Assembly (NCBI GenBank): GCA_904419785.1
Contig: CAJFSY010000005.1
Location: 94,404-158,403 of the forward strand
Reading direction: 5' to 3'
DNA: 64,000 nt
Origin: an uncultured Neglectibacter sp.
GTDB lineage: Bacteria > Bacillota > Clostridia > Oscillospirales > Acutalibacteraceae
This document shows positions 1 through 64,000 of this stretch, in pieces. Within the stretch, counting starts at the first letter, position 1; each line of letters starts with the position of its first letter. The position numbers were made by a program, and so were the translations under genes. The notes below the pieces were generated by a model that ran no database searches, had not been told where the DNA came from, and saw nothing but the letters and a program-made list of their open reading frames with translations.

Positions 1-1
1 A

Positions 2-718
2 TACGTAATCCACTTGATTCGCAATATGCCCTGTGAAGGCAATTTGGAAGGGCGGTATATCGGCCGAACAGAATCCCCTTTGGCTGCTTCTTCCGTTCAA
101 GAGCTGATGGAATTGAAACGGAAATACCGCTATCCGGAAGCGGCGTCTTTTTACGCCAGCCCCTCCACCCGCTGTGTGGATACCCTGCGATTGCTTTATC
201 CCCAGGCGGACCCTGAGGTGGTTTTGGAAATGGCCGAATGCGATTTTGGCGACTGGGAGAACAAAACCGTAAAAGAGCTTCAAAACGACCCCAAGTTCCT
301 GCGATGGATGGAAGAAGGAGGGCAGGCGGCGCCGCCGAATGGAGAAAGCGGCCCGGTATTTTTGCAGCGGGTGTGCAAAGGGTTTGAGACTTTGGTGCAG
401 AATATGATGGTGAAAGGGGAGACCAGCGGGGTGCTGGTCACACACGCCGGAGTCATTACCGGGCTGCTTTCCGCTTATGGATTGCCCCGGGCCCAGCCCT
501 ATGAATGGATGTGTCAGCCGGGCTGCGGTTATTCTGTGCGCATTACCCCCAGCCTGTGGATGCGCTCCATGGTGATGGAGGTCTATGCCACCCTGCCCCA
601 GGATGACGCGGGAGAAGGTCCCGACCATTTGGTGGTGGATATTGCCCGGGAAGCCGCAGACCGGGCTTGGGGAAAGAAAGAAGGGGATTCTCAGGAAAAT
701 GAGGAACCCCACCCTTGA
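2..718 (+). CDS. Histidine phosphatase superfamily (phosphoglycerate mutase-like) protein, 5' end possibly outside the window
   Basis: HLIRNMPCEGNLEGRYIGRTESPL, ECDFGDWENKT and VLVTHAGVI match the family layout; reading frame is open to the window edge; canonical RHG is RNM here. Confidence 0.75.
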   Translation, partial: YVIHLIRNMPCEGNLEGRYIGRTESPLAASSVQELMELKRKYRYPEAASFYASPSTRCVDTLRLLYPQADPEVVLEMAECDFGDWENKTVKELQNDPKFLRWMEEGGQAAPPNGESGPVFLQRVCKGFETLVQNMMVKGETSGVLVTHAGVITGLLSAYGLPRAQPYEWMCQPGCGYSVRITPSLWMRSMVMEVYATLPQDDAGEGPDHLVVDIAREAADRAWGKKEGDSQENEEPHP

Positions 719-743
719 CAAAAAAATCATCCCGGCCTATAAT
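715..743 (+). promoter_or_regulatory. Sigma-A type promoter (TTGACA, 17 bp, TATAAT) for the leuA T-box transcript
   Basis: TTGACA 715-720 and TATAAT 738-743, spacer 17. Confidence 0.85.
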
Positions 744-754
744 GCCATAAAAAG

Positions 755-1023
755 GGAATAACCGAAAAAACGATGATGGGAAAAAGACGGCGGAACGCTC
801 TTCAGAGAGCCTGCGGCAGGTGGAAGCAGGCGGGCATCCGTCGGGATAGCTCATCCCAGAGTTTCCTTTCGCGAGGGCAGACCTAGGGAAGGACGTAAGG
901 CGGCGTTAACGCCGGGCCTGAAAGCAGGCTGTTGAGGGCAAAGGGGGACCTTTGCCAAACACGGGTGGTACCGCGGAGGATTCTTCGCCCCGGACGCGAC
1001 GGAAGTCGTGCCCGGGGTTTTTT
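755..1023 (+). promoter_or_regulatory. T-box riboswitch leader (probable Leu, specifier CUC at 850-852) with terminator
   Basis: T-box sequence GGGTGGTACCGCGG at 963-976; GC-rich hairpin plus T run at about 986-1023; GATGGG...CTCATCCC at Stem I base; upstream of leuA. Confidence 0.9.
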
Positions 1024-1076
1024 GTAGCTTTTTATTTGGCTGTAAGGAAATTTGTATGCAGAAAGGGTGGATGGGA

Positions 1077-2774
1077 ATGAACCAGGGGTTTCGGAAATAT
1101 CGGCCGTTCCAGCCCATCGCGTTGAAAAACCGCTCTTGGCCGGATCGAGTGATCCAAAAAGCGCCGGTTTGGTGCAGCGTGGATTTGAGGGACGGCAACC
1201 AGGCACTGGTGAATCCTATGAATCTGGAGCAAAAGGTGGAATTTTTCCGGATGCTGACGGCTGTGGGTTTCCGGGAGATCGAAGTGGGGTTCCCGGCTTC
1301 TTCTGAAACGGAATATGAGATACTGCGGACTTTGATCGAGGAGGAACTGATTCCGGAAGGGGTCACCATCCAAGTGCTGGTGCAGGCCAGGGAACACTTG
1401 ATTCGCCGAACTTTTCAAGCTATTCAGGGCGCCAAGGACGTGATCATCCATTTTTACAATTCCACTTCCACGCTTCAGCGGAAAGTTGTGTTCGGCACCG
1501 ATATGGATGGCGTGATCGACATCGCGGTGGAAGGCGCCAGGCTCATCCGCGCCTTAACCGAGGAGCTTCGGAGCCAACAGCCGGATATTCGCATTCGCTA
1601 TGAGTATTCTCCCGAAAGCTTTTCCGGCACGGAAGTGGAAAATTCCGTGCGCATCTGTGACCGTGTCTTGGAAGAACTGGGGGCATCCCCAGAGGAAAAG
1701 GTGATTCTCAATTTGCCGAACACGGTGGAGATGTGCACTCCCAACACCTATGCCGACCAGGTGGAATATGTGTGCGAAAATCTGCGTCACAGGGACAGCG
1801 CCGTGATCAGCCTGCATCCCCACAATGACCGGGGCACGGCTGTGGCTGCCACGGAATTGGGGCTTATGGCGGGCGCGCAACGGGTAGAAGGCACCCTTTT
1901 TGGAAACGGAGAGCGCACCGGGAACGTAGACATCATGAATTTGGCCATGAACCTTTACTCACAAGGGGTAGACCCGGAACTTGATTTTTCCCACATGAAC
2001 CACATCCGGCAGGTGTATGAGGAATGTACCCAGATGAAGGTGCATCCGCGGCATCCCTACGCGGGGGAATTGGTATTCACCGCCTTTTCCGGTTCCCATC
2101 AGGATGCTATCAACAAAGGGATCGGTTACATGGCCAAGCACGCCTCACCCTATTGGGAGGTACCCTATCTTCCCATTGACCCGGCGGACCTTGGAAGGCA
2201 GTATGAGCCTATCATCCGCATCAACAGCCAGTCGGGAAAGGGTGGCGCCGCTTTTGTGATGCGGCAGGCGTTTGGGTATCAGCTCCCCAAAGCCATGCAC
2301 CCGGAATTCGGCGCGCTGGTCAAGGCGGCCTGCGAACGGGCGCGCAGAGAACTGAACCCCGAAGAAGTGTTCGCCATTTTCCAAAAGGAATATTTGGATA
2401 TCATCCATCCGTATCATCTGCTGACATACCGCATTTTCGAAGAGAATGCCGGGAACGGTCAAGTGCTGGTAGATTTTGAAGGAATCATCCGGTATCATCA
2501 TGTGAACAAGGAAGTATCCGGCAGAGGAAACGGCCCCATTGATGCCTTCTTCAACGCTTTGCGTACTTTAGGGCTGACGGATTATGAATTTGTATCTTAC
2601 AGTGAACATGCGGTAGCTTCCGGCGCGGACTCCAAAGCTGTGTCTTATATCCAGCTGCGGCATGGGGGAGAGATCGTGTTCGGCGTAGGGATGGACAACA
2701 ATATCAGTATCGCTTCGATTAAAGGGATCATCTGCGCCATCAACCGCAGCGAGACACGGGAAGCGAAGGCGTAA
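1077..2774 (+). CDS. leuA: 2-isopropylmalate synthase (long form)
   Basis: VDLRDGNQALVNPM, GFPASSETEYE, SLHPHNDRGTAVAATELGLMAGAQRVEGTLFGNGERTGNVD; start chosen at ATG 1077 because the listed GTG start lies in the terminator. Confidence 0.93.
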   Translation: MNQGFRKYRPFQPIALKNRSWPDRVIQKAPVWCSVDLRDGNQALVNPMNLEQKVEFFRMLTAVGFREIEVGFPASSETEYEILRTLIEEELIPEGVTIQVLVQAREHLIRRTFQAIQGAKDVIIHFYNSTSTLQRKVVFGTDMDGVIDIAVEGARLIRALTEELRSQQPDIRIRYEYSPESFSGTEVENSVRICDRVLEELGASPEEKVILNLPNTVEMCTPNTYADQVEYVCENLRHRDSAVISLHPHNDRGTAVAATELGLMAGAQRVEGTLFGNGERTGNVDIMNLAMNLYSQGVDPELDFSHMNHIRQVYEECTQMKVHPRHPYAGELVFTAFSGSHQDAINKGIGYMAKHASPYWEVPYLPIDPADLGRQYEPIIRINSQSGKGGAAFVMRQAFGYQLPKAMHPEFGALVKAACERARRELNPEEVFAIFQKEYLDIIHPYHLLTYRIFEENAGNGQVLVDFEGIIRYHHVNKEVSGRGNGPIDAFFNALRTLGLTDYEFVSYSEHAVASGADSKAVSYIQLRHGGEIVFGVGMDNNISIASIKGIICAINRSETREAKA

Positions 2775-2775
2775 G

Positions 2776-2807
2776 AAAAAGACCAGCCGGGAAGCTGGTC
2801 TTTTTTT
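2776..2807 (+). terminator. Rho-independent terminator after leuA
   Basis: AAAAAGACCAGCcgggaaGCTGGTCTTTTTTT. Confidence 0.85.
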
Positions 2808-2826
2808 ATGTTTAAAATTTAGATTA

Positions 2827-3612
2827 TCAGAAAACACTCAGCTGGCCCAGCAGAAGGAATATGCCCATCAACACAGGCTGGTGGGCCAGATAGATCACCA
2901 AACTGTGACGCCCCAAAAAGGATAGAGGCCGTATGCCGGGTGTAAGCAGTTTTTTTGCCCTGGGGCTTTCTGAAAGGATGCCCCATAGGAAATATCCCGC
3001 GCAGTATAAGAAAAACCAAGGGATCATGGGGAAATAGTCGGCGGAGTAGAATTGGGGGGAATGAAAGCCGATTACCGCCGGAAAATCCCACTGGTACAGT
3101 GCGGGGGGAAGCTGGCAGAACACCCATCCCTCAAACCCCAGACTGCCCCGGGGGATGTTCCGGGTGATGACAAAAAGCGCCAGCGCCCCCGCCAGTCCTG
3201 CCCAAGGGGGAAGCTTCCGGAACACTTTGTCCAAGGGGATCAGCAGCAGCGCGGAAAGCCCCAATAAGTTCAGCACGCCGTATAAAATCAGCTGAGAAGG
3301 CATGGCGAGCCAAGTGATCAGGCTGATAGCTGTAGCGCAGCCCACCAGGATCAAACCACGTTTTATGTGGTGTTGGGAAAGCCGCCAGCACATGCCGGAA
3401 AGGAGGATGAACGTCCAGCAGATGCTTTGCTGCCACACATACCCTGGCCAGCTGTGATACCAGGCCGCGGGCAGGCGGAACACATCCACCAGGTCGTACA
3501 TGCCGTGATAGGCGATCATGCTGATCAAGCAGATCCCCCGCACAGTATCCAGTAAACCGTAATGGGGCTTTTTGGCCGGGCTTCCGGAAATATGGGTCCA
3601 CAAGGCGCTCAA
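2827..3612 (-). CDS. DUF1624/heparan-alpha-glucosaminide N-acetyltransferase-like membrane protein
   Basis: LLDTVRGICLISMIAYHGMYDL N-terminus, multiple hydrophobic helices, C-terminal SFLGRHSLVIYLAHQPVLMG. Confidence 0.75.
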   Translation of the reverse strand: MSALWTHISGSPAKKPHYGLLDTVRGICLISMIAYHGMYDLVDVFRLPAAWYHSWPGYVWQQSICWTFILLSGMCWRLSQHHIKRGLILVGCATAISLITWLAMPSQLILYGVLNLLGLSALLLIPLDKVFRKLPPWAGLAGALALFVITRNIPRGSLGFEGWVFCQLPPALYQWDFPAVIGFHSPQFYSADYFPMIPWFFLYCAGYFLWGILSESPRAKKLLTPGIRPLSFLGRHSLVIYLAHQPVLMGIFLLLGQLSVF

Positions 3613-4106
3613 TAGCCCAGCACCCCTTTCAAAGACTCATCCTCGGTCACCCATTGCTCCACGTCGATCACCCGGTAGTGTTCTCGGTCATCCCTCACCA
3701 CTACTTGGGCGATCCCGGCGTTGATGATCATCCGCTTGCACATAGAGCAGCACATGGCGTTCTGCACGTATTCCCCGGTGGGGACTTCTTTGCCAACCAG
3801 ATAAAGGGTAGCGCCGATCATGTCCCGGCGGGAAGCGCAGATAATGGCGTTGGCTTCCGCGTGTACGCTGCGGCACAGCTCATACCGTTCCCCCCGGGGG
3901 ATGCCCAGCTGTGTGCGCAGGCAGTAGCCCAGGTCAGAGCAGTTTTGCCTGCCACGGGGAGCCCCTACATAGCCGGTAGAGATGACCTCGTCGTTTTTTA
4001 CAATCACCGCTCCGTAAAGCTTCCGCAAGCAGGTCCCGCGCTGGCTGACTGCTTCCGCCAAATCCAAATAATAGTTGATTTTATCACGCCGCTGTAACCC
4101 TTCCAT
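3609..4106 (-). CDS. dCMP deaminase/ComEB-like cytidine deaminase family protein
   Basis: SVHAEANAI and MCCSMCKRMIINAGI zinc motifs; start taken at MEGLQRRDK. Confidence 0.85.
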   Translation of the reverse strand: MEGLQRRDKINYYLDLAEAVSQRGTCLRKLYGAVIVKNDEVISTGYVGAPRGRQNCSDLGYCLRTQLGIPRGERYELCRSVHAEANAIICASRRDMIGATLYLVGKEVPTGEYVQNAMCCSMCKRMIINAGIAQVVVRDDREHYRVIDVEQWVTEDESLKGVLGY

Positions 4107-4219
4107 TGGCGATACCCCCTTTTTTCTTGCTATTATACCTTGTGTGAGACAGTTTGGCAACTTTACATTTTTTCGGGGAAATGGTACAATCCTCTTATTC
4201 GGATGAGGAAGGGGAAGTG

Positions 4220-6331
4220 ATGATGGAGGGTACATTGCAGGGCGGGGCGCTGGCGATTGTGGTTTTTGGATTGTTCCAGTGCTGCGGTATGGCTCTTGCA
4301 CGGTTGGCTCTTCCCAAAGAGAGCGGTGGAGTGCGTCTGCTGATTGGCAGTGTGTGGGGCAGCGTTTCGCTTCAATGGTTCCCCGTGCTCTTCGCTTTCT
4401 TCCTGGATTTTACCCCTCTCGCTTTGGCTTGCGGCTTGTGTTTGGATATACTTTTGGCTGGCGCCGCTTTGTGGGGGAGCCGCCGCCTTTCCGTGCCGGG
4501 GATTTCTCTTTCTGGAATTTGTTCCGCTTTCCATCGGAGGAAGTTTCTGTGGGTGGTTTTGGCGGTATGGGTTTTCTTCTGCTATTTGGTTTGGCACTCG
4601 TTCCGCTGGAAGAATGGCGTGGTTTATTCCAGCCAAGCTACCTATGGCGATATGAGTATGCACTTGAGTTTTATCACTTCCCTGGCGAACCAGCAGGATT
4701 TTCCCCCGGATTATTCCCTTCTGCCCGGTACGCGGCTGTCCTATCCCTTTTTGTCCGACAGTATTTCTTCCAGCCTTTACCAGCTGGGGGCCCCTTTGCG
4801 GCTGGCGTACGCTTTGCCTATGTGGGCAGCGGGGGGCCAGGTGCTTTTTGGCCTGTATGGTTTTTTTGCCCGGATGACTCAAGGAAAAGGCCGGACCGCC
4901 TTGGCGTGGATTCTTTTCGTATTTAACGGCGGGTTAGGGTTTTTGTATTTCCTGGGTGGGGGATGGGAGAATTTTACCCGGATTTTCACAGGGTTTTACC
5001 AAACCCCTACGAACCTTGTGGAGAAAAACATTCGATGGGTCAACGTGGTTGTGGATATGATGCTTCCGCAGCGGGCCACACTGTTTGGATGGGCCATGTT
5101 GTTCCCAGCCCTCTATTTGTTATATCGGGCAGTGTTCCAGGGGGAAAAGCGTGGGTTCCTTTTGGCGGGACTCATGGCTGGGGCTATGCCCATGGTACAC
5201 ACCCACTCTTTTTTGGCTATGGGCCTGGTCTGCGGCGTGTGGATGGTCTTTTCCCTGTGCGGCGGGCTTTTTGGGGAAGAAAAATCTGCCGTGGTGGGGA
5301 AAGCCCTTATTATCGCGGGGCTTCCCATTTTTTGTGTGGTGAAAGAAGTGGCTCGGGGAAAAGAGAACTCGCCTTGGTTTTTAGGAGCCGCGGGCGTTGT
5401 GCTTGCGGTATTTTTGACACTAGCGGCTTTCCTTCTGGTACAAACGGTCCGCCGCCGGAATGGGAGAGGTGTTCTTTCCACATGGGGCGTACTGCTTTTG
5501 GCGGCGTGCGTCCCGGCGCTGCCACAGCTTTTCTATTGGACGTTTCACCAAGCGGGTGCGGGAAATTTTGTCCGTGGACATTTTGGCTGGGTTATCGGCG
5601 GGGACAGCTACTTGTTGTTTTATTTGAAAAACCTGGGGTTGACAGCTGTTTTGGCGCTGACAGGGCTGCTGTTGGCCAAAGGCCGGGAATTCGCCCAATA
5701 CGCTCCGGCCTTGGCAATCTGGCTCTTGGCGGAATTGGTGGAGTTCCAGCCCAACGACTATGATAACAACAAGCTGTTTTATCCCGCTTTCGCGTTTTTG
5801 TGCTGTGCGGCCGCCCAGTGCGCCTGGCGTGGACTGAAGCTTCTCCGAAACAAACGAGCCCAGGCGGGAGCCGCTGCCGGGATGCTGGCATTGACTTCTG
5901 TCTCCGCGGTGCTGACCATGGGCAGAGAAGCCGTGGCCAGCTACGAGTTATTTGGTCACGGCGCTCTGTCTCTCGCCAAGTGGGTGGAGACCCATACGGC
6001 TCCCAGCGCGCTGATTCTCACCGATACCCGCCACAACAACGAGATCGCTTCCTTGACGGGGAGGGATATCGTGTGCGGTTCGCCATCCTACCTTTTTTAT
6101 CATGGGCTGTCTTATGAAAGCAGTTTAAAAGACGTTCAGGTGATTTACGAGGATACGGAAGAGGCGTGGCCGCTTTTGGAGCGGATGGGGGTGGATTATA
6201 TTCTGGTCAGCGATTTTGATCGGAATTCTTACCAAGTGGACCAGGAGGCTTTGGACAGTCTTTATCCCCGGGTGTATGATGACGGCGCCCGCGTGTTGTA
6301 TCAAGTGACAGAACAGGAGGAAAATCCATGA
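4220..6331 (+). CDS. Large polytopic membrane protein, possible GT-C-like glycosyltransferase
   Basis: About 700 aa with many TM segments; luminal YGDMSMHLSFI motif and soluble C-terminal tail. Confidence 0.6.
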   Translation: MMEGTLQGGALAIVVFGLFQCCGMALARLALPKESGGVRLLIGSVWGSVSLQWFPVLFAFFLDFTPLALACGLCLDILLAGAALWGSRRLSVPGISLSGICSAFHRRKFLWVVLAVWVFFCYLVWHSFRWKNGVVYSSQATYGDMSMHLSFITSLANQQDFPPDYSLLPGTRLSYPFLSDSISSSLYQLGAPLRLAYALPMWAAGGQVLFGLYGFFARMTQGKGRTALAWILFVFNGGLGFLYFLGGGWENFTRIFTGFYQTPTNLVEKNIRWVNVVVDMMLPQRATLFGWAMLFPALYLLYRAVFQGEKRGFLLAGLMAGAMPMVHTHSFLAMGLVCGVWMVFSLCGGLFGEEKSAVVGKALIIAGLPIFCVVKEVARGKENSPWFLGAAGVVLAVFLTLAAFLLVQTVRRRNGRGVLSTWGVLLLAACVPALPQLFYWTFHQAGAGNFVRGHFGWVIGGDSYLLFYLKNLGLTAVLALTGLLLAKGREFAQYAPALAIWLLAELVEFQPNDYDNNKLFYPAFAFLCCAAAQCAWRGLKLLRNKRAQAGAAAGMLALTSVSAVLTMGREAVASYELFGHGALSLAKWVETHTAPSALILTDTRHNNEIASLTGRDIVCGSPSYLFYHGLSYESSLKDVQVIYEDTEEAWPLLERMGVDYILVSDFDRNSYQVDQEALDSLYPRVYDDGARVLYQVTEQEENP

Positions 6332-7179
6332 GCCATCTTTCAGATCCCGGACAGATCAAAGCGGTGTTGTCCCGCCACGGGTTCCATTTTTCCAAAGCTT
6401 TGGGGCAGAATTTTCTCATAAACAGTGGGGTGTGTCCCCGCATGGCTCAAGAATGCGGCGCCCAAGATTGCGCCGGAGTTATAGAAGTAGGGCCGGGCAT
6501 CGGCGTGCTGACATGGGAGCTTTCCCAGGTGGCGAAAAAAGTGGTGGCCATAGAGCTGGACCAGCGGCTGTTCCCCGTGCTGGAAGAGACGCTGGCGGGA
6601 CGGGATAATGTGAAGATCGTTCCCGGCGACGTGATGAAATTGGACCTTCGCCAGTTGATCCAGGAAGAGTTTGGCGGCGGCCCAGTGTGTGTCTGCGCGA
6701 ACCTGCCTTATTATATCACTTCCCCGGTGATCCTCCGTTTGCTGGAAGAGGACCTGCCCCTTTCAGCGATCACAGTGATGGTGCAGAAAGAGGCTGCCCA
6801 GCGGTTGTGCGCCCCTCCCGGAACAAGAGAGTGTGGGGCGGTAAGCGTGGCGGTCCATTACCGGAGCGCGCCCAAAATGCTGTTCCAAGTGGGAAGGGGC
6901 AGTTTTTTGCCTCCGCCCAATGTGGATTCTGCGGTTATCCGGTTAGACCTGTTAAAAGAGCCCCCGGTAGCTGTCCGGGATGAGGAATGGTTTTTCAAAG
7001 TGTCCCGGGCGGCTTTCGCCCAGCGCAGAAAGACCGCGGCCAATTCTGTTTCCGCAACTTTGGGACTGCCCAAACCCCAAGTGGAACAAGCGCTGCTGTC
7101 TGCTGGGGCGGCAGCCAATGTTCGCGCGGAACGTTTGACATTAGACCAGCTGGCTGCTCTTTCCAACGGCCTTTTGTGA
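6328..7179 (+). CDS. rsmA: 16S rRNA (adenine1518/1519-N6)-dimethyltransferase
   Basis: KALGQNFLINSGV, VIEVGPGIGVLTWEL, NLPYYITSPVI. Confidence 0.95.
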   Translation: MSHLSDPGQIKAVLSRHGFHFSKALGQNFLINSGVCPRMAQECGAQDCAGVIEVGPGIGVLTWELSQVAKKVVAIELDQRLFPVLEETLAGRDNVKIVPGDVMKLDLRQLIQEEFGGGPVCVCANLPYYITSPVILRLLEEDLPLSAITVMVQKEAAQRLCAPPGTRECGAVSVAVHYRSAPKMLFQVGRGSFLPPPNVDSAVIRLDLLKEPPVAVRDEEWFFKVSRAAFAQRRKTAANSVSATLGLPKPQVEQALLSAGAAANVRAERLTLDQLAALSNGLL

Positions 7180-7264
7180 TGGCCATTCGAAAAACGCGCG
7201 GCGAAAAATGAGAGGGAGCATATCTTGAAAAGCGCTCCCTTTCAGTGAGAAAGGAAGATGTACT

Positions 7265-7450
7265 ATGACCAGTGTGGAACGGAAACTATACCGCCTGCTG
7301 TTATTTGCTGACGCAGCGGCGATTGTCATCAGCATGGTGGCCGGACCCATGCAGCATACCTCCATGGCGATCGGCGCGGCCATCAGCGCGGGGATCATTT
7401 CTTTGTGTCTTGTAGCTTACGGCCTGCACTTTTGGCCGTGGAAACGGTGA
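7265..7450 (+). CDS. Small two-TM membrane protein
   Basis: 61 aa hydrophobic ORF with an AAGGAAG RBS, overlapping the next CDS. Confidence 0.55.
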   Translation: MTSVERKLYRLLLFADAAAIVISMVAGPMQHTSMAIGAAISAGIISLCLVAYGLHFWPWKR

Positions 7451-8040
7451 TCGCGCAAGGTGGGGGAGTCCGGCTGGCCCGGCCGGAAGATGCCCCGGCG
7501 CTTTTAGAGATCTATGCCCCTTACGTAACGGAAACGGTGGTTTCATTCGAGTATCAGGTCCCAACGGTAGAGGAGTTTTCCAGCCGTGTGAAAAACACTT
7601 TGGCCCGGCATCCATACCTTGTTTGGGAAGAGGGGGGAAGAGTGCTTGGGTATGCCTATGCCCATCCCTATGCTGCCAGGCCCGCTTATCAATGGGGCGC
7701 GGAATTGACCGTGTACCTTCATCCGGAAGCTTGCCGCCGTGGAATTGGACGGAAGCTTTATGGGGCTTTGTTCGATTTGCTGCGTCTGCAAGGTGTGCGT
7801 ACCGTATATGGGTGTATCACAGCAGAGAATGAGGCGAGCGTGGCGATGCACACCGCATTAGGCTTTGGGGAGGCTGGGCGTTTTCGCAATGCTGGGTACA
7901 AGCAGGGACGCTGGCTGGATGTGCTTTGGCTTGAAAAAGAAATCGCGCCCTACGATGAGCCTGGAGCGCTGATACCTTTTCCAGAACTTGACAGCAGCGA
8001 AGTGGAAAAAGCGCTTGCCCGATGGAATCAGCAAGGATAA
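7438..8040 (+). CDS. GNAT N-acetyltransferase (phosphinothricin acetyltransferase-like)
   Basis: VRLARPEDAPALLEIYAPYV, EACRRGIGRKLYGALF, GFGEAGRFRNAGYKQGRWLDVLWLEK. Confidence 0.85.
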   Translation: METVIAQGGGVRLARPEDAPALLEIYAPYVTETVVSFEYQVPTVEEFSSRVKNTLARHPYLVWEEGGRVLGYAYAHPYAARPAYQWGAELTVYLHPEACRRGIGRKLYGALFDLLRLQGVRTVYGCITAENEASVAMHTALGFGEAGRFRNAGYKQGRWLDVLWLEKEIAPYDEPGALIPFPELDSSEVEKALARWNQQG

Positions 8041-8086
8041 AAGAAAAACGCCCTGCCGCTGGCGGGGCGTTTTGTGCTTTCCGTTT

Positions 8087-9787
8087 TTACATAGATTCAG
8101 GAGCCGTAACTTTGAATAAAGCCAAAGCGTTTTCCAATACGGTGCGGGTGGCGGTGCACAGGTAGAGACGGGCGGCGGTCAAAGACTCGTCCACGCCTTT
8201 TACCCGGCACGCGTTATAGAACTTGTGGAACAAGGTGGACAGATTCATCACGTACTTGGTGATCTTCGCGGGATCGAGCGTTCTGGCTGCGGCGGTGACT
8301 TCCCCAGTGTAAGAAGAGAGATAGCGGATCAATTCCAACTCTTCGGGAGCGGTGAGAAGGGCCAGTTCTTCTGTGGAGCACTCACGGGGCGTAATGCCGT
8401 CGGCGGCCAGGTTTTTCAAAATGCTGCAGATACGGGCGTGAGCGTACTGCACGTAATATACCGGGTTCTGAGAATCCTGCTGCACTGCCAGGTCTAAGTC
8501 AAAGTCGATACGTGTGTTGGCTTCATAGGAGTTGAACAGGAAACGCGCCGCATCCACCGGGACTTCTTCCAGCAGAGTCACCAGCGTAATGGCTTTGCCG
8601 CTGCGCTTGCTGGCCTTGACGACTTCCCCGTCACGTACCAGGCGCACCATTTGCATCAAAACCACATCTAACCGGGAAGCATCTACCCCCAAGGCGGTAA
8701 GGGCCGCTTTCAGACGGGGTACATAGCCATGGTGATCGGCTCCCAGAACGTCGATAGCCCGGTCAAAGCCCCGGGTCACCAGCTTGCCGTAATGATAGGC
8801 GATGTCCGGCACCACATAGGTGGGCACGCCATTGGAACGCACCAAAACGAAATCTTCACTGCCATAGTTTTCGCCATGGAACCACACGGCGCCTTCCTTT
8901 TCATAAGTGGCACCTTTTTCCTTGAGCAGCTCTACTACCCGCTCCACAGCGCCCTTCTCGTGCAGGCTGGATTCTTTGAACCAGTTGTCGTATTCCACCC
9001 GATAACGGAGCAGATCGTCATGCAGCCCCTGGATGTTCTTGGGCAGGGCATAGCCTACCAAAGCCGCCCGGCGTTCTTCTTCGCTGGCATTTACATACTT
9101 GTCGCCGTATTCTTCAGCGAAATGCTGGGCGTGCTCCACTATATCCGCGCCTTTATATCCATCCTCGGGGAAGGGTACGGCTTCCTCGCCCTTGTAGATC
9201 TGCAAATACCGAGCTTCTAAAGAGGCGCCGAATTTATTCACCTGGTTGCCTGCGTCGTTGATGTAGAACTCCCGTTCCACCGAGTAACCGGCTGCGTCCA
9301 GCACAGACGCCAACGCGTCGCCCAGCACGCCGCCCCGGGCGTTGCCAATATGCATGGGGCCTGTGGGGTTGGCGGAGACAAATTCAACCAGCACCCGGTT
9401 GCCGCCGCCGAAATCGCTGCGGCCATAGTCTTTTTCCAGCTTGTGGATGTCCTGGAGCACCTCTCCATAAAAGCGGGGCTCATAAGTGAAGTTCAAAAAG
9501 CCGGGTCCGGCGATCTCGCACTTGCTGAAATAGGTGTCCGAAAGATCCAGGTTTTCCTGAATGGCTTGGGCGATTTTCGCCGGGGCCATGCGGAAAGTGC
9601 GTGCTCCGGCCATGGCGGCGTTGCAGGACCAGTCTCCGTGAGAGCGGTCCGCCGGCACCTCCAGAGCGATCTCCGGCAAAGCAGCTTGAGGAAGCTGTCC
9701 TTTTTCAATGGCCTGGCTCATGGCCTGCTCCAGCGCTTTCCGCAGCTGCGCGGTGGCTGTGGCGACTAATTGAGACATAGTTTTCAA
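8087..9787 (-). CDS. argS: Arginyl-tRNA synthetase
   Basis: VEFVSANPTGPMHIGNARGGVLGD, YVQYAHARICSI, class I aaRS layout. Confidence 0.96.
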   Translation of the reverse strand: MKTMSQLVATATAQLRKALEQAMSQAIEKGQLPQAALPEIALEVPADRSHGDWSCNAAMAGARTFRMAPAKIAQAIQENLDLSDTYFSKCEIAGPGFLNFTYEPRFYGEVLQDIHKLEKDYGRSDFGGGNRVLVEFVSANPTGPMHIGNARGGVLGDALASVLDAAGYSVEREFYINDAGNQVNKFGASLEARYLQIYKGEEAVPFPEDGYKGADIVEHAQHFAEEYGDKYVNASEEERRAALVGYALPKNIQGLHDDLLRYRVEYDNWFKESSLHEKGAVERVVELLKEKGATYEKEGAVWFHGENYGSEDFVLVRSNGVPTYVVPDIAYHYGKLVTRGFDRAIDVLGADHHGYVPRLKAALTALGVDASRLDVVLMQMVRLVRDGEVVKASKRSGKAITLVTLLEEVPVDAARFLFNSYEANTRIDFDLDLAVQQDSQNPVYYVQYAHARICSILKNLAADGITPRECSTEELALLTAPEELELIRYLSSYTGEVTAAARTLDPAKITKYVMNLSTLFHKFYNACRVKGVDESLTAARLYLCTATRTVLENALALFKVTAPESM

Positions 9788-9804
9788 TCCTTTCTATTTG
9801 CTTG

Positions 9805-10257
9805 TTAAATCCGAAACCCCGCCCGGCCGCGGGGCTTGATTTCCACTGTGATCTCGTTGCTGCTGGACAAATTGGAATCAATATCCAGCGTATATTTGAT
9901 GTCGATGCGGCCCCCTTGTTCTCCCAACGAAGAGAGCAAAGAGCTGGTGAACACACCGACGCTCAAAGTGCCGTAGCCTGTGTCATACAGACAGAGGTGG
10001 CGGCGGCCTTCTTCCAGAATCAGCCGTGTTGCCGACCCGGAACGCATCATGGTCACTTTGCCGGGTTCCACTTTCAGCACAGAGGTGTAAGATACCTTGG
10101 GGTTTTCCGTGTCGTATTCCTTATAAGCGATAAAACGAGCTCCGCCCCGATAGGTGTAGGCCCCTGTGGTGTTCAAGGTGATCTCTCCGGATGCTTCCCG
10201 AAAATCCGGATAATCTTGCCGGCCGATAATATTGATATCGTAATCGTCCTTTAACAT
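9805..10257 (-). CDS. DUF1934 (YwiB-like) protein
   Basis: About 150 aa beta-barrel-like protein adjacent to argS; GRARFIAYKEYD-like and MRSG motifs. Confidence 0.7.
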   Translation of the reverse strand: MLKDDYDINIIGRQDYPDFREASGEITLNTTGAYTYRGGARFIAYKEYDTENPKVSYTSVLKVEPGKVTMMRSGSATRLILEEGRRHLCLYDTGYGTLSVGVFTSSLLSSLGEQGGRIDIKYTLDIDSNLSSSNEITVEIKPRGRAGFRI

Positions 10258-10279
10258 TCCCGTTTCCTTCTTTCCCCGT

Positions 10280-11098
10280 TCAAATGGGGTAACTTTCAAT
10301 ATCGATACGTTGGGTGCGGCCTTCTACGCTGTGCCCCAGGAACAGTTCCGCCACGTTCATGAAATTTTCCGGGGTGTCTGTTACGAAATATCCCGCATCC
10401 CGCTGGGTGCCTTCCTGACAAAGCAGGTCTTTCTCTTGCAAGCACCGGGTCATGGCCAGCGCCGCTTCCCGCCCGCTGTCGATAAGCGTGACGCCCCGGC
10501 CCATAACAGAGGCGATAGTGGGGGCGATGATGGGATAGTGAGTGCAGCCCAGAATCAAGGTGTCGACCCCAGCCGCCCGTATAGGGGCCAAATACCGTTC
10601 CGCCACCAGCCGGGTCACTTCGTCCTGGGGAGACACGAAACCGCTTTCCACCAAGTGGACAAACAAAGGGCAAGGCTGTGGGAACACTTCCAGCTTGTGG
10701 TTGATACGCAGCAGCGCGCTCCGGTAAGAATCACTGGCGATGGTAGCCGCCGTGCCGATAACGCCGATCTTTCCATTTTTAGTAGCCGCCGCTGCTGCTT
10801 TGGCGCTGGGGCCGATCACGTCGATAAAGGGGACGCTCAGGGCTTCTCCCACACGGTGGGCCACAGAACTTACCGTGCCGCAGGCTGCCAGCACTGCTTT
10901 TACGTTTTGCGAAAGCAGAAAAGCCATGTCCTGCTTGGCATAGCGGAGAATAGTGTCGTTTCCCCGGGAACCGTAGGGCACCCGGCCTGTATCGCCAAAA
11001 TACACGATGCTTTCTCCCGGAAGCACTTGTTCCAGCTGTTTTACGGCAGTCAAGCCGCCTAAACCCGAGTCGAACACGCCGATGGGTCGGTTATCCAT
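10280..11098 (-). CDS. murI: Glutamate racemase
   Basis: PIGVFDSGLGGLTAVKQL, YFGDTGRVPYG, LILGCTHYPII. Confidence 0.95.
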   Translation of the reverse strand: MDNRPIGVFDSGLGGLTAVKQLEQVLPGESIVYFGDTGRVPYGSRGNDTILRYAKQDMAFLLSQNVKAVLAACGTVSSVAHRVGEALSVPFIDVIGPSAKAAAAATKNGKIGVIGTAATIASDSYRSALLRINHKLEVFPQPCPLFVHLVESGFVSPQDEVTRLVAERYLAPIRAAGVDTLILGCTHYPIIAPTIASVMGRGVTLIDSGREAALAMTRCLQEKDLLCQEGTQRDAGYFVTDTPENFMNVAELFLGHSVEGRTQRIDIESYPI

Positions 11099-11119
11099 GG
11101 AGACGCTCCCTTCCGGCCA

Positions 11120-12208
11120 TCACAGGCCCGCTTTTTGAAAAGCCAGGTCCACCAGTTTATCCAGAAGCTCGCTGTAAGTCAGCCCCATGGCCATCCACAG
11201 CTTGGGATACATACTGATCGAGGTGAAGCCCGGCAGAGTGTTTATCTCGTTCAAAATCACCCGGTGATCCCCTTCGGTCACGAAGAAATCCACACGGGCC
11301 AAACCAGAGCATCCCAGCAGACGGTAAGCACGCACCGCTGTCTGCCGGATCTTGTCGGATACTTCCTCGTCGATCCGGGCGGGAATGAAAAGCTGGCTGG
11401 TGCCGTTGATATATTTGTCGTCGTAGTCGTAAAATTGGGCGGAAGCGCCGATTTCCCCAATGATGGAAGCTTCCGCGTCGCGGTTGCCCAATACGGCGCA
11501 CTCTACTTCCTGGCCTTTGATGCCTTCTTCCACCACGATCTTGGAATCTTCCCGGGCCGCTTTTTCAATGGCGGCGTCCAGGTCCTCAAAACGCTCTACC
11601 TTGCTGACGCCTACGGAAGAGCCGGCGTTGGCGGGTTTGACAAACACCGGGAAATCCAGCCGGGCCTTTATCTTGTTTTTTATGGTCTCGGCTGCCGCGG
11701 TGAAACGGTCCGCGTAGAACCACAGGTAATGGGCCTGCTCGATATCCGCGTTGGAGAGCAGGGTGTGGGTGACGGCTTTGTCCATGCACACGGCGGAAGC
11801 CAAGGTGCCGCATCCCACATAGGGAACTCCCGAAAGCTGGAACAATCCCTGGATTGTGCCGTCTTCGCCATTCTTGCCGTGAAGGGCAGGGAAGATGACA
11901 TCCAGCGGGATAGTTTGCGCGTTACCGCCCCGAAGCACTACCAGCCCGTGAACGGAAGGGTCGGGAGAGAGGAACGCGGGCGCTGTAGGGCCTTGCTCCC
12001 AGGCGCCGCTGACAATGTCTTTCACGTCGCCGGTGTAAAGGCGCCATTCGCCTTTTTTCGTGATTCCAACCATATGCACGTCATATTTTTCCGCGGAAAG
12101 GTTTTCCAAAATGGAAGTGGCCGACATCCGGGAGACTTCATGTTCGGAGGAAGCCCCGCCAAAGATCACGGCCAGGCTCAGTTTGCCGCTTTTATTCATC
12201 GCGATCAC
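11120..12208 (-). CDS. ddl: D-alanine--D-alanine ligase
   Basis: VIFGGASSEHEVS, PALHGKNGEDGTIQGL, VILNEINTLPGFTSISMYPKLW. Confidence 0.95.
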   Translation of the reverse strand: MIAMNKSGKLSLAVIFGGASSEHEVSRMSATSILENLSAEKYDVHMVGITKKGEWRLYTGDVKDIVSGAWEQGPTAPAFLSPDPSVHGLVVLRGGNAQTIPLDVIFPALHGKNGEDGTIQGLFQLSGVPYVGCGTLASAVCMDKAVTHTLLSNADIEQAHYLWFYADRFTAAAETIKNKIKARLDFPVFVKPANAGSSVGVSKVERFEDLDAAIEKAAREDSKIVVEEGIKGQEVECAVLGNRDAEASIIGEIGASAQFYDYDDKYINGTSQLFIPARIDEEVSDKIRQTAVRAYRLLGCSGLARVDFFVTEGDHRVILNEINTLPGFTSISMYPKLWMAMGLTYSELLDKLVDLAFQKAGL

Positions 12209-12438
12209 ACCCCAATGTTGTGTTATAGTAAGGCCAGCAGGTCGCGGACCCGCGCCTTCCTTATTTATATTAAGAAAAGCAGACTTGATTCAATATTATA
12301 CTATGCCCGCAGGGATTTCGCAACTCTTTTCCCGTGGCTTTCCCATAGGCACCCTAAAAAAAGATAGACTTTTCCCGGCCGCCGTGCTATACTGATACCC
12401 AAATAATCACCTTAACAGGATTTATGGAGTGGATCATT

Positions 12439-13221
12439 TTGGATATAAAAGCCTTTGAGTTGATACAAAACGGCCTTTACGAGGAATTGGAAAAGCAGGG
12501 CTTCGGTGAACCCCAGCCTGTGGAAGATCCGGCGGGGCGGCTGGTGATGTTCGCCACCGAGGACGTAGCTTATGGACTTTTGTATGACAGCAAGCAGCAG
12601 CGTTTCGAACTGCGTTCCACCACCTTGAAAGAGGATGGTGAACCCGGTAACTGGCGCAGCTTGTCCCTGTGGCTGTTTGACGAAAAGGAAGGTACCCGGA
12701 GCGACGCCGAAAGCATCCTGAACGACTTCTTGGAAGTGGTGCGGGGGCCGAAGCGGGTGGCTGTGGTGCAGCAGAAGCGCCGGGGCAAGGACGGGGAACG
12801 GGTTGTGGACCCCTTGTTCTTCCTGAACCGTTTGGTGAATATCTTCCCGGAATTGAAGGATGAGCTCAATGAAGAGAAGATCATGTACGGCCAGGTGCGG
12901 TACATTACGTTTATCAAAGCCCATGTGGTGGCGCGCTGCCAAGATCTTGCCACCAGATATCCGGACAGCGACCCTATGAAAAAATTGTGCGCGCTGCTGG
13001 ACGATATGTATAAGAACGGCGACCTGGATACCCGTTCCATCGTCACCATGGGCCTGCTCAACAATTTGGATGACGGCGCGTTTAAAGTGTTCCAAGAGCG
13101 TGTGGGGGACGACCTGCGCAAAGATATTAAATTTACCCGGAAACTGAAAGGGAAGAAGATCAAGCCCGAACGCAAGAAAAAGAAGAAAAAGGTAGTGGCG
13201 AAACTTACGGACCGGCGGTAA
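12439..13221 (+). CDS. Conserved hypothetical protein with Lys-rich C-terminal tail
   Basis: 260 aa ORF ending KLKGKKIKPERKKKKKKVVAKLTDRR; start uncertain (ATG 12424 or TTG 12439). Confidence 0.65.
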   Translation: MDIKAFELIQNGLYEELEKQGFGEPQPVEDPAGRLVMFATEDVAYGLLYDSKQQRFELRSTTLKEDGEPGNWRSLSLWLFDEKEGTRSDAESILNDFLEVVRGPKRVAVVQQKRRGKDGERVVDPLFFLNRLVNIFPELKDELNEEKIMYGQVRYITFIKAHVVARCQDLATRYPDSDPMKKLCALLDDMYKNGDLDTRSIVTMGLLNNLDDGAFKVFQERVGDDLRKDIKFTRKLKGKKIKPERKKKKKKVVAKLTDRR

Positions 13222-13365
13222 ACGTCTTGTAAGGACAGTCGCCTGCTCTGTGCGGAAGGCAAAGAAGAGGGGAGCGGAAAGTCATCCGCTCCTTTTTGCT
13301 GTCCGCAGGGGGAGGAAAAACACCGGAAAAGCGGGCAATCCCTTGAAAATCCGGAAGGTTTTTTC

Positions 13366-13394
13366 TTGACAGAGCATACCGCTTGTGTTATACT
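13366..13394 (+). promoter_or_regulatory. Sigma-A type promoter of the rpmG-secE-nusG operon
   Basis: TTGACA 13366-13371, 17 bp, TATACT 13389-13394. Confidence 0.8.
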
Positions 13395-13499
13395 GATAGC
13401 ACCTCGAAAAAGAGGTTCTTTTTTTGCGCCTGTTTTTCTGAGGGAGGCCGGGGCGGATAAGCCCCAAAAATTTTTCCGTAAAACGGGAGGTGCCGACAA

Positions 13500-13649
13500 A
13501 TGCGAGTGAAGATCGTGCTGGCCTGCACTGAGTGCAAGCAGAGAAACTACAACACGAAGAAGAACAAGAAGAACGATCCCGACAGGCTGGAAATGAACAA
13601 GTACTGCAGGTTCTGCCGGAAGCACACCCTGCACAGGGAAACCAAGTAA
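13500..13649 (+). CDS. rpmG: 50S ribosomal protein L33, four-Cys (zinc-binding type)
   Basis: [49 protein letters not shown], 49 aa; below the ORF-track length cutoff. Confidence 0.95.
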
Positions 13650-13661
13650 GGAGCAGAAGAC

Positions 13662-13898
13662 ATGGCTGAAAACGTCAAGAAGAACGAAAACGGCTTTGTC
13701 CGTTTCTTCAAGCGCGTGGCGAAATTCTTCCACGACTGCAAGGGTGAGGTCAAAAAGATCGTTTGGCCCACTCCTAAGGCTACATTCAAGAACACCGGTA
13801 TTGTGCTGGTGACCATTATTGTAGTGGCCTTGTTCGTTTTCCTGCTGGACACTGTGTTCATGAACCTTCTGGGTCTTGTGATGGACGTGGCCAGATAA
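13662..13898 (+). CDS. secE: Preprotein translocase subunit SecE
   Basis: FFKRVAKFFHDCKGEVKKIVWPTPKATFKNT plus one TM; between rpmG and nusG. Confidence 0.95.
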   Translation: MAENVKKNENGFVRFFKRVAKFFHDCKGEVKKIVWPTPKATFKNTGIVLVTIIVVALFVFLLDTVFMNLLGLVMDVAR

Positions 13899-13935
13899 CA
13901 TCTCTTTTTGGGTTTCAGGAAAGCGGAGGTAGCAG

Positions 13936-14460
13936 ATGGCTGAAGAAGCAAAATGGTATGTGGTGCACACCTATTCCGGGTATGAGAACAAAGTGGCTTC
14001 CAACTTGGAAAAAACGGTGGAAAACCGCCAACTGCAGGATCTGATCCAAGAGATCCGGGTGCCCACCGAAAAGGTGACGGAGATCACCGAATCGGGCAAG
14101 CGCAAGGAAGTGGAACGAAAGGTCTTTCCCGGCTATGTCATCGTGAAAATGGTGATGACTGACGAATCTTGGTACGCGGTGCGCAATATCCGCGGATGCA
14201 CAGGATTTGTGGGTCCCTCCTCCAAGCCCATTCCGCTGACGGAGGACGAAGTGGCCCGGCTGGGTATTGACAAGAAAGAGGTCGAGGTCAGCTATACGGT
14301 AGGCGATTCGGTGAACATCGTGGACGGGCCCTTGGAGGGCTTCGTGGGCACGGTGGAAGAGATGGACGTGGAGAAAAACCGCGTGCGGGTCACCGTTTCT
14401 ATGTTCGGCCGGGAAACCCCCGTCGAACTGGAGCTGGACCAGGCCGAGCCCGTAGACTAA
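13936..14460 (+). CDS. nusG: Transcription termination/antitermination protein NusG
   Basis: AKWYVVHTYSGYENKV, FPGYVIVKMVMTDESWY, KOW domain. Confidence 0.97.
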   Translation: MAEEAKWYVVHTYSGYENKVASNLEKTVENRQLQDLIQEIRVPTEKVTEITESGKRKEVERKVFPGYVIVKMVMTDESWYAVRNIRGCTGFVGPSSKPIPLTEDEVARLGIDKKEVEVSYTVGDSVNIVDGPLEGFVGTVEEMDVEKNRVRVTVSMFGRETPVELELDQAEPVD

Positions 14461-14619
14461 AGCGGGCAGGGGACCGCGCCCTTGATACGCGGAACGTTTT
14501 TAGACAGCAAGCGGGTTTCCCGCTTTGATTGTGAGGGGCATTGCCCCTGTGGGAGGTACAGCTGAAATCTTTGTCACGGCTGCGCCGTCATCCACCACGA
14601 ATTTTGGAGGTGCAAACAA

Positions 14620-15048
14620 ATGGCTCAGAAGGTTACGGGCTTTATCAAGCTCCAGATCCCTGCCGGCAAAGCGACTCCGGCGGCACCGCCTGTAGGTCCC
14701 GCGCTCGGCCAGCATGGCGTTAACATTATGGCGTTTACTAAGGAATTCAATGAGCGTACCAAGAATGACGTGGGCCTCATTATCCCCGTGGTGATTACGG
14801 TCTATGCTGACCGTTCTTTCACCTTTATCACCAAGACCCCTCCGGCCGCTGTGCTGATTAAGAAAGCCTGCGGGATTGAGACGGCTTCCGGTGAGCCCAA
14901 CAAGAAGAAGATCGCCAAAATCACCCGCGAGCAGGTGCAGAAGATCGCCGAGCAGAAAATGCCCGACTTGAACGCTTCCTCCGTCGAGAGTGCTATGAGC
15001 ATGATCGCCGGCACCGCCCGCAGCATGGGTATCGAAGTAGTAGATTAA
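14620..15048 (+). CDS. rplK: 50S ribosomal protein L11
   Basis: [31 protein letters not shown]. Confidence 0.98.
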
Positions 15049-15104
15049 TTCCCGGGTGGGAGGAAATCTTTGGATCCGATATTTACCACTGGAGGAAAGA
15101 AACA

Positions 15105-15797
15105 ATGAAACACGGAAAAAAATATGTGGAAGGCGCAAAGCTCATCGACCGCAGCAAGCTGTATGACACTGCTGAGGCTTTGGACATCTGCGTCAAGACT
15201 GGTACCGCTAAGTTCGACGAGACTGTCGAGTTGCATGTAAAGCTGGGCGTTGACGGCCGTCACGCTGACCAGCAGGTTCGCGGCGCTATCGTGCTGCCCA
15301 ACGGCACTGGCAAGAGCGTACGTGTTCTGGTTATCTGCAAGCCTGAGAAAGAAGAGGACGCCAAGAACGCTGGCGCCGATTTCGTAGGCGGCGAGGAAAT
15401 GGTCCAGAAGATCCAGTCCGAAAACTGGATGGACTTCGACGTGCTGATCACCACTCCCGATATGATGGGTCTGGTAGGCCGTCTGGGCCGTGTCCTGGGT
15501 CCCCGTGGCTTGATGCCCAACCCCAAGGCTGGTACTGTGACTCCCGATATCGGCAAGGCTGTCACCGACGCCAAAGCCGGTAAGATCGAGTACCGCTTGG
15601 ATAAGACCAACATCATTCACTGCCCCATCGGCAAGGTGTCTTTCGGCACTCAGAAGCTTCAGGAGAACTTTGACACCCTGATGGATGCCATTGTTAAGGC
15701 GAAGCCTTCTGCCGCAAAGGGTCAGTATGTGCGTTCCTGTGTGGTTAGCGCCACCATGGGCCCCGGCGTGAAGATCAATCCCGCAAAGTTTATCTAA
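15105..15797 (+). CDS. rplA: 50S ribosomal protein L1
   Basis: [35 protein letters not shown]. Confidence 0.98.
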
Positions 15798-15813
15798 GCG
15801 GTGAATTTTAGGC

Positions 15814-15842
15814 TTGACAAAGTCTGTCTTGTTCTGTATAAT
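15814..15842 (+). promoter_or_regulatory. Sigma-A type promoter of rplJ-rplL
   Basis: TTGACA 15814-15819, 17 bp, TATAAT 15837-15842. Confidence 0.85.
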
Positions 15843-15849
15843 AATAGAG

Positions 15850-16055
15850 CTGTCCATCCAAAGACAGCAGGTTTATAAACGGTTTTGTCCGGCCTGCCGA
15901 GGAAAGACGAGCAAATGGAAAAGGAGTTTAGGCTCCTATGTGCAAGAGACGCTCTTTATGAGATTTGTTTCTTGCTTTCCTGTGATTTGCTTGCAACGCC
16001 TTTCCGAGGTTTCCCGGAAAGGCGTTTTTTGATTTACTTTCACGATCCGGAGGTG
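15850..16055 (+). promoter_or_regulatory. L10 (rplJL) ribosomal protein leader with terminator-like hairpin
   Basis: Position upstream of rplJ; structured leader ending in AACGCCTTTCCgaggtttccCGGAAAGGCGTTTTTT at about 15993-16029. Confidence 0.8.
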
Positions 16056-16062
16056 AAACGAA

Positions 16063-16593
16063 TTGCCCAGCGAGAAGATTTTGGAACAAAAGAAACAGCA
16101 AGTTGCTCAGTTGGTGGAAGCTTTTAAAAATGCTAACGTGGGCGTGCTGGTGAACTATGAAGGCATCACGGTGGAGAAGGATACCAAGCTGCGTAAACAG
16201 CTCCGCGAAGCCGGCTGCGAATACAAGGTTGTCAAGAACACCCTGTTGAGCCTGGCTTTTAAAGAGGCTGGAATCGAAGGCTTGGATGAGCATCTCAACG
16301 GCGCTACTGCTATCGCTTACAGCGAGAATGGCTATGTGGACGCTCCCAAAATCCTTTCCGATTATGCCAAGGATAACGAGGACTTCACAGTGAAGGCCGG
16401 CTTTATTGACGGCGCCGCTGTAGACGCCAAGAGCATTGGCGATCTGGCCAAGCTGCCTCCCAAGGAGGTTTTGGTGGCCCAGGTGCTCGGCGGGTTCAAC
16501 GCTCCTATTCAGGGCTTTGCCAATGTGCTCAACGGCACACTGCGCGGCCTGGTTATCGCCCTCAACGCTATTGCCGAGAAGCAGAGCGCGTAA
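16063..16593 (+). CDS. rplJ: 50S ribosomal protein L10 (TTG start)
   Basis: MPSEKILEQKKQQVAQL, NYEGITVEKDTKLRKQLREAG, upstream of rplL. Confidence 0.96.
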   Translation: MPSEKILEQKKQQVAQLVEAFKNANVGVLVNYEGITVEKDTKLRKQLREAGCEYKVVKNTLLSLAFKEAGIEGLDEHLNGATAIAYSENGYVDAPKILSDYAKDNEDFTVKAGFIDGAAVDAKSIGDLAKLPPKEVLVAQVLGGFNAPIQGFANVLNGTLRGLVIALNAIAEKQSA

Positions 16594-16672
16594 AAAGGGA
16601 TTTTGTTGGGCTGCTGCCTGACACTATAATTTTAATTTTGCTATCAACTATTTTACATGGAGGTATTCTATC

Positions 16673-17050
16673 ATGTCTGAGAAAGTTACCAACCTGATTG
16701 AAGAAGTTAAGGCCCTTACTGTTCTGGAGCTCTCTGAGCTGGTTAAGGCTCTGGAGGAAGAGTTCGGCGTTTCCGCTGCTGCTCCCGCTGCTGTTGCTGT
16801 GGCTGCTCCCGCTGCTGCTGCTCCCGCTGCTGAAGAGAAGACCGAGTTCGACGTGGTTCTGAAGTCTGGCGGCGCTAACAAGATCAACGTTATCAAGGTT
16901 GTTAAGGAAGTTACCGGCCTGGGCCTGAAGGAAGCCAAGGCTCTGGTTGACGAGGCTCCCAAGACCGTTAAGGAAGGCGTTTCCAAGGACGACGCTGAGG
17001 CTCTGAAGGCTAAGCTGGTTGAGGCTGGCGCTGAAGTGGAACTGAAGTAA
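16673..17050 (+). CDS. rplL: 50S ribosomal protein L7/L12
   Basis: Ala-rich hinge and [47 protein letters not shown]. Confidence 0.98.
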
Positions 17051-17067
17051 GTTTCAATTTCCGGATT

Positions 17068-17102
17068 AAAAAGCTCACGGGTATTCCGTGGGCTTTTTTG
17101 TT
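17068..17102 (+). terminator. Terminator after rplL
   Basis: AAAAAGCTCACGGgtattCCGTGGGCTTTTTTG. Confidence 0.85.
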
Positions 17103-17205
17103 TTGCTAATAAACCTATTGCGTTGAAAGAGTGAAAAGAAGCATTGACTTTCAAGAATGCCATGAGTAAAATGAAAGTACATTTTGCAATAGGAGGAGAA
17201 CAGCT

Positions 17206-18360
17206 ATGCAGGACAAATTTTTGGGAATCACCCCGCCTATGGGGTGGAATTCCTGGAACACTTTCACTTGGAATATTCATGACAAGCTGATTCGTGAAAC
17301 CGCTGATGTCATGGTAGAAAGCGGGTTGAAAGACGCCGGTTATGAGTATGTGGTGATCGACGATTGCTGGAGTTTGAAACAGCGGGACGAGAACGGCTAC
17401 TTAGTGGCTGATCCCCAAAAGTTCCCTGAGGGAATGAAGGCTGTGGCAGATTATGTCCATAGCAAGGGACTGAAATTCGGTATGTATTCTTGCTGTGGCA
17501 CCCATACCTGCGCCGGATATCCCGGCAGTTTCGAGCATGAGTTCCAAGACGCGGAGACATTTGCTTCCTGGGGCGTGGATTATCTGAAATATGATAACTG
17601 CTATAAGCCTCGCCACGCGGATGGTGAAATGCTTTATAAGCGGATGTCCTTGGCGTTGCGCAACTGCGGAAGAGATATCTTGTTTTCCGCCTGCAACTGG
17701 GGCACGGATAATGTCCATCAGTGGATTCAAGGTTCCGGAGCCCAGCTGTTCCGCTCTACCGGTGACATTCAAGACAGCTGGGAATCCATTAAGAACCTGG
17801 CCACTTCCCAGATCGATAAGATGCCCTTCTCCGGCCCCTATTGCCACAACGATATCGATATGTTAGTAGTTGGTATGCACGGCGGAAGCAATAATGAATA
17901 TATCGGCAAGATCGGTGGCTGTACGGATGAGGAGTATCGCACGCACTTCTCCCTGTGGGCGTTGATGAATTCCCCCTTGATGATCGGCTGTGATATTCGT
18001 TCCATGAGCGATGTGACAAAAGAAACGTTGACCAATGCTGATGTGATTGCCATCAATCAGGATTTGGAGTGCCGTGGGCCTTATTGTGTCCGTCAGTGGA
18101 ACAACCCTGAGAATGTGTTGGCTCTTATCAAGCCCATGAGCGATGGTTCTTTGGCCATTGGGATGTTCAATTTCAGCGATGTGAAAAGTGAGATGTCCCT
18201 ACAATTTTGGGATTTGGGTTTGCCTGTGGCAGCCGGAGTGGGCCTGGAAATGTATAACTGCTGGACCCATCAGACAGAGGGCCGTTTCTTCGAGCGTTAC
18301 GCTGGGATGATCGAGCCTCATGGCTGCTTGGTGTTCCGGGCTAAGCTGGCGCGGAAGTGA
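17206..18360 (+). CDS. Alpha-galactosidase, GH27-like
   Basis: TPPMGWNSWNTF, DAGYEYVVIDDCW, WGVDYLKYDNCY, FSLWALMNSPLMIGCD. Confidence 0.93.
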   Translation: MQDKFLGITPPMGWNSWNTFTWNIHDKLIRETADVMVESGLKDAGYEYVVIDDCWSLKQRDENGYLVADPQKFPEGMKAVADYVHSKGLKFGMYSCCGTHTCAGYPGSFEHEFQDAETFASWGVDYLKYDNCYKPRHADGEMLYKRMSLALRNCGRDILFSACNWGTDNVHQWIQGSGAQLFRSTGDIQDSWESIKNLATSQIDKMPFSGPYCHNDIDMLVVGMHGGSNNEYIGKIGGCTDEEYRTHFSLWALMNSPLMIGCDIRSMSDVTKETLTNADVIAINQDLECRGPYCVRQWNNPENVLALIKPMSDGSLAIGMFNFSDVKSEMSLQFWDLGLPVAAGVGLEMYNCWTHQTEGRFFERYAGMIEPHGCLVFRAKLARK

Positions 18361-18563
18361 TGGCGAATTATCAGACGTGCAAGAAATGCGGAGCTCCCTT
18401 GGGCGGGGATGATATCGCTATTTTCCGAAAGCTGGTCAATCGAATGGCGGAAGAATTTTTTTGCATCGATTGTTTGGCGGATTATTTTGATTGTCCCCGA
18501 GAAGAGATTGAAAAGCGCATCCGGTGGTATCGGGAGAGCGGGGAGTGCACCTTGTTTCGATGA
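18357..18563 (+). CDS. Small zinc-ribbon-like protein (two CxxC motifs)
   Basis: Overlaps alpha-galactosidase stop; CKKCG...CIDC...C. Confidence 0.65.
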   Translation: MMANYQTCKKCGAPLGGDDIAIFRKLVNRMAEEFFCIDCLADYFDCPREEIEKRIRWYRESGECTLFR

Positions 18564-18766
18564 AATTACCTTTATTTTGTGTTTTTTCTGAAAAAAACCT
18601 GTTTTTGTTCCTGTATTTTGACAGCAGATGTGAATAGTTTGTGAACAATTAAAAATGCGCTTGCAATCTTGGAATGGCCGTGCTAGAATGTAACCAAATT
18701 GTAACAGTTGTCATTGAAGTGTAACTTTCTACATCGTGGGGCGGCTTCGGAAAGGAGTGTGCTGGA

Positions 18767-19111
18767 ATGCGGAAAAGGACTCTGAAAAACTTATTCTCAT
18801 TCTTGTTGGTACTGGTTTTAACGGTTTGCACAGTGGCCACTTTAAGCATGGTCACTCAGGCCAAAACTGACCCAACTCTTCCGGTGGTTGAGAAAACTAT
18901 TCCTGCCACGGAACTTTCCGCTTCCATTTCTCATTCGTTAGTTGCGTCGCCTTTAGTTTGCGTTGGCGGTTTTCTGTTGGTGCTGGTCATTGTAGTATTT
19001 GGTTTGACCATGTATCGCAGAGATAAACGCCGCGGGAAAGAAACGCCACAGGGAAAGCGCAGTTATATTCCTCGGGCGGACATGTCCTTCGTAGGCAAAA
19101 ACAGAGTATAA
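18767..19111 (+). CDS. Small membrane-anchored protein with N-terminal signal-like helix and a second TM
   Basis: MRKRTLKNLFSFLLVLVLTVCTVATL and VCVGGFLLVLVIVVFGLTMYRRDKRRG; AGGAG RBS. Confidence 0.6.
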   Translation: MRKRTLKNLFSFLLVLVLTVCTVATLSMVTQAKTDPTLPVVEKTIPATELSASISHSLVASPLVCVGGFLLVLVIVVFGLTMYRRDKRRGKETPQGKRSYIPRADMSFVGKNRV

Positions 19112-19215
19112 GGGTTTTCGTCCTTTCATATTTTACCTCGGAACAGGGCCGGCAGTTTTGCCGGTCCTGTTTTTGTCTTTTAGCACGTAGCATAATGGAG
19201 GACTAAACTGTATAT

Positions 19216-19256
19216 AAAAAGCACTTTCGGAACTGTGTTTTCCGAAAGTGCTTTTT
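19216..19256. terminator. Bidirectional terminator hairpin
   Basis: AAAAAGCACTTTCGGaactgtgtttTCCGAAAGTGCTTTTT. Confidence 0.85.
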
Positions 19257-19260
19257 GACT

Positions 19261-19797
19261 TTAAATTTGCTGTGTTGTTTGTAGAAGGTCCATCAGCCGT
19301 GTTAGATTTTCTTCCACCGGTCTTGTGCTGTCTAAAGAAATGACTGGGCAGGTGAGAGTGGAAAGCCATTCCTCGACTTCACGGTCATCGCGCTGCGCAG
19401 CAAAGGAAAGGAATCTGCTTTCTCTTTCGTATAAATCGCCGCCGGGCAGCATTCTAGCCCCAAATTTTTGCCAGGAACGCTGGAATACTCTTTGCGCCCG
19501 TGTTTTTTGATCAGCTCGCAGCCAAATAGCGCAGGTATACAGGGAAGTTATGGTTTCTCCGTAGTTCCCCTTGACTGCGGCAAGGACAAAATTGCGGCAG
19601 CTTTGCGCGCGTTCCAGCAAAATAGCGGAAGCTTCCTCCCGGGAGTGTGAAACCGCGTAAGGATAGTCCCCGGTATCTTTTGGGAAAAAGCAATCTTCAA
19701 TGTCGATGAATTCCCAATCCAGCCGGTTGGCCAAGGCTTTTCCCAAAGTGCTTTTTCCGCTGCCATTGCAGCCGCAGATGATGATCCCTTTTCCCAT
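19261..19797 (-). CDS. P-loop kinase (shikimate/gluconate kinase-like)
   Basis: GIIICGCNGSGKSTLGKALANRLDWEFIDIEDCFF. Confidence 0.7.
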   Translation of the reverse strand: MGKGIIICGCNGSGKSTLGKALANRLDWEFIDIEDCFFPKDTGDYPYAVSHSREEASAILLERAQSCRNFVLAAVKGNYGETITSLYTCAIWLRADQKTRAQRVFQRSWQKFGARMLPGGDLYERESRFLSFAAQRDDREVEEWLSTLTCPVISLDSTRPVEENLTRLMDLLQTTQQI

Positions 19798-19832
19798 GGA
19801 TGGCTGCTTCCTAAGATTTGCTCATGGAGAAC

Positions 19833-20741
19833 TCAGCGGTTGACGATTTTCTCGCCGTCAAAGATCAGCACGCCAAAGCCATAACCGGTTTGCTTGCCTT
19901 GCAGCAGCCAGTTTTTAAAGGCCCGCTGCATCGAGGTTTTTTCGGGAAGTTCTGCCGTGGGCTTTTGATATTCGCCGCCAAAGACACGCCAAGCGTCATG
20001 GAACACTTCTTCCGAACCGCTTTCGATCAAATCAAAATCCCCGATAAAGCTCACAATATTAGAAGCAGGGGAGAGAATCTCACGGTTTTGGGGATACAGC
20101 AGCCAGGAATGGCAAACGCATACCAGCGGCCCGCCGTCAAGTTCATCACGGAAGAACTCATAGGCGCGCTTGTAGGAATCCAGCCGGGCGGCTTCGTCGA
20201 AAGGTTCCCCGCTGGAGGGAATGTGGATGCTCTTTACAGGGTCGCCGGGGTTGATCACAAATCCATTCTTCTCATAAGGTTCTTTTCCCTCGTATGTAGT
20301 GCTTTCATATTCCAAACGGCCCAGTTTCACCAAGTCGCAGGAGAAGAAAATGGGATACCAGAAAGCCACAAAATTGCCCCAGACCCCATGGACATTTTTG
20401 CATTCCAACACTTTGAATTTCAAATCGCTGAACGTATCCCATACGATATCCTCTGGGACGCCTTTTTCCAGGTAAGCGTTTACAGCGGGCTGAGATGCCT
20501 GAATCAAGAACAGCAGCCATACCGTATAGACGTTGACACAGCTTTCATCCGCAATGGCTTTCACCAAAGGCTCGACCACTTTCAAATCCAGGTCATGGCT
20601 GTATAAGCACTCCACTGCGCCGTCCAGGGCTTCTTCTTGTCCTGTCTGCACCAGAACATCCTGGCAGCGGAGAGCTTCTTGTTTCGCTTCTTCCGGAAAT
20701 CCTGTTTTGTCCATTAAAAGTTTCAGAAATTGCTGGTCCAT
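19833..20741 (-). CDS. Acyltransferase-domain conserved protein
   Basis: Single 302 aa ORF with SIHIPSSGEPFDEAARLDSYKRAYEFFRDELDGGPLVCVCHSWLLYP; family call from memory. Confidence 0.55.
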   Translation of the reverse strand: MDQQFLKLLMDKTGFPEEAKQEALRCQDVLVQTGQEEALDGAVECLYSHDLDLKVVEPLVKAIADESCVNVYTVWLLFLIQASQPAVNAYLEKGVPEDIVWDTFSDLKFKVLECKNVHGVWGNFVAFWYPIFFSCDLVKLGRLEYESTTYEGKEPYEKNGFVINPGDPVKSIHIPSSGEPFDEAARLDSYKRAYEFFRDELDGGPLVCVCHSWLLYPQNREILSPASNIVSFIGDFDLIESGSEEVFHDAWRVFGGEYQKPTAELPEKTSMQRAFKNWLLQGKQTGYGFGVLIFDGEKIVNR

Positions 20742-20759
20742 AAATCTGTTCCTCCCAAA

Positions 20760-21215
20760 TTATTTTCCTATTTTTTCTGTATCGATGATCAGTGTCACCG
20801 GTCCATTGTTTGCCACAAGCACATCCATGTGGGCGCCGAACTCCCCGGTCTCCACTTTTTTGATGCCCAGGTTTTTAGCGCGCTCCACAAAATGAAGGTA
20901 AAGTTTCTCCGCTTCTTCCGGAGGGGCGGCTAAATCAAAAGAAGGCCGTCTGCCTTTTTTGCAATCGGAACCCAGAGTGAAATTGGAAACCACCAGCAAT
21001 TCTCCGCCGATATCTTCCAGGGAGAGGTTCATTTTCCCATTTTCATCGGTAAAAACTCGCAGTCCTTGGATTTTTTCTGCCAAGAAATCTGCCTGCGCTT
21101 CCGTATCGCCTTTCATCACGCCTAAAAAGACTACCAGCCCTTGTTCGATGCGCCGTGCCTCTCGATAGTCGATGGTGATCTCGGCCCGGCTCACCCGTTG
21201 TATCACTGCCCGCAT
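20760..21215 (-). CDS. dtd: D-aminoacyl-tRNA deacylase
   Basis: MRAVIQRVSRAEITI, LLVVSNFTLGSDCKKGRRPSF, VETGEFGAHMDVLVANNGPVTLI. Confidence 0.95.
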   Translation of the reverse strand: MRAVIQRVSRAEITIDYREARRIEQGLVVFLGVMKGDTEAQADFLAEKIQGLRVFTDENGKMNLSLEDIGGELLVVSNFTLGSDCKKGRRPSFDLAAPPEEAEKLYLHFVERAKNLGIKKVETGEFGAHMDVLVANNGPVTLIIDTEKIGK

Positions 21216-21366
21216 AATGTCCCTCCGTCTCATGAAGTTGTCCCTATCTTAGCATACTTCCCACAGAAGGTAAACGGATTTTTTGAGAAAAAGCAGGAGA
21301 TTCTTGCGTATGCGAAAAGCCCCTGATATAATGGAAACAGAATCCAGCAGATAAGGAGGAGTTGCG

Positions 21367-22242
21367 ATGATCTACACACTGACAAACGGAAACTATACCG
21401 CTCAGGTAAATTCCACCGGAGCGGAACTGTTTTCCCTGAAAGGCCCGGACGGCTTTGAGTATATTTGGACAGGCGATCCCGACTATTGGACAGGCCATGC
21501 TCCTGTGCTGTTCCCCATGGTGGGCTGGCTGCGGGGAGGCAAGGCGAAACTAGACGGCAAATGGGTGAAAATGGGGCGTCACGGTTTTGCGCGCCGAAGC
21601 GAGTTTTCTTTGGCAGAAGAGGGGGAAGGCAAGCTTTCTCTGCGGCTCGTCTCGAATGAGGAGACAAAAAAATGCTATCCCTATGACTTTGCCCTTACTG
21701 TAACCTATACCTTAGAAGAGAACGGTTATAAGACTGCCTTTACGGTGGAAAATACTGGTGACCGGCCTATGCCGTTTACCATCGGCGGCCATCCGGGATT
21801 TTGCGTTCCCGTTGACGAGAAAGCTTCCTTTGAGGACTATGTCATCCGTTTTGAAAAAGAAGAGACCCAGCGCTGTCCCGGTTTTGTGGGAGAAGGCTTG
21901 CTGGATTATTCCCAGATCAATCTGGAACTGCAAGGCCAGCGGGAGATTCCCCTGCGTCATGAACTGTTCTATCGGGATGCTTTGGTCTTTGAAAAATTGC
22001 AGTCCTCCACGGTTGCTTTGGTAAATCCCAATACAGGAAAAGGCGTGGAGATGGAGTTCTCCCAGTTCCCTCTGCTGGGAATTTGGTCCGCGGCCAATGA
22101 TGGCCCGTATGTCTGCCTGGAGCCTTGGACAGGCTGCGGCACCATCGCTACGGAGAGCGACCAGTTTGAGCAGAAAAAAGGGATGGAATCCCTGCCTGCC
22201 GGACAACAGAAAACATACGCATTTTCCGTGCGTTTTTTGTAA
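21367..22242 (+). CDS. Aldose 1-epimerase family protein (LacX-like)
   Basis: GAELFSLKGPDGFEYIWTGDPDYWTGHAPVLFPMVG, GGHPGFCVP, CLEPWTG. Confidence 0.85.
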   Translation: MIYTLTNGNYTAQVNSTGAELFSLKGPDGFEYIWTGDPDYWTGHAPVLFPMVGWLRGGKAKLDGKWVKMGRHGFARRSEFSLAEEGEGKLSLRLVSNEETKKCYPYDFALTVTYTLEENGYKTAFTVENTGDRPMPFTIGGHPGFCVPVDEKASFEDYVIRFEKEETQRCPGFVGEGLLDYSQINLELQGQREIPLRHELFYRDALVFEKLQSSTVALVNPNTGKGVEMEFSQFPLLGIWSAANDGPYVCLEPWTGCGTIATESDQFEQKKGMESLPAGQQKTYAFSVRFL

Positions 22243-22289
22243 TGCAACTTTGAGACCGTCGGCATAAAATTCCGTCCAGTTTATGTGAG

Positions 22290-22323
22290 AAGGGCAGCGG
22301 GAATATCCGCTGCCCTTTTTTGC
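22290..22323 (+). terminator. Terminator after aldose epimerase gene
   Basis: GGGCAGCGGgaataTCCGCTGCCCTTTTTTG. Confidence 0.85.
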
Positions 22324-22602
22324 GCCCAAAGATAGGAGTAATATGTTTGTATCCTGTTTACGCAAACGATTTCTTATGCAAAACCTAATAAGCTTGAACG
22401 TTTTTTTCGGCGAAATACCGAAAAGGAAATTTGGAAAACCCCTTCCTTTTTTTGAAACGAGGTCTATAATTATGGAAGCTTGGAATCCAGGAGTTTTCTG
22501 CTAAGGAAAACGCGCCGAGCATCCACCTTTCAGGGCGGACCGGCTGCCTTGTAGGGAGGAAACAGTTCCGCGCAGGGAAACGCCCCGCGCGAAAAGGGAG
22601 GA

Positions 22603-24375
22603 ATGTGTATGTTTCAGTTAAAGTGGGTGTGGAAGCACATGGAAGGCTTCCGAAAACAGTATATCTTTGCCTTGTGCTCCACGGCGGTGCTGTCTGTGCT
22701 GGCTTTGGGCAATTCCGTGATTACCGCCAATATCATGGATACCGTGTTTGAGCCCCTTACCGAGACCGGTGTGGTAACGGAACAAGTGGTGCAGCATTTG
22801 ATGGTGCTGGTGGCCATCTTGATCGGCTTCACGCTATTCCGTACCACTTTTGGTTATTGCTCTGTCATGACCTATGAAACTTGTTCACAAAAACTGATCT
22901 ATAAGCTTCGCCGGGACCTGTATAAAAATATGCAGGAACAAGATCAGGAATTTTACGGCAAGAACCGTACCGGAGACTTGATGACCCGGCTTACCGGTGA
23001 CATGGATATGATCCGGCATGCGGTGTGCTGGGTTATCCGGCAGCTTATCGACTGCACAGTGCTGTTTTTAACCACTTCTATCACCTTTTTGGTGACAGAC
23101 TGGCTGTTCGCCCTGTCGATGCTGGCGGTAACGCCCATTATTTTCGGGCTTACTTACGCTTTCTCCAAGCGGGTGCATCCCCTTTATGTGGACCTGCGTG
23201 AGCGTCTTTCTCAGCTGAACACCTGCGCTCAGGAGAATATCTCCGGAAACCGGGTGGTAAAAGCGTTTGCCCGAGAAGATTATGAGATCAACAAGTTTGA
23301 CGAAAAGAACACCGATTATAAGAAAGCCAATACCAAGGCGTCTTTGCTGTGGCTGAAATACAGCCCCTTCATTGATGGGCTTTCCCAGTCTCTGTCTATT
23401 GCCGTGCTGTTGGTGGGAGGCGCTTTCCTCATCTCCGGCCGCATTTCTATCGGTACGTTCACATTGTTCAACTCTTTGACCTGGACTCTGACCAACCCCA
23501 TGCGGATGCTGGGAATGCACTTGAACGATTTGCAGAGGTTCTTTGCCAGTGCCAACAAGATCATTGAGCTGTATTATGCTAAGTCCACCATTACTTCCCG
23601 TTCCGATGCCAAACAAGTGAAGGGAAGAATTCATGGCGAGATCGATTTCAAGGGCGTTGGACTGAATCTCCATGGTATGCCTGTGCTGCAGGACATCAAC
23701 CTGCATATCCAGCCTGGAGAGACTGTGGCCATCATGGGACCCACGGGTTCTGGTAAGACTTCTCTGGTGAATCTGATCCCCCGGTTTACCGATGTGAGCG
23801 CCGGTACGCTCACCATCGACGGGACGCCTGTAGGACGCTATGATTTGCACGGATTGCGCCATTCCATTGGCATCGCCACCCAGGATGTGTTCCTGTTTTC
23901 AGATACAGTGGATGGGAATATTGCCTATGGAAACACAGAACTTTCGGAAGAAGATGTGAAGCGTTACGCCAAAATGGCGGATGTAGATTTCGTAGAGAAG
24001 CTTCCTGACGGTTTTGAAACGCTTATCGGCGAGCGGGGCACCGGCTTGTCCGGCGGCCAGAAGCAGCGTATCGCGTTGGCGCGGGCTTTGGCTGTGCGGC
24101 CTTCCATCCTGATTTTGGATGATACCACTTCCGCAGTGGACCTCGAAACAGAAAAATATATTCAAGAGCAGCTGGCAAACCTGGATTTCCCCTGCACAAA
24201 GATCATTGTCGCCCAGCGTATCTCCACCACCAAGCGGGCGGATAAGATCGTGGTGCTGGATAAAGGCCGGATCGTGGATATAGGCACACATGAGGAGCTG
24301 TCCCAGCGGCCTGGATATTACCGGGAAGTGTTCCTGCTGCAAAACGGCATGGATGAGGAAAAGGAGGTGGTTTAA
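22603..24375 (+). CDS. ABC exporter half-transporter, degenerate NBD (LDDTTSAVD, AQR)
   Basis: TM domain plus GPTGSGKTSL, LSGGQKQR, ILILDDTTSAVD. Confidence 0.93.
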   Translation: MCMFQLKWVWKHMEGFRKQYIFALCSTAVLSVLALGNSVITANIMDTVFEPLTETGVVTEQVVQHLMVLVAILIGFTLFRTTFGYCSVMTYETCSQKLIYKLRRDLYKNMQEQDQEFYGKNRTGDLMTRLTGDMDMIRHAVCWVIRQLIDCTVLFLTTSITFLVTDWLFALSMLAVTPIIFGLTYAFSKRVHPLYVDLRERLSQLNTCAQENISGNRVVKAFAREDYEINKFDEKNTDYKKANTKASLLWLKYSPFIDGLSQSLSIAVLLVGGAFLISGRISIGTFTLFNSLTWTLTNPMRMLGMHLNDLQRFFASANKIIELYYAKSTITSRSDAKQVKGRIHGEIDFKGVGLNLHGMPVLQDINLHIQPGETVAIMGPTGSGKTSLVNLIPRFTDVSAGTLTIDGTPVGRYDLHGLRHSIGIATQDVFLFSDTVDGNIAYGNTELSEEDVKRYAKMADVDFVEKLPDGFETLIGERGTGLSGGQKQRIALARALAVRPSILILDDTTSAVDLETEKYIQEQLANLDFPCTKIIVAQRISTTKRADKIVVLDKGRIVDIGTHEELSQRPGYYREVFLLQNGMDEEKEVV

Positions 24376-26145
24376 ATGGCACGCAACAAGTTTGACGTTG
24401 ACGAGACCCTGGAAACCCCATTTAACATAAAACACTTGCTTCGGGCTGGGACCTATATCGGCCGGCACAAAAAGAAAATGATCTTGTCCCTGGTATTTTC
24501 CGCTATTTCCGCCGCCTGTTCTTTGGTGGGTCCTTTACTTATCCAGCGGGCCATTGACGTGTCGGTCCCCAATAAGGACTATACAGAACTGTTTGTGCTG
24601 GCAGTGGTCATGCTCCTTTCCATCGTGCTTTCCATTGTGTTTTCCCGGATTCGCTCAAAGTATATGGTCGTAGTAGGACAGGAGATCATTTACGATATCC
24701 GTAAGGATTTGTTCGAGCACTTGCAGAAGCTGCCTTTCCAGTTTTATGATGACCGTCCTCACGGAAAGATCTTGACCCGTGTCATCAACTATGTGAACTC
24801 TGTTTCCGACGCGCTTTCCAACGGCATCATCAACTTCGTGCTGGAAATCTTCAACCTGATCTTGATCGCGGTGTTTATGTTCCTGTGCGACGTGCGCCTG
24901 AGCCTGATCGTTATGGCGGGCATCCCGCTGTTTTTGGTGATCGTGTTTTTGATCAAGCCGGCTCAGCGGCGGGCATGGCAGGATGTTTCCAACAAGAGCT
25001 CGAACCTGAATGCCTATCTCCACGAGAGTTTGGACGGCATGAAGATTACCCAGGCGTTTACCCGGGAAGAAGAGAACCGGGAAATCTATGACAAGCTGAA
25101 CAAGCGTTGCTATTCCACTTGGATGAAAGCCCAGTACACCTCTAACCTGGTTTGGTATTCGGTGGATAATATTTCTACCTGGGTGGTAGGCGCCATGTAT
25201 TTGATCGGCCTGATGATGCTGGGGCCTGCTATGCAGATTGGCACCTTGATCGCTATTTCTTCTTATGCCTGGCGGTTTTGGCAGCCTATCCTGAACCTTT
25301 CCAACTTGTATAATACCTTTATCAACGCGGTGGCCTATTTGGAGCGTATCTTTGAAATGATCGATGAGCCGGTAACGGTGGATGACGCTCCCAACGCTAC
25401 GGAGTTGCCTCCCATTACAGGCCGTGTCACTTTCGACGATGTGACGTTCTCCTATGATGGAAAAGTCAACATTTTAGAGCACTTTAACCTGGATGTGAAT
25501 CCCGGCGAATCCATTGCTCTGGTAGGGCCCACCGGCGCGGGCAAGACCACGGTGGTGAACCTGATCTCCCGATTCTACAATATCAACGAAGGCCGCGTGC
25601 TTCTTGACGGCCACGATATCGCCGGGGTGACGCTTCATTCCCTGCGTTCCCAGATGGGCATCATGCTGCAAGATAGCTTTATTTTCTCCGGCACCATCAT
25701 GGATAATATCCGTTATGGCCGCTTAGACGCCACAGACGAGGAAGTGATCGCCGCGGCGAAAACCGTCCGGGCGGATGAGTTCATCCGGGAAATGGAAAAC
25801 GGCTATTATACCCAAGTCAATGAACGGGGCTCTCGGTTGTCGCAAGGACAGAAGCAGTTGGTGGCTTTCGCCCGTACGCTGCTTTCAGACCCCAAGATTC
25901 TTGTGCTGGATGAGGCCACGTCCTCTATTGACGCCAAGACAGAGCGTCTTTTACAAGAGGGCTTGCAAGCACTGCTGAAAGGCCGGACTTCTTTTATCAT
26001 TGCGCACCGGCTTTCCACCATTAAGAATTGTGACCGTATCTTGTATATCTCCAACAAGGGGATTGCGGAAATGGGTACTCATCAGCAGCTTCTGGATCAA
26101 CGAGGATATTACTATCATCTTTATACTGCCCAGCTGGAAAGCTGA
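24376..26145 (+). CDS. ABC exporter half-transporter, partner subunit (LDEATSSID, AHR, LSQGQ)
   Basis: TM domain plus GPTGAGKTTV, LSQGQKQL, VLDEATSSID. Confidence 0.93.
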   Translation: MARNKFDVDETLETPFNIKHLLRAGTYIGRHKKKMILSLVFSAISAACSLVGPLLIQRAIDVSVPNKDYTELFVLAVVMLLSIVLSIVFSRIRSKYMVVVGQEIIYDIRKDLFEHLQKLPFQFYDDRPHGKILTRVINYVNSVSDALSNGIINFVLEIFNLILIAVFMFLCDVRLSLIVMAGIPLFLVIVFLIKPAQRRAWQDVSNKSSNLNAYLHESLDGMKITQAFTREEENREIYDKLNKRCYSTWMKAQYTSNLVWYSVDNISTWVVGAMYLIGLMMLGPAMQIGTLIAISSYAWRFWQPILNLSNLYNTFINAVAYLERIFEMIDEPVTVDDAPNATELPPITGRVTFDDVTFSYDGKVNILEHFNLDVNPGESIALVGPTGAGKTTVVNLISRFYNINEGRVLLDGHDIAGVTLHSLRSQMGIMLQDSFIFSGTIMDNIRYGRLDATDEEVIAAAKTVRADEFIREMENGYYTQVNERGSRLSQGQKQLVAFARTLLSDPKILVLDEATSSIDAKTERLLQEGLQALLKGRTSFIIAHRLSTIKNCDRILYISNKGIAEMGTHQQLLDQRGYYYHLYTAQLES

Positions 26146-26160
26146 GATGTTCTTTTAAAA

Positions 26161-26197
26161 CCACAGCCGGTCTTGACAAATCAAGACCGGCTGTGGT
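26161..26197. terminator. Hairpin between ABC genes and MFS gene
   Basis: CCACAGCCGGTCTTGacaaatCAAGACCGGCTGTGG perfect stem. Confidence 0.7.
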
Positions 26198-26234
26198 ATG
26201 TCTATTCGCAGGAGTATTTCAAGGAGGTTTTTCA

Positions 26235-27422
26235 TTGTTTACCGCATTGCTTGTGATTATTTATGTGGCGTTTATCAGTTTGGGTCTGCCGGATTCCCTT
26301 TTGGGCTCCGCCTGGCCTGCCATGCATGTGGACCTTTCCGCGCCGCTGTCCTTTGCCGGTGTGGTGTCCATGGTCGTTTCGTGTGGTACAGTGGTTTCCA
26401 GCCTGATGAGCACAAGGCTCATCAGCCGGTTCGGTACGGGAAAGGTTACGCTGGTCAGCGTAGCCATGACTGCTGGCGCGTTGCTGGGCATGGCAGCGGC
26501 TCCTTCGGTGTGGTGGATTTGTGTGTGCGCCGTGCCTTTGGGGCTTGGAGCCGGCTCGGTAGATGCAGGCCTTAACAATTTTGTGGCTCTGCACTATCAG
26601 GCAAAGCATATGAGCTGGCTCCACTGCTTTTGGGGGATAGGCGCTACCACCGGGCCGATGGTTATGGCGTTTTGGCTCAATCACGGAAATAATTGGAAAG
26701 GCGGCTATCTGACCATTGGGGTGCTGCAAGTCGTTTTGGTGGTGGCATTGCTGGTAAGTCTGCCCCTTTGGAAAAAGGTAGCGGCTTCTTCTACAGGGAC
26801 CCAGGAGGAAGAGGAACCTGTGGCTGCCCTGCCATTGGGCAAAGTATTTCAAATTCCCCGCGCGAAAGCGGCGCTGTTGGGCTTTTTCTGCTACTGCGCA
26901 GTGGAGTCCACCGCGAACTTGTGGGCCAGCAGTTATGCGGTTACCGGTTTTGGCGTGGGGGAGAATACCGCCGCAGGGTGGAGTTCCTTGTTTTTTCTTG
27001 GTATCACCTTAGGACGGCTGTTCTCTGGATTCGCGGCTATAAAGCTTTCCAGCCCTGCGTTGATCCGCCTGGGCCAAATCATTGCTTTTGTGGGTATTTT
27101 ACTTTTGCTGTTGCCGTTGCCGGTGTGGCGGATTCCCGTTGCCTTGTGTTTCATCGGGGTGGGATGCGCACCTATTTTCCCGGCAATGCTTCATCAAACG
27201 CCCCAGGTTTTTGGAAAACGGTTTTCTCAAGCGATGATGGGGGTTCAGATGGCCTGTGCTTATGTAGGCGCTACATTAATGCCCCCTGTATTCGGCTTTT
27301 TGGCCTCTGTCACGAATATCCGGCTGTTCCCGGTTTTCCTGCTGGTATTTTTTGTGTTGATGCTTTTGGGCACGGAAAAAGTCCGCAAAGCTGGTGAGAA
27401 GCAAACACCTGCGGCAGAGTAA
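26235..27422 (+). CDS. MFS transporter
   Basis: About 12 TM; YVAFISLGLPDSLLGSAWP, TTG start preceded by AAGGAGG. Confidence 0.88.
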   Translation: MFTALLVIIYVAFISLGLPDSLLGSAWPAMHVDLSAPLSFAGVVSMVVSCGTVVSSLMSTRLISRFGTGKVTLVSVAMTAGALLGMAAAPSVWWICVCAVPLGLGAGSVDAGLNNFVALHYQAKHMSWLHCFWGIGATTGPMVMAFWLNHGNNWKGGYLTIGVLQVVLVVALLVSLPLWKKVAASSTGTQEEEEPVAALPLGKVFQIPRAKAALLGFFCYCAVESTANLWASSYAVTGFGVGENTAAGWSSLFFLGITLGRLFSGFAAIKLSSPALIRLGQIIAFVGILLLLLPLPVWRIPVALCFIGVGCAPIFPAMLHQTPQVFGKRFSQAMMGVQMACAYVGATLMPPVFGFLASVTNIRLFPVFLLVFFVLMLLGTEKVRKAGEKQTPAAE

Positions 27423-27462
27423 TCTGAATTCTATTATAAGTACCAATAAAGGAGGAATTATA

Positions 27463-28086
27463 ATGTCTTTTCATCCGGTCGATTTAGAATCTTGGCCCCG
27501 TAAGGAGCATTTCTATCACTATTTGTCTCAAGTGCCTTGCTTTTACAGCATGACTGTTGAATTGGACGTAACAGCGCTGAAAAACAGGGGAGAGCGCTTT
27601 TATCCCGCTATGATCCACAGTCTTGGGGTGATCGTCAATCGGCATAAAGAATTCCGTATGGCTTTGAATGAGGATGGCGTTTTAGGCTGGTATGACCAAC
27701 TTTCCCCGTCTTATACCGTGTTTCACCCAGAAACAGAGACTTTTTCCAGTTTGTGGACAGAGTATACCGAGGACCGGGCTGAGTTTATTAAGCGGTATGA
27801 AGAGGATTTGCGGGAATATGGGTCCCTTCAAAAGTTTGAGGCCAAACCGAATGTTCCACCGGTGTTTAATGTTTCCGCTATCCCTTGGCAGACTTTCACC
27901 AGCTTTCATTTAGAGCTTCCCGGAAGCCAGGACTATCTTCTGCCTATTTTTACACTGGGACGCTATCACGAAGAGCAGGGAAAGCTGAAAATGCCTTTAG
28001 CCCTGCAAGTGCATCACGCGGTGTGTGATGGTTTTCACGCCTGCCGGTTTGTTCAAGAGCTTCAAGAATTGATTAGTTTAGAGTAA
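27463..28086 (+). CDS. Type A chloramphenicol O-acetyltransferase-like protein
   Basis: WPRKEHFYHYLSQVPCFYSMTVELDVT and catalytic LQVHHAVCDGFHACRF. Confidence 0.88.
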   Translation: MSFHPVDLESWPRKEHFYHYLSQVPCFYSMTVELDVTALKNRGERFYPAMIHSLGVIVNRHKEFRMALNEDGVLGWYDQLSPSYTVFHPETETFSSLWTEYTEDRAEFIKRYEEDLREYGSLQKFEAKPNVPPVFNVSAIPWQTFTSFHLELPGSQDYLLPIFTLGRYHEEQGKLKMPLALQVHHAVCDGFHACRFVQELQELISLE

Positions 28087-28121
28087 AAGTTTTTTTAAAA
28101 CTAATTTACTTTATCATAGTA

Positions 28122-28154
28122 AAATCCGGCGAATGATGCTATTCGCCGGATTTC
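28122..28154. terminator. Terminator between convergent cat-like gene and spo0A
   Basis: AATCCGGCGAATgatgctATTCGCCGGATT. Confidence 0.8.
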
Positions 28155-28254
28155 TACTAGATATTGAGCCCGTTCACAATTTTTTTACAAGAAAATGGGA
28201 TGTTCCTTCATATTTCGACAAAAAAGACGGCGCTGGTCGTGTATGCTTATCACA

Positions 28255-29019
28255 TCAGGAGGCACTGGCCATTTGCAGACAAAGTTTATCCGAGATCATA
28301 GCGATAAACTCACTGTTGGTGGGCTTGCCGCGGGTGTTGTGGATGGTATAGCCAAAGTAGGAGTTGAGCACATCCACATCACCCCGGTCCCAAGCTACCT
28401 CAATGGCATGGCGGATAGCACGCTCCACTCTGGAACTGGTGGTGTTATACCGTTTGGCTACGCTGGGATAAAGCTGTTTTGTAACAGCGTTGATGATTTC
28501 CGGGTCCTCAACAGCCATGAGGATAGAGTCGCGCAGATAATGATATCCTTTGATATGAGCCGGTACGCCAATTTGATGCAAAATTTCAGTGACCTGCATC
28601 CGCAAGCTGGTGCTGACGGGTTCAGAATCAAAATGCTTTCCTTTCATAGAGAGCAAAGTGAGGATACGGTCGGCCATCTCGTTTTTGTCATAGGGGGACA
28701 GGGCGAAATAGGCCACGCCTGCCGAGGCGATCTCACGCTCGATGATAGGGTTGCTATATGAGGAGGTCACTATGTAAAGGGGGTTCTCCACAGAGGCGTC
28801 CTGCGCTACCGCGTGGATGACCCCAATGGCGTCCAGGCCAGGCATAAGGAAATCCATAACCACCAGCTGGGGTTTTTCTTCGCGAATTTTTCCCAAAAGC
28901 AGAGTGCTGTCCCGTTTGAGGAAAAGGGGAGTCACTCCGGCCTGGGATAATTTTTGAATCGGTTCCCGGCCCCATTCGCCGTCTTCCGAACTAATAATTA
29001 TCTTACTTTCTTTTTCCAT
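28255..29019 (-). CDS. spo0A: Sporulation master regulator Spo0A
   Basis: C-terminal [24 protein letters not shown]...[30 protein letters not shown]; downstream of spoIVB. Confidence 0.93.
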
Positions 29020-29166
29020 AACGAACCTCCTGGCATTGATTTATTGTGAATGAATTTTACCATAACTCAATGATAATCGCAAGTGGTTTGCAGGAAAAAA
29101 CTAGAAAATTATCATGCCGAAAAACGGCGAAAATTGGCTTAATACCGGGATTTTCCAAGGTTCGAT

Positions 29167-30333
29167 TTATTTCGTCACACTACATGTTTTACATTCTTCC
29201 CACATTACCTGGGCAAAGATACCATATCCTGTTGTGGGGTCTTCTGTAAACACATGGGTAACAGCGCCTGCCAATTCTCCATTTTGTAAAATCGGGCAGC
29301 CGCTCATACCTTGTACAATGCCTCCTGTCAACTCCAGAAGCCTGGGGTCCGTTACGTGGACCACCAGGTTTTTTGTTTGCTGGTCCTCGTTGGCGATCTC
29401 AACGATCTCGCCGTCGTAAAGCTGAGGCCCGTTTTCGTCCACGCTGGCCAAAAATTTTACGGGCCCGCATTGAACTTCCTCACGGGATAAGATCTCCACG
29501 GCTTCTCCTTCGGGAGGTGTAACTAGAGTGCCATAGACGCCGGTTTCTTTGTTTATAAGCAAAGAGCCCAAACTTTCGTCAGAGGAAAAATACCCTTTCA
29601 GCTGTCCGGGTGAATTTGGCTCTCCTTTGACGATGCCGCTTAACGTGATGGGCGCCGGCTCACCGGATTTTAAGGCCATCACCCCGTTGGTGTCCATGTC
29701 GCAGATGCCGTGTCCCAGCCCGGCGAAAACACCGCTTGCCGGATCGTAAAAGGTAAGGGTGCCGATACCGGCGGCGCTGTCTCGAACCCACATGCCGGTT
29801 TTAAAGGAGCCTTCCCCATATACCGGAGTGATTTGGGCTTCAAAAACTTGTTCTCCCCGGCGAACTTGAAAGGTAATAGGTTCCCCGCCGCTTTGGCCGA
29901 TATATTTTGCCAGCGAAGCGTTGTCGGGGATGTCCAGCCCGTTGGCCCGCAGAAGGTAATCCCCTGGGATGATACCGGCTTCGGCGGCTGGACAGCATAC
30001 GCCGGTTTCGGTATAGATGTCAGAGAGGGAAGCCACAATAACTCCGTCGGTAAAAAGTTTGATGCCGAAAGACGTACCCAGAGGGATCACTTTTCCCGGT
30101 TCGGTTTGAGAAACGGTTTGGGCGGCAACGGGCGTTTCCTGCTGCTGGGGGAAGAATTCTTTTCCTCTATTAAATACAGACGCTTCCAAAGCTGCCGGTT
30201 GGGCTGAGTCATCTAACACTCCCACACATCCCAGCATACATAAAGCGGTTGTGCCTACGCTAAGAGCAAAAAGCTTTACGGCTTTTAACGCGTTTTTCTT
30301 ATTCCAGTGTTTCCAAAAAGGTTTGATAATCAT
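29167..30333 (-). CDS. spoIVB: SpoIVB peptidase (PDZ plus S55)
   Basis: GHGICDMDTN, QGMSGCPILQNGELAGAVTHVF; spoIVB-spo0A gene order. Confidence 0.92.
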   Translation of the reverse strand: MIIKPFWKHWNKKNALKAVKLFALSVGTTALCMLGCVGVLDDSAQPAALEASVFNRGKEFFPQQQETPVAAQTVSQTEPGKVIPLGTSFGIKLFTDGVIVASLSDIYTETGVCCPAAEAGIIPGDYLLRANGLDIPDNASLAKYIGQSGGEPITFQVRRGEQVFEAQITPVYGEGSFKTGMWVRDSAAGIGTLTFYDPASGVFAGLGHGICDMDTNGVMALKSGEPAPITLSGIVKGEPNSPGQLKGYFSSDESLGSLLINKETGVYGTLVTPPEGEAVEILSREEVQCGPVKFLASVDENGPQLYDGEIVEIANEDQQTKNLVVHVTDPRLLELTGGIVQGMSGCPILQNGELAGAVTHVFTEDPTTGYGIFAQVMWEECKTCSVTK

Positions 30334-30901
30334 TCATCCCTTTCTTGGGCGTAAAATGCGAAAACGTGTTTTTCGCGCCCGAAATTACTGTGCCACCCGA
30401 GATGAAAAATATTTTGACAATTAAAAACGCTCCTGCGCAAAAGAGGCAGGAGCGAGAATTTTTGGTCTGCCGCAACGATGAAGCGTTGGCCGTGGACTGG
30501 CGATTGCCAGCCCATGCTTTATCGAAGGACAGTATGTTAAAGAAAAAAGTTATGCAAGAGAAAATTTTTCAACAAGTAGGATTTGTCAGTTTGAGGTGAT
30601 CACATCCTTTCTCGTTTCAGTGTCTACAGTCTAAGCTATAAATATGAAGGCCGCATAAGGAGTTTTTGAAAAATCCGTAAGGAATTTATGAACAGAGCTT
30701 GAATGAAAGTTTTTTTGAAATTATGAATTGTGCTGAAATTGCATGGAATTTCCATGTTTTAGCGATTTAAAGCGCCTTTTCTTGTTGAAACGCTGCTGAT
30801 TTTGTGATAAGATTAAAAATATTCCCAACTCTAAAGACTGAAAATGCAAGATGAAATTCTGATACTTGCAAGAAGAGCTTTGATGGACAATGGAGGACCT
30901 T

Positions 30902-31570
30902 ATGGAAAAACGTGCCCGCATTACCGTGATCTGCGGTCATTATGGCTGCGGCAAAACAAATTTAGCCTTAAATCTGGCCCTGGAAGCCGCTGGCGAAGGG
31001 GAGAAGGTCACTGTGGCGGACCTGGACATTGTCAACCCGTATTTCCGTTCTTCAGAATACGGCGGACTGCTGGAAGAGCGCGGCGTCAAGCTGATCGCCC
31101 CTGTGTTCGCAGGCACCACATTGGATACTCCCACGCTGCCGCCGGAACTCTATTCCATTTTCGAGCCGGAAAGCGGCCGTGTCTTTATCGATGCCGGCGG
31201 GGATGATGCGGGAGTCACCGCTTTGGGCGGGCTTCATGATCTGCTGCGGGAAGCAGGATACGAAATGCTTTACGTCATTAACCGGTATCGTGTTTTGTCC
31301 CAAACGCCCCAGGAAGCCGCAGCTTTATTGGGGGAGATCGAGACCGCCAGCCGGTTGAAAGCTACTGCTTTGGTGAACAATTCCCACCTGGGGGTAGAGA
31401 CAAAGCTGGAGACGCTGGTTTCCGCTTTGGATTTTGCCCAAGAGACAGCAAAGCTTACCGGTCTGCCGCTGCTGTATTCCACCGCCCCTGATTTTGCGCT
31501 GGAGCCGGGAGAAGTTCTCCCACAAGGCTTCCACAAAATCAAGAGGTATGTGAAATTCATGTGGGAATGA
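30902..31570 (+). CDS. P-loop (ParA/MinD-like) ATP-binding protein
   Basis: ITVICGHYGCGKTNLALNLALEAA, VADLDIVNPYFRSSE. Confidence 0.75.
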   Translation: MEKRARITVICGHYGCGKTNLALNLALEAAGEGEKVTVADLDIVNPYFRSSEYGGLLEERGVKLIAPVFAGTTLDTPTLPPELYSIFEPESGRVFIDAGGDDAGVTALGGLHDLLREAGYEMLYVINRYRVLSQTPQEAAALLGEIETASRLKATALVNNSHLGVETKLETLVSALDFAQETAKLTGLPLLYSTAPDFALEPGEVLPQGFHKIKRYVKFMWE

Positions 31571-31633
31571 CAAGAAAGGTTAAAAAGTACCATTTTTAAT
31601 AGATAGACTAATCCTTAAGGAGGGAACGAAATT

Positions 31634-31840
31634 ATGGCAAGAATTATTGTGGATGAAAAAGTCTGCAAGGGCTGCTCTATGTGTGTCAACGCATGTCCTT
31701 TAAAGATCATCGCTCTGGATAAGAGCCGCCTAAACGCTAAGGGATATCATCCCGCCAAGCTGATGGAGCCTGAAAAGTGCGTGGGATGCGCTTCTTGCGC
31801 TACCATGTGCCCTGATACGGCTATCACCGTGGAACGGTAA
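31634..31840 (+). CDS. 4Fe-4S ferredoxin-like subunit of 2-oxoacid oxidoreductase
   Basis: CKGCSMCVNACP and CVGCASCATMCP. Confidence 0.93.
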   Translation: MARIIVDEKVCKGCSMCVNACPLKIIALDKSRLNAKGYHPAKLMEPEKCVGCASCATMCPDTAITVER

Positions 31841-31878
31841 AAATTTATCCGCGGGGGCTGCGTTCCCGCGAGAAAGGA

Positions 31879-32937
31879 ATGGATTTACTTATGAAGGTTT
31901 TGATGAAGGGCAACGAGGCGCTGGCCGAAGCCGCGATCCGCGCCGGCTGCCATCATTTCTTCGGCTATCCCATCACGCCCCAGACAGAGCTGGCGGCTTA
32001 TATGTCCAAGCGTATGCCTCAGGTGGGCGGTACGTATTTGCAGGCGGAGTCTGAAGTGGCTGCTATCAATATGGTGCTGGGCGCCGCTTCCGCCGGTGTG
32101 CGCGCCATGACCTCTTCTTCCTCTCCCGGCGTCAGCTTGAAGGGCGAGGGAATCTCGTATATGGCCGGTTCCGATCTGCCCGCGGTGATCATCAATGTGC
32201 AGCGTGGCGGCCCTGGTTTGGGCGGCATCCAGCCTTCCCAGGCGGACTACTGGCAGGCTACCAAGGCTACCGGCCACGGCGATTTCCAGATCTTGGTATT
32301 TGCGCCCTCCACCGTGCAGGAGATGGTAGATCTGATCTCCCACGCGTTTGATACTGCCGACAAATACCGCATGCCCGCCATGATTCTGGCCGACGGTATG
32401 CTGGGCCAGATGATGGAGCCGGTATCTCTGCCGGAAGAAGGCTCTGCGAATCTGCCTGAGAAAGAATGGGCAGCCAAGGGCCACGGCGGCAAACGCGCCC
32501 ATAATATCATCAACTCCCTGTATCTGACTCCCGAGAAGTTGGAGCAGTTGGTAAAAGAGCGCTTTGAGCGCTATGAGACTGTAAAGAAAAACGAGCAGAT
32601 GGCGGAGGAATATCTTACCGAGGACGCAGACGTAGTGCTGGTTGCTTACGGAGCTTCTTCCCGCGTGGCTCGCAGCGCTGTGAACAAAGCCCGTGAAAAG
32701 GGCTTGAAAGCGGGTTTGGTACGTCCCATCACCCTGTGGCCGTTCCCCACGGACGCCCTTCAGCGGGCTGCCGCTCACGCCAAGAATTTCTTGGTAGTAG
32801 AGATGAGCATGGGCCAGATGGTAGACGACGTGAAGCTTGCAGTGGATTGCAAAGTGCCCGTCCACTTCTATGGCCGTACCGGCGGTATGATCCCCACGCC
32901 GGCGGATGTGTTGGCGCAGATCGAAGCGCTGCTGTAA
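31879..32937 (+). CDS. 2-oxoacid:ferredoxin oxidoreductase alpha subunit (VorB/KorA-like)
   Basis: GCHHFFGYPITPQTELAAYMS, TSSSSPGVSLKGEGISYMAGSDLPAVI. Confidence 0.93.
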   Translation: MDLLMKVLMKGNEALAEAAIRAGCHHFFGYPITPQTELAAYMSKRMPQVGGTYLQAESEVAAINMVLGAASAGVRAMTSSSSPGVSLKGEGISYMAGSDLPAVIINVQRGGPGLGGIQPSQADYWQATKATGHGDFQILVFAPSTVQEMVDLISHAFDTADKYRMPAMILADGMLGQMMEPVSLPEEGSANLPEKEWAAKGHGGKRAHNIINSLYLTPEKLEQLVKERFERYETVKKNEQMAEEYLTEDADVVLVAYGASSRVARSAVNKAREKGLKAGLVRPITLWPFPTDALQRAAAHAKNFLVVEMSMGQMVDDVKLAVDCKVPVHFYGRTGGMIPTPADVLAQIEALL

Positions 32938-32996
32938 CGACTGAGACTATAGGCCGGGGGAGGGGAAGTTCCCCGGCCGGAAAGGCGAATTGACTA

Positions 32997-33748
32997 TGGC
33001 TATTGTATTTCAAAAACCGTCTACCCTGACTGACGCGCCTATGCATTACTGTCCCGGCTGCACTCACGGCATCGTTCACCGCCTGGTGGCTCAGGCTTTG
33101 GAAGAACTGGGAGTGGAAGGCAAAACAGTGGGCGTGGCCTCTGTGGGCTGCTCGGTTATGTGTTATGATTATTTCTCCTGCGATATGGTGCAGGCTCCCC
33201 ATGGACGTGCCCAGGCTGTGGCTACGGGCTTGAAGCGCGCCCGTCCTGAGAACGTGATTTTTACATACCAGGGCGACGGCGACCTGGCGGCGATCGGTAC
33301 GGCGGAAACAGTCCATGCCGCTACCCGTGGCGAGAACATCACGGTCATCTTTATCAACAATGCCATTTATGGCATGACCGGCGGCCAGATGGCTCCCACA
33401 TCTCTGCCGGGACAGGTCACCCAGACCACTCCCTACGGCCGTGATACCAATACTGCCGGCTATCCTGTGCGGGTGTGCGAGATGCTCTCCACCCTGGACG
33501 GTGTGGCGTTTGCCCAGCGTGTTACCGTGGACAACGTGAAAAACGTGAACATTGCCCGGAAAGCCATTAAGAAGGCCTTCCAGAACCAGATCGACGGCAA
33601 AGGCTATTCCATTGTGGAAGTGCTTTCCACATGTCCCACCAACTGGGGCATGTCTCCCGTAGAGGCGCTCAAGTGGATGGAGGACAACATGATCCCCTAC
33701 TATCCGCTGGGCGTGTATAAGGACGTAGAGGAGGGCGTGAAGAAATGA
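32997..33748 (+). CDS. 2-oxoacid:ferredoxin oxidoreductase beta (TPP-binding) subunit
   Basis: YCPGCTHGIVHRL, QGDGDLAAIGTAETVHAA, NNAIYGMTGGQMAPTS; exact start uncertain (32990 frame). Confidence 0.92.
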
Positions 33749-34299
33749 AAAACCTGAATATCCTCTTTGCCGGATTCGGCGGCCAAGGCGTGCTGTTTGC
33801 CGGAAAGGTTGTGGCCTACGCCGCGTTGATCGCCAATAAGCAGCTTTCCTGGCTGCCCTCTTACGGCCCTGAAATGCGGGGCGGCACTGCCAACTGCAGC
33901 GTGTGCGTTTCCGATGAGGCCATCGGTTCTCCCTTGGTGACTAACCCCAACGTGCTTATCGCCATGAACCTGCCTTCCTTTGACAAGTTTATTGACGCGG
34001 TGGAGCCCGGTGGCGTGGTTATCGTCGATTCCAGCCTGATCGATAAGAAGGTAGAGCGTGACGACGTGACTGTTTACTATGTGCCTTCTTCCTCCTTGGC
34101 CGAGGAGAATGGCCTGAGCGGTTTGTCCAACATGATCTTGGTGGGCAAATTGTTCCAGTCGGTCTGCACAGCCGACGGCGATTACAAGTTCTGCGACGCC
34201 GATATTCTGGATCAAGCGGTGCAGAAGTGCATTCCCGCCCGCAAAGCCCAGATGCTGGACTTTAACCGCAAAGCTATCCAGCTGGGCGCGGAGCAGTAA
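33745..34299 (+). CDS. 2-oxoacid:ferredoxin oxidoreductase gamma subunit
   Basis: [33 protein letters not shown]. Confidence 0.92.
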
Positions 34300-34317
34300 G
34301 CAAATAGACCAGTAAAA

Positions 34318-34350
34318 GCAAAAACCCCAGGTGTTCCTTGGGGTTTTTCT
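34318..34350 (+). terminator. Terminator after oxidoreductase operon
   Basis: AAAAACCCCAGGtgttCCTTGGGGTTTTT. Confidence 0.85.
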
Positions 34351-34391
34351 TGCTTTCTGGGGATTGTCGCGGTATTATGAGAGAAAAGGAG

Positions 34392-35504
34392 ATGAACGAT
34401 ATGGAACTTATCAGCGAAGGAAAAGGAAACCCGATGCCGCTCCCCCAATGGAAAGTAACCTTTGAAGGGCAGTTTTTCACTGTTGGTAAGACGCGGGAAC
34501 CCAGCGGGAAGCCCCTGCCTTTTTCCGGGGAATTCGACTGGGCGGGCCGCCATTGGCTGGTGCCGGGGGTGTATTGCTGCCGGGAAGGCCTGGTGGTGGA
34601 TCTCTGCATGGAAGTGGACCCGGAAGAGCTGCGCGCTGTTCGGGACAAGTGGGACATTACCCCGGAAAACGACGATGAAAGCCAGTTTAGCCGGGAGAAG
34701 CTTATGGCCATCCAGGCGGAAAACCCCTTCCATTTTTTCTATTCTCTCCAACTGGTGGTCAATGGAAAGACCTTGGAGCGCAGCGGGGGCTGCGGTGTTT
34801 GTTACGCTCCTTTTGAAGGAGCCGTGGGAACAGACCTGGAAGCCCAATGGGTGGTGGAGCATTACCAGCTGGACAAGACCAAGGGCTGGTACTTGTGGCG
34901 GTGGGCATTCCCCTGGGCAAAGTCGGGAACAAGCGTAAAGGGCTTGCTGGTCCGGCTGGGCCTTCGGAAGTTGTTCACGTTGTCTTTGCGGCTTCACGGG
35001 GAACCAGCCCGTGTGCCCGGAAAGCCGTTCCAAGTAGGGGGGCCGGGGGATACAGCCCAGCTGGCAGACCCCACTACCGGGGAATGCTACACCCTCACCG
35101 TGGTGGAAAATGAAGCCAGCACACTGAACAGCGTGGTTCCCAAGGATATGCTGCCTGAAAATTGGGAATTTCCAAACCATTACCGGCAGCTTTCCTATAC
35201 GCTGGAGCCGGAACCGCCAAAGGGCTTTCTCACTCTCTGCGACCGGATGGATGGAGACCAGCCCCGCATAGGCGAGCCTTCGCAGTTGAAGAAGGCAACC
35301 AGGGGAGCAGGAGCCGCTTCCATTGGCATCATCGGCGGGGCGGACGGTCCCACTGCCATTTTTGTGTCAGGAAAGAGCGAATCCCAGCCTTACATGGCTG
35401 CTTCATCCTTCCATTTTGAGCCTGTGGAGAACGTCACCTGGCTGCCGGTGTTCCATAAACAGACGGCTGAGGATACCATGGTGGTGCTGAAAAAGAAATT
35501 GTGA
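34392..35504 (+). CDS. Hypothetical protein carrying an embedded OadB-like IGIIGGADGPTAIF peptide
   Basis: Long ORF; motif AASIGIIGGADGPTAIFVSGK near C-terminus; rest lacks TM-like stretches; start approximate. Confidence 0.75.
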   Translation: MNDMELISEGKGNPMPLPQWKVTFEGQFFTVGKTREPSGKPLPFSGEFDWAGRHWLVPGVYCCREGLVVDLCMEVDPEELRAVRDKWDITPENDDESQFSREKLMAIQAENPFHFFYSLQLVVNGKTLERSGGCGVCYAPFEGAVGTDLEAQWVVEHYQLDKTKGWYLWRWAFPWAKSGTSVKGLLVRLGLRKLFTLSLRLHGEPARVPGKPFQVGGPGDTAQLADPTTGECYTLTVVENEASTLNSVVPKDMLPENWEFPNHYRQLSYTLEPEPPKGFLTLCDRMDGDQPRIGEPSQLKKATRGAGAASIGIIGGADGPTAIFVSGKSESQPYMAASSFHFEPVENVTWLPVFHKQTAEDTMVVLKKKL

Positions 35505-35654
35505 TTCCCGGTTTCTAAAACAGCTTTTGTTATCCGGAAACAGATGTGGTCAACGTATTTCGGCTGGAAGTGGACAAGGACTGACTTTTTTCGTTCTTTT
35601 GGCACGTTTGACTTTTTCCTTTCATAGATATTGTAACAGCAATGAAGAAGGGAA

Positions 35655-36359
35655 GTGGCGACCGTGCTGACACAACTTTTAGACTTGTTATCCCATGTGT
35701 TCTATCTTTTTTTACACGTTACCGGAAACGGCACTTTTCCAAGGGCGCTTTCTGCTGCCCAGGAAAAAAAGTGCCTGGAAGAAATGGCCCAAGGTAGCCA
35801 AAGCGCCAGGCAAAAGCTCATCGAGCATAACTTGCGACTGGTGGCCCACATTATTAAGAAATATTACGCCAACCAAAACGATCAAGAGGATTTGATATCC
35901 ATAGGCACCATAGGGCTCATAAAAGCCATCGACACATTTGACGCGGAAAAGGGAATTCGGCTTTCCAGCTATGCCTCACGCTGTATTGAAAATGAAATCC
36001 TAATGTTCTTCCGCAGCGGGAAAAAATCTGCCCAGGACGTTTCACTCAACGAGCCCATTGACACGGACAAAGACGGCAACGCGCTGACCATTTTAGACAC
36101 TATGGCAGTGGACGACACCATTGTGGAAAATATCGATATCAAGATGAAAAGCGAAAAGCTGTATGGATATTTGCAGTCAGCTCTTACCCAGAGGGAACGG
36201 GAAGTGGTATGCCGGCGCTATGGCCTTTGCGGGTTCCGTCCACAGCCCCAGCGGGAAGTAGCCAAACGTCTGGGGATTTCCCGCAGCTATATTTCGCGCA
36301 TTGAGAAAAAAGCTTTGGAAAAGCTGCGCCGGGAGTTTGAGGCTGCGGAAAAGACCTGA
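35655..36359 (+). CDS. sigK: RNA polymerase sporulation sigma factor SigK (pro-form, uninterrupted)
   Basis: LTQLLDLLSHVFYLFLHVTGNGTFPRALS pro-region, RLVAHIIKKYY, GTIGLIKAIDTFD, region 4 HTH. Confidence 0.88.
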   Translation: MATVLTQLLDLLSHVFYLFLHVTGNGTFPRALSAAQEKKCLEEMAQGSQSARQKLIEHNLRLVAHIIKKYYANQNDQEDLISIGTIGLIKAIDTFDAEKGIRLSSYASRCIENEILMFFRSGKKSAQDVSLNEPIDTDKDGNALTILDTMAVDDTIVENIDIKMKSEKLYGYLQSALTQREREVVCRRYGLCGFRPQPQREVAKRLGISRSYISRIEKKALEKLRREFEAAEKT

Positions 36360-36427
36360 CAGTTGCATTTGCTACCAAGCCGGTGTATAATCCCCTTTAG
36401 AAAGATTTGAATGCGAAGGGGAAGAAC

Positions 36428-37138
36428 ATGGAGCAGCAAAAGAATTATCTTGTGTGCGAACGCCGAAGCGTGTTCGCCCTTTTGACTTTGAGTGCCGGTA
36501 TGATGGGAGCGTATACCTTCAACCTGCGAGGCGGTGTGTTCTGCAATGCCCAAACCGCCAATGTGGTCTTAATGGCTTTGGCTTTTGGCAAGGGGGATTG
36601 GTTGGGAGGCAGCTATTATCTTCTTCCTATCGGCGCCTATCTGGCAGGAGCGTTTTTGTCGGAACTGTTGCCGTCGCCTATGCGGCGGTTTGGTTTTTTG
36701 CGGTGGGATACGTATCTCGTGGCCTTTGAGTGTTGTGTGTTGTTTGCGATTGGTTTCATCCCCTTGACTTGGCCCCATCATTTTGTGCAGGTGTTGGTGA
36801 ATTTTATCGCTTCCATGCAGTATAACACCTTCCGCCAGGCAGAGGGAATCCCCATGGCCACAACGTTCTGTACCAACCAGCTGCGGCAAGTAGGCGTAGG
36901 CTTGGCAAAAGCCGTACGCAAAGGCGACCGGGAAGGATTGCACCGCGCCCTGTTTTTCTTGGGGATGTTGGGTTGCTTTTTCGGCGGAGGCGTGCTTTCC
37001 ACTGTGGCGTGCCAGTTGGTGTCCGCAAAAGCGATCTGGCTGAATCTTTTGCCTTTGGGGATTGTTTTGGCCCGCTTGGTTCGGGCGGATCTCACCCATG
37101 AGAAAGATCAGTTGTTCCGCAAACCCTCTGGACATTGA
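36428..37138 (+). CDS. YoaK/DUF1275 family membrane protein
   Basis: LLTLSAGMMGAYTFNLRGGVFCNAQTANVVLMALAFG. Confidence 0.85.
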   Translation: MEQQKNYLVCERRSVFALLTLSAGMMGAYTFNLRGGVFCNAQTANVVLMALAFGKGDWLGGSYYLLPIGAYLAGAFLSELLPSPMRRFGFLRWDTYLVAFECCVLFAIGFIPLTWPHHFVQVLVNFIASMQYNTFRQAEGIPMATTFCTNQLRQVGVGLAKAVRKGDREGLHRALFFLGMLGCFFGGGVLSTVACQLVSAKAIWLNLLPLGIVLARLVRADLTHEKDQLFRKPSGH

Positions 37139-37260
37139 TTGGAACTTTAATACAAATTTTCTTTGTAAAAATTGATGGATATTTTTGGAAAAATCCCTTG
37201 TTTCTTATAGGTTTCTGCCTTATACTGGAGGCATCTTATTTTGGAATTGGAGGAGTTCCT

Positions 37261-38178
37261 ATGAAAACCATCAACCTCGGAGGAAGCGGTGTAATGGCTC
37301 CCGCAGTGGCAATCGGCTGCATGCGGATCAACAATATGGATGTTAAAGAGCTTTCCGCTTTTATCCACTCCGCTCTTGACTGTGGAGTTAACTTCTTTGA
37401 CCATGCCGACATTTACGGCGGCGGTCAGTGCGAAACTTTGTTTGGTCAAGTGCTGGCTTCCGAACCGGGTCTGCGGGATAAAATAATCCTGCAAAGCAAG
37501 TGCGGCATTCGGCCAAATATGTACGATTTCTCAAAAGAACATATCCTGAAAAGCGTGGATGGCATCCTTCAGAGACTGCAAACAGATCATCTGGATTTCT
37601 TATTGCTTCATCGTCCCGACACTTTGATGGAGCCTGACGAAGTGGCGGAAGCGTTTGACCAGCTGGAGCAAAGCGGCAAAGTGCTTCATTTTGGCGTGAG
37701 CAATTTCAGCACCCGCCAGTTTGAACTGCTGCAGTCCGCTTTGAAGCAGAAATTGCTGATCAACCAGATGCAGTTTGGCATTATGTGTACGGGAATCCTT
37801 TCCCACGCATTGGAAGCGAATACCCAGTTTCCCAATGCCGCTGACCGCGACGGAGAGATTTTGGATTACTGCCGGTTGAAGGGCATCACTATCCAGGCTT
37901 GGTCGCCTTTCCAGTATGGTTTCTTTGAAGGCGTGTTCCTGGATAACGAGAAGTTCCCTGAGCTCAACGAGAAGCTGCGAGAGCTTTCGGAGAAATACGG
38001 TGTTTCAAAGTCTGCGCTGGCTGTGGCGTGGATTATGCGCCATCCGGCAAAAATCCAGACGATTTTGGGTACTACCAAGCAGGCTCGTGTAAAAGACATC
38101 TGCACTGCGTGCGATATCCAGCTTTCCCGGGAAGATTGGTATCAAATCTATTTGGCGGCTGGAAACAAGCTGCCGTGA
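37261..38178 (+). CDS. Aldo/keto reductase
   Basis: GVNFFDHADIYGGGQCE, LLHRPDTLMEPDEVAEAF, FGVSNFS. Confidence 0.93.
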   Translation: MKTINLGGSGVMAPAVAIGCMRINNMDVKELSAFIHSALDCGVNFFDHADIYGGGQCETLFGQVLASEPGLRDKIILQSKCGIRPNMYDFSKEHILKSVDGILQRLQTDHLDFLLLHRPDTLMEPDEVAEAFDQLEQSGKVLHFGVSNFSTRQFELLQSALKQKLLINQMQFGIMCTGILSHALEANTQFPNAADRDGEILDYCRLKGITIQAWSPFQYGFFEGVFLDNEKFPELNEKLRELSEKYGVSKSALAVAWIMRHPAKIQTILGTTKQARVKDICTACDIQLSREDWYQIYLAAGNKLP

Positions 38179-38180
38179 TC

Positions 38181-38217
38181 TAAAAAAAGACCTTTCCATT
38201 TGGAAAGGTCTTTTTTT
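38181..38217. terminator. Bidirectional terminator
   Basis: AAAAAAAGACCTTTCCatttGGAAAGGTCTTTTTTT. Confidence 0.88.
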
Positions 38218-38578
38218 ACGCTTTATCCCGAGGTTTTGCAAAAAGTGCCGCCAAATAGCCAAAAAAGATCGCTGCTGCGGTTCCGGCAGCGCCTGCGGTG
38301 AAGCCGCCTGTGAACACTCCCAGGAAACCATCTTCCGCAATAGCTTTGCGCACTCCTTCTGAAAGGGCCCAGCCGAACCCGGTCAGCGGTACAGTAGCGC
38401 CGCATCCGGCGAATTCCGCTAAAGGGGCGTAAAGCCCCAGAGCGCCTAGAGCCACGCCCGAGGTGACGAACAGCACCATGATTCGCGCGGGAGTCAGCTT
38501 GGTCAGATCGATGAGCAGCTGGCCTGCCACACAGATCAGCCCGCCTACCCAGAAAGCATTGAGATATTCCATCTCCAT
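38216..38578 (-). CDS. spoVAE: Stage V sporulation protein AE-like (SpoVAE)
   Basis: FWVGGLICVAGQLLIDLTKLTPARIMVLFVTSGVALGALGLYAPLAEFAGCGATVPLTGFG. Confidence 0.88.
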   Translation of the reverse strand: MEMEYLNAFWVGGLICVAGQLLIDLTKLTPARIMVLFVTSGVALGALGLYAPLAEFAGCGATVPLTGFGWALSEGVRKAIAEDGFLGVFTGGFTAGAAGTAAAIFFGYLAALFAKPRDKA

Positions 38579-38646
38579 CCATCCTTTCTGCTGGATATTG
38601 TGGACGGAAGAATGAAAATTATGCAATGCTTTTGTTCTTAGATCTG

Positions 38647-39447
38647 TTACAGCAAGGCCCCTAGTTCCGCCAAGTCTTGCAGTACCAAGTCGGGCTTTAT
38701 GTCGCTGGCAGCCAGCAGTTCCGGGGTGGTTTCCCCACTCATCACCAAAATAGAAGTGACTTCCGTCCCTTGAGCCACCGCGATATCCGTATAAAGACGG
38801 TCGCCCACCACGGCCATTTCTTCCGGCCGGCATCCTGTATGGCGCAACATGTAATCCAACGTGTGGGGGGAAGGTTTTCCGAAAAACTGGCACTGTACGC
38901 CGGTGGACGCTTTTACCAGCGCGGCAATAGAACCGCAGTCCGGGATAAACCCATGTTCCACAGGGCAGTTCCAATCGGGATTCACACCGTATACCGGTTT
39001 CCCGTTTCGGATCAGATCGCAGGCAGTGACCAGCTTTTCATAGGTCAGGGTGGTGTCAAAACCGAGAATTACCACGTCGGCGTCTTGGGCATCGGGCGCC
39101 AGGCCCGCTTTTCGGAAGTCCTCCAACAGGGGCGGTGTTCCCACTACATAATATTTTGCCCCGGGGTGATGGGATTTCAGCCATTCCAAAATCACGCCGT
39201 TGGAAATGAGCATTTTTTCCGGTGGGATATGGATGCCCATATGGGAAAGCTTTTGCAGATAGGCTTCCCGGTTTTTAGAACTGTTATTGGTAAAAAAGCA
39301 AAAATCACGCCCGGTTTCCTTTACCTTCTGTAAAAAATCCTTGGTGAAAGGGAAGAGGGAGTCTCCCAGATAAATGGTGCCGTCCATATCCAGCACAAAT
39401 ACGCGTATTTTTTTCAGCCGTTCCAACTGCGTTTTGCTCAACGCCAT
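38647..39447 (-). CDS. HAD-IIA family hydrolase (NagD-like)
   Basis: VFVLDMDGTIYLGD, FFTNNSSKNRE, GKPSPHTLDYML, VVGDRLYTDIA. Confidence 0.92.
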   Translation of the reverse strand: MALSKTQLERLKKIRVFVLDMDGTIYLGDSLFPFTKDFLQKVKETGRDFCFFTNNSSKNREAYLQKLSHMGIHIPPEKMLISNGVILEWLKSHHPGAKYYVVGTPPLLEDFRKAGLAPDAQDADVVILGFDTTLTYEKLVTACDLIRNGKPVYGVNPDWNCPVEHGFIPDCGSIAALVKASTGVQCQFFGKPSPHTLDYMLRHTGCRPEEMAVVGDRLYTDIAVAQGTEVTSILVMSGETTPELLAASDIKPDLVLQDLAELGALL

Positions 39448-39517
39448 AATCCCACGTCCTTTCTTTGGGGTGATTATACCAGTTTTTTTCCTTTCCCGCA
39501 ACGCTGTTTCACCAAGC

Positions 39518-39829
39518 TTATCTTTCCGGCAGAAGATTCCCCATACCGGCGTATCCTGCGGCTTTTTTTAAAATACGGCGGGCTTTTTGGATGTGCCTGC
39601 ATACCGTGGCTTTATTCACGCCCAGAAGCCGGCTTGCTTCCACTTGGCTCATGCCACGTAGGACGCAAAGCTCCATGCACTCACGCTGTTTGGGGGTGAG
39701 CTCTAGTTTCATGGCTGTCCATAATACTTTTGCGGCGGTGTTGCGCTGAGATTGGTTAGCGGCCTCATTTTGGGCCATGTCGGGGATTTCCCCACGGATC
39801 AGGTCAAAACTCAATACTTGTGTGCGCAT
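39518..39829 (-). CDS. Sigma-70 region 4-like HTH protein
   Basis: LELTPKQRECMELCVLRGMSQVEASRLLGVNKATVCRHIQKARRILKKAA. Confidence 0.75.
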   Translation of the reverse strand: MRTQVLSFDLIRGEIPDMAQNEAANQSQRNTAAKVLWTAMKLELTPKQRECMELCVLRGMSQVEASRLLGVNKATVCRHIQKARRILKKAAGYAGMGNLLPER

Positions 39830-39830
39830 T

Positions 39831-40037
39831 TTAAATCCTCCCTTCTAGTTGGGCCCGGCGTTCCAGGTGCTTGGCCGTGTGAACGCAGTCTAAATACATG
39901 GCGTAAAGGATCGTCAGCCGCCGTTTTCGGGCCATTTCCTCTTTTGGCTCACTCCTTTCTTTCCGCACATGTTCCATCCGTTTTTTTATTCGGGAAGCCT
40001 CTTCCCAATATTCCGCACTCCATGCTTTATAGTCCAC
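39831..40037 (-). CDS. Small highly charged protein (68 aa), GTG start
   Basis: GTG start preceded by AAAGGAG; MDYKAWSAEYWEEASRIKKRMEHVRKERSEPKEEMARKRR; adjacent to the HTH gene. Confidence 0.65.
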   Translation of the reverse strand: MDYKAWSAEYWEEASRIKKRMEHVRKERSEPKEEMARKRRLTILYAMYLDCVHTAKHLERRAQLEGRI

Positions 40038-40063
40038 AGCAGGACGCTCCTTTCAGTAAAAAT

Positions 40064-40077
40064 CGAACACACGTTCT
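40064..40077 (-). promoter_or_regulatory. LexA/DinR-type SOS box
   Basis: CGAACACACGTTCT, compare Bacillus consensus CGAACRNRYGTTYC; 27 bp upstream of the 68-aa ORF start. Confidence 0.7.
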
Positions 40078-40285
40078 CTTGCGGCCCATACTGTATCAGA
40101 GACTTTGAAAAAAAGCAAGGGGTTTCATAAAAATAATCGAACAAATTTTCTATATTGGATTTCTGGAAAAAAGGGGTATTATTTTTCGCTGTCTTGCGGT
40201 ATAATAACCACAAAGATAAAACCGCGGGTGCGGCAAGAAGCCCCGGGAGATTTCCAAAGCCAAAAAGGGAAAGGAAGGTATCGGT

Positions 40286-40783
40286 ATGGAATTTCTGAAA
40301 AACATCGGCAAGGCCGTGGGTGAAGCGGCCAATTATCTGGGAGAAAAGAACCGCCGGGCCGCCCGGCTGAACCGTATCCGCTCGGTCATTCGCTGCCAGG
40401 AGAAGGCTGCGGAGAAGGAATACATCGCTTTGGGCAGATACTATTATTACAGCCTGCGGGATAAGGGCAACGCGGTTACAGAACCTCACTGCGCAGCCTT
40501 GGACCAGATCGAGGAACGGCTGGACGGCGCTTTGGAACAGCTGGAAAAATTTTATAGCGCGGAAGATAAGGAAGAGATCACGTTAGAGGATGTAAAGGCT
40601 TATGACGAAGAGCCTGTTTTGAAAGAGCCTGAGGATGAGCCTGAAGCTGCGATTTCTACCGAGACCACTCCGGAAGCTCCGGTTCCTGCCGAGACAACTC
40701 CCGAGGTCCAGTCTCAAGAGACTCCTCATGAGACCTCTGTTGCTCCGGCTGAGGAAAACAACGACTTGCCTTTTGAAGGCTGA
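40286..40783 (+). CDS. Hypothetical protein with helical N-terminus and acidic Pro/Thr/Glu-rich tail
   Basis: TTPEAPVPAETTPEVQSQETPHET tail; AAGGAAGG RBS. Confidence 0.65.
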   Translation: MEFLKNIGKAVGEAANYLGEKNRRAARLNRIRSVIRCQEKAAEKEYIALGRYYYYSLRDKGNAVTEPHCAALDQIEERLDGALEQLEKFYSAEDKEEITLEDVKAYDEEPVLKEPEDEPEAAISTETTPEAPVPAETTPEVQSQETPHETSVAPAEENNDLPFEG

Positions 40784-40803
40784 GCCGGGAGGGAGTATAG
40801 GGA

Positions 40804-41439
40804 ATGTCCACCGAGATCGAAAAGGATATTATCTGCCCCCAGTGTGGGGAATCGCAAAAATATAGGCTGTATGCCAGCATCAATGCCAAAGAGAATCCGG
40901 ACCTCAAGCGCCGCATCCTCAGCGAGACGTTGTTCGACTGGCGTTGCAAGCGCTGCAATTATTTTGCCGCCATGGCCTATTCGTTTTTGTATACAGACCC
41001 AGAAGCCAACTATATCATCTGCGTAACGCCCGGTGGCGAAACGCGTTCTGTGGAACCTACTCAAGAGATACAGTCTTATACCAAGCGCACAGTGAAGAAC
41101 CTGGCGGAACTGAAAGAAAAAATCTTGATTTTCGATATTGGCTATGACGATGTGGCGGTAGAATTGGTGAAAAGCGCTTTGTGTACCATTATTGCCAGAA
41201 CCTACCAGGTCAACCGCGTACATGCTTATTTCAGCCGTATCAATGAAGGAGAAATGGAGTTCGCCATATTCTTGCCGCGCAGGCAGGAACCGGTTTACCA
41301 TTCCACAAAGCTGGAAGTATACCGCCAGTCCCAAGAAGTGCTTCGTGCCCTGGATTTTGTAGATCCTTCTGGATTTACACGGGTGGATTCCAAGCTGGCT
41401 AAAAGGATTTTACAAGAATATCAAAACACCGAAGATTGA
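40804..41439 (+). CDS. CpXC-domain-like protein
   Basis: IICPQCGESQKYRLYASINAKENPDLKRRILSETLFDWRCKRCNYFAAMAYSFLYTDPE. Confidence 0.75.
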   Translation: MSTEIEKDIICPQCGESQKYRLYASINAKENPDLKRRILSETLFDWRCKRCNYFAAMAYSFLYTDPEANYIICVTPGGETRSVEPTQEIQSYTKRTVKNLAELKEKILIFDIGYDDVAVELVKSALCTIIARTYQVNRVHAYFSRINEGEMEFAIFLPRRQEPVYHSTKLEVYRQSQEVLRALDFVDPSGFTRVDSKLAKRILQEYQNTED

Positions 41440-41571
41440 CTGTGATGAAGGGAGCCTGTACAGGCTCCCTTTTTGCTTTTTGAAACCCGCGGGAAAAAGG
41501 GAGTTTCTTTTGCCCATGGCTACGAAATTAAAAAAGATTGGGTCATAGGTCAAATTTATCCCGGTAGATGA

Positions 41572-41620
41572 TTGACAATCTCTAAGAGTGTGTGTATTAT
41601 ATAAATGAACGATTGCTCAT
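41572..41620 (+). promoter_or_regulatory. Promoter plus ArsR/CadC-type operator for metal operon
   Basis: TTGACA 41572-41577, 17 bp, TATTAT 41595-41600; imperfect dyad ATGAACgattGCTCAT 41605-41620. Confidence 0.75.
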
Positions 41621-41638
41621 ATGAAAGGATGTTGAACT

Positions 41639-42001
41639 ATGCCGGAACGGAAAAACGCCCCGGAATGCGAGTTTATGTTCGTCCATCAAGAGATCGTGGA
41701 CAGGGTGAATCAGGCGATGCCTCCCGAAGAAACACTGTTCGACTTGGCTGAGCTTTTCAAAATCTTTGGGGATTCCACCCGGGTCAAGATCTTATATGTG
41801 CTGTTCGAGGCCGAAATGTGCGTTTGTGATATCGCTCAGCTGCTGGGCATGACCCAGTCGGCGATTTCTCACCAGCTGCAAGTGTTGAAAAAGAGCAAAC
41901 TGGTGAAATACCGCCGGGAAGGGAAAACCGTGTTTTACTCTTTGGCGGATAACCATGTGCGAACGATCTTAGGCCAAGGCATGGACCATATCACCGAATG
42001 A
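41639..42001 (+). CDS. ArsR/SmtB family metal-responsive repressor
   Basis: LFKIFGDSTRVKILYVLFEAEMCVCDIAQLLGMTQSAISHQLQVLKKSKLVKYRREGK. Confidence 0.93.
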   Translation: MPERKNAPECEFMFVHQEIVDRVNQAMPPEETLFDLAELFKIFGDSTRVKILYVLFEAEMCVCDIAQLLGMTQSAISHQLQVLKKSKLVKYRREGKTVFYSLADNHVRTILGQGMDHITE

Positions 42002-42070
42002 CGGCGGTCTGATTGACCACGTTAGTCCATAGAACCAAATTTATCAATGAGAGAAAAGGGGTCCTCTGTT

Positions 42071-42289
42071 ATGAAAAAAACTTATAAGCTTACCGATTTG
42101 GATTGTGCCAACTGCGCGGCAAAGATGGAAACCGCCATCCAGAAGATCGACGGTGTCAACGACGCTACCGTGAGCTTTATGACGCAAAAGCTGACCATCG
42201 AAGCGGATGATAGCCGTTTTGACGAGATCATGAAGCAAGTGGTAAAAGCATGTAAAAAGGTCGAACCCGATTGTGAGATTCATCTGTAA
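42071..42289 (+). CDS. Heavy-metal-associated (HMA) domain protein
   Basis: YKLTDLDCANCAAKMETAIQKIDGVNDATVSFMTQKLTIE. Confidence 0.92.
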   Translation: MKKTYKLTDLDCANCAAKMETAIQKIDGVNDATVSFMTQKLTIEADDSRFDEIMKQVVKACKKVEPDCEIHL

Positions 42290-42354
42290 AAAGAGAGCGG
42301 GATGTGGGGGGAGTTTGCTCCCCCTATCTTTGCGAATGTAAGGAGCTGGAAACA

Positions 42355-44217
42355 ATGACCAGGAAACAGAAGAAAATACTGATCCGGATCGCCGTTAGTG
42401 CGGTGCTGCTGATAGGGGCGGTGCTTATCCCTTATGAAGGGGTCTGGCGGTTCCTCTTATTTCTTCCCGCCTATTTTGTCATTGGGTGGGATGTGCTGTG
42501 GAAAGCGCTGCGGAATATCGCCCACGGCCAGGTGTTCGATGAAAATTTCCTCATGGCCCTGGCTACGATGGGCGCTTTCTGCACTGGTTTTTTCGGGGAA
42601 GGGGAATATCCCGAAGCCGTGTTCGTGATGCTGTTCTACCAAGTGGGGGAGTTGTTCCAAAGCTATGCTGTGGGCAAGTCTCGCAAATCCATCTCCGCTT
42701 TGATGGATATCCGTCCCGATTATGCCAATGTGGAGCAGGACGGCCAGCTGGTTCAGGTGGACCCGGAGGAAGTGGCGGTGGGGGACGTGATCACCATCAA
42801 AGCCGGGGAGAAAGTGCCGCTGGACGGTGTGGTCTTGGACGGGACTTCCATGGTGAACACCTCTGCGTTGACCGGTGAAAGCGTGCCACGTCAGGTGCAG
42901 CCGGGAGATGATGTGATCAGTGGCTGCGTCAACCAAAACGGCCTTTTGCGTGTGCGTGTGACGAAAGCCTTTGGAGAATCTACAGTTTCCAAAATTTTGG
43001 ACCTGGTGGAAAACGCCAGCAGCAAAAAGGCCCGGGCTGAGAATTTCATCACCCGGTTTGCCCGGTATTATACGCCGGCTGTGGTGCTTTGCGCGGTAGC
43101 GCTGGCTGTGATACCGCCCCTGTTTGTTGGCGGTTGGGCCGGCTGGGTGGAAAAGGCCCTGATTTTCCTGGTGGTTTCCTGCCCCTGTGCCTTGGTGATT
43201 TCTGTACCCCTCAGCTTTTTCGGCGGGATTGGCGGCGCTTCCCGGCAAGGCATCCTGGTGAAAGGCGGCAATTATTTGGAAGTGCTGGCGGACACGGAAA
43301 TTGTGGTGTTCGATAAAACGGGCACTTTGACGGAAGGCGTGTTCAATGTTACGGCCATCCATCCGGAAGCGTATTCGGAAAGCGGGCTTTTGGAGCTTGC
43401 GGTTTTGGCGGAAAGCTATTCAGACCACCCCATTTCCCGGTCTTTAAAAGAGGCATACGGTAAGGAGCTGGATACCGCCCGGGTAGCCCAGGTGGAAGAG
43501 CTATCCGGCCGGGGAGTGCGCGCCCAGATAGACGGTAAAACCGTTTGCGCGGGCAACGATAAATTGATGGAAGAGATCGGGGTGAAATGGCATCCCTGCC
43601 ACCGGGTGGGTACAACAGTCCATGTGGCAGTAGACGGGGTCTATATCGGCCACATTGTGATTTCCGACCAGGTGAAAGAGGACGCGAAAGCAGCAGTGTC
43701 AGCCTTGAAGGCCCAGGGAGTGAAAAAAACGGTCATGCTGACTGGTGACGCGAAAGCGGTAGGGGAAAGCGTGGCAAAAGACCTGGGGCTTGACGAAGTT
43801 TATACACAGCTGCTCCCGGCGGATAAAGTGGAAAAAGTCGAAGGACTGCTTCGGGAAAAGAGCGGGAAAGGCAAGCTTGCTTTTGTAGGGGACGGCATCA
43901 ATGACGCCCCGGTGCTTTCCCGGGCGGATATCGGTATCGCTATGGGAGCTTTAGGCAGCGACGCGGCTATTGAAGCGGCGGATATCGTGCTGATGGACGA
44001 TAAACCCTCAAAGATCGCGAAAGCCATGGAAATTTCCAAACGCACCCTGAGAATTGTCCGGCAGAATATCGTGTTCGCACTGGGAGTAAAGCTTTTGGTG
44101 CTGGTTTTGACTCCTTTTGGGCTTTCAAACATGTGGGAAGCGGTGTTTGCCGATGTGGGGGTTACGGTGATCGCCATCATAAATGCGTCCCGGGCCTTGC
44201 AAGTGGGAAAGAAATAA
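42355..44217 (+). CDS. Heavy-metal P1B-type ATPase (Cd/Zn-like)
   Basis: SCPCALVISVPLSFFGGIG, VFDKTGTLTEG, GDGINDAPVLSRADIGIAMG. Confidence 0.95.
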   Translation: MTRKQKKILIRIAVSAVLLIGAVLIPYEGVWRFLLFLPAYFVIGWDVLWKALRNIAHGQVFDENFLMALATMGAFCTGFFGEGEYPEAVFVMLFYQVGELFQSYAVGKSRKSISALMDIRPDYANVEQDGQLVQVDPEEVAVGDVITIKAGEKVPLDGVVLDGTSMVNTSALTGESVPRQVQPGDDVISGCVNQNGLLRVRVTKAFGESTVSKILDLVENASSKKARAENFITRFARYYTPAVVLCAVALAVIPPLFVGGWAGWVEKALIFLVVSCPCALVISVPLSFFGGIGGASRQGILVKGGNYLEVLADTEIVVFDKTGTLTEGVFNVTAIHPEAYSESGLLELAVLAESYSDHPISRSLKEAYGKELDTARVAQVEELSGRGVRAQIDGKTVCAGNDKLMEEIGVKWHPCHRVGTTVHVAVDGVYIGHIVISDQVKEDAKAAVSALKAQGVKKTVMLTGDAKAVGESVAKDLGLDEVYTQLLPADKVEKVEGLLREKSGKGKLAFVGDGINDAPVLSRADIGIAMGALGSDAAIEAADIVLMDDKPSKIAKAMEISKRTLRIVRQNIVFALGVKLLVLVLTPFGLSNMWEAVFADVGVTVIAIINASRALQVGKK

Positions 44218-44314
44218 TTTACAATACCATGGGTAAGGGAATGGCCGGTCTGGCAGCTTTTCAAAAGAAGAGCGGCCAGGCCGCTGCCGGGATAGATAGA
44301 AAGGAGACGGCACT

Positions 44315-45043
44315 ATGCTGGAACTGCAACATATATCATGGACAGCCCCGGGCGGCAGCCAAGTGCTGCGGGATGTGAGCTTAGTGGTGCCAGAAGGCAA
44401 ACTGACGGTGATCACGGGGCCCAATGGCGGGGGCAAAACTACTTTGGCGAAGATCATCGCGGGCTTGGAAAAGCCGGACAGCGGCAAGATCTTGCTGGAT
44501 GGAAAAGACATTACGGAATTGGATGTGACAGAACGGGCCCGGGCGGGAGTGAGCTTCGCTTTTCAACAGCCTGTGCGCTTTAAAGGGTTTACCGTCCGGC
44601 GGCTTTTAGAGTTGTCCGCAGGGCAAAAGCTATCTGTAGATAAGCTTTGCGAAATGCTGGGCCGGGTGGGGCTTTGCGGCAGGGAATACCTTGGCCGTGA
44701 AGTGGATGCCACATTGTCCGGCGGCGAGATCAAACGTATTGAAATCGCCACAGTGCTGGCACGTCACACAAAGCTGTCCCTGTTCGACGAACCGGAAGCC
44801 GGCATCGATTTGTGGAGCTTTTCCAATTTGATCGATGTGTTCCAAAGTATGCGGGGAAAGCTGCAGGGGACGCTGATCATCATTTCCCACCAAGAGCGCA
44901 TTCTGCAAATCGCGGACGAGCTGGCAGTGATTTCTGGAGGGACTTTGAAAGAGAAAGGTCCCGCCCAGGAAATTCTGCCCGGACTGATGGCGGGCAATAT
45001 CCAATGTGATGCCTGTGCGAAAAGAGAGGCGGTGTTCGGATGA
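44315..45043 (+). CDS. SufC-like ABC ATPase
   Basis: GPNGGGKTTLAKIIAGLEKPDSGKI, LSGGEIKRIEIA, LFDEPEAGIDLWSF. Confidence 0.85.
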   Translation: MLELQHISWTAPGGSQVLRDVSLVVPEGKLTVITGPNGGGKTTLAKIIAGLEKPDSGKILLDGKDITELDVTERARAGVSFAFQQPVRFKGFTVRRLLELSAGQKLSVDKLCEMLGRVGLCGREYLGREVDATLSGGEIKRIEIATVLARHTKLSLFDEPEAGIDLWSFSNLIDVFQSMRGKLQGTLIIISHQERILQIADELAVISGGTLKEKGPAQEILPGLMAGNIQCDACAKREAVFG

Positions 45044-45957
45044 AAAGTGTAACAGAAGAACTGCTGAAGCTGGTATCCGATTGGTCGGGCAGTTTTAAAG
45101 GAGCATTCAATATTCGGGAAGATGGAGGCTGCGCAGGGCGTCAGTCCACCGAGCATATCAAGATCGAGTCGAAAAAAGATTTGCCGGGTCTGGATATCCG
45201 GATTCTTCCGGGCACAAAGGGAGAAACGGTATCCATTCCGGCATGTGTCACTCACGGCGATGTGGACGACTTGGTGTACAACGATTTTTATGTAGGTGAA
45301 AACGCTGACGTGACTATTGTAGCCGGGTGCGGCGTTCACACAGAGAACGGAGAGCCGGCCCGGCATAATGGAATCCACCGGTTCTTTTTGGAAAAGGGCG
45401 CCCGTGTAAAATACATTGAGAAACATGTGGGCACCGGCCATGGTACGGGGATTCGTTCCATCGATCCGGTGACCCAGGCGGATCTGAAAGAAGGCGCTGT
45501 GCTGGAGATGGATACTTCTCAGATCGGCGGCGTAGACCATACCACCCGAAAGACGAAAGCGACTTTAGGCCCCAAGGCCAAGCTGCTGATCCGCGAGCGC
45601 CTGCTGACGGAGTTCAAGCAAGAAGCTTACACAGATTTTGAGGTGACGATGAACGGGGAAGGCTCTTCTACAGATTTGGTATCCCGTTCTGTGGCGCGGG
45701 GGGAATCCTATCAATCTTACCGTTCCCGTATCGTGGGGAACGCCCCTTGCGCGGGCCATTCAGAATGTGACGCCATCATTGCGGACAAAGGCCGGGTAGA
45801 CGCTTCTCCGGAACTTTCCGCCAACGACGGCGACGCGGCTTTGATCCACGAAGCAGCCATTGGCAAAATCGCTGGGGAACAAATCATGAAGCTCCGCACT
45901 CTTGGTCTTACAGAAGAAGAAGCGGAAGAAAAGATCGTAGAGGGTTTCCTCAGCTGA
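45040..45957 (+). CDS. SufB/SufD family Fe-S assembly scaffold-like protein
   Basis: EDGGCAGRQSTEHIKIESKKDLPG, GNAPCAGHSECDAIIADKGRVDASPEL, HEAAIGKIAGEQIMKLRTLGLTEEEAEEKIVEGFL. Confidence 0.88.
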   Translation: MKSVTEELLKLVSDWSGSFKGAFNIREDGGCAGRQSTEHIKIESKKDLPGLDIRILPGTKGETVSIPACVTHGDVDDLVYNDFYVGENADVTIVAGCGVHTENGEPARHNGIHRFFLEKGARVKYIEKHVGTGHGTGIRSIDPVTQADLKEGAVLEMDTSQIGGVDHTTRKTKATLGPKAKLLIRERLLTEFKQEAYTDFEVTMNGEGSSTDLVSRSVARGESYQSYRSRIVGNAPCAGHSECDAIIADKGRVDASPELSANDGDAALIHEAAIGKIAGEQIMKLRTLGLTEEEAEEKIVEGFLS

Positions 45958-45987
45958 CCACCTGGGGTAAGGCAAGATGAATAATAA

Positions 45988-46027
45988 AAACCGCTTGTTC
46001 CCGTGAAGAGAACAGGCGGTTTTTTGA
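45988..46027. terminator. Terminator between convergent genes
   Basis: AAAAACCGCTTGTTCccgtgaaGAGAACAGGCGGTTTTTT. Confidence 0.85.
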
Positions 46028-46030
46028 TTG

Positions 46031-46945
46031 TCAGGTTCCAAATTTTGTTTGAAAAAACGCGGAGACTTCTTCCAGGTTTTGGAAAGGAGGACGGCCCTCC
46101 CGCTGAGCGGCTTGTATGAGAAAGTCCGGCCCAAAGTCGTGGAGGCAAACACAGTCTAACAGACGGTCTGAAAAGGCTTGGGGGTCCTTTCCGGCGAACA
46201 GGCGCCAGCATTCTCCGTTGCCCCGGAATAACTCGAACATGATGGGACCCAGTTCATACCAGGCGGGTGCCATGTGTGCGTCGGCCCAATCGATCACCGT
46301 AAGGCTGCCGTCGTCCTGGACAAAAAGGTTTTCACCTGTAAGGTCCCCGTGAGTGAGCACGCAATCCCCAAGAGAAAGATTTTCCAAACGTGCCAGCAAT
46401 TCTTCCCGCAGTGTGGGACAGAGATTCTCCAAACGGAAATTTTCCCTGGCGGATTGTTTTAAGTCCTCCTGGGGGAAAAGGTTGTCCACCGGGCGGTTCA
46501 ACCCATGAAGAAGTGCGTGAAGCCGTTCCACAAAACGTTCCTTTTGAGGGCGGGAAGCGGAAGCCAGCCAGTCGCCCGCTTCTTTTCCTGGGGAATAGGC
46601 AGTTATAAGGTAATGGAAATCATATTTGTCACAGATCATCCCTTGGGCCAACAATTTTGGGGTGGAAATGCCCCATTCCAGCACTTGCTGGCAAACGTTT
46701 TTTTCCGTGAGGAAATCCGGTTCCGGGTCTAGTCCGGATTCTTTTGGGAAGAAGATCTTCAATACCAGGTCGCCGCTGCGGAACACTCCGTTAGTGCCTG
46801 GGGTGAGGGGAGAGAGCGGATGCCACGGAAATCCTTCCCGGCGGCAGATTTCCCGAGCCAAAGGGGTAAAAGCCGGGATGTTTTGAAAGACACGGCTCCA
46901 GTCCTGCCAGCTGGCAACCGTCTCCCGGAAAAGCCCGCCGTTCAT
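46031..46945 (-). CDS. APH-family phosphotransferase
   Basis: CVLTHGDLTGENLFVQDDGSLTVIDWADAHMAPAWYELG. Confidence 0.85.
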   Translation of the reverse strand: MNGGLFRETVASWQDWSRVFQNIPAFTPLAREICRREGFPWHPLSPLTPGTNGVFRSGDLVLKIFFPKESGLDPEPDFLTEKNVCQQVLEWGISTPKLLAQGMICDKYDFHYLITAYSPGKEAGDWLASASRPQKERFVERLHALLHGLNRPVDNLFPQEDLKQSARENFRLENLCPTLREELLARLENLSLGDCVLTHGDLTGENLFVQDDGSLTVIDWADAHMAPAWYELGPIMFELFRGNGECWRLFAGKDPQAFSDRLLDCVCLHDFGPDFLIQAAQREGRPPFQNLEEVSAFFQTKFGT

Positions 46946-47463
46946 TTCTCAAAATCCTTATAAAGCAGGCTGGGCTGGATGCCGGTGTTGTTCTGATATT
47001 TCCCGCTTTGATACAGGTCGTAGTCGCCCCGGATGTCGTGGTAGTAGATCTGGCAGATCTCCACATCGGGATAGATACGGATAGGCTGGACGCAGAAGAT
47101 CTCCAAGGTCCAGTAGCCGGCGAAACCAACGTCCCCAAACCCGGCGGTAACGTGGATGAAAAGCCCCAGGCGCCCAATCGAGGAACGTCCTTCCAGCATA
47201 GGCACAAACCGGTCTGTTTTGGTAAACTCCTTTGTGCGGCCCAAATAAAGGCGATGGGGTTCCAATACCAGTCCGTCTTTTGGGATGATAAGCTTTTCCA
47301 CAGGATTTGGCGTTTTCATATCCAGCAGCTCATTGCTGTATACCAGCAGTTCGTTGTGCAAGCGCAGGTTGTAGCTGTTGGGATTTAAACGGTGGGAGTC
47401 AAAGGGTTCGATGACGATCTCCTTTCCCAAGTGACGGGCAATTTCTTTCCCCGATAAGATCAT
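46942..47463 (-). CDS. dcd: dCTP deaminase
   Basis: HRLNPNSYNLRL, MLEGRSSIGRLGLFIHVTAGFGDVGFAGYWTLEI. Confidence 0.92.
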   Translation of the reverse strand: MILSGKEIARHLGKEIVIEPFDSHRLNPNSYNLRLHNELLVYSNELLDMKTPNPVEKLIIPKDGLVLEPHRLYLGRTKEFTKTDRFVPMLEGRSSIGRLGLFIHVTAGFGDVGFAGYWTLEIFCVQPIRIYPDVEICQIYYHDIRGDYDLYQSGKYQNNTGIQPSLLYKDFEK

Positions 47464-47595
47464 GTAAGACCGCTCCTTTTGATTTCATGATTCCACTGCT
47501 TTGCCGGTGAAAAACCCTACCGGCTGTTTCAACTATAGTACCATAGAATATTTTAAGGGGCAAGGCTAAGGAGGGATTCGCTTTCGATCCGGGTT

Positions 47596-48234
47596 TTAAA
47601 ATTCCATTTTTTTATAAAAATAATAAGTTAAAAAGAAAGAGCCTGCGTACAAAGCCAGAAGCAGAAGAATCCCTAACGGCAAGAAGGTGGCGGCGTTGTT
47701 TTGAAGGAATTCAAGGGCGGCATGGATGGCATCGTCCGTCCAGATGCCGGATTTGTTCAGAGCGACAAACACTCCTGTAGGGATAAAAACCAGCAGCAGG
47801 AAAACCACTGTCAACGCATTTTGACCTAACTTTAAGCTTATGGGCATCATAACGGATTGAATGAGCAGAATCAGACAAATGAGCAGGGGATAGGACCATA
47901 ACGGAATAGGAAAGTCTGACACCGCGTTATTCAAAACAATGATAGCCGTAGCTAGAAGAGTGCTGACGATACCCGCCAAATATTTGGACAGTACGACCTT
48001 AAGGCGGGAGATAGGGCTGGCGCAGATAAATTTGTTCCAGCAGGTGGTTTTATCGTAATGGAGGGAGTAGGTGGGCATCATTGATCCCAGAGAGACAAGA
48101 ACGCCGATGGTAGGCCCCAACATTTCCGCCTGGCCAATGATAGCGTTGTAGATCACGAAAGTAGTGGCCATGACCGCTGTAATAAGCAGTTCCTTTTTGG
48201 CGCTGAAAAAGTCTTTATACAGTAAGCCCAGCAT
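47596..48234 (-). CDS. ABC-2 type permease
   Basis: MLGLLYKDFFSAKKELLI and six hydrophobic segments; next to ATPase gene. Confidence 0.8.
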   Translation of the reverse strand: MLGLLYKDFFSAKKELLITAVMATTFVIYNAIIGQAEMLGPTIGVLVSLGSMMPTYSLHYDKTTCWNKFICASPISRLKVVLSKYLAGIVSTLLATAIIVLNNAVSDFPIPLWSYPLLICLILLIQSVMMPISLKLGQNALTVVFLLLVFIPTGVFVALNKSGIWTDDAIHAALEFLQNNAATFLPLGILLLLALYAGSFFLTYYFYKKMEF

Positions 48235-48235
48235 A

Positions 48236-49099
48236 TTAAAATCCCGCCTTTCCGGAAAGTTTCTTCCCCTTGATGCTGTAAAGCATAATGTCGTCCAGTG
48301 TGGCGTTTTCCACTGTCAGGTTCCCTGGAATCCGGTAACGGCTTACCAGGGCAGTGACCCCAAAGTCGCTTTTTCGATAGCCTGTTACGGCTTTTGGAGA
48401 AAGCTCTTCTAATTGGTCCATCGTGCAGTGAAGCAGGCCATAAGTTTCCAGCAAGCTGTCTTTCTCTCCAGACATCAACAGCCTGCCTTCGTGGATGAAC
48501 GTGATATAGTCCGCGATCTTTTCCAAGTCTCCCGTGATATGGGAGGAAAGGAACACGCTGTGTTCCTCATCTTGAATAAAATCGTATAGGATATCCAGAA
48601 TGTCATCCCGGACGATGGGGTCCAGCCCGCTGGTGGCTTCGTCCAACAAAAGCAGTTTTGCTCCATGGGATAGCGCCGCCGCCAGGGAAAGCTTCATCAC
48701 CATTCCCCGGGAATATTCTTTTACCTTTTTGGTTGTGTCGATCTGGAAGCGTTCCACATAGCGGCAATACGCTTCGGAATCCCACTGCTTATAGATATGG
48801 GACATGGATTTGCCCAGTTGCTTGGCGTTCATTTCCGGTGGAAAAAAACCGCTGTCCAGGACCAGGCCCACTTCTTCCATGACCGAGCGGTCGGCATAAG
48901 GGTCCTTTCCCAAAATGCGGATCTCCCCGCCGTCTTTTCGGATCAAACCCAGCATGGCTTTGATGGTGGTGCTTTTTCCAGCGCCATTCTCTCCGATAAA
49001 CCCCATGATACACCCCATGGGCAGGGTTAGGTTGATATCCTTTAAAGTGAAGTGCTTATAGTTTTTGCGCAGCCCACGCAATTCCAAGGTGTTTTCCAT
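48236..49099 (-). CDS. ABC transporter ATP-binding protein
   Basis: GENGAGKSTTIKAMLGL, YSRGMVMKLSLAAAL, LLLLDEATSGLDPI. Confidence 0.92.
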   Translation of the reverse strand: MENTLELRGLRKNYKHFTLKDINLTLPMGCIMGFIGENGAGKSTTIKAMLGLIRKDGGEIRILGKDPYADRSVMEEVGLVLDSGFFPPEMNAKQLGKSMSHIYKQWDSEAYCRYVERFQIDTTKKVKEYSRGMVMKLSLAAALSHGAKLLLLDEATSGLDPIVRDDILDILYDFIQDEEHSVFLSSHITGDLEKIADYITFIHEGRLLMSGEKDSLLETYGLLHCTMDQLEELSPKAVTGYRKSDFGVTALVSRYRIPGNLTVENATLDDIMLYSIKGKKLSGKAGF

Positions 49100-49120
49100 A
49101 ATGTTCTCCTTTTGAAATGT

Positions 49121-49495
49121 TCATTGCTCCTCCCAGAGCAGACCCAGTGTTTCCAGAAGTTCCGCTTTCTCCATGCCGCAAAGCTGGGCGGCGTGGACGG
49201 CTTGGGCAAGATGCTCTTCCACCTGCCGAAGCTGTTCTTCTTTTAGAAATTCCGTGTTTTTTCCGGCCACAAAGCTCCCTTTCCCGGTGAGGGAATAAAG
49301 GAACCCTTCCCGTTCCAGTTCTTCATAGGCGCGTTTGGTGGTGATAACGCTGATGCGCAGTTCTTTCGCCAAAAGACGCATAGAGGGCAGGGCGTCCCCT
49401 TCTTTGAGCTCTCCGGAAATGATCAGCGCTTTTATCTGCTCAGTGATCTGTTCGTAAATGGGTTTTCCACTTTGATTGCTGATGATGATATGCAA
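49121..49495 (-). CDS. GntR family regulator, YtrA-like
   Basis: QSGKPIYEQITEQIKALIISGELKEGDALPSMRLLAKELRISVITTKRAYEELEREGF. Confidence 0.92.
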   Translation of the reverse strand: MHIIISNQSGKPIYEQITEQIKALIISGELKEGDALPSMRLLAKELRISVITTKRAYEELEREGFLYSLTGKGSFVAGKNTEFLKEEQLRQVEEHLAQAVHAAQLCGMEKAELLETLGLLWEEQ

Positions 49496-49705
49496 ACTAT
49501 CACACTCCTGGGGCCTGCGTCCAGGGCCGCGGGTTTTCCAAGGGCTGCGGGAGATTATCTCTTGCCGCTTGAAAGGCGGGTTTCTGCTGATTGCAGTATT
49601 TCGCAGGCGTTGCTTGATCTTTGAAAAATGGGCCCATTTTCCAAAGGCGCCGGCAGGAGGTACCTTCCCGCCAACGGCTGCAATATTCCATCGCGTTTGA
49701 AATAT

Positions 49706-49724
49706 TGTATATATACTATATACA
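49706..49724 (-). promoter_or_regulatory. Palindromic operator overlapping promoter of the GntR-ABC operon
   Basis: TGTATATA-TAC-TATATACA, 8-bp arms; minus-strand TTGACA about 16-17 bp upstream of the TATATA. Confidence 0.75.
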
Positions 49725-49853
49725 CACTAATTACGATTTGTCAATGGGGAATTTAAAAAATGGCATAAAAAGAGAAGCCCCGCGAAAACGGAGCTTCTCA
49801 AGCAAAATCATAGACAAAAGAACAAAGTGAACGCAGGATTGCAGCGGAAGGAA

Positions 49854-50681
49854 TCACACACCTACGTTTCCAGAGCTGACCCCTTGTTCGGCCGCCGCTA
49901 AAGGCAGCCACTCCATGGCTTTCAAGATATACTCATCCCAGAAGTACCAGTCGTGAACGCCGGGGCCTTCCTCATAAGTCACATCAAAGCCAAGGTTGTT
50001 CAAGTGATCCCGGAACTCCCGGTTTACGCCGATCAATCCATCTTCGGTGCCGCAGGCCATGTAAAATTTTGGTTTCTCCGCCAGAGGAGCCACTTTTTCC
50101 GCTAAAGCGTCATAGTCTTTGTCGCTGCCCCGCACTTTGGAAAGATCACCGAACACAGTTTCATAATAGCCACGGTTGGTCATCAAGTTGTTTGTGTATT
50201 CTTTATGTTCCATAGCCGAATCCAAGATCAGAGCGGAAGAAAGAGCGCATACCGCCCCAAAGGTTTCCGGGTTCTGCAAGCCATTGACGATCGCTCCGTA
50301 ACCGCCCATGGAAAGGCCGCCGATAAAGGTATCCTCCCGTTTGTGGGAAAGGGGGAAAGTGCGCCGGGTGAAATCTACCAGTTCCTTGCCGATGTAAGTT
50401 CCATAATAAGCGCTGGCCTTGGGCATATCCACATAGAAGCTGTTTTCGCCGGAAGGCATTACCACTGCCAGATTGCGGTCCTGAGCCCAGCTTTGTACCC
50501 GTGTGCCGCAAACCCAATCGGTGTCGTTTCCAAAAATGCCGTGAAGCAGATAGAGGGTTTTAAACGGACCTTGGGGAGCGGAACCATCGGGGCCTAAGGT
50601 TTTGTCGGTAGGGAGCACCACTTGGATGGGAACGGTACGCATCAGCGATTTAGAGAAAAAATTACATTGGATTAAAGCCAT
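49854..50681 (-). CDS. Esterase family alpha/beta hydrolase
   Basis: TLYLLHGIFGNDTDWV, FIGGLSMGGYGAIVNGL, VHDWYFWDEY. Confidence 0.88.
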   Translation of the reverse strand: MALIQCNFFSKSLMRTVPIQVVLPTDKTLGPDGSAPQGPFKTLYLLHGIFGNDTDWVCGTRVQSWAQDRNLAVVMPSGENSFYVDMPKASAYYGTYIGKELVDFTRRTFPLSHKREDTFIGGLSMGGYGAIVNGLQNPETFGAVCALSSALILDSAMEHKEYTNNLMTNRGYYETVFGDLSKVRGSDKDYDALAEKVAPLAEKPKFYMACGTEDGLIGVNREFRDHLNNLGFDVTYEEGPGVHDWYFWDEYILKAMEWLPLAAAEQGVSSGNVGV

Positions 50682-50847
50682 AGCTTCACACGTCCTTTAA
50701 AGAATATTTTTATCTATTATACCGGAACATGGCATCTTGCGCAAGAAATGATTTTGCAACTTTTCTTGAGGGATATTGCAAAAGATAGTGCGCTTGTGGT
50801 ATCCTTAACAGGTGATTTTTAGCGATATGCCCGAGAGGAGTCTGTTT

Positions 50848-51552
50848 ATGAAACCTATGATCGCGATTGTCTCATTATATGACGAGACAAAAGAAAGCTA
50901 TTGGATGTTGCCGGGATATGCCCAGGGTTTGGAGGAAGCCGGCGCTTCCCCGGTGATTTTACCTTTGACCCAGGACGCGGAATCTCTTCGCCGTTTCGCG
51001 GATACTTTTGACGGTTTCGTGTTTCCCGGCGGCCATGACGTGGACCCAGCCCTTTATGGACAAACCCCTTCTGAAAAGTGCGGGGTCATCTGTCCAGAGC
51101 GGGACGGCATGGAACGGGAGTTCTTTCCGTTGGCGCTGGCTACCGGCAAGCCTATGCTGGGCATCTGCCGGGGAATCCAGCTGTTCAACGTGATGCTTGG
51201 CGGCGATTTATACCAAGATATCCTCACAGAATGCCCCAGCGATGTAGAGCATCACGAAACGCCGCCTTACGATAAAGTGGCCCATTCGGTCACGATCGAG
51301 CCAGGCACGCCTTTGTTTGAAGCGGTAGGCGTTAGGGAAATGGGCGTGAACAGTTACCACCATCAAGGAATCAAGAATCTGGGAAAAGGCTTGGCGGTTG
51401 CCGCCAAAGCGCCGGACGGGATGGTGGAAGCCGTGTATCTGCCCGAGCATAAATTCGCTTTGGCAGTGCAGTGGCATCCCGAGTTTTCCCGGTTGAGCGA
51501 TGAAAACAGCCGGAAAATTTTCCAAGCCTTTGTCGATGCATGCAGCAGATAA
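50848..51552 (+). CDS. Gamma-glutamyl-gamma-aminobutyrate hydrolase family (class I glutamine amidotransferase)
   Basis: FPGGHDVDPALYG, MLGICRGIQLFNVMLGGDLYQD, VNSYHHQGI, ALAVQWHPEF. Confidence 0.92.
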   Translation: MKPMIAIVSLYDETKESYWMLPGYAQGLEEAGASPVILPLTQDAESLRRFADTFDGFVFPGGHDVDPALYGQTPSEKCGVICPERDGMEREFFPLALATGKPMLGICRGIQLFNVMLGGDLYQDILTECPSDVEHHETPPYDKVAHSVTIEPGTPLFEAVGVREMGVNSYHHQGIKNLGKGLAVAAKAPDGMVEAVYLPEHKFALAVQWHPEFSRLSDENSRKIFQAFVDACSR

Positions 51553-51750
51553 ATATGGAGCTGGCGCGGCGCGCTGGCACATTTGCCCTCTAACGGGAAG
51601 AAAGTGGAAAAAAATTGGGCGATTCCACTTTTTTGCAAGGGATGGGGGTTGGTTCTTGCAAAATTCCCCGTTTGTGCTATAATTCTAAAAAAGAGACCGC
51701 CCAGAAGGCCAAAGCCACGCGGCGGCTTTGGAAAGGAAAGGTGTTTTGTT

Positions 51751-52821
51751 ATGCAGGAAATCAAGATCGAACTTACGAAAACTCCCAAGGAGAAGCCGGC
51801 GGACCAGTCTAAGCTGGGCTTTGGCAAGATATTTACCGATCATATGTATATTATGCCATACAACCGTGAAAAGGGCTGGCATGACCCGAAGGTCGTTCCT
51901 TATCAGCCCATCTCGCTGGAGCCTTCCGCAATGGTGTTCCATTATGGTCAGGAGATGTTTGAGGGCCTGAAAGCGTATAAGACTGAGGACGGCCGTGTGC
52001 TGTTGTTCCGTCCCAACAAGAATATTGAGCGGGCCAACAACTCCAACCGCCGCTTGTGCATCCCTGAGATCCCCGAGGATGACTTTTTGAACGCTCTGAA
52101 AACCCTGGTGAGTGTGGAAAAGGATTGGATTCCCACCCAGCCCGGAACGTCCCTGTATATCCGTCCTTTTGTCATTGCTACCGACCCCTTCCTGGGCGTG
52201 CGGCCTTCTGATACATATCTGTTCATCATTATCCTGTCTCCCTCCGGTGCTTATTATGAAAGCGGCCTGGACCCTGTGAAAATCTGGATTGAGGACGATT
52301 ATGTCCGGGCAGTGCGGGGCGGCATCGGCGAGGCTAAGACCGGCGGCAACTATGTGGCAAGTCTGGCGGCCCAGGTGAAGGCCCACGACGAAGGGTATTC
52401 CCAGGTGCTGTGGCTGGACGGCGTAGAGCGCAAGTACATTGAGGAAGTGGGCGCTATGAACATCTTCTTCAAGATCAATGGCAAAGTGGTCACCCCCAAG
52501 CTCAACGGCAGCATCCTGCCCGGCGTGACCCGCGCCTCCTGCATCGACCTTTGCAAGCATTGGGGCATGGAAGTGGAAGAGCGCCGCATCTCTGTGGATG
52601 AACTGGTGGAAGCTGCCAAGAGCGGCGCGCTGGAAGAATGCTGGGGCAGCGGTACCGCAGCGGTGATCTCCCCTGTGGGCGCTCTGCGTTTTGAGGATAA
52701 CGTCATGGAGATTTCTGGCGGTGGCATCGGCCCTGTGAGCCAGAAACTGTATGACACAGTTACCGGCATCCAAACCGGCAAAATAGCAGATCCCTTTGGC
52801 TGGGCTGTAGAAGTGAAGTAA
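51751..52821 (+). CDS. ilvE: Branched-chain amino acid aminotransferase
   Basis: AMVFHYGQEMFEGLKAYKTEDGRVLLFRP, GGNYVASL, LNGSILPGVTRAS, SGTAAVISPVG. Confidence 0.95.
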   Translation: MQEIKIELTKTPKEKPADQSKLGFGKIFTDHMYIMPYNREKGWHDPKVVPYQPISLEPSAMVFHYGQEMFEGLKAYKTEDGRVLLFRPNKNIERANNSNRRLCIPEIPEDDFLNALKTLVSVEKDWIPTQPGTSLYIRPFVIATDPFLGVRPSDTYLFIIILSPSGAYYESGLDPVKIWIEDDYVRAVRGGIGEAKTGGNYVASLAAQVKAHDEGYSQVLWLDGVERKYIEEVGAMNIFFKINGKVVTPKLNGSILPGVTRASCIDLCKHWGMEVEERRISVDELVEAAKSGALEECWGSGTAAVISPVGALRFEDNVMEISGGGIGPVSQKLYDTVTGIQTGKIADPFGWAVEVK

Positions 52822-52864
52822 AAAGGCGGGGCAAGCCTTGTCTTTTCCAGATAGTTTCGGTATA

Positions 52865-52903
52865 CTGTGGAGAAAGCGGCGGCGCTTTCTCCACAGTTGT
52901 TTT
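52865..52903 (+). terminator. Terminator after ilvE, 14-bp perfect stem
   Basis: CTGTGGAGAAAGCGgcggCGCTTTCTCCACAGTTGTTTT. Confidence 0.85.
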
Positions 52904-52949
52904 ATGGAGGTTACCGCAGGCGGCTTTTGTGGTGAAGGAGGAGTTTTCA

Positions 52950-53486
52950 TTGAACATTCGGGAATTTCCCAGACAGGATCAGGGCTTTTTCCGCCAAGGC
53001 GCGGCGCTTCTGCGGGAATGTTTTCCCCAGGCATATAGCGGGGAGCTGGCGGAGGAGCAGATGGAGCTGTGCCTGGAAGAAGAGAGGATCGCTTTGATGG
53101 CAGAGGAAAATGGGGAGCTTCTGGGGTTTGTGGGCGCCATGCCCCAATATGGAGTCACTGCTTGGGAACTTCATCCGCTGGGCGTAAAAGCATCCCGAAG
53201 GGGAGAGGGGATTGGAAAAGCCTTGGTAGCCCGGTTGGAACAGGAATGTGCCGCCAGGGGATGTATCACGCTGTACCTGGGCACTGACGACGAGTTCGGC
53301 CAGACCACGCTTAGCGGTACGGATTTGTTTGAGGATACTTTCCGCAAGATTGAGACCATCCAAAACCTGAACGGTCATCCCTATGAGTTCTATCAGAAAC
53401 AGGGGTTCCAGATCGTAGGCGTTCTGCCGGACGCCAATGGTCCGGGAAAGCCGGATATCTGGATGGCGAAACACATTTCAAAATAA
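52950..53486 (+). CDS. GNAT acetyltransferase, AAC(6')-I-like (TTG start)
   Basis: LYLGTDDEFGQTTLSGTDLFEDTFRKIETIQNLNGHPYEFYQKQGFQIVGVLPDANGPGKPDIWMAKHI. Confidence 0.85.
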   Translation: MNIREFPRQDQGFFRQGAALLRECFPQAYSGELAEEQMELCLEEERIALMAEENGELLGFVGAMPQYGVTAWELHPLGVKASRRGEGIGKALVARLEQECAARGCITLYLGTDDEFGQTTLSGTDLFEDTFRKIETIQNLNGHPYEFYQKQGFQIVGVLPDANGPGKPDIWMAKHISK

Positions 53487-53535
53487 GAACGCGAAAGCGC
53501 CGGGCCGGTGGGTTCTCCATCAGCCCGGCGCTTTT

Positions 53536-55368
53536 TCAAGAACCGGTTTGCTCCTCTTTCCAGTGGGAGATCGCGTCTAAAAAGGCTTTTCCGTATTTTT
53601 GCAGCTTTGCTTGGCCGACTCCGGGAATTTCTAAAAATTCCGCCGGTGTGGTGGGTTGATAAGCAGCCATGGCTTCCAAAGTGGCGTTTGAGAAAATGAT
53701 GTACATAGGGATGTTTTGAGATCGTGAAAGGGTAGTGCGCAATTCCCGCAGCCGTTTGAGAAGTGCCGGGTCGCTTTTGGGAACATCCCGTGGAAAGCGC
53801 CTCACAGGTTCAGGGGCTTCCTCAGAGCGCAGCCGCATATAAACGGATTCCTGCCCCCGGAGCAAGTCCTCTGCCCGGGGCCCCAGGGCGAGTGTGGGGA
53901 ATTCCCCGCCCGATTGGGTCAGGAAACCTTGAAGCAGCAGGGCGTTTACCATTTCCCGCAAGGCGTCCTCTTTATAATGGGCCAGTTTTCCGTGAATGGG
54001 GAGCTTGTCAAAGCCCATCCGAAGGACTTTCTCGCTTTTGCTTCCCCGCAGCACGTCCAAAACCATTTTCATGCCAAATCGCTGTCGTAGATACCGCACG
54101 CAAGAGAGGATATCCCGCCCCTCAGAAGTGATGTCCACTTGCTGAAAATGCCCGGTGCAATTGTAACAGTTGCCGCATTGGGTGGGGGCGTGCTCCCCGA
54201 AATAGTGCAGGATGTATTCACGCAAACAGGCGGTGGTGTGGCAATAGTTGGTCATAGCTTGCAGCCGGCGCTCGTTGAGTTGGGTGAGTTGTTCCAGGGC
54301 TTTTTCATCCAGGTCCTGGTTTTCTTCGCTGCGGCTGAAAAGAAACCGGTTCAGCCCTACATCCTGGCCGTTGTAAAGAAGGAAACACTCAGCGGGCTGT
54401 CCGTCGCGGCCGGCCCGGCCGGCTTCTTGGTAATAGCTCTCTAAATCTTTGGGCATATTATAGTGGATCACAAAACCCACGTTGGATTTGTCGATGCCCA
54501 TGCCGAAAGCGTTGGTTGCCACCATCACCGACGCCCGGTCATAGAGAAAATCTTCCTGGTTTTTCTGCCGCTCTTGATCGGTGAGCCCCGCATGATACCG
54601 GGTGGCGGCGTAACCGTGTTCTTGCAGGGCTGCGCACACATCCTCCACCGCTTTGCGGGTAGCGCAGTAGATGATCCCGCTTTTCTCACGGTGTTCTGCC
54701 AAAAGCCCCAATGTCTCTTGAAGCCGGTCCTTTGGACGGCGCACTTCAAGATAGAGATTGGGCCTGTCGAAGCTGGTCACTGTGATCCAAGGGTCTCGAA
54801 GGGCCAGCAAGGATAAGATATCGTTCCGCACACGGGGCGTGGCGGTAGCGGTAAAAGCAGAAACTACCGGACGCTGGGGCAGTGTCTCCACAAATTCCGG
54901 AATGGACAGATAGCTTGGGCGGAAGTCCTGGCCCCACTGGGAAACGCAGTGGGCTTCGTCCACAGTGACCATGGATATGACGGCGTTTTGGGCGAAGTTT
55001 TGGAATTCCGGAGTCAAAAGTCGTTCCGGCGCCACATAGATAATCTTGTAAACACCAGCCCGGGCATTGCGCAGGGCAGCTTGGTACTGGTTCCAGCTAA
55101 GGGAGCTGTTGAGATAGGCCCCGCGGACGCCGTTTTGCACTAAAGCGGCTACCTGGTCTTTCATCAAGGAGATCAAGGGGGACACCACAAGCGTGATCCC
55201 TTCCATCAACAGGGCGGGAACTTGATAACACAGGGATTTCCCTGCGCCAGTGGGCATGATACCTACCGCGTCACGATGGTCGAGCAGGGCGTCGATCAAT
55301 TCTTCTTGTCCCGGCCGGAAAGCGGGATATCCGAAATACTGTTCCAATACTTGGAGTTTTGTGGGCAC
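53536..55368 (-). CDS. recQ: ATP-dependent DNA helicase RecQ
   Basis: GIMPTGAGKSLCYQVPAL, TVDEAHCVSQWGQDFRPSY, Zn motif and HRDC domain. Confidence 0.95.
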   Translation of the reverse strand: MPTKLQVLEQYFGYPAFRPGQEELIDALLDHRDAVGIMPTGAGKSLCYQVPALLMEGITLVVSPLISLMKDQVAALVQNGVRGAYLNSSLSWNQYQAALRNARAGVYKIIYVAPERLLTPEFQNFAQNAVISMVTVDEAHCVSQWGQDFRPSYLSIPEFVETLPQRPVVSAFTATATPRVRNDILSLLALRDPWITVTSFDRPNLYLEVRRPKDRLQETLGLLAEHREKSGIIYCATRKAVEDVCAALQEHGYAATRYHAGLTDQERQKNQEDFLYDRASVMVATNAFGMGIDKSNVGFVIHYNMPKDLESYYQEAGRAGRDGQPAECFLLYNGQDVGLNRFLFSRSEENQDLDEKALEQLTQLNERRLQAMTNYCHTTACLREYILHYFGEHAPTQCGNCYNCTGHFQQVDITSEGRDILSCVRYLRQRFGMKMVLDVLRGSKSEKVLRMGFDKLPIHGKLAHYKEDALREMVNALLLQGFLTQSGGEFPTLALGPRAEDLLRGQESVYMRLRSEEAPEPVRRFPRDVPKSDPALLKRLRELRTTLSRSQNIPMYIIFSNATLEAMAAYQPTTPAEFLEIPGVGQAKLQKYGKAFLDAISHWKEEQTGS

Positions 55369-55416
55369 AGCGATCCTCTTTTCTCACATAATAGATCCCG
55401 GCGGCGTTTTGCCGGG

Positions 55417-55848
55417 TCAGTCAACGGTAAATTCCGCAGCAAGGTCTTTTCCTTCTACAGACTTTACGATGCGATAGCTCCCTTTGGGCAGCTTCACGCC
55501 CCAGTCTATGGGAAGCTCGGCGGTCTCTTGCGGCTCCAGAATGATCCCCAAGGCATCGAATTCCATATCACGGTCGAAAGAGTACCAGACTCCATCCCGC
55601 TGTTGTTCCAGGGCAAAGGCGTGGCTGTAGCCCATCTGCTTCTGGGTGTGGTTTTCCAGTAGCAGCACAGCGCGGGTTTCCTCCAAACTTCCCTCTTTCA
55701 GTGAGAGGGTGACATCCTCTGATTCGCACACATCCGTATAGGGGGATTCCTTGGAAAACGTGGCAGATGATTTAGATGCATCCGTGTCGCAGGCGGCAAA
55801 AAGGAACGCGCAAACACAGAGGGCCAAAAGCACACACAGTTTTTTCAT
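55417..55848 (-). CDS. Small lipoprotein with Ig-like fold candidate
   Basis: MKKLCVLLALCVCAFLFAACDTD lipobox. Confidence 0.7.
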   Translation of the reverse strand: MKKLCVLLALCVCAFLFAACDTDASKSSATFSKESPYTDVCESEDVTLSLKEGSLEETRAVLLLENHTQKQMGYSHAFALEQQRDGVWYSFDRDMEFDALGIILEPQETAELPIDWGVKLPKGSYRIVKSVEGKDLAAEFTVD

Positions 55849-56115
55849 GATGATATCCTCCCATTAATTTTTTGTTGCCTAAAGAATATTCTTTGGAATT
55901 CTAGTATATCAGAAAATGGGGTGTTGGGAAAGCTGGTGAGGGTATAGGGGAAGAAATAAATACTAATTTTATAAATTGTTTAACTAAAATTCGTATTTTT
56001 TAGAAAAGTTCTCCAAATTTTTCTTGCGGATTTCCTGGTAGTAGTGCTATACTGTGTAAAGAATAGAAATTCCGGGGCGGGAGAGTCCGCCTGTTTTACA
56101 GAAAGGAGAGTTGGT

Positions 56116-57642
56116 ATGGCGCGTAAAAGCTGGATGACACGGGCGGCGGGTGTGCTTTTGCCTGTGAGCAGCCTGCCTTCAAAATATGGAATAGGTTCTT
56201 TCGGCCAGGCCGCCCGGGAGTGGGTGGATTTTCTGGCAAAGGCCAAGCAGCGGTATTGGCAGGTGTTGCCGCTGGGCCCCACGAGCTTTGGGGATAGCCC
56301 TTATCAAAGCTATTCCGCTTTTGCCGGAAACCCTTTATTGATCGACCTGCAAGAGCTTTGCCAGGAAGGGCTTTTGAAAAAAGGACGGTGCAAGCGCATC
56401 GATTGGGGGCAGGACGCTTCTTATGTGGACTACGACCAGGTGCGGGAAGGGAAAGAGCGCATGCTCCACCGGGCCTTCAAGAATTTTGAAGATACAAAAG
56501 CGCTGGAACGCTTTCGTAAGCGGAACAAAGGGTGGATCGAGGACTATGCTCTTTATATGGCGCTGAAAGGCCGCATGGAAGGGCGTCCCTGGACGGAATG
56601 GGAAGAGGGATTGCGTCTGCGGGACCCTGATACTTTGAAGGTGTGGAAAGTCCGCTGCCAGGAAGATGTGGACTATCATGTGTTTGCCCAGTATGTGTTT
56701 TTCCGGCAGTGGGAAGCCTTGAAGAAATACGCGGGCAGCAAAGGCGTGAAGATCATCGGCGACGCGCCCATATATGTGGCCATGGACAGCGCCGATGTGT
56801 GGGCCCATCCGGAATTGTTCCAGTTGGATGAGAACAATGTCCCGACAGAAGTGGCAGGCTGCCCGCCGGACGCTTTTTCGGAGGACGGCCAGCTTTGGGG
56901 GAATCCCCTTTACCGCTGGGATGTGATGGCGAAGGACGGTTACGCTTGGTGGATCGAACGCATCAAGGCGAACCTGTCCATGTATGATGTGCTCCGCATC
57001 GACCATTTCCGCGGTCTGGAAAGCTATTACGCCATCCCCTATGGTGAGAAAACCGCGCGGAATGGCCGTTGGCGCAAGGGCCCCGGCATGGATTTTGTCC
57101 GGGCGATCAACCAGGCAGTAGAGGGCGCGCCCATTATCGCCGAGGATTTGGGATTGCTTACCCCAGCGGTGCATAAGCTTTTAAAAGGCAGCGGTTATCC
57201 AGGTATGAAAGTACTGCAATTCGCCTTTAACGCCGGGGAGGAAAGCGAGTACCTGCCCCACAACCTGCCAACTCATTGCGTTGTGTATACCGGTACCCAC
57301 GATAACGATACCACTCGGGGGTGGATCGATTCCGCGTCCCCGGAGGATCTCCGCCTGGCTATGGATTATCTCGGTTTTGAGGACATTGAAGATGGGACAT
57401 GGGCGTTTATCCGGGCGGCTTTGGGGAGCGTGGCGGATTTGGCGGTTATTCCCTTCCAGGACTATCTGGACCTGGGCAGCGAAGCCCGTATCAATACGCC
57501 TTCTACAGTGGGAGGGCTGAATTGGCGGTGGCGGTGTCCTAAAGACTGCGCTACCAAAAAGCTGGCGAAGAAAATGGCGCGGCTGGCGACGATCTATGGC
57601 CGGGCGAGAGAGACAGGAGGAAACAACCATGCGGATGCGTGA
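56116..57642 (+). CDS. malQ: 4-alpha-glucanotransferase
   Basis: [56 protein letters not shown]. Confidence 0.95.
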
Positions 57643-59896
57643 CGAACTAGAACAAAAGGTGGGCCTGCGGTTTTCTAAGGGACTGATGGCTGCTGACGAC
57701 AAGGAAATTTATCTGGCGCTTTTAGAGCTGACCCAGGAAAAGCTGGAAGCGGCGGCAAAGATACAGGGGGAGAGAAAGCTTTATTATATCTCTGCGGAAT
57801 TTCTGGTGGGAAAGCTGCTCTCTAACAACTTGATCAATTTGGGGATTTACGACCAGGTGAAGGAAGCCTTGGCGGAAGCGGGAAAAGACCTGGCTAAAGT
57901 GGAAGAACAAGAGACGGAACCTTCCCTGGGAAACGGCGGCTTGGGAAGACTGGCCGCATGCTATCTGGATTCTGCCGCTACTCTGGGCTTGCCCGGGGAC
58001 GGCGTGGGGCTGTTGTATCATTTCGGGCTGTTCCGCCAGTATTTTGAGGACCACAAGCAGCAGGAGCGTCCGGACGTATGGCTTTCGCCTAAGAGCTGGC
58101 TGAAAAAGACAGGTGTTACGTTTAAAGTCCCCTTCCCTCAGGGAGAGGTTACGTCGGTGTTGTATGACCTGTACGTTTCCGGATATGAAAGCGGCGTCAA
58201 CCGGCTGCACCTGTTCGACTTGGAGTCTGTGGACGAGGGCCTTGTGAAACAGGGCATCGATTTTGACAAGACCGATATCGCCCACAACCTGACGCTGTTC
58301 CTCTATCCGGACGACAGCGACCGGGCAGGCCGTCTGCTGCGGGTATACCAGCAGTATTTCATGGTCAGCTCAGCGGCGCAGCTCATTTTGAAAGAGTTGG
58401 AGGAAAAGGGCAGGCACCTTGGTGAGCTCCATAAATACGCGGTGATACAGATCAACGATACCCATCCTTCTATGGTCATTCCGGAACTGGTCCGGCTTCT
58501 CACTGCCAGGGGCGTGTCCATGGACGACGCCATCGCCGCGGTGACAAAGACCTGCGCTTATACCAATCATACCATTTTAGCCGAAGCGCTGGAAAAGTGG
58601 CCTTTGGATTATCTGGAGGAAGCCGTGCCCCAGCTGGTTCCCATTATCCGGGAGCTGGATAAGCGCGTAAAGGAGAAATACACTGACGGGAAACTGGCCA
58701 TCATCGATGAGAACGACCTGGTGCATATGGCCCATATGGATATCCATTATGGGTTCTCGGTCAACGGGGTGGCGTCCCTGCACACAGAAATTTTAGAGAC
58801 TTCCGAGCTGAAAGCTTTCGCTGATATTTACCCGGAGAAGTTCAACAACAAAACAAACGGGATCACTTTCCGGCGGTGGCTGATGCACTGTGACCCGGCC
58901 CTTTCGCAATTTATCACTGAGAAGATCGGACCTGGCTGGAAAAAGGACGCCATGGAGTTGGAGAAGCTTCTGCAGTTCCAGGATGACGAGGGGACTCTGC
59001 GGCGGCTGTTGGAGATCAAACAGCAAAATAAGAAAAACTTGGCAGATTACTTGAAAGCGGAAGCCGGGGTGGAGATCGACGAGAACTCGGTCTATGATAT
59101 CCAGATCAAACGGCTTCACGAGTATAAGCGTCAGCAGATGAACGCTTTGTATATCATTTGGAAATACAAACAGATCAAAGAAGGCAACAAGCCAAAGCGG
59201 CCCATTACGCTGTTGTTTGGGGCGAAAGCGGCTCCGGCCTATATCATCGCGAAGGATATTATTCATGTGATTCTCTGTCTGCAGGATTTGATCGCCAACG
59301 ATCCGGAAGTCAGCCCCTGGCTGAAAGTAGTGATGGTGGAAAATTACAACATCACTTGGGCCCAACGGCTGATCCCCGCCTGTGATATCTCCGAACAGAT
59401 TTCCCTGGCTTCCAAAGAGGCCAGCGGCACCGGCAATATGAAATTCATGCTCAACGGCGCAGTGACCTTGGGCACCATGGACGGTGCCAATGTGGAGATC
59501 CACGATCTGGTAGGGGATGAGAACATTTATATTTTCGGCAAATCCAGCGAAGAAGTGATGGATTTGTATGCCAAAAGCGCCTATCATCCCTGGGAATATT
59601 ACGGCAAAGACCCTGAGATCACAGATTTGGTGGATTTCCTCATCAGCCCGCGGATGATGCGTCTTGGCGACCCGGAAAACCTGGCGCGTCTTTACAAGGA
59701 CATGACCCGGAAAGACTGGTTCATGGCGCTTTTAGATGTGAAAGAATACATCCAGGTAAAAGAGGGGGCCTTGGCGGATTTTGAGGACCAGATGGCTTGG
59801 GCGAGAAAAATGCTCGTGAATATCGCGAAGGCCGGGTATTTCTCTTCAGACCGCTCTGTGGCAGAGTATAACCGGGATATCTGGAAACTGAAATGA
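57629..59896 (+). CDS. glgP: Glycogen/alpha-glucan phosphorylase
   Basis: [69 protein letters not shown]; 14-nt overlap with malQ. Confidence 0.95.
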
Positions 59897-59927
59897 CGCC
59901 GCTGGAAAAGCGTGATAGAAGTTTGCC

Positions 59928-59957
59928 TTGACTTACCACAACGCCATGGGATATAAT
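59928..59957 (+). promoter_or_regulatory. Promoter of mntP transcript (TTGACT, 18 bp, TATAAT)
   Basis: TTGACT 59928-59933, TATAAT 59952-59957. Confidence 0.75.
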
Positions 59958-59963
59958 CAAACA

Positions 59964-60178
59964 ACGGTCTCGCGGGGAGGCTGTATAAAAGCCGCCGCTG
60001 CAGGATCAGGGCCGAGAGCCGGCCTGAAAAGCCGGTATTCCCATGGGGGAGTAGTTTGCGGTTTGCCGCGGTAATGTCAACACAATGATCGCGAAGATCT
60101 GGTATTGCCTGAAAAAACGAGACTCATGGAAAACACCTGTTCGTTCATAGAATAGGGTGTTTTCCGCGAGTCTTTTTT
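59964..60178 (+). promoter_or_regulatory. yybP-ykoY type Mn2+ riboswitch with downstream terminator
   Basis: GGGGGAGTAG at 60045-60054 and TGTCAACAC at 60075-60083; terminator arms GACTCATGGAAAACACC/GGTGTTTTCCGCGAGTC-TTTTTT; precedes mntP. Confidence 0.85.
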
Positions 60179-60218
60179 CGTGCGCGGAAAACACCGAAAA
60201 CAACTTGGAGGTAGAAAA

Positions 60219-60782
60219 ATGGGTTTGGTGGAATTGTTTTTGATCGCGGTAGGACTTTCGATGGATGCTTTCGCGGTGGCGGTATGCAAAGGGTTGGCGC
60301 TGCGCAAGGTAAACTTGGGCCAGATGGCGCTGGTCGGCTTGTGGTTTGGTGGTTTTCAGGCATTGATGCCGTTGATCGGCTATTTTGTAGGCGTTCAGTT
60401 CCGTGAGCAGATCACCGCGATAGATCATTGGGTCGCGTTTGGCCTGTTGGCGGTCATCGGCGGCAACATGATTCGGGAAGCCCTCTCGAAAGAAGAGGAA
60501 TGTCCCGATGCGTCCTTGACGGTGAAGGCGATGCTCCCCATGGCTGTGGCCACCAGTATCGACGCTCTGGCCGTAGGTGTGAGCTTTGCTTTCCTCAGCG
60601 TCAACATCGGGGCGGCGGTGTCTTTTATCGGAGTGATCACCTTCCTGCTTTCTATGGTGGGAGTGAAGGTTGGCAGCCTGTTTGGCGCCAAATATAAAAG
60701 CCGCGCGGAACTTGTGGGCGGCATTATTTTGATTCTGATGGGGCTGAAAATCCTGTTGGAACATTTGGGCGTGTTTGGATAA
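60219..60782 (+). CDS. mntP: Manganese efflux pump MntP
   Basis: [20 protein letters not shown] and [17 protein letters not shown]. Confidence 0.93.
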
Positions 60783-60858
60783 AACAATGCGCGGGGAAGG
60801 TCTGCTGATTTTGGTATAAGAAACCGGAACGCGCTTTGGAATCGGAAAGGAGAAACGA

Positions 60859-61446
60859 ATGGGTCTGTTTGCGTCGAAGAAAAGAGTATTGGTGCTTTTT
60901 GGTTCTCCCCATGGCCATGGCTGTACCAGAAAATTGCTGGATAGTTTCCTGGAATGTTTTCAGGAAAACAAGGATTGGGAGATCGAAGAATTGAACCTGT
61001 ATGAGATGGATGTTCATCCCTGTACGGGGTGCCGCCAGTGCGCCAAGGAGGAAAGCTGCACTTTCGATGACCTGGATGGTTTTGACAAATCGCTGCGCCG
61101 CTGCGATCTGCTGGTTGTGGCGTCGCCGGTGTATAATTTTTCCTATCCCGCGCCGCTGAAAGCTTTGTTGGACCGCACGCAGCGGTATTTTGAGGCGCGC
61201 TTTTCTTTAGGGATGAAACCGCCCATAAAAAAACACCGGGAAGCGGTGTTGCTGTTGACGATGGGTTCTGAGGACAGCTACGGCGTAGAAGTGTGCACCC
61301 ATCAGCTGGAGAGAGCCTTCAGCGTGATGAACACAGACCTTACCGGCTGCGCGCTGTGGGACGGCACAGATCTGGGGGAAGACAGAAAAGGAATGGCGCA
61401 GACCCAGGCTAGGGCGATCGCTCTTGAAATTCTGAAAAAAATGTGA
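60859..61446 (+). CDS. NAD(P)H-dependent FMN reductase/flavodoxin-fold protein
   Basis: VLFGSPHGHGCTRKLLDSFLE, HPCTGCRQCAKEESCTFDD, SPVYNFSYPAPLKALLDR. Confidence 0.88.
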   Translation: MGLFASKKRVLVLFGSPHGHGCTRKLLDSFLECFQENKDWEIEELNLYEMDVHPCTGCRQCAKEESCTFDDLDGFDKSLRRCDLLVVASPVYNFSYPAPLKALLDRTQRYFEARFSLGMKPPIKKHREAVLLLTMGSEDSYGVEVCTHQLERAFSVMNTDLTGCALWDGTDLGEDRKGMAQTQARAIALEILKKM

Positions 61447-61492
61447 TATGATATCTCGAAGATTATACTAGAGTGGATAAGGCGGTTGAAAC

Positions 61493-62239
61493 ATGTCAGG
61501 ACATTCGAAATGGAACAACATTAAGCGGAAAAAAGAAAAAGCCGACGGCGCCAAGGCAAAGATCTTTACTAAGATCGGCCGTGAGCTCACCGTGGCGGTA
61601 AAAGAGGGCGGCAGCGCTGACCCGGCTGCCAACTCCCGGCTGCGTGACTGCATCGCCAAAGCGAAAGCAGCCAACGTGCCCAACGACAACATCGAGCGTA
61701 TCATCAAAAAGGCCGCCGGCGATGGCAGCACCGACAACTACGAGAACGTCACCTATGAAGGCTATGGCCCCAACGGCGTGGCGGTGATTGTGGAAGCCCT
61801 TACCGATAACCGGAACCGCACTGCTGCCGATGTGCGCCATGCGTTTGACAAATTTGGCGGCAATCTGGGTACTACGGGATGTGTGTCCTTCATGTTTAAC
61901 AAGAAGGGCGTGATCGTCATTGAAAAGGAAGGCCTGGACGAAGACACCGTGATGAGCGACGCTTTGGAGGCTGGCGCTTCCGATTTTGCCGCCGACGAGG
62001 ACGTGTTCGAGATTTCCACCGAGCCTTCTGATTTCAGCGGCGTTCGGGAAGACCTGGAGAAAAAGGGCTATGAGTTCGTTTCTGCCGAAGTGGAAATGGT
62101 GCCCGATACTTATACCAAAATCGACGATGAGGAGATCATCGTAAAAATGCAGAAAATGCTGGACCTTCTGGAGGACAACGACGACGTGCAGAACGTGTGG
62201 CACAACTGGGACGCTCCGGAAGAGGAAGAAGAGGAATAA
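61493..62239 (+). CDS. YebC/PmpR family protein
   Basis: [32 protein letters not shown]. Confidence 0.95.
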
Positions 62240-62361
62240 ACAGGAAAGCGCTGGGGCTGCCCTGCTTCCTGTCAGGCCGCCGCGGCGAGAGTTCGCGGCG
62301 GCTTTTTTTGAGAAATCGCCATGAATTATATAGACTGAGAAATGGGAAAGGAAGGGACATT

Positions 62362-63297
62362 ATGAGACATCTTATCGATCCTCTGGATTTGACCCGGGAG
62401 GAAACCGACCGGCTGCTTACTTTGGCGGAGAGCATCCTCGCGGACCCGGCGGCGTATGCCCATGCCTGCGATGGGAAAATCCTTGCCACTTTGTTTTACG
62501 AACCCAGCACCCGCACCCGTTTGAGTTTTGAATCTGCCATGATGCGCTTGGGTGGGAAAGTTTTGGGATTTTCATCGGCGGCCAGCAGTTCCGCCACAAA
62601 AGGGGAAAGCGTGGCGGATACTATCCGTATGATCTCCGGTTACGCGGATATTGCCGCTATGCGCCATTTTAAGGAAGGCGCTCCCTATGTGGCGGCCCGC
62701 TATTCGAAAATCCCTGTCATTAACGCTGGAGATGGCGGCCATCAGCATCCCACCCAAACGTTGACGGACATGCTTACCATCCGCCGGAAACGTGGGGAAA
62801 TCAGCGGTGTGACCATCGGCCTTTGCGGCGATCTGAAGTTTGGGCGCACCGTGCATTCCCTGATCAAGTCTTTGGTGCGGTATGAGGATATCAATTTCAT
62901 TTTCATCTCACCCGAAGAACTGCGGGTGCCCAGCTATATTTTGAAAGAAGTTGTAGAGCCTTCCGGTCATCCCTGGCGGGAAGTACGGGACATGGAAGAG
63001 GTCATGCCGGAACTGGATATCCTCTACATGACTCGTGTGCAGCGCGAACGGTTCTTTAACGAGGAAGATTATGTCCGTTTGAAAGATTCCTACGTTTTGA
63101 CGAAAGAAAAGCTGGACCTGGGCAAAAAGGACGTGGCGGTGCTTCACCCCCTGCCCAGGGTAAACGAGATCGCCCCCGAGGTGGACGAGGATCCCAGAGC
63201 AATGTATTTTGAACAAGCGCGGTGCGGCGTGTTCGTGCGAATGGCGTTGATCCTTACCCTGTTGGGCCTGGCTCCTGAGGTGTTGGATGAAAATTGA
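62362..63297 (+). CDS. pyrB: Aspartate carbamoyltransferase catalytic subunit
   Basis: [51 protein letters not shown]. Confidence 0.95.
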
Positions 63298-63310
63298 AGG
63301 AGGGGAAATC

Positions 63311-63730
63311 ATGTTGAATATCGACAGCATTGAAAACGGCATTGTCATCGACCATATCACCGCCGGCCGGGGCATGAGGGTGTATGAGCTTTTGGAACTG
63401 GACAAACTGGATACTTGCGTGGCAATCATCAAGAACGCCCGCAGCAGCAAGTATGGCCGGAAAGATATCATCAAGATCGAAGGGGTAATGAATATCGACC
63501 TGGATGTTCTGGGCTTTATTGACGATAACGCCACGGTCTGCACCATTGTGGGAGGGAAACTTGCCAGCAAGAAGAAACCTTCTTTGCCCAAACGCCTGGT
63601 GAATATCGTCTCTTGCAAGAATCCCCGGTGTATCACCTCGGCGGAAGATGTAGACCAGATTTTCGTCCTTTGCGATGAAGAGTCTCACCGTTACCGCTGC
63701 CAGTATTGCGAGCAGGAATATAAAAAATAA
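63311..63730 (+). CDS. pyrI: Aspartate carbamoyltransferase regulatory subunit
   Basis: NIDSIENGIVIDHITAGRGMRVYELL; C-terminal CKNPRC...C..C Zn site. Confidence 0.94.
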   Translation: MLNIDSIENGIVIDHITAGRGMRVYELLELDKLDTCVAIIKNARSSKYGRKDIIKIEGVMNIDLDVLGFIDDNATVCTIVGGKLASKKKPSLPKRLVNIVSCKNPRCITSAEDVDQIFVLCDEESHRYRCQYCEQEYKK

Positions 63731-63748
63731 ACAAAGGAAACATAAACA

Positions 63749-63922
63749 ATGGAACCTACGAAAAAACTTCCTCTGTTCCTGGTGACGGGCGCTTCCTGTG
63801 TGGGAAAGTCCACCATGTGCCAACTGTTGTTTGAAAAAGAAGAACAGTATCTTGTTTTGGAAAGCGATATCCTGTGGGAGGAACGCTACAACACTCCCCA
63901 GGATAATGCTCATGTACGGTAA
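63749..63922 (+). pseudogene. Truncated P-loop kinase-like ORF (57 aa)
   Basis: LPLFLVTGASCVGKSTMCQLLFEKEEQYLVLESDILWEERYNTPQDN then HVR-stop; only the N-terminal Walker A segment is present. Confidence 0.5.
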
Positions 63923-64000
63923 GGAAGCAAGCAACCGAAAACAAGAGATAGACCGCCAGCACTACACTATTCCGAACCAAAGACCAAAAGATAAGCATTG

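Follow-up and report, generated by a model that had tools for sequence, protein, structure and literature searches.

In OadB (PF03977), the beta subunit of the Na+-translocating decarboxylases (OadB/GcdB/MmdB family), Na+ binding requires Asp203 at the tip of a helical hairpin, H1, which meets a second hairpin, H2 (Ser382), mid-membrane and is buried inside the folded pump (PMC7274780). P0001, a protein encoded in the window (the whole 64,000-nucleotide stretch of DNA from an uncultured Neglectibacter sp. that was analyzed here), shares with OadB the H1 residues, including the Na+-binding Asp203 tip, but the 10-transmembrane (TM) scaffold, H2, and the Ser382 and Asn412 partners are all missing. 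OadG (PF04277) provides a second comparison: a small gamma-like protein at a second OadB of the genus bears the motif N-terminally in several congeners, but the canonical OadG rows inspected are without it, and P0001, in turn, is without a TM helix. LPXTG and GlyGly-CTERM sorting signals are likewise short conserved peptides in many unrelated, mostly envelope, proteins, although the peptide described here is not restricted to C-termini, is present at 1 to 3 copies per genome, tracks OadB, and has no dedicated enzyme found nearby. Rickettsia palindromic elements are in-frame insertions that place one peptide inside many unrelated proteins, but the peptide here lacks conserved or palindromic DNA, and its codons are scrambled. 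In the open-access papers searched, the GADGPT string does not occur, and no mention of short copies was found in the literature on the pump family.

The preferred reading, tentative and with a probability of roughly 0.4, is that the peptide may be a trans-acting mimic of H1 tied to the Na+ decarboxylase pump, with the pump's Na+-binding hairpin having been released as a module that hops among carriers, evolves together with the resident pump, and acts on it from the membrane surface, in either regulation or protection.

P0001 and its OadB-like peptide

The OadB-like string noted in the sequence-only reading is present and in frame, as residues 308 to 328 of the open reading frame (ORF) at 34392-35504, although the end coordinate given for it was 2 bases short (Table 1). 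The protein is 367 aa long from the ATG at 34401 and 370 aa from the ATG at 34392, and the former is probably the true start, because the Shine-Dalgarno-like sequence stands 9 bases 5' of it. Genes for a 2-oxoacid:ferredoxin oxidoreductase (31879-34299) lie directly 5' of P0001, with related oxidoreductase genes also 5' of its orthologs in L005, L006, L009, and L010, and a sigma-70-like factor ORF (35655-36359) follows it. Three P0001-family members (L322, L328, and L143) have an additional N-terminal domain (FGWTGVDGIHFCFIRGFGGMVFSVSPMN...).

Table 1. Positions of the P0001 gene, its peptide, and adjoining signals in the window
Feature	Position	Strand	Basis
P0001 carrier protein (soluble, without known fold)	34401..35504	+	AlphaFold2, Foldseek
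OadB-H1 portable peptide AASIGIIGGADGPTAIFVSGK	35313..35375	+	Pfam, phmmer, family alignment
Asp318 codon, equivalent of the OadB H1-tip Na+-binding Asp203	35343..35345	+	6iva alignment; PMC7274780
Predicted disordered loop (residues 296-331) displaying the peptide between two beta strands	35277..35384	+	pLDDT <50
Shine-Dalgarno-like AAAAGGAG before the likely start	34384..34391	+	Sequence
Terminator-like CCCCAGGTGTTCCTTGGGG plus T5, between the 2-oxoacid:ferredoxin oxidoreductase-like genes and P0001	34325..34348	+	Read by eye

The Pfam OAD_beta profile matches P0001 at residues 307 to 330 only (E = 3.6e-6; 26.7 bits, with a cut-off of 31.6), over profile positions 111 to 134, and phmmer aligns residues 308 to 343 with the solved OadB 6iva (E = 5e-4), with identity limited to the peptide; both bear out the proposed resemblance to a conserved OadB segment. 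The GGADGPT tip (residues 315 to 321) is present with its Asp203 equivalent, and the peptide is identical to the OadB of its own genome at 16 of 21 residues. That genome codes for GGADGPT at three places (OadB, P0001, and a large protein ending in SAVIIGGADGPTNIYTTP) and for a backward control pattern at none, and by a rough composition estimate only ∼0.0015 chance IGGADGPT octapeptides are expected in six frames; with the OAD_beta match, these rule out chance similarity. The possibility that P0001 is a divergent OadB is also ruled out, as the match covers only 24 of the 349 profile positions. The rest of the protein is soluble and without other OadB features, as had been suggested: no TM helix is predicted by a simple hydropathy and positive-inside predictor, and the AlphaFold2 model, a check that the sequence-only reading had proposed, shows a folded domain rich in beta structure, and the peptide falls in a low-confidence loop. 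A Foldseek search of the PDB with this model found no relative.

Copies of the peptide outside OadB

Approximately 100 copies were found outside OadB in Clostridia, in carriers of ∼30 Pfam families, which agrees with the earlier suggestion of a portable peptide module with similar strings in clostridial ORFs. A scan of genome contigs for VIGGADGPT codons gave at least 119 loci; among the 120 motif ORFs in the matches listed, 91 encode proteins other than OadB, and nearly all loci are from Clostridia, including isolates of Faecalibacterium, Oscillibacter, Lacrimispora, and Schaedlerella, with many of the genomes being metagenome-assembled genomes (MAGs). Invariance of the core among these carriers is built in by the search design, and searches without a forced core also recovered the variants GGSDGPT, GGADGAT, and GGPDGPT. 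Among 90 carriers, matches to 30 Pfam families were found, including HAAS, Peptidase_M56, XRE-type HTH, PlsY, Cu_amine_oxidN1, barnase-type RNase, LGT, PGA_cap, CDP-OH_P_transf, cyclophilin, signal peptidase II, SBP_bac_3, Rhodanese, and GtrA, and they range over lipoproteins, membrane-bound regulators, M56 sensors, PlsY, PgsA, Lgt, LspA, and RNases. Sixty-eight of the 90 also match OAD_beta (E of 0.001 or better) though they are not pumps, and such short matches are a misannotation risk. Selected genomes have 1 to 3 copies on differing carriers, and the two non-OadB copies of the P0001 genome are those in P0001 and the large protein.

The genes neighboring the carriers include normal partners (PadR with HAAS and MecI-like with M56) and a large generic cluster resembling ABC transporters; within these immediate neighborhoods, no family recurs beside unrelated carriers, and no paired receptor/effector genes were seen. 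A phage origin was considered and set aside, as most GGADGPT matches in a scan of viral contigs were due to chance and stood in other contexts, and a few were true carriers of [IV]IGGADGPT. Tandem peptide arrays are found at L010, L011, L194, and L245, each with one or two intact copies together with decayed ones (for example, VIGSADGSTEII and IGVLGEADGPTAT). A cytosolic-looking family (...HTLDEVxxYI...YGVTEEDI...; L116, L121, L189, the C-terminus of L184, and L499) starts with the peptide, and a Pfam search with it found no family; in L184, it is fused behind Lgt.

Conservation at the protein level

In 14 members of the P0001 family, eight core residues are invariant and the linkers are variable (mean column identity of 32%), and every core position uses 2 to 4 codons. 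A query without the motif found eight orthologs, six of which have the peptide intact (two of these with an extra decayed tandem copy), and the remaining two retain remnants, SIGIIGGA in one and VIGII in the other; the concern that close orthologs might lack the motif altogether was thus not borne out. The ortholog at L007 (genome G012), a locus including a run of N, has lost the core despite the presence of OadB, which counts against a pump mimic. The conserved stretch is sharply bounded (about −5 to +13), and position +14, a Leu in 54 of 54 OadB rows, is Leu in about 6% or less of the copies.

Codon identity of the core to the resident OadB is 0.502, compared with 0.477 in GC3-blocked permutations (176 of 3,000 as high), and one copy/OadB pair shares 18 of 19 residues but only 5 of 18 codons. 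Because codons do not follow the residue match, the likeness to the resident OadB is not attributable to recent copying of DNA, and these comparisons leave a DNA-level element unsupported. The other OadB hairpin, H2, serves as a control: all 61 of its matches (32 genomes) are inside OadB and it is never portable, which rules out a general duplication of OadB pieces. The copies are conserved at the protein level, with selection acting on protein and not on DNA. Duplication of part of the OadB DNA into other genes, neutral or occasional, or else insertion of a selfish element, would fit the sporadic distribution, the restriction of copies to genomes with OadB, and the decayed copies and tandem arrays (L007, L012, L010, L011, and L194). 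However, it is already largely refuted and is very improbable, given that H2 is never copied, that conservation ends at the hairpin edge, and that codons are scrambled with residues kept over the 14 diverged P0001 relatives.

Alternating hydrophobic strands flank the Gly-rich turn of the peptide, a pattern expected of a homotypic self-assembly element (strand-turn-strand or amyloid-like), which could act in either compartment and would suit any carrier. This is quite unlikely, in that conservation is higher in the turn than in the strands, paired receptor-effector genes are not seen in the neighborhoods, and both the resemblance to the resident OadB and the dependence on it would be left unexplained.

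Predicted membrane sidedness

In the OadB of the P0001 genome, the TM helix after H1 terminates in KALTTKEDRRIRMK, and so by the positive-inside rule, H1 would enter from the extracytoplasmic side. The topology of 102 carriers was predicted with the same simple predictor as for P0001, and it places the copy outside the membrane in 75 of them (about three-quarters): 12 predicted lipoproteins with the copy soon after the lipobox Cys and 63 predicted TM proteins, 59 with the copy 45 residues or less from a TM helix. Most carriers are thus predicted to put the copy outside and near the membrane, on the same side from which H1 enters OadB. Of the others, 21 are predicted to be soluble, mainly the P0001 and L189 families, and six to have the copy inside, though we regard just one of these, Lgt (L184), as convincing. 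P0001 appears to be cytosolic, as do at least three more carrier families; this is the wrong side for docking to the H1 entry face and argues against a pump mimic. Copies are mostly between TM helices, after a lipobox Cys, or N-terminal, with a few C-terminal and followed by a TM helix and a basic tail.

These positions could also reflect a linear recognition signal (a processing, sorting, or posttranslational modification site) with a putative envelope reader, the likeness to OadB being ancestry only. Many copies adjoin a lipid anchor or TM helix, L170, L176, and L037 have C-termini of the motif-TM-positive-tail type, the conserved stretch is sharply bounded, and in P0001 the peptide is in an exposed disordered loop. 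Nonetheless, this is doubtful, as there are just 1 to 3 copies per genome and on both membrane sides, no gene family turns up repeatedly next to unrelated carriers, and a fixed reader would not predict variable residues that track the resident OadB, as described below.

Relationship of copies with the resident OadB

At 10 variable positions, copies agree with the OadB of their own genome at a mean of 4.91, compared with 3.46 ± 0.18 when genome labels are permuted (67 copies and 56 genomes; 0 of 5,000), although this match may come in part from shared ancestry or lineage founder effects, as the permutations take no account of phylogeny. With OadBs that have Ala after the core (the larger OadB group) the values are 4.46 and 3.81 (0 of 5,000), and with those that have Ser they are 5.62 and 5.41 (190 of 5,000).

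Among 118 genomes of the class, an extra short match is present in 35 of 93 with OadB compared with 1 to 2 of 25 without it (Fisher P = 0.0005 to 0.003), with matches counted up to E of 1 such that some are chance, and with the co-occurrence only moderately informative because OadB is common in the class. Of the two OadB-less genomes with a short match, the match is weak in one and the other genome is 75% complete, and those OadB-less genomes that were searched with a profile of the peptide gave no convincing match. OadB, or at least a fragment of it, is present in each of the 62 genomes reached through copies; in G373, the piece is limited to a match of 26 residues within a frame of 84 aa. 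Only one of 23 relatives tested, G053 (97% complete), is without OadB, and the core is lost from the P0001 ortholog of that genome, which reads VIGIISPASQ. The copies therefore seem to occur only where the pump exists; beyond what the sequence-only reading had proposed, most are predicted to be extracytoplasmic, and the copies track the resident OadB and seem to be absent where it is lacking.

The match to the resident OadB and the need for OadB would also be accounted for if the displayed copy were a decoy, titrating some outside agent directed against OadB H1, be it a bacteriocin, a phage, or a host factor, as would the low copy number, the sporadic spread, and the interchangeable carriers mostly outside the membrane. 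But the folded pump keeps H1 buried (PMC7274780), and the cytosolic carriers do not fit, making a decoy improbable. We also know of no agent that targets OadB H1.

A candidate role in pump function

The H1-mimic reading is favored by the match to the resident OadB, the scrambled codons, the co-occurrence, the core loss in G053, the gamma-like carriers described below, the sidedness, and the H2 control. The peptide would be a free-standing copy of the re-entrant hairpin H1, with its Na+-binding tip GGADGPT, turned into a portable module in Clostridia. It could dock to, or compete with, H1 in the beta subunit in trans, and this could regulate, assemble, or tether the pump. The displayed peptide rather than the carrier would matter, and carriers could therefore replace one another. 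The RNase, cyclophilin, and PlsY carriers, which are without an obvious Na+ pump link, stand against this reading, as do the cytosolic-looking carriers and the L007 ortholog. If correct, this would be a portable module of a new kind, one whose defining property is that it mimics the ion-binding hairpin of a transporter, and a catalytic pump element of ∼20 residues spreading under protein-level selection across ∼30 Pfam families would represent a new mode of protein evolution, possibly with an extra layer of control over sodium bioenergetics in gut anaerobes.

The motif on a gamma-like protein next to a second OadB

In six genomes of the genus (G001, G004, G005, G011, G020, and G027), the motif is at the N-terminus of a small gamma-like protein 3' of a second OadB, as the variant GGPDGPT in G004, and short motif matches adjoin the second OadB in G002, G006, and G026. 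In six others (G000, G003, G013, G021, G025, and G028), the motif is in P0001 and the gamma-like protein is present without it; among the genus genomes examined, the peptide is on the gamma-like protein or in P0001, but never both. In a tree of the second OadB, most P0001 genomes group together (98/96) with G028 apart, and the gamma-carried state is spread over the base. This looks like the transfer of one function to P0001 from a membrane protein linked to the pump, although the independent shifts are few in number. P0001 would then take the place of the gamma-like protein that bears the motif. Canonical OadG was rejected as the source, with the motif in none of 30 loci inspected, some of which were shown in the wrong frame. 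The second OadB of the genus (L327 and L481 to L496) has the H1 tip GAADGPT rather than GGADGPT, and the adjoining short protein often has the canonical GGADGPT.
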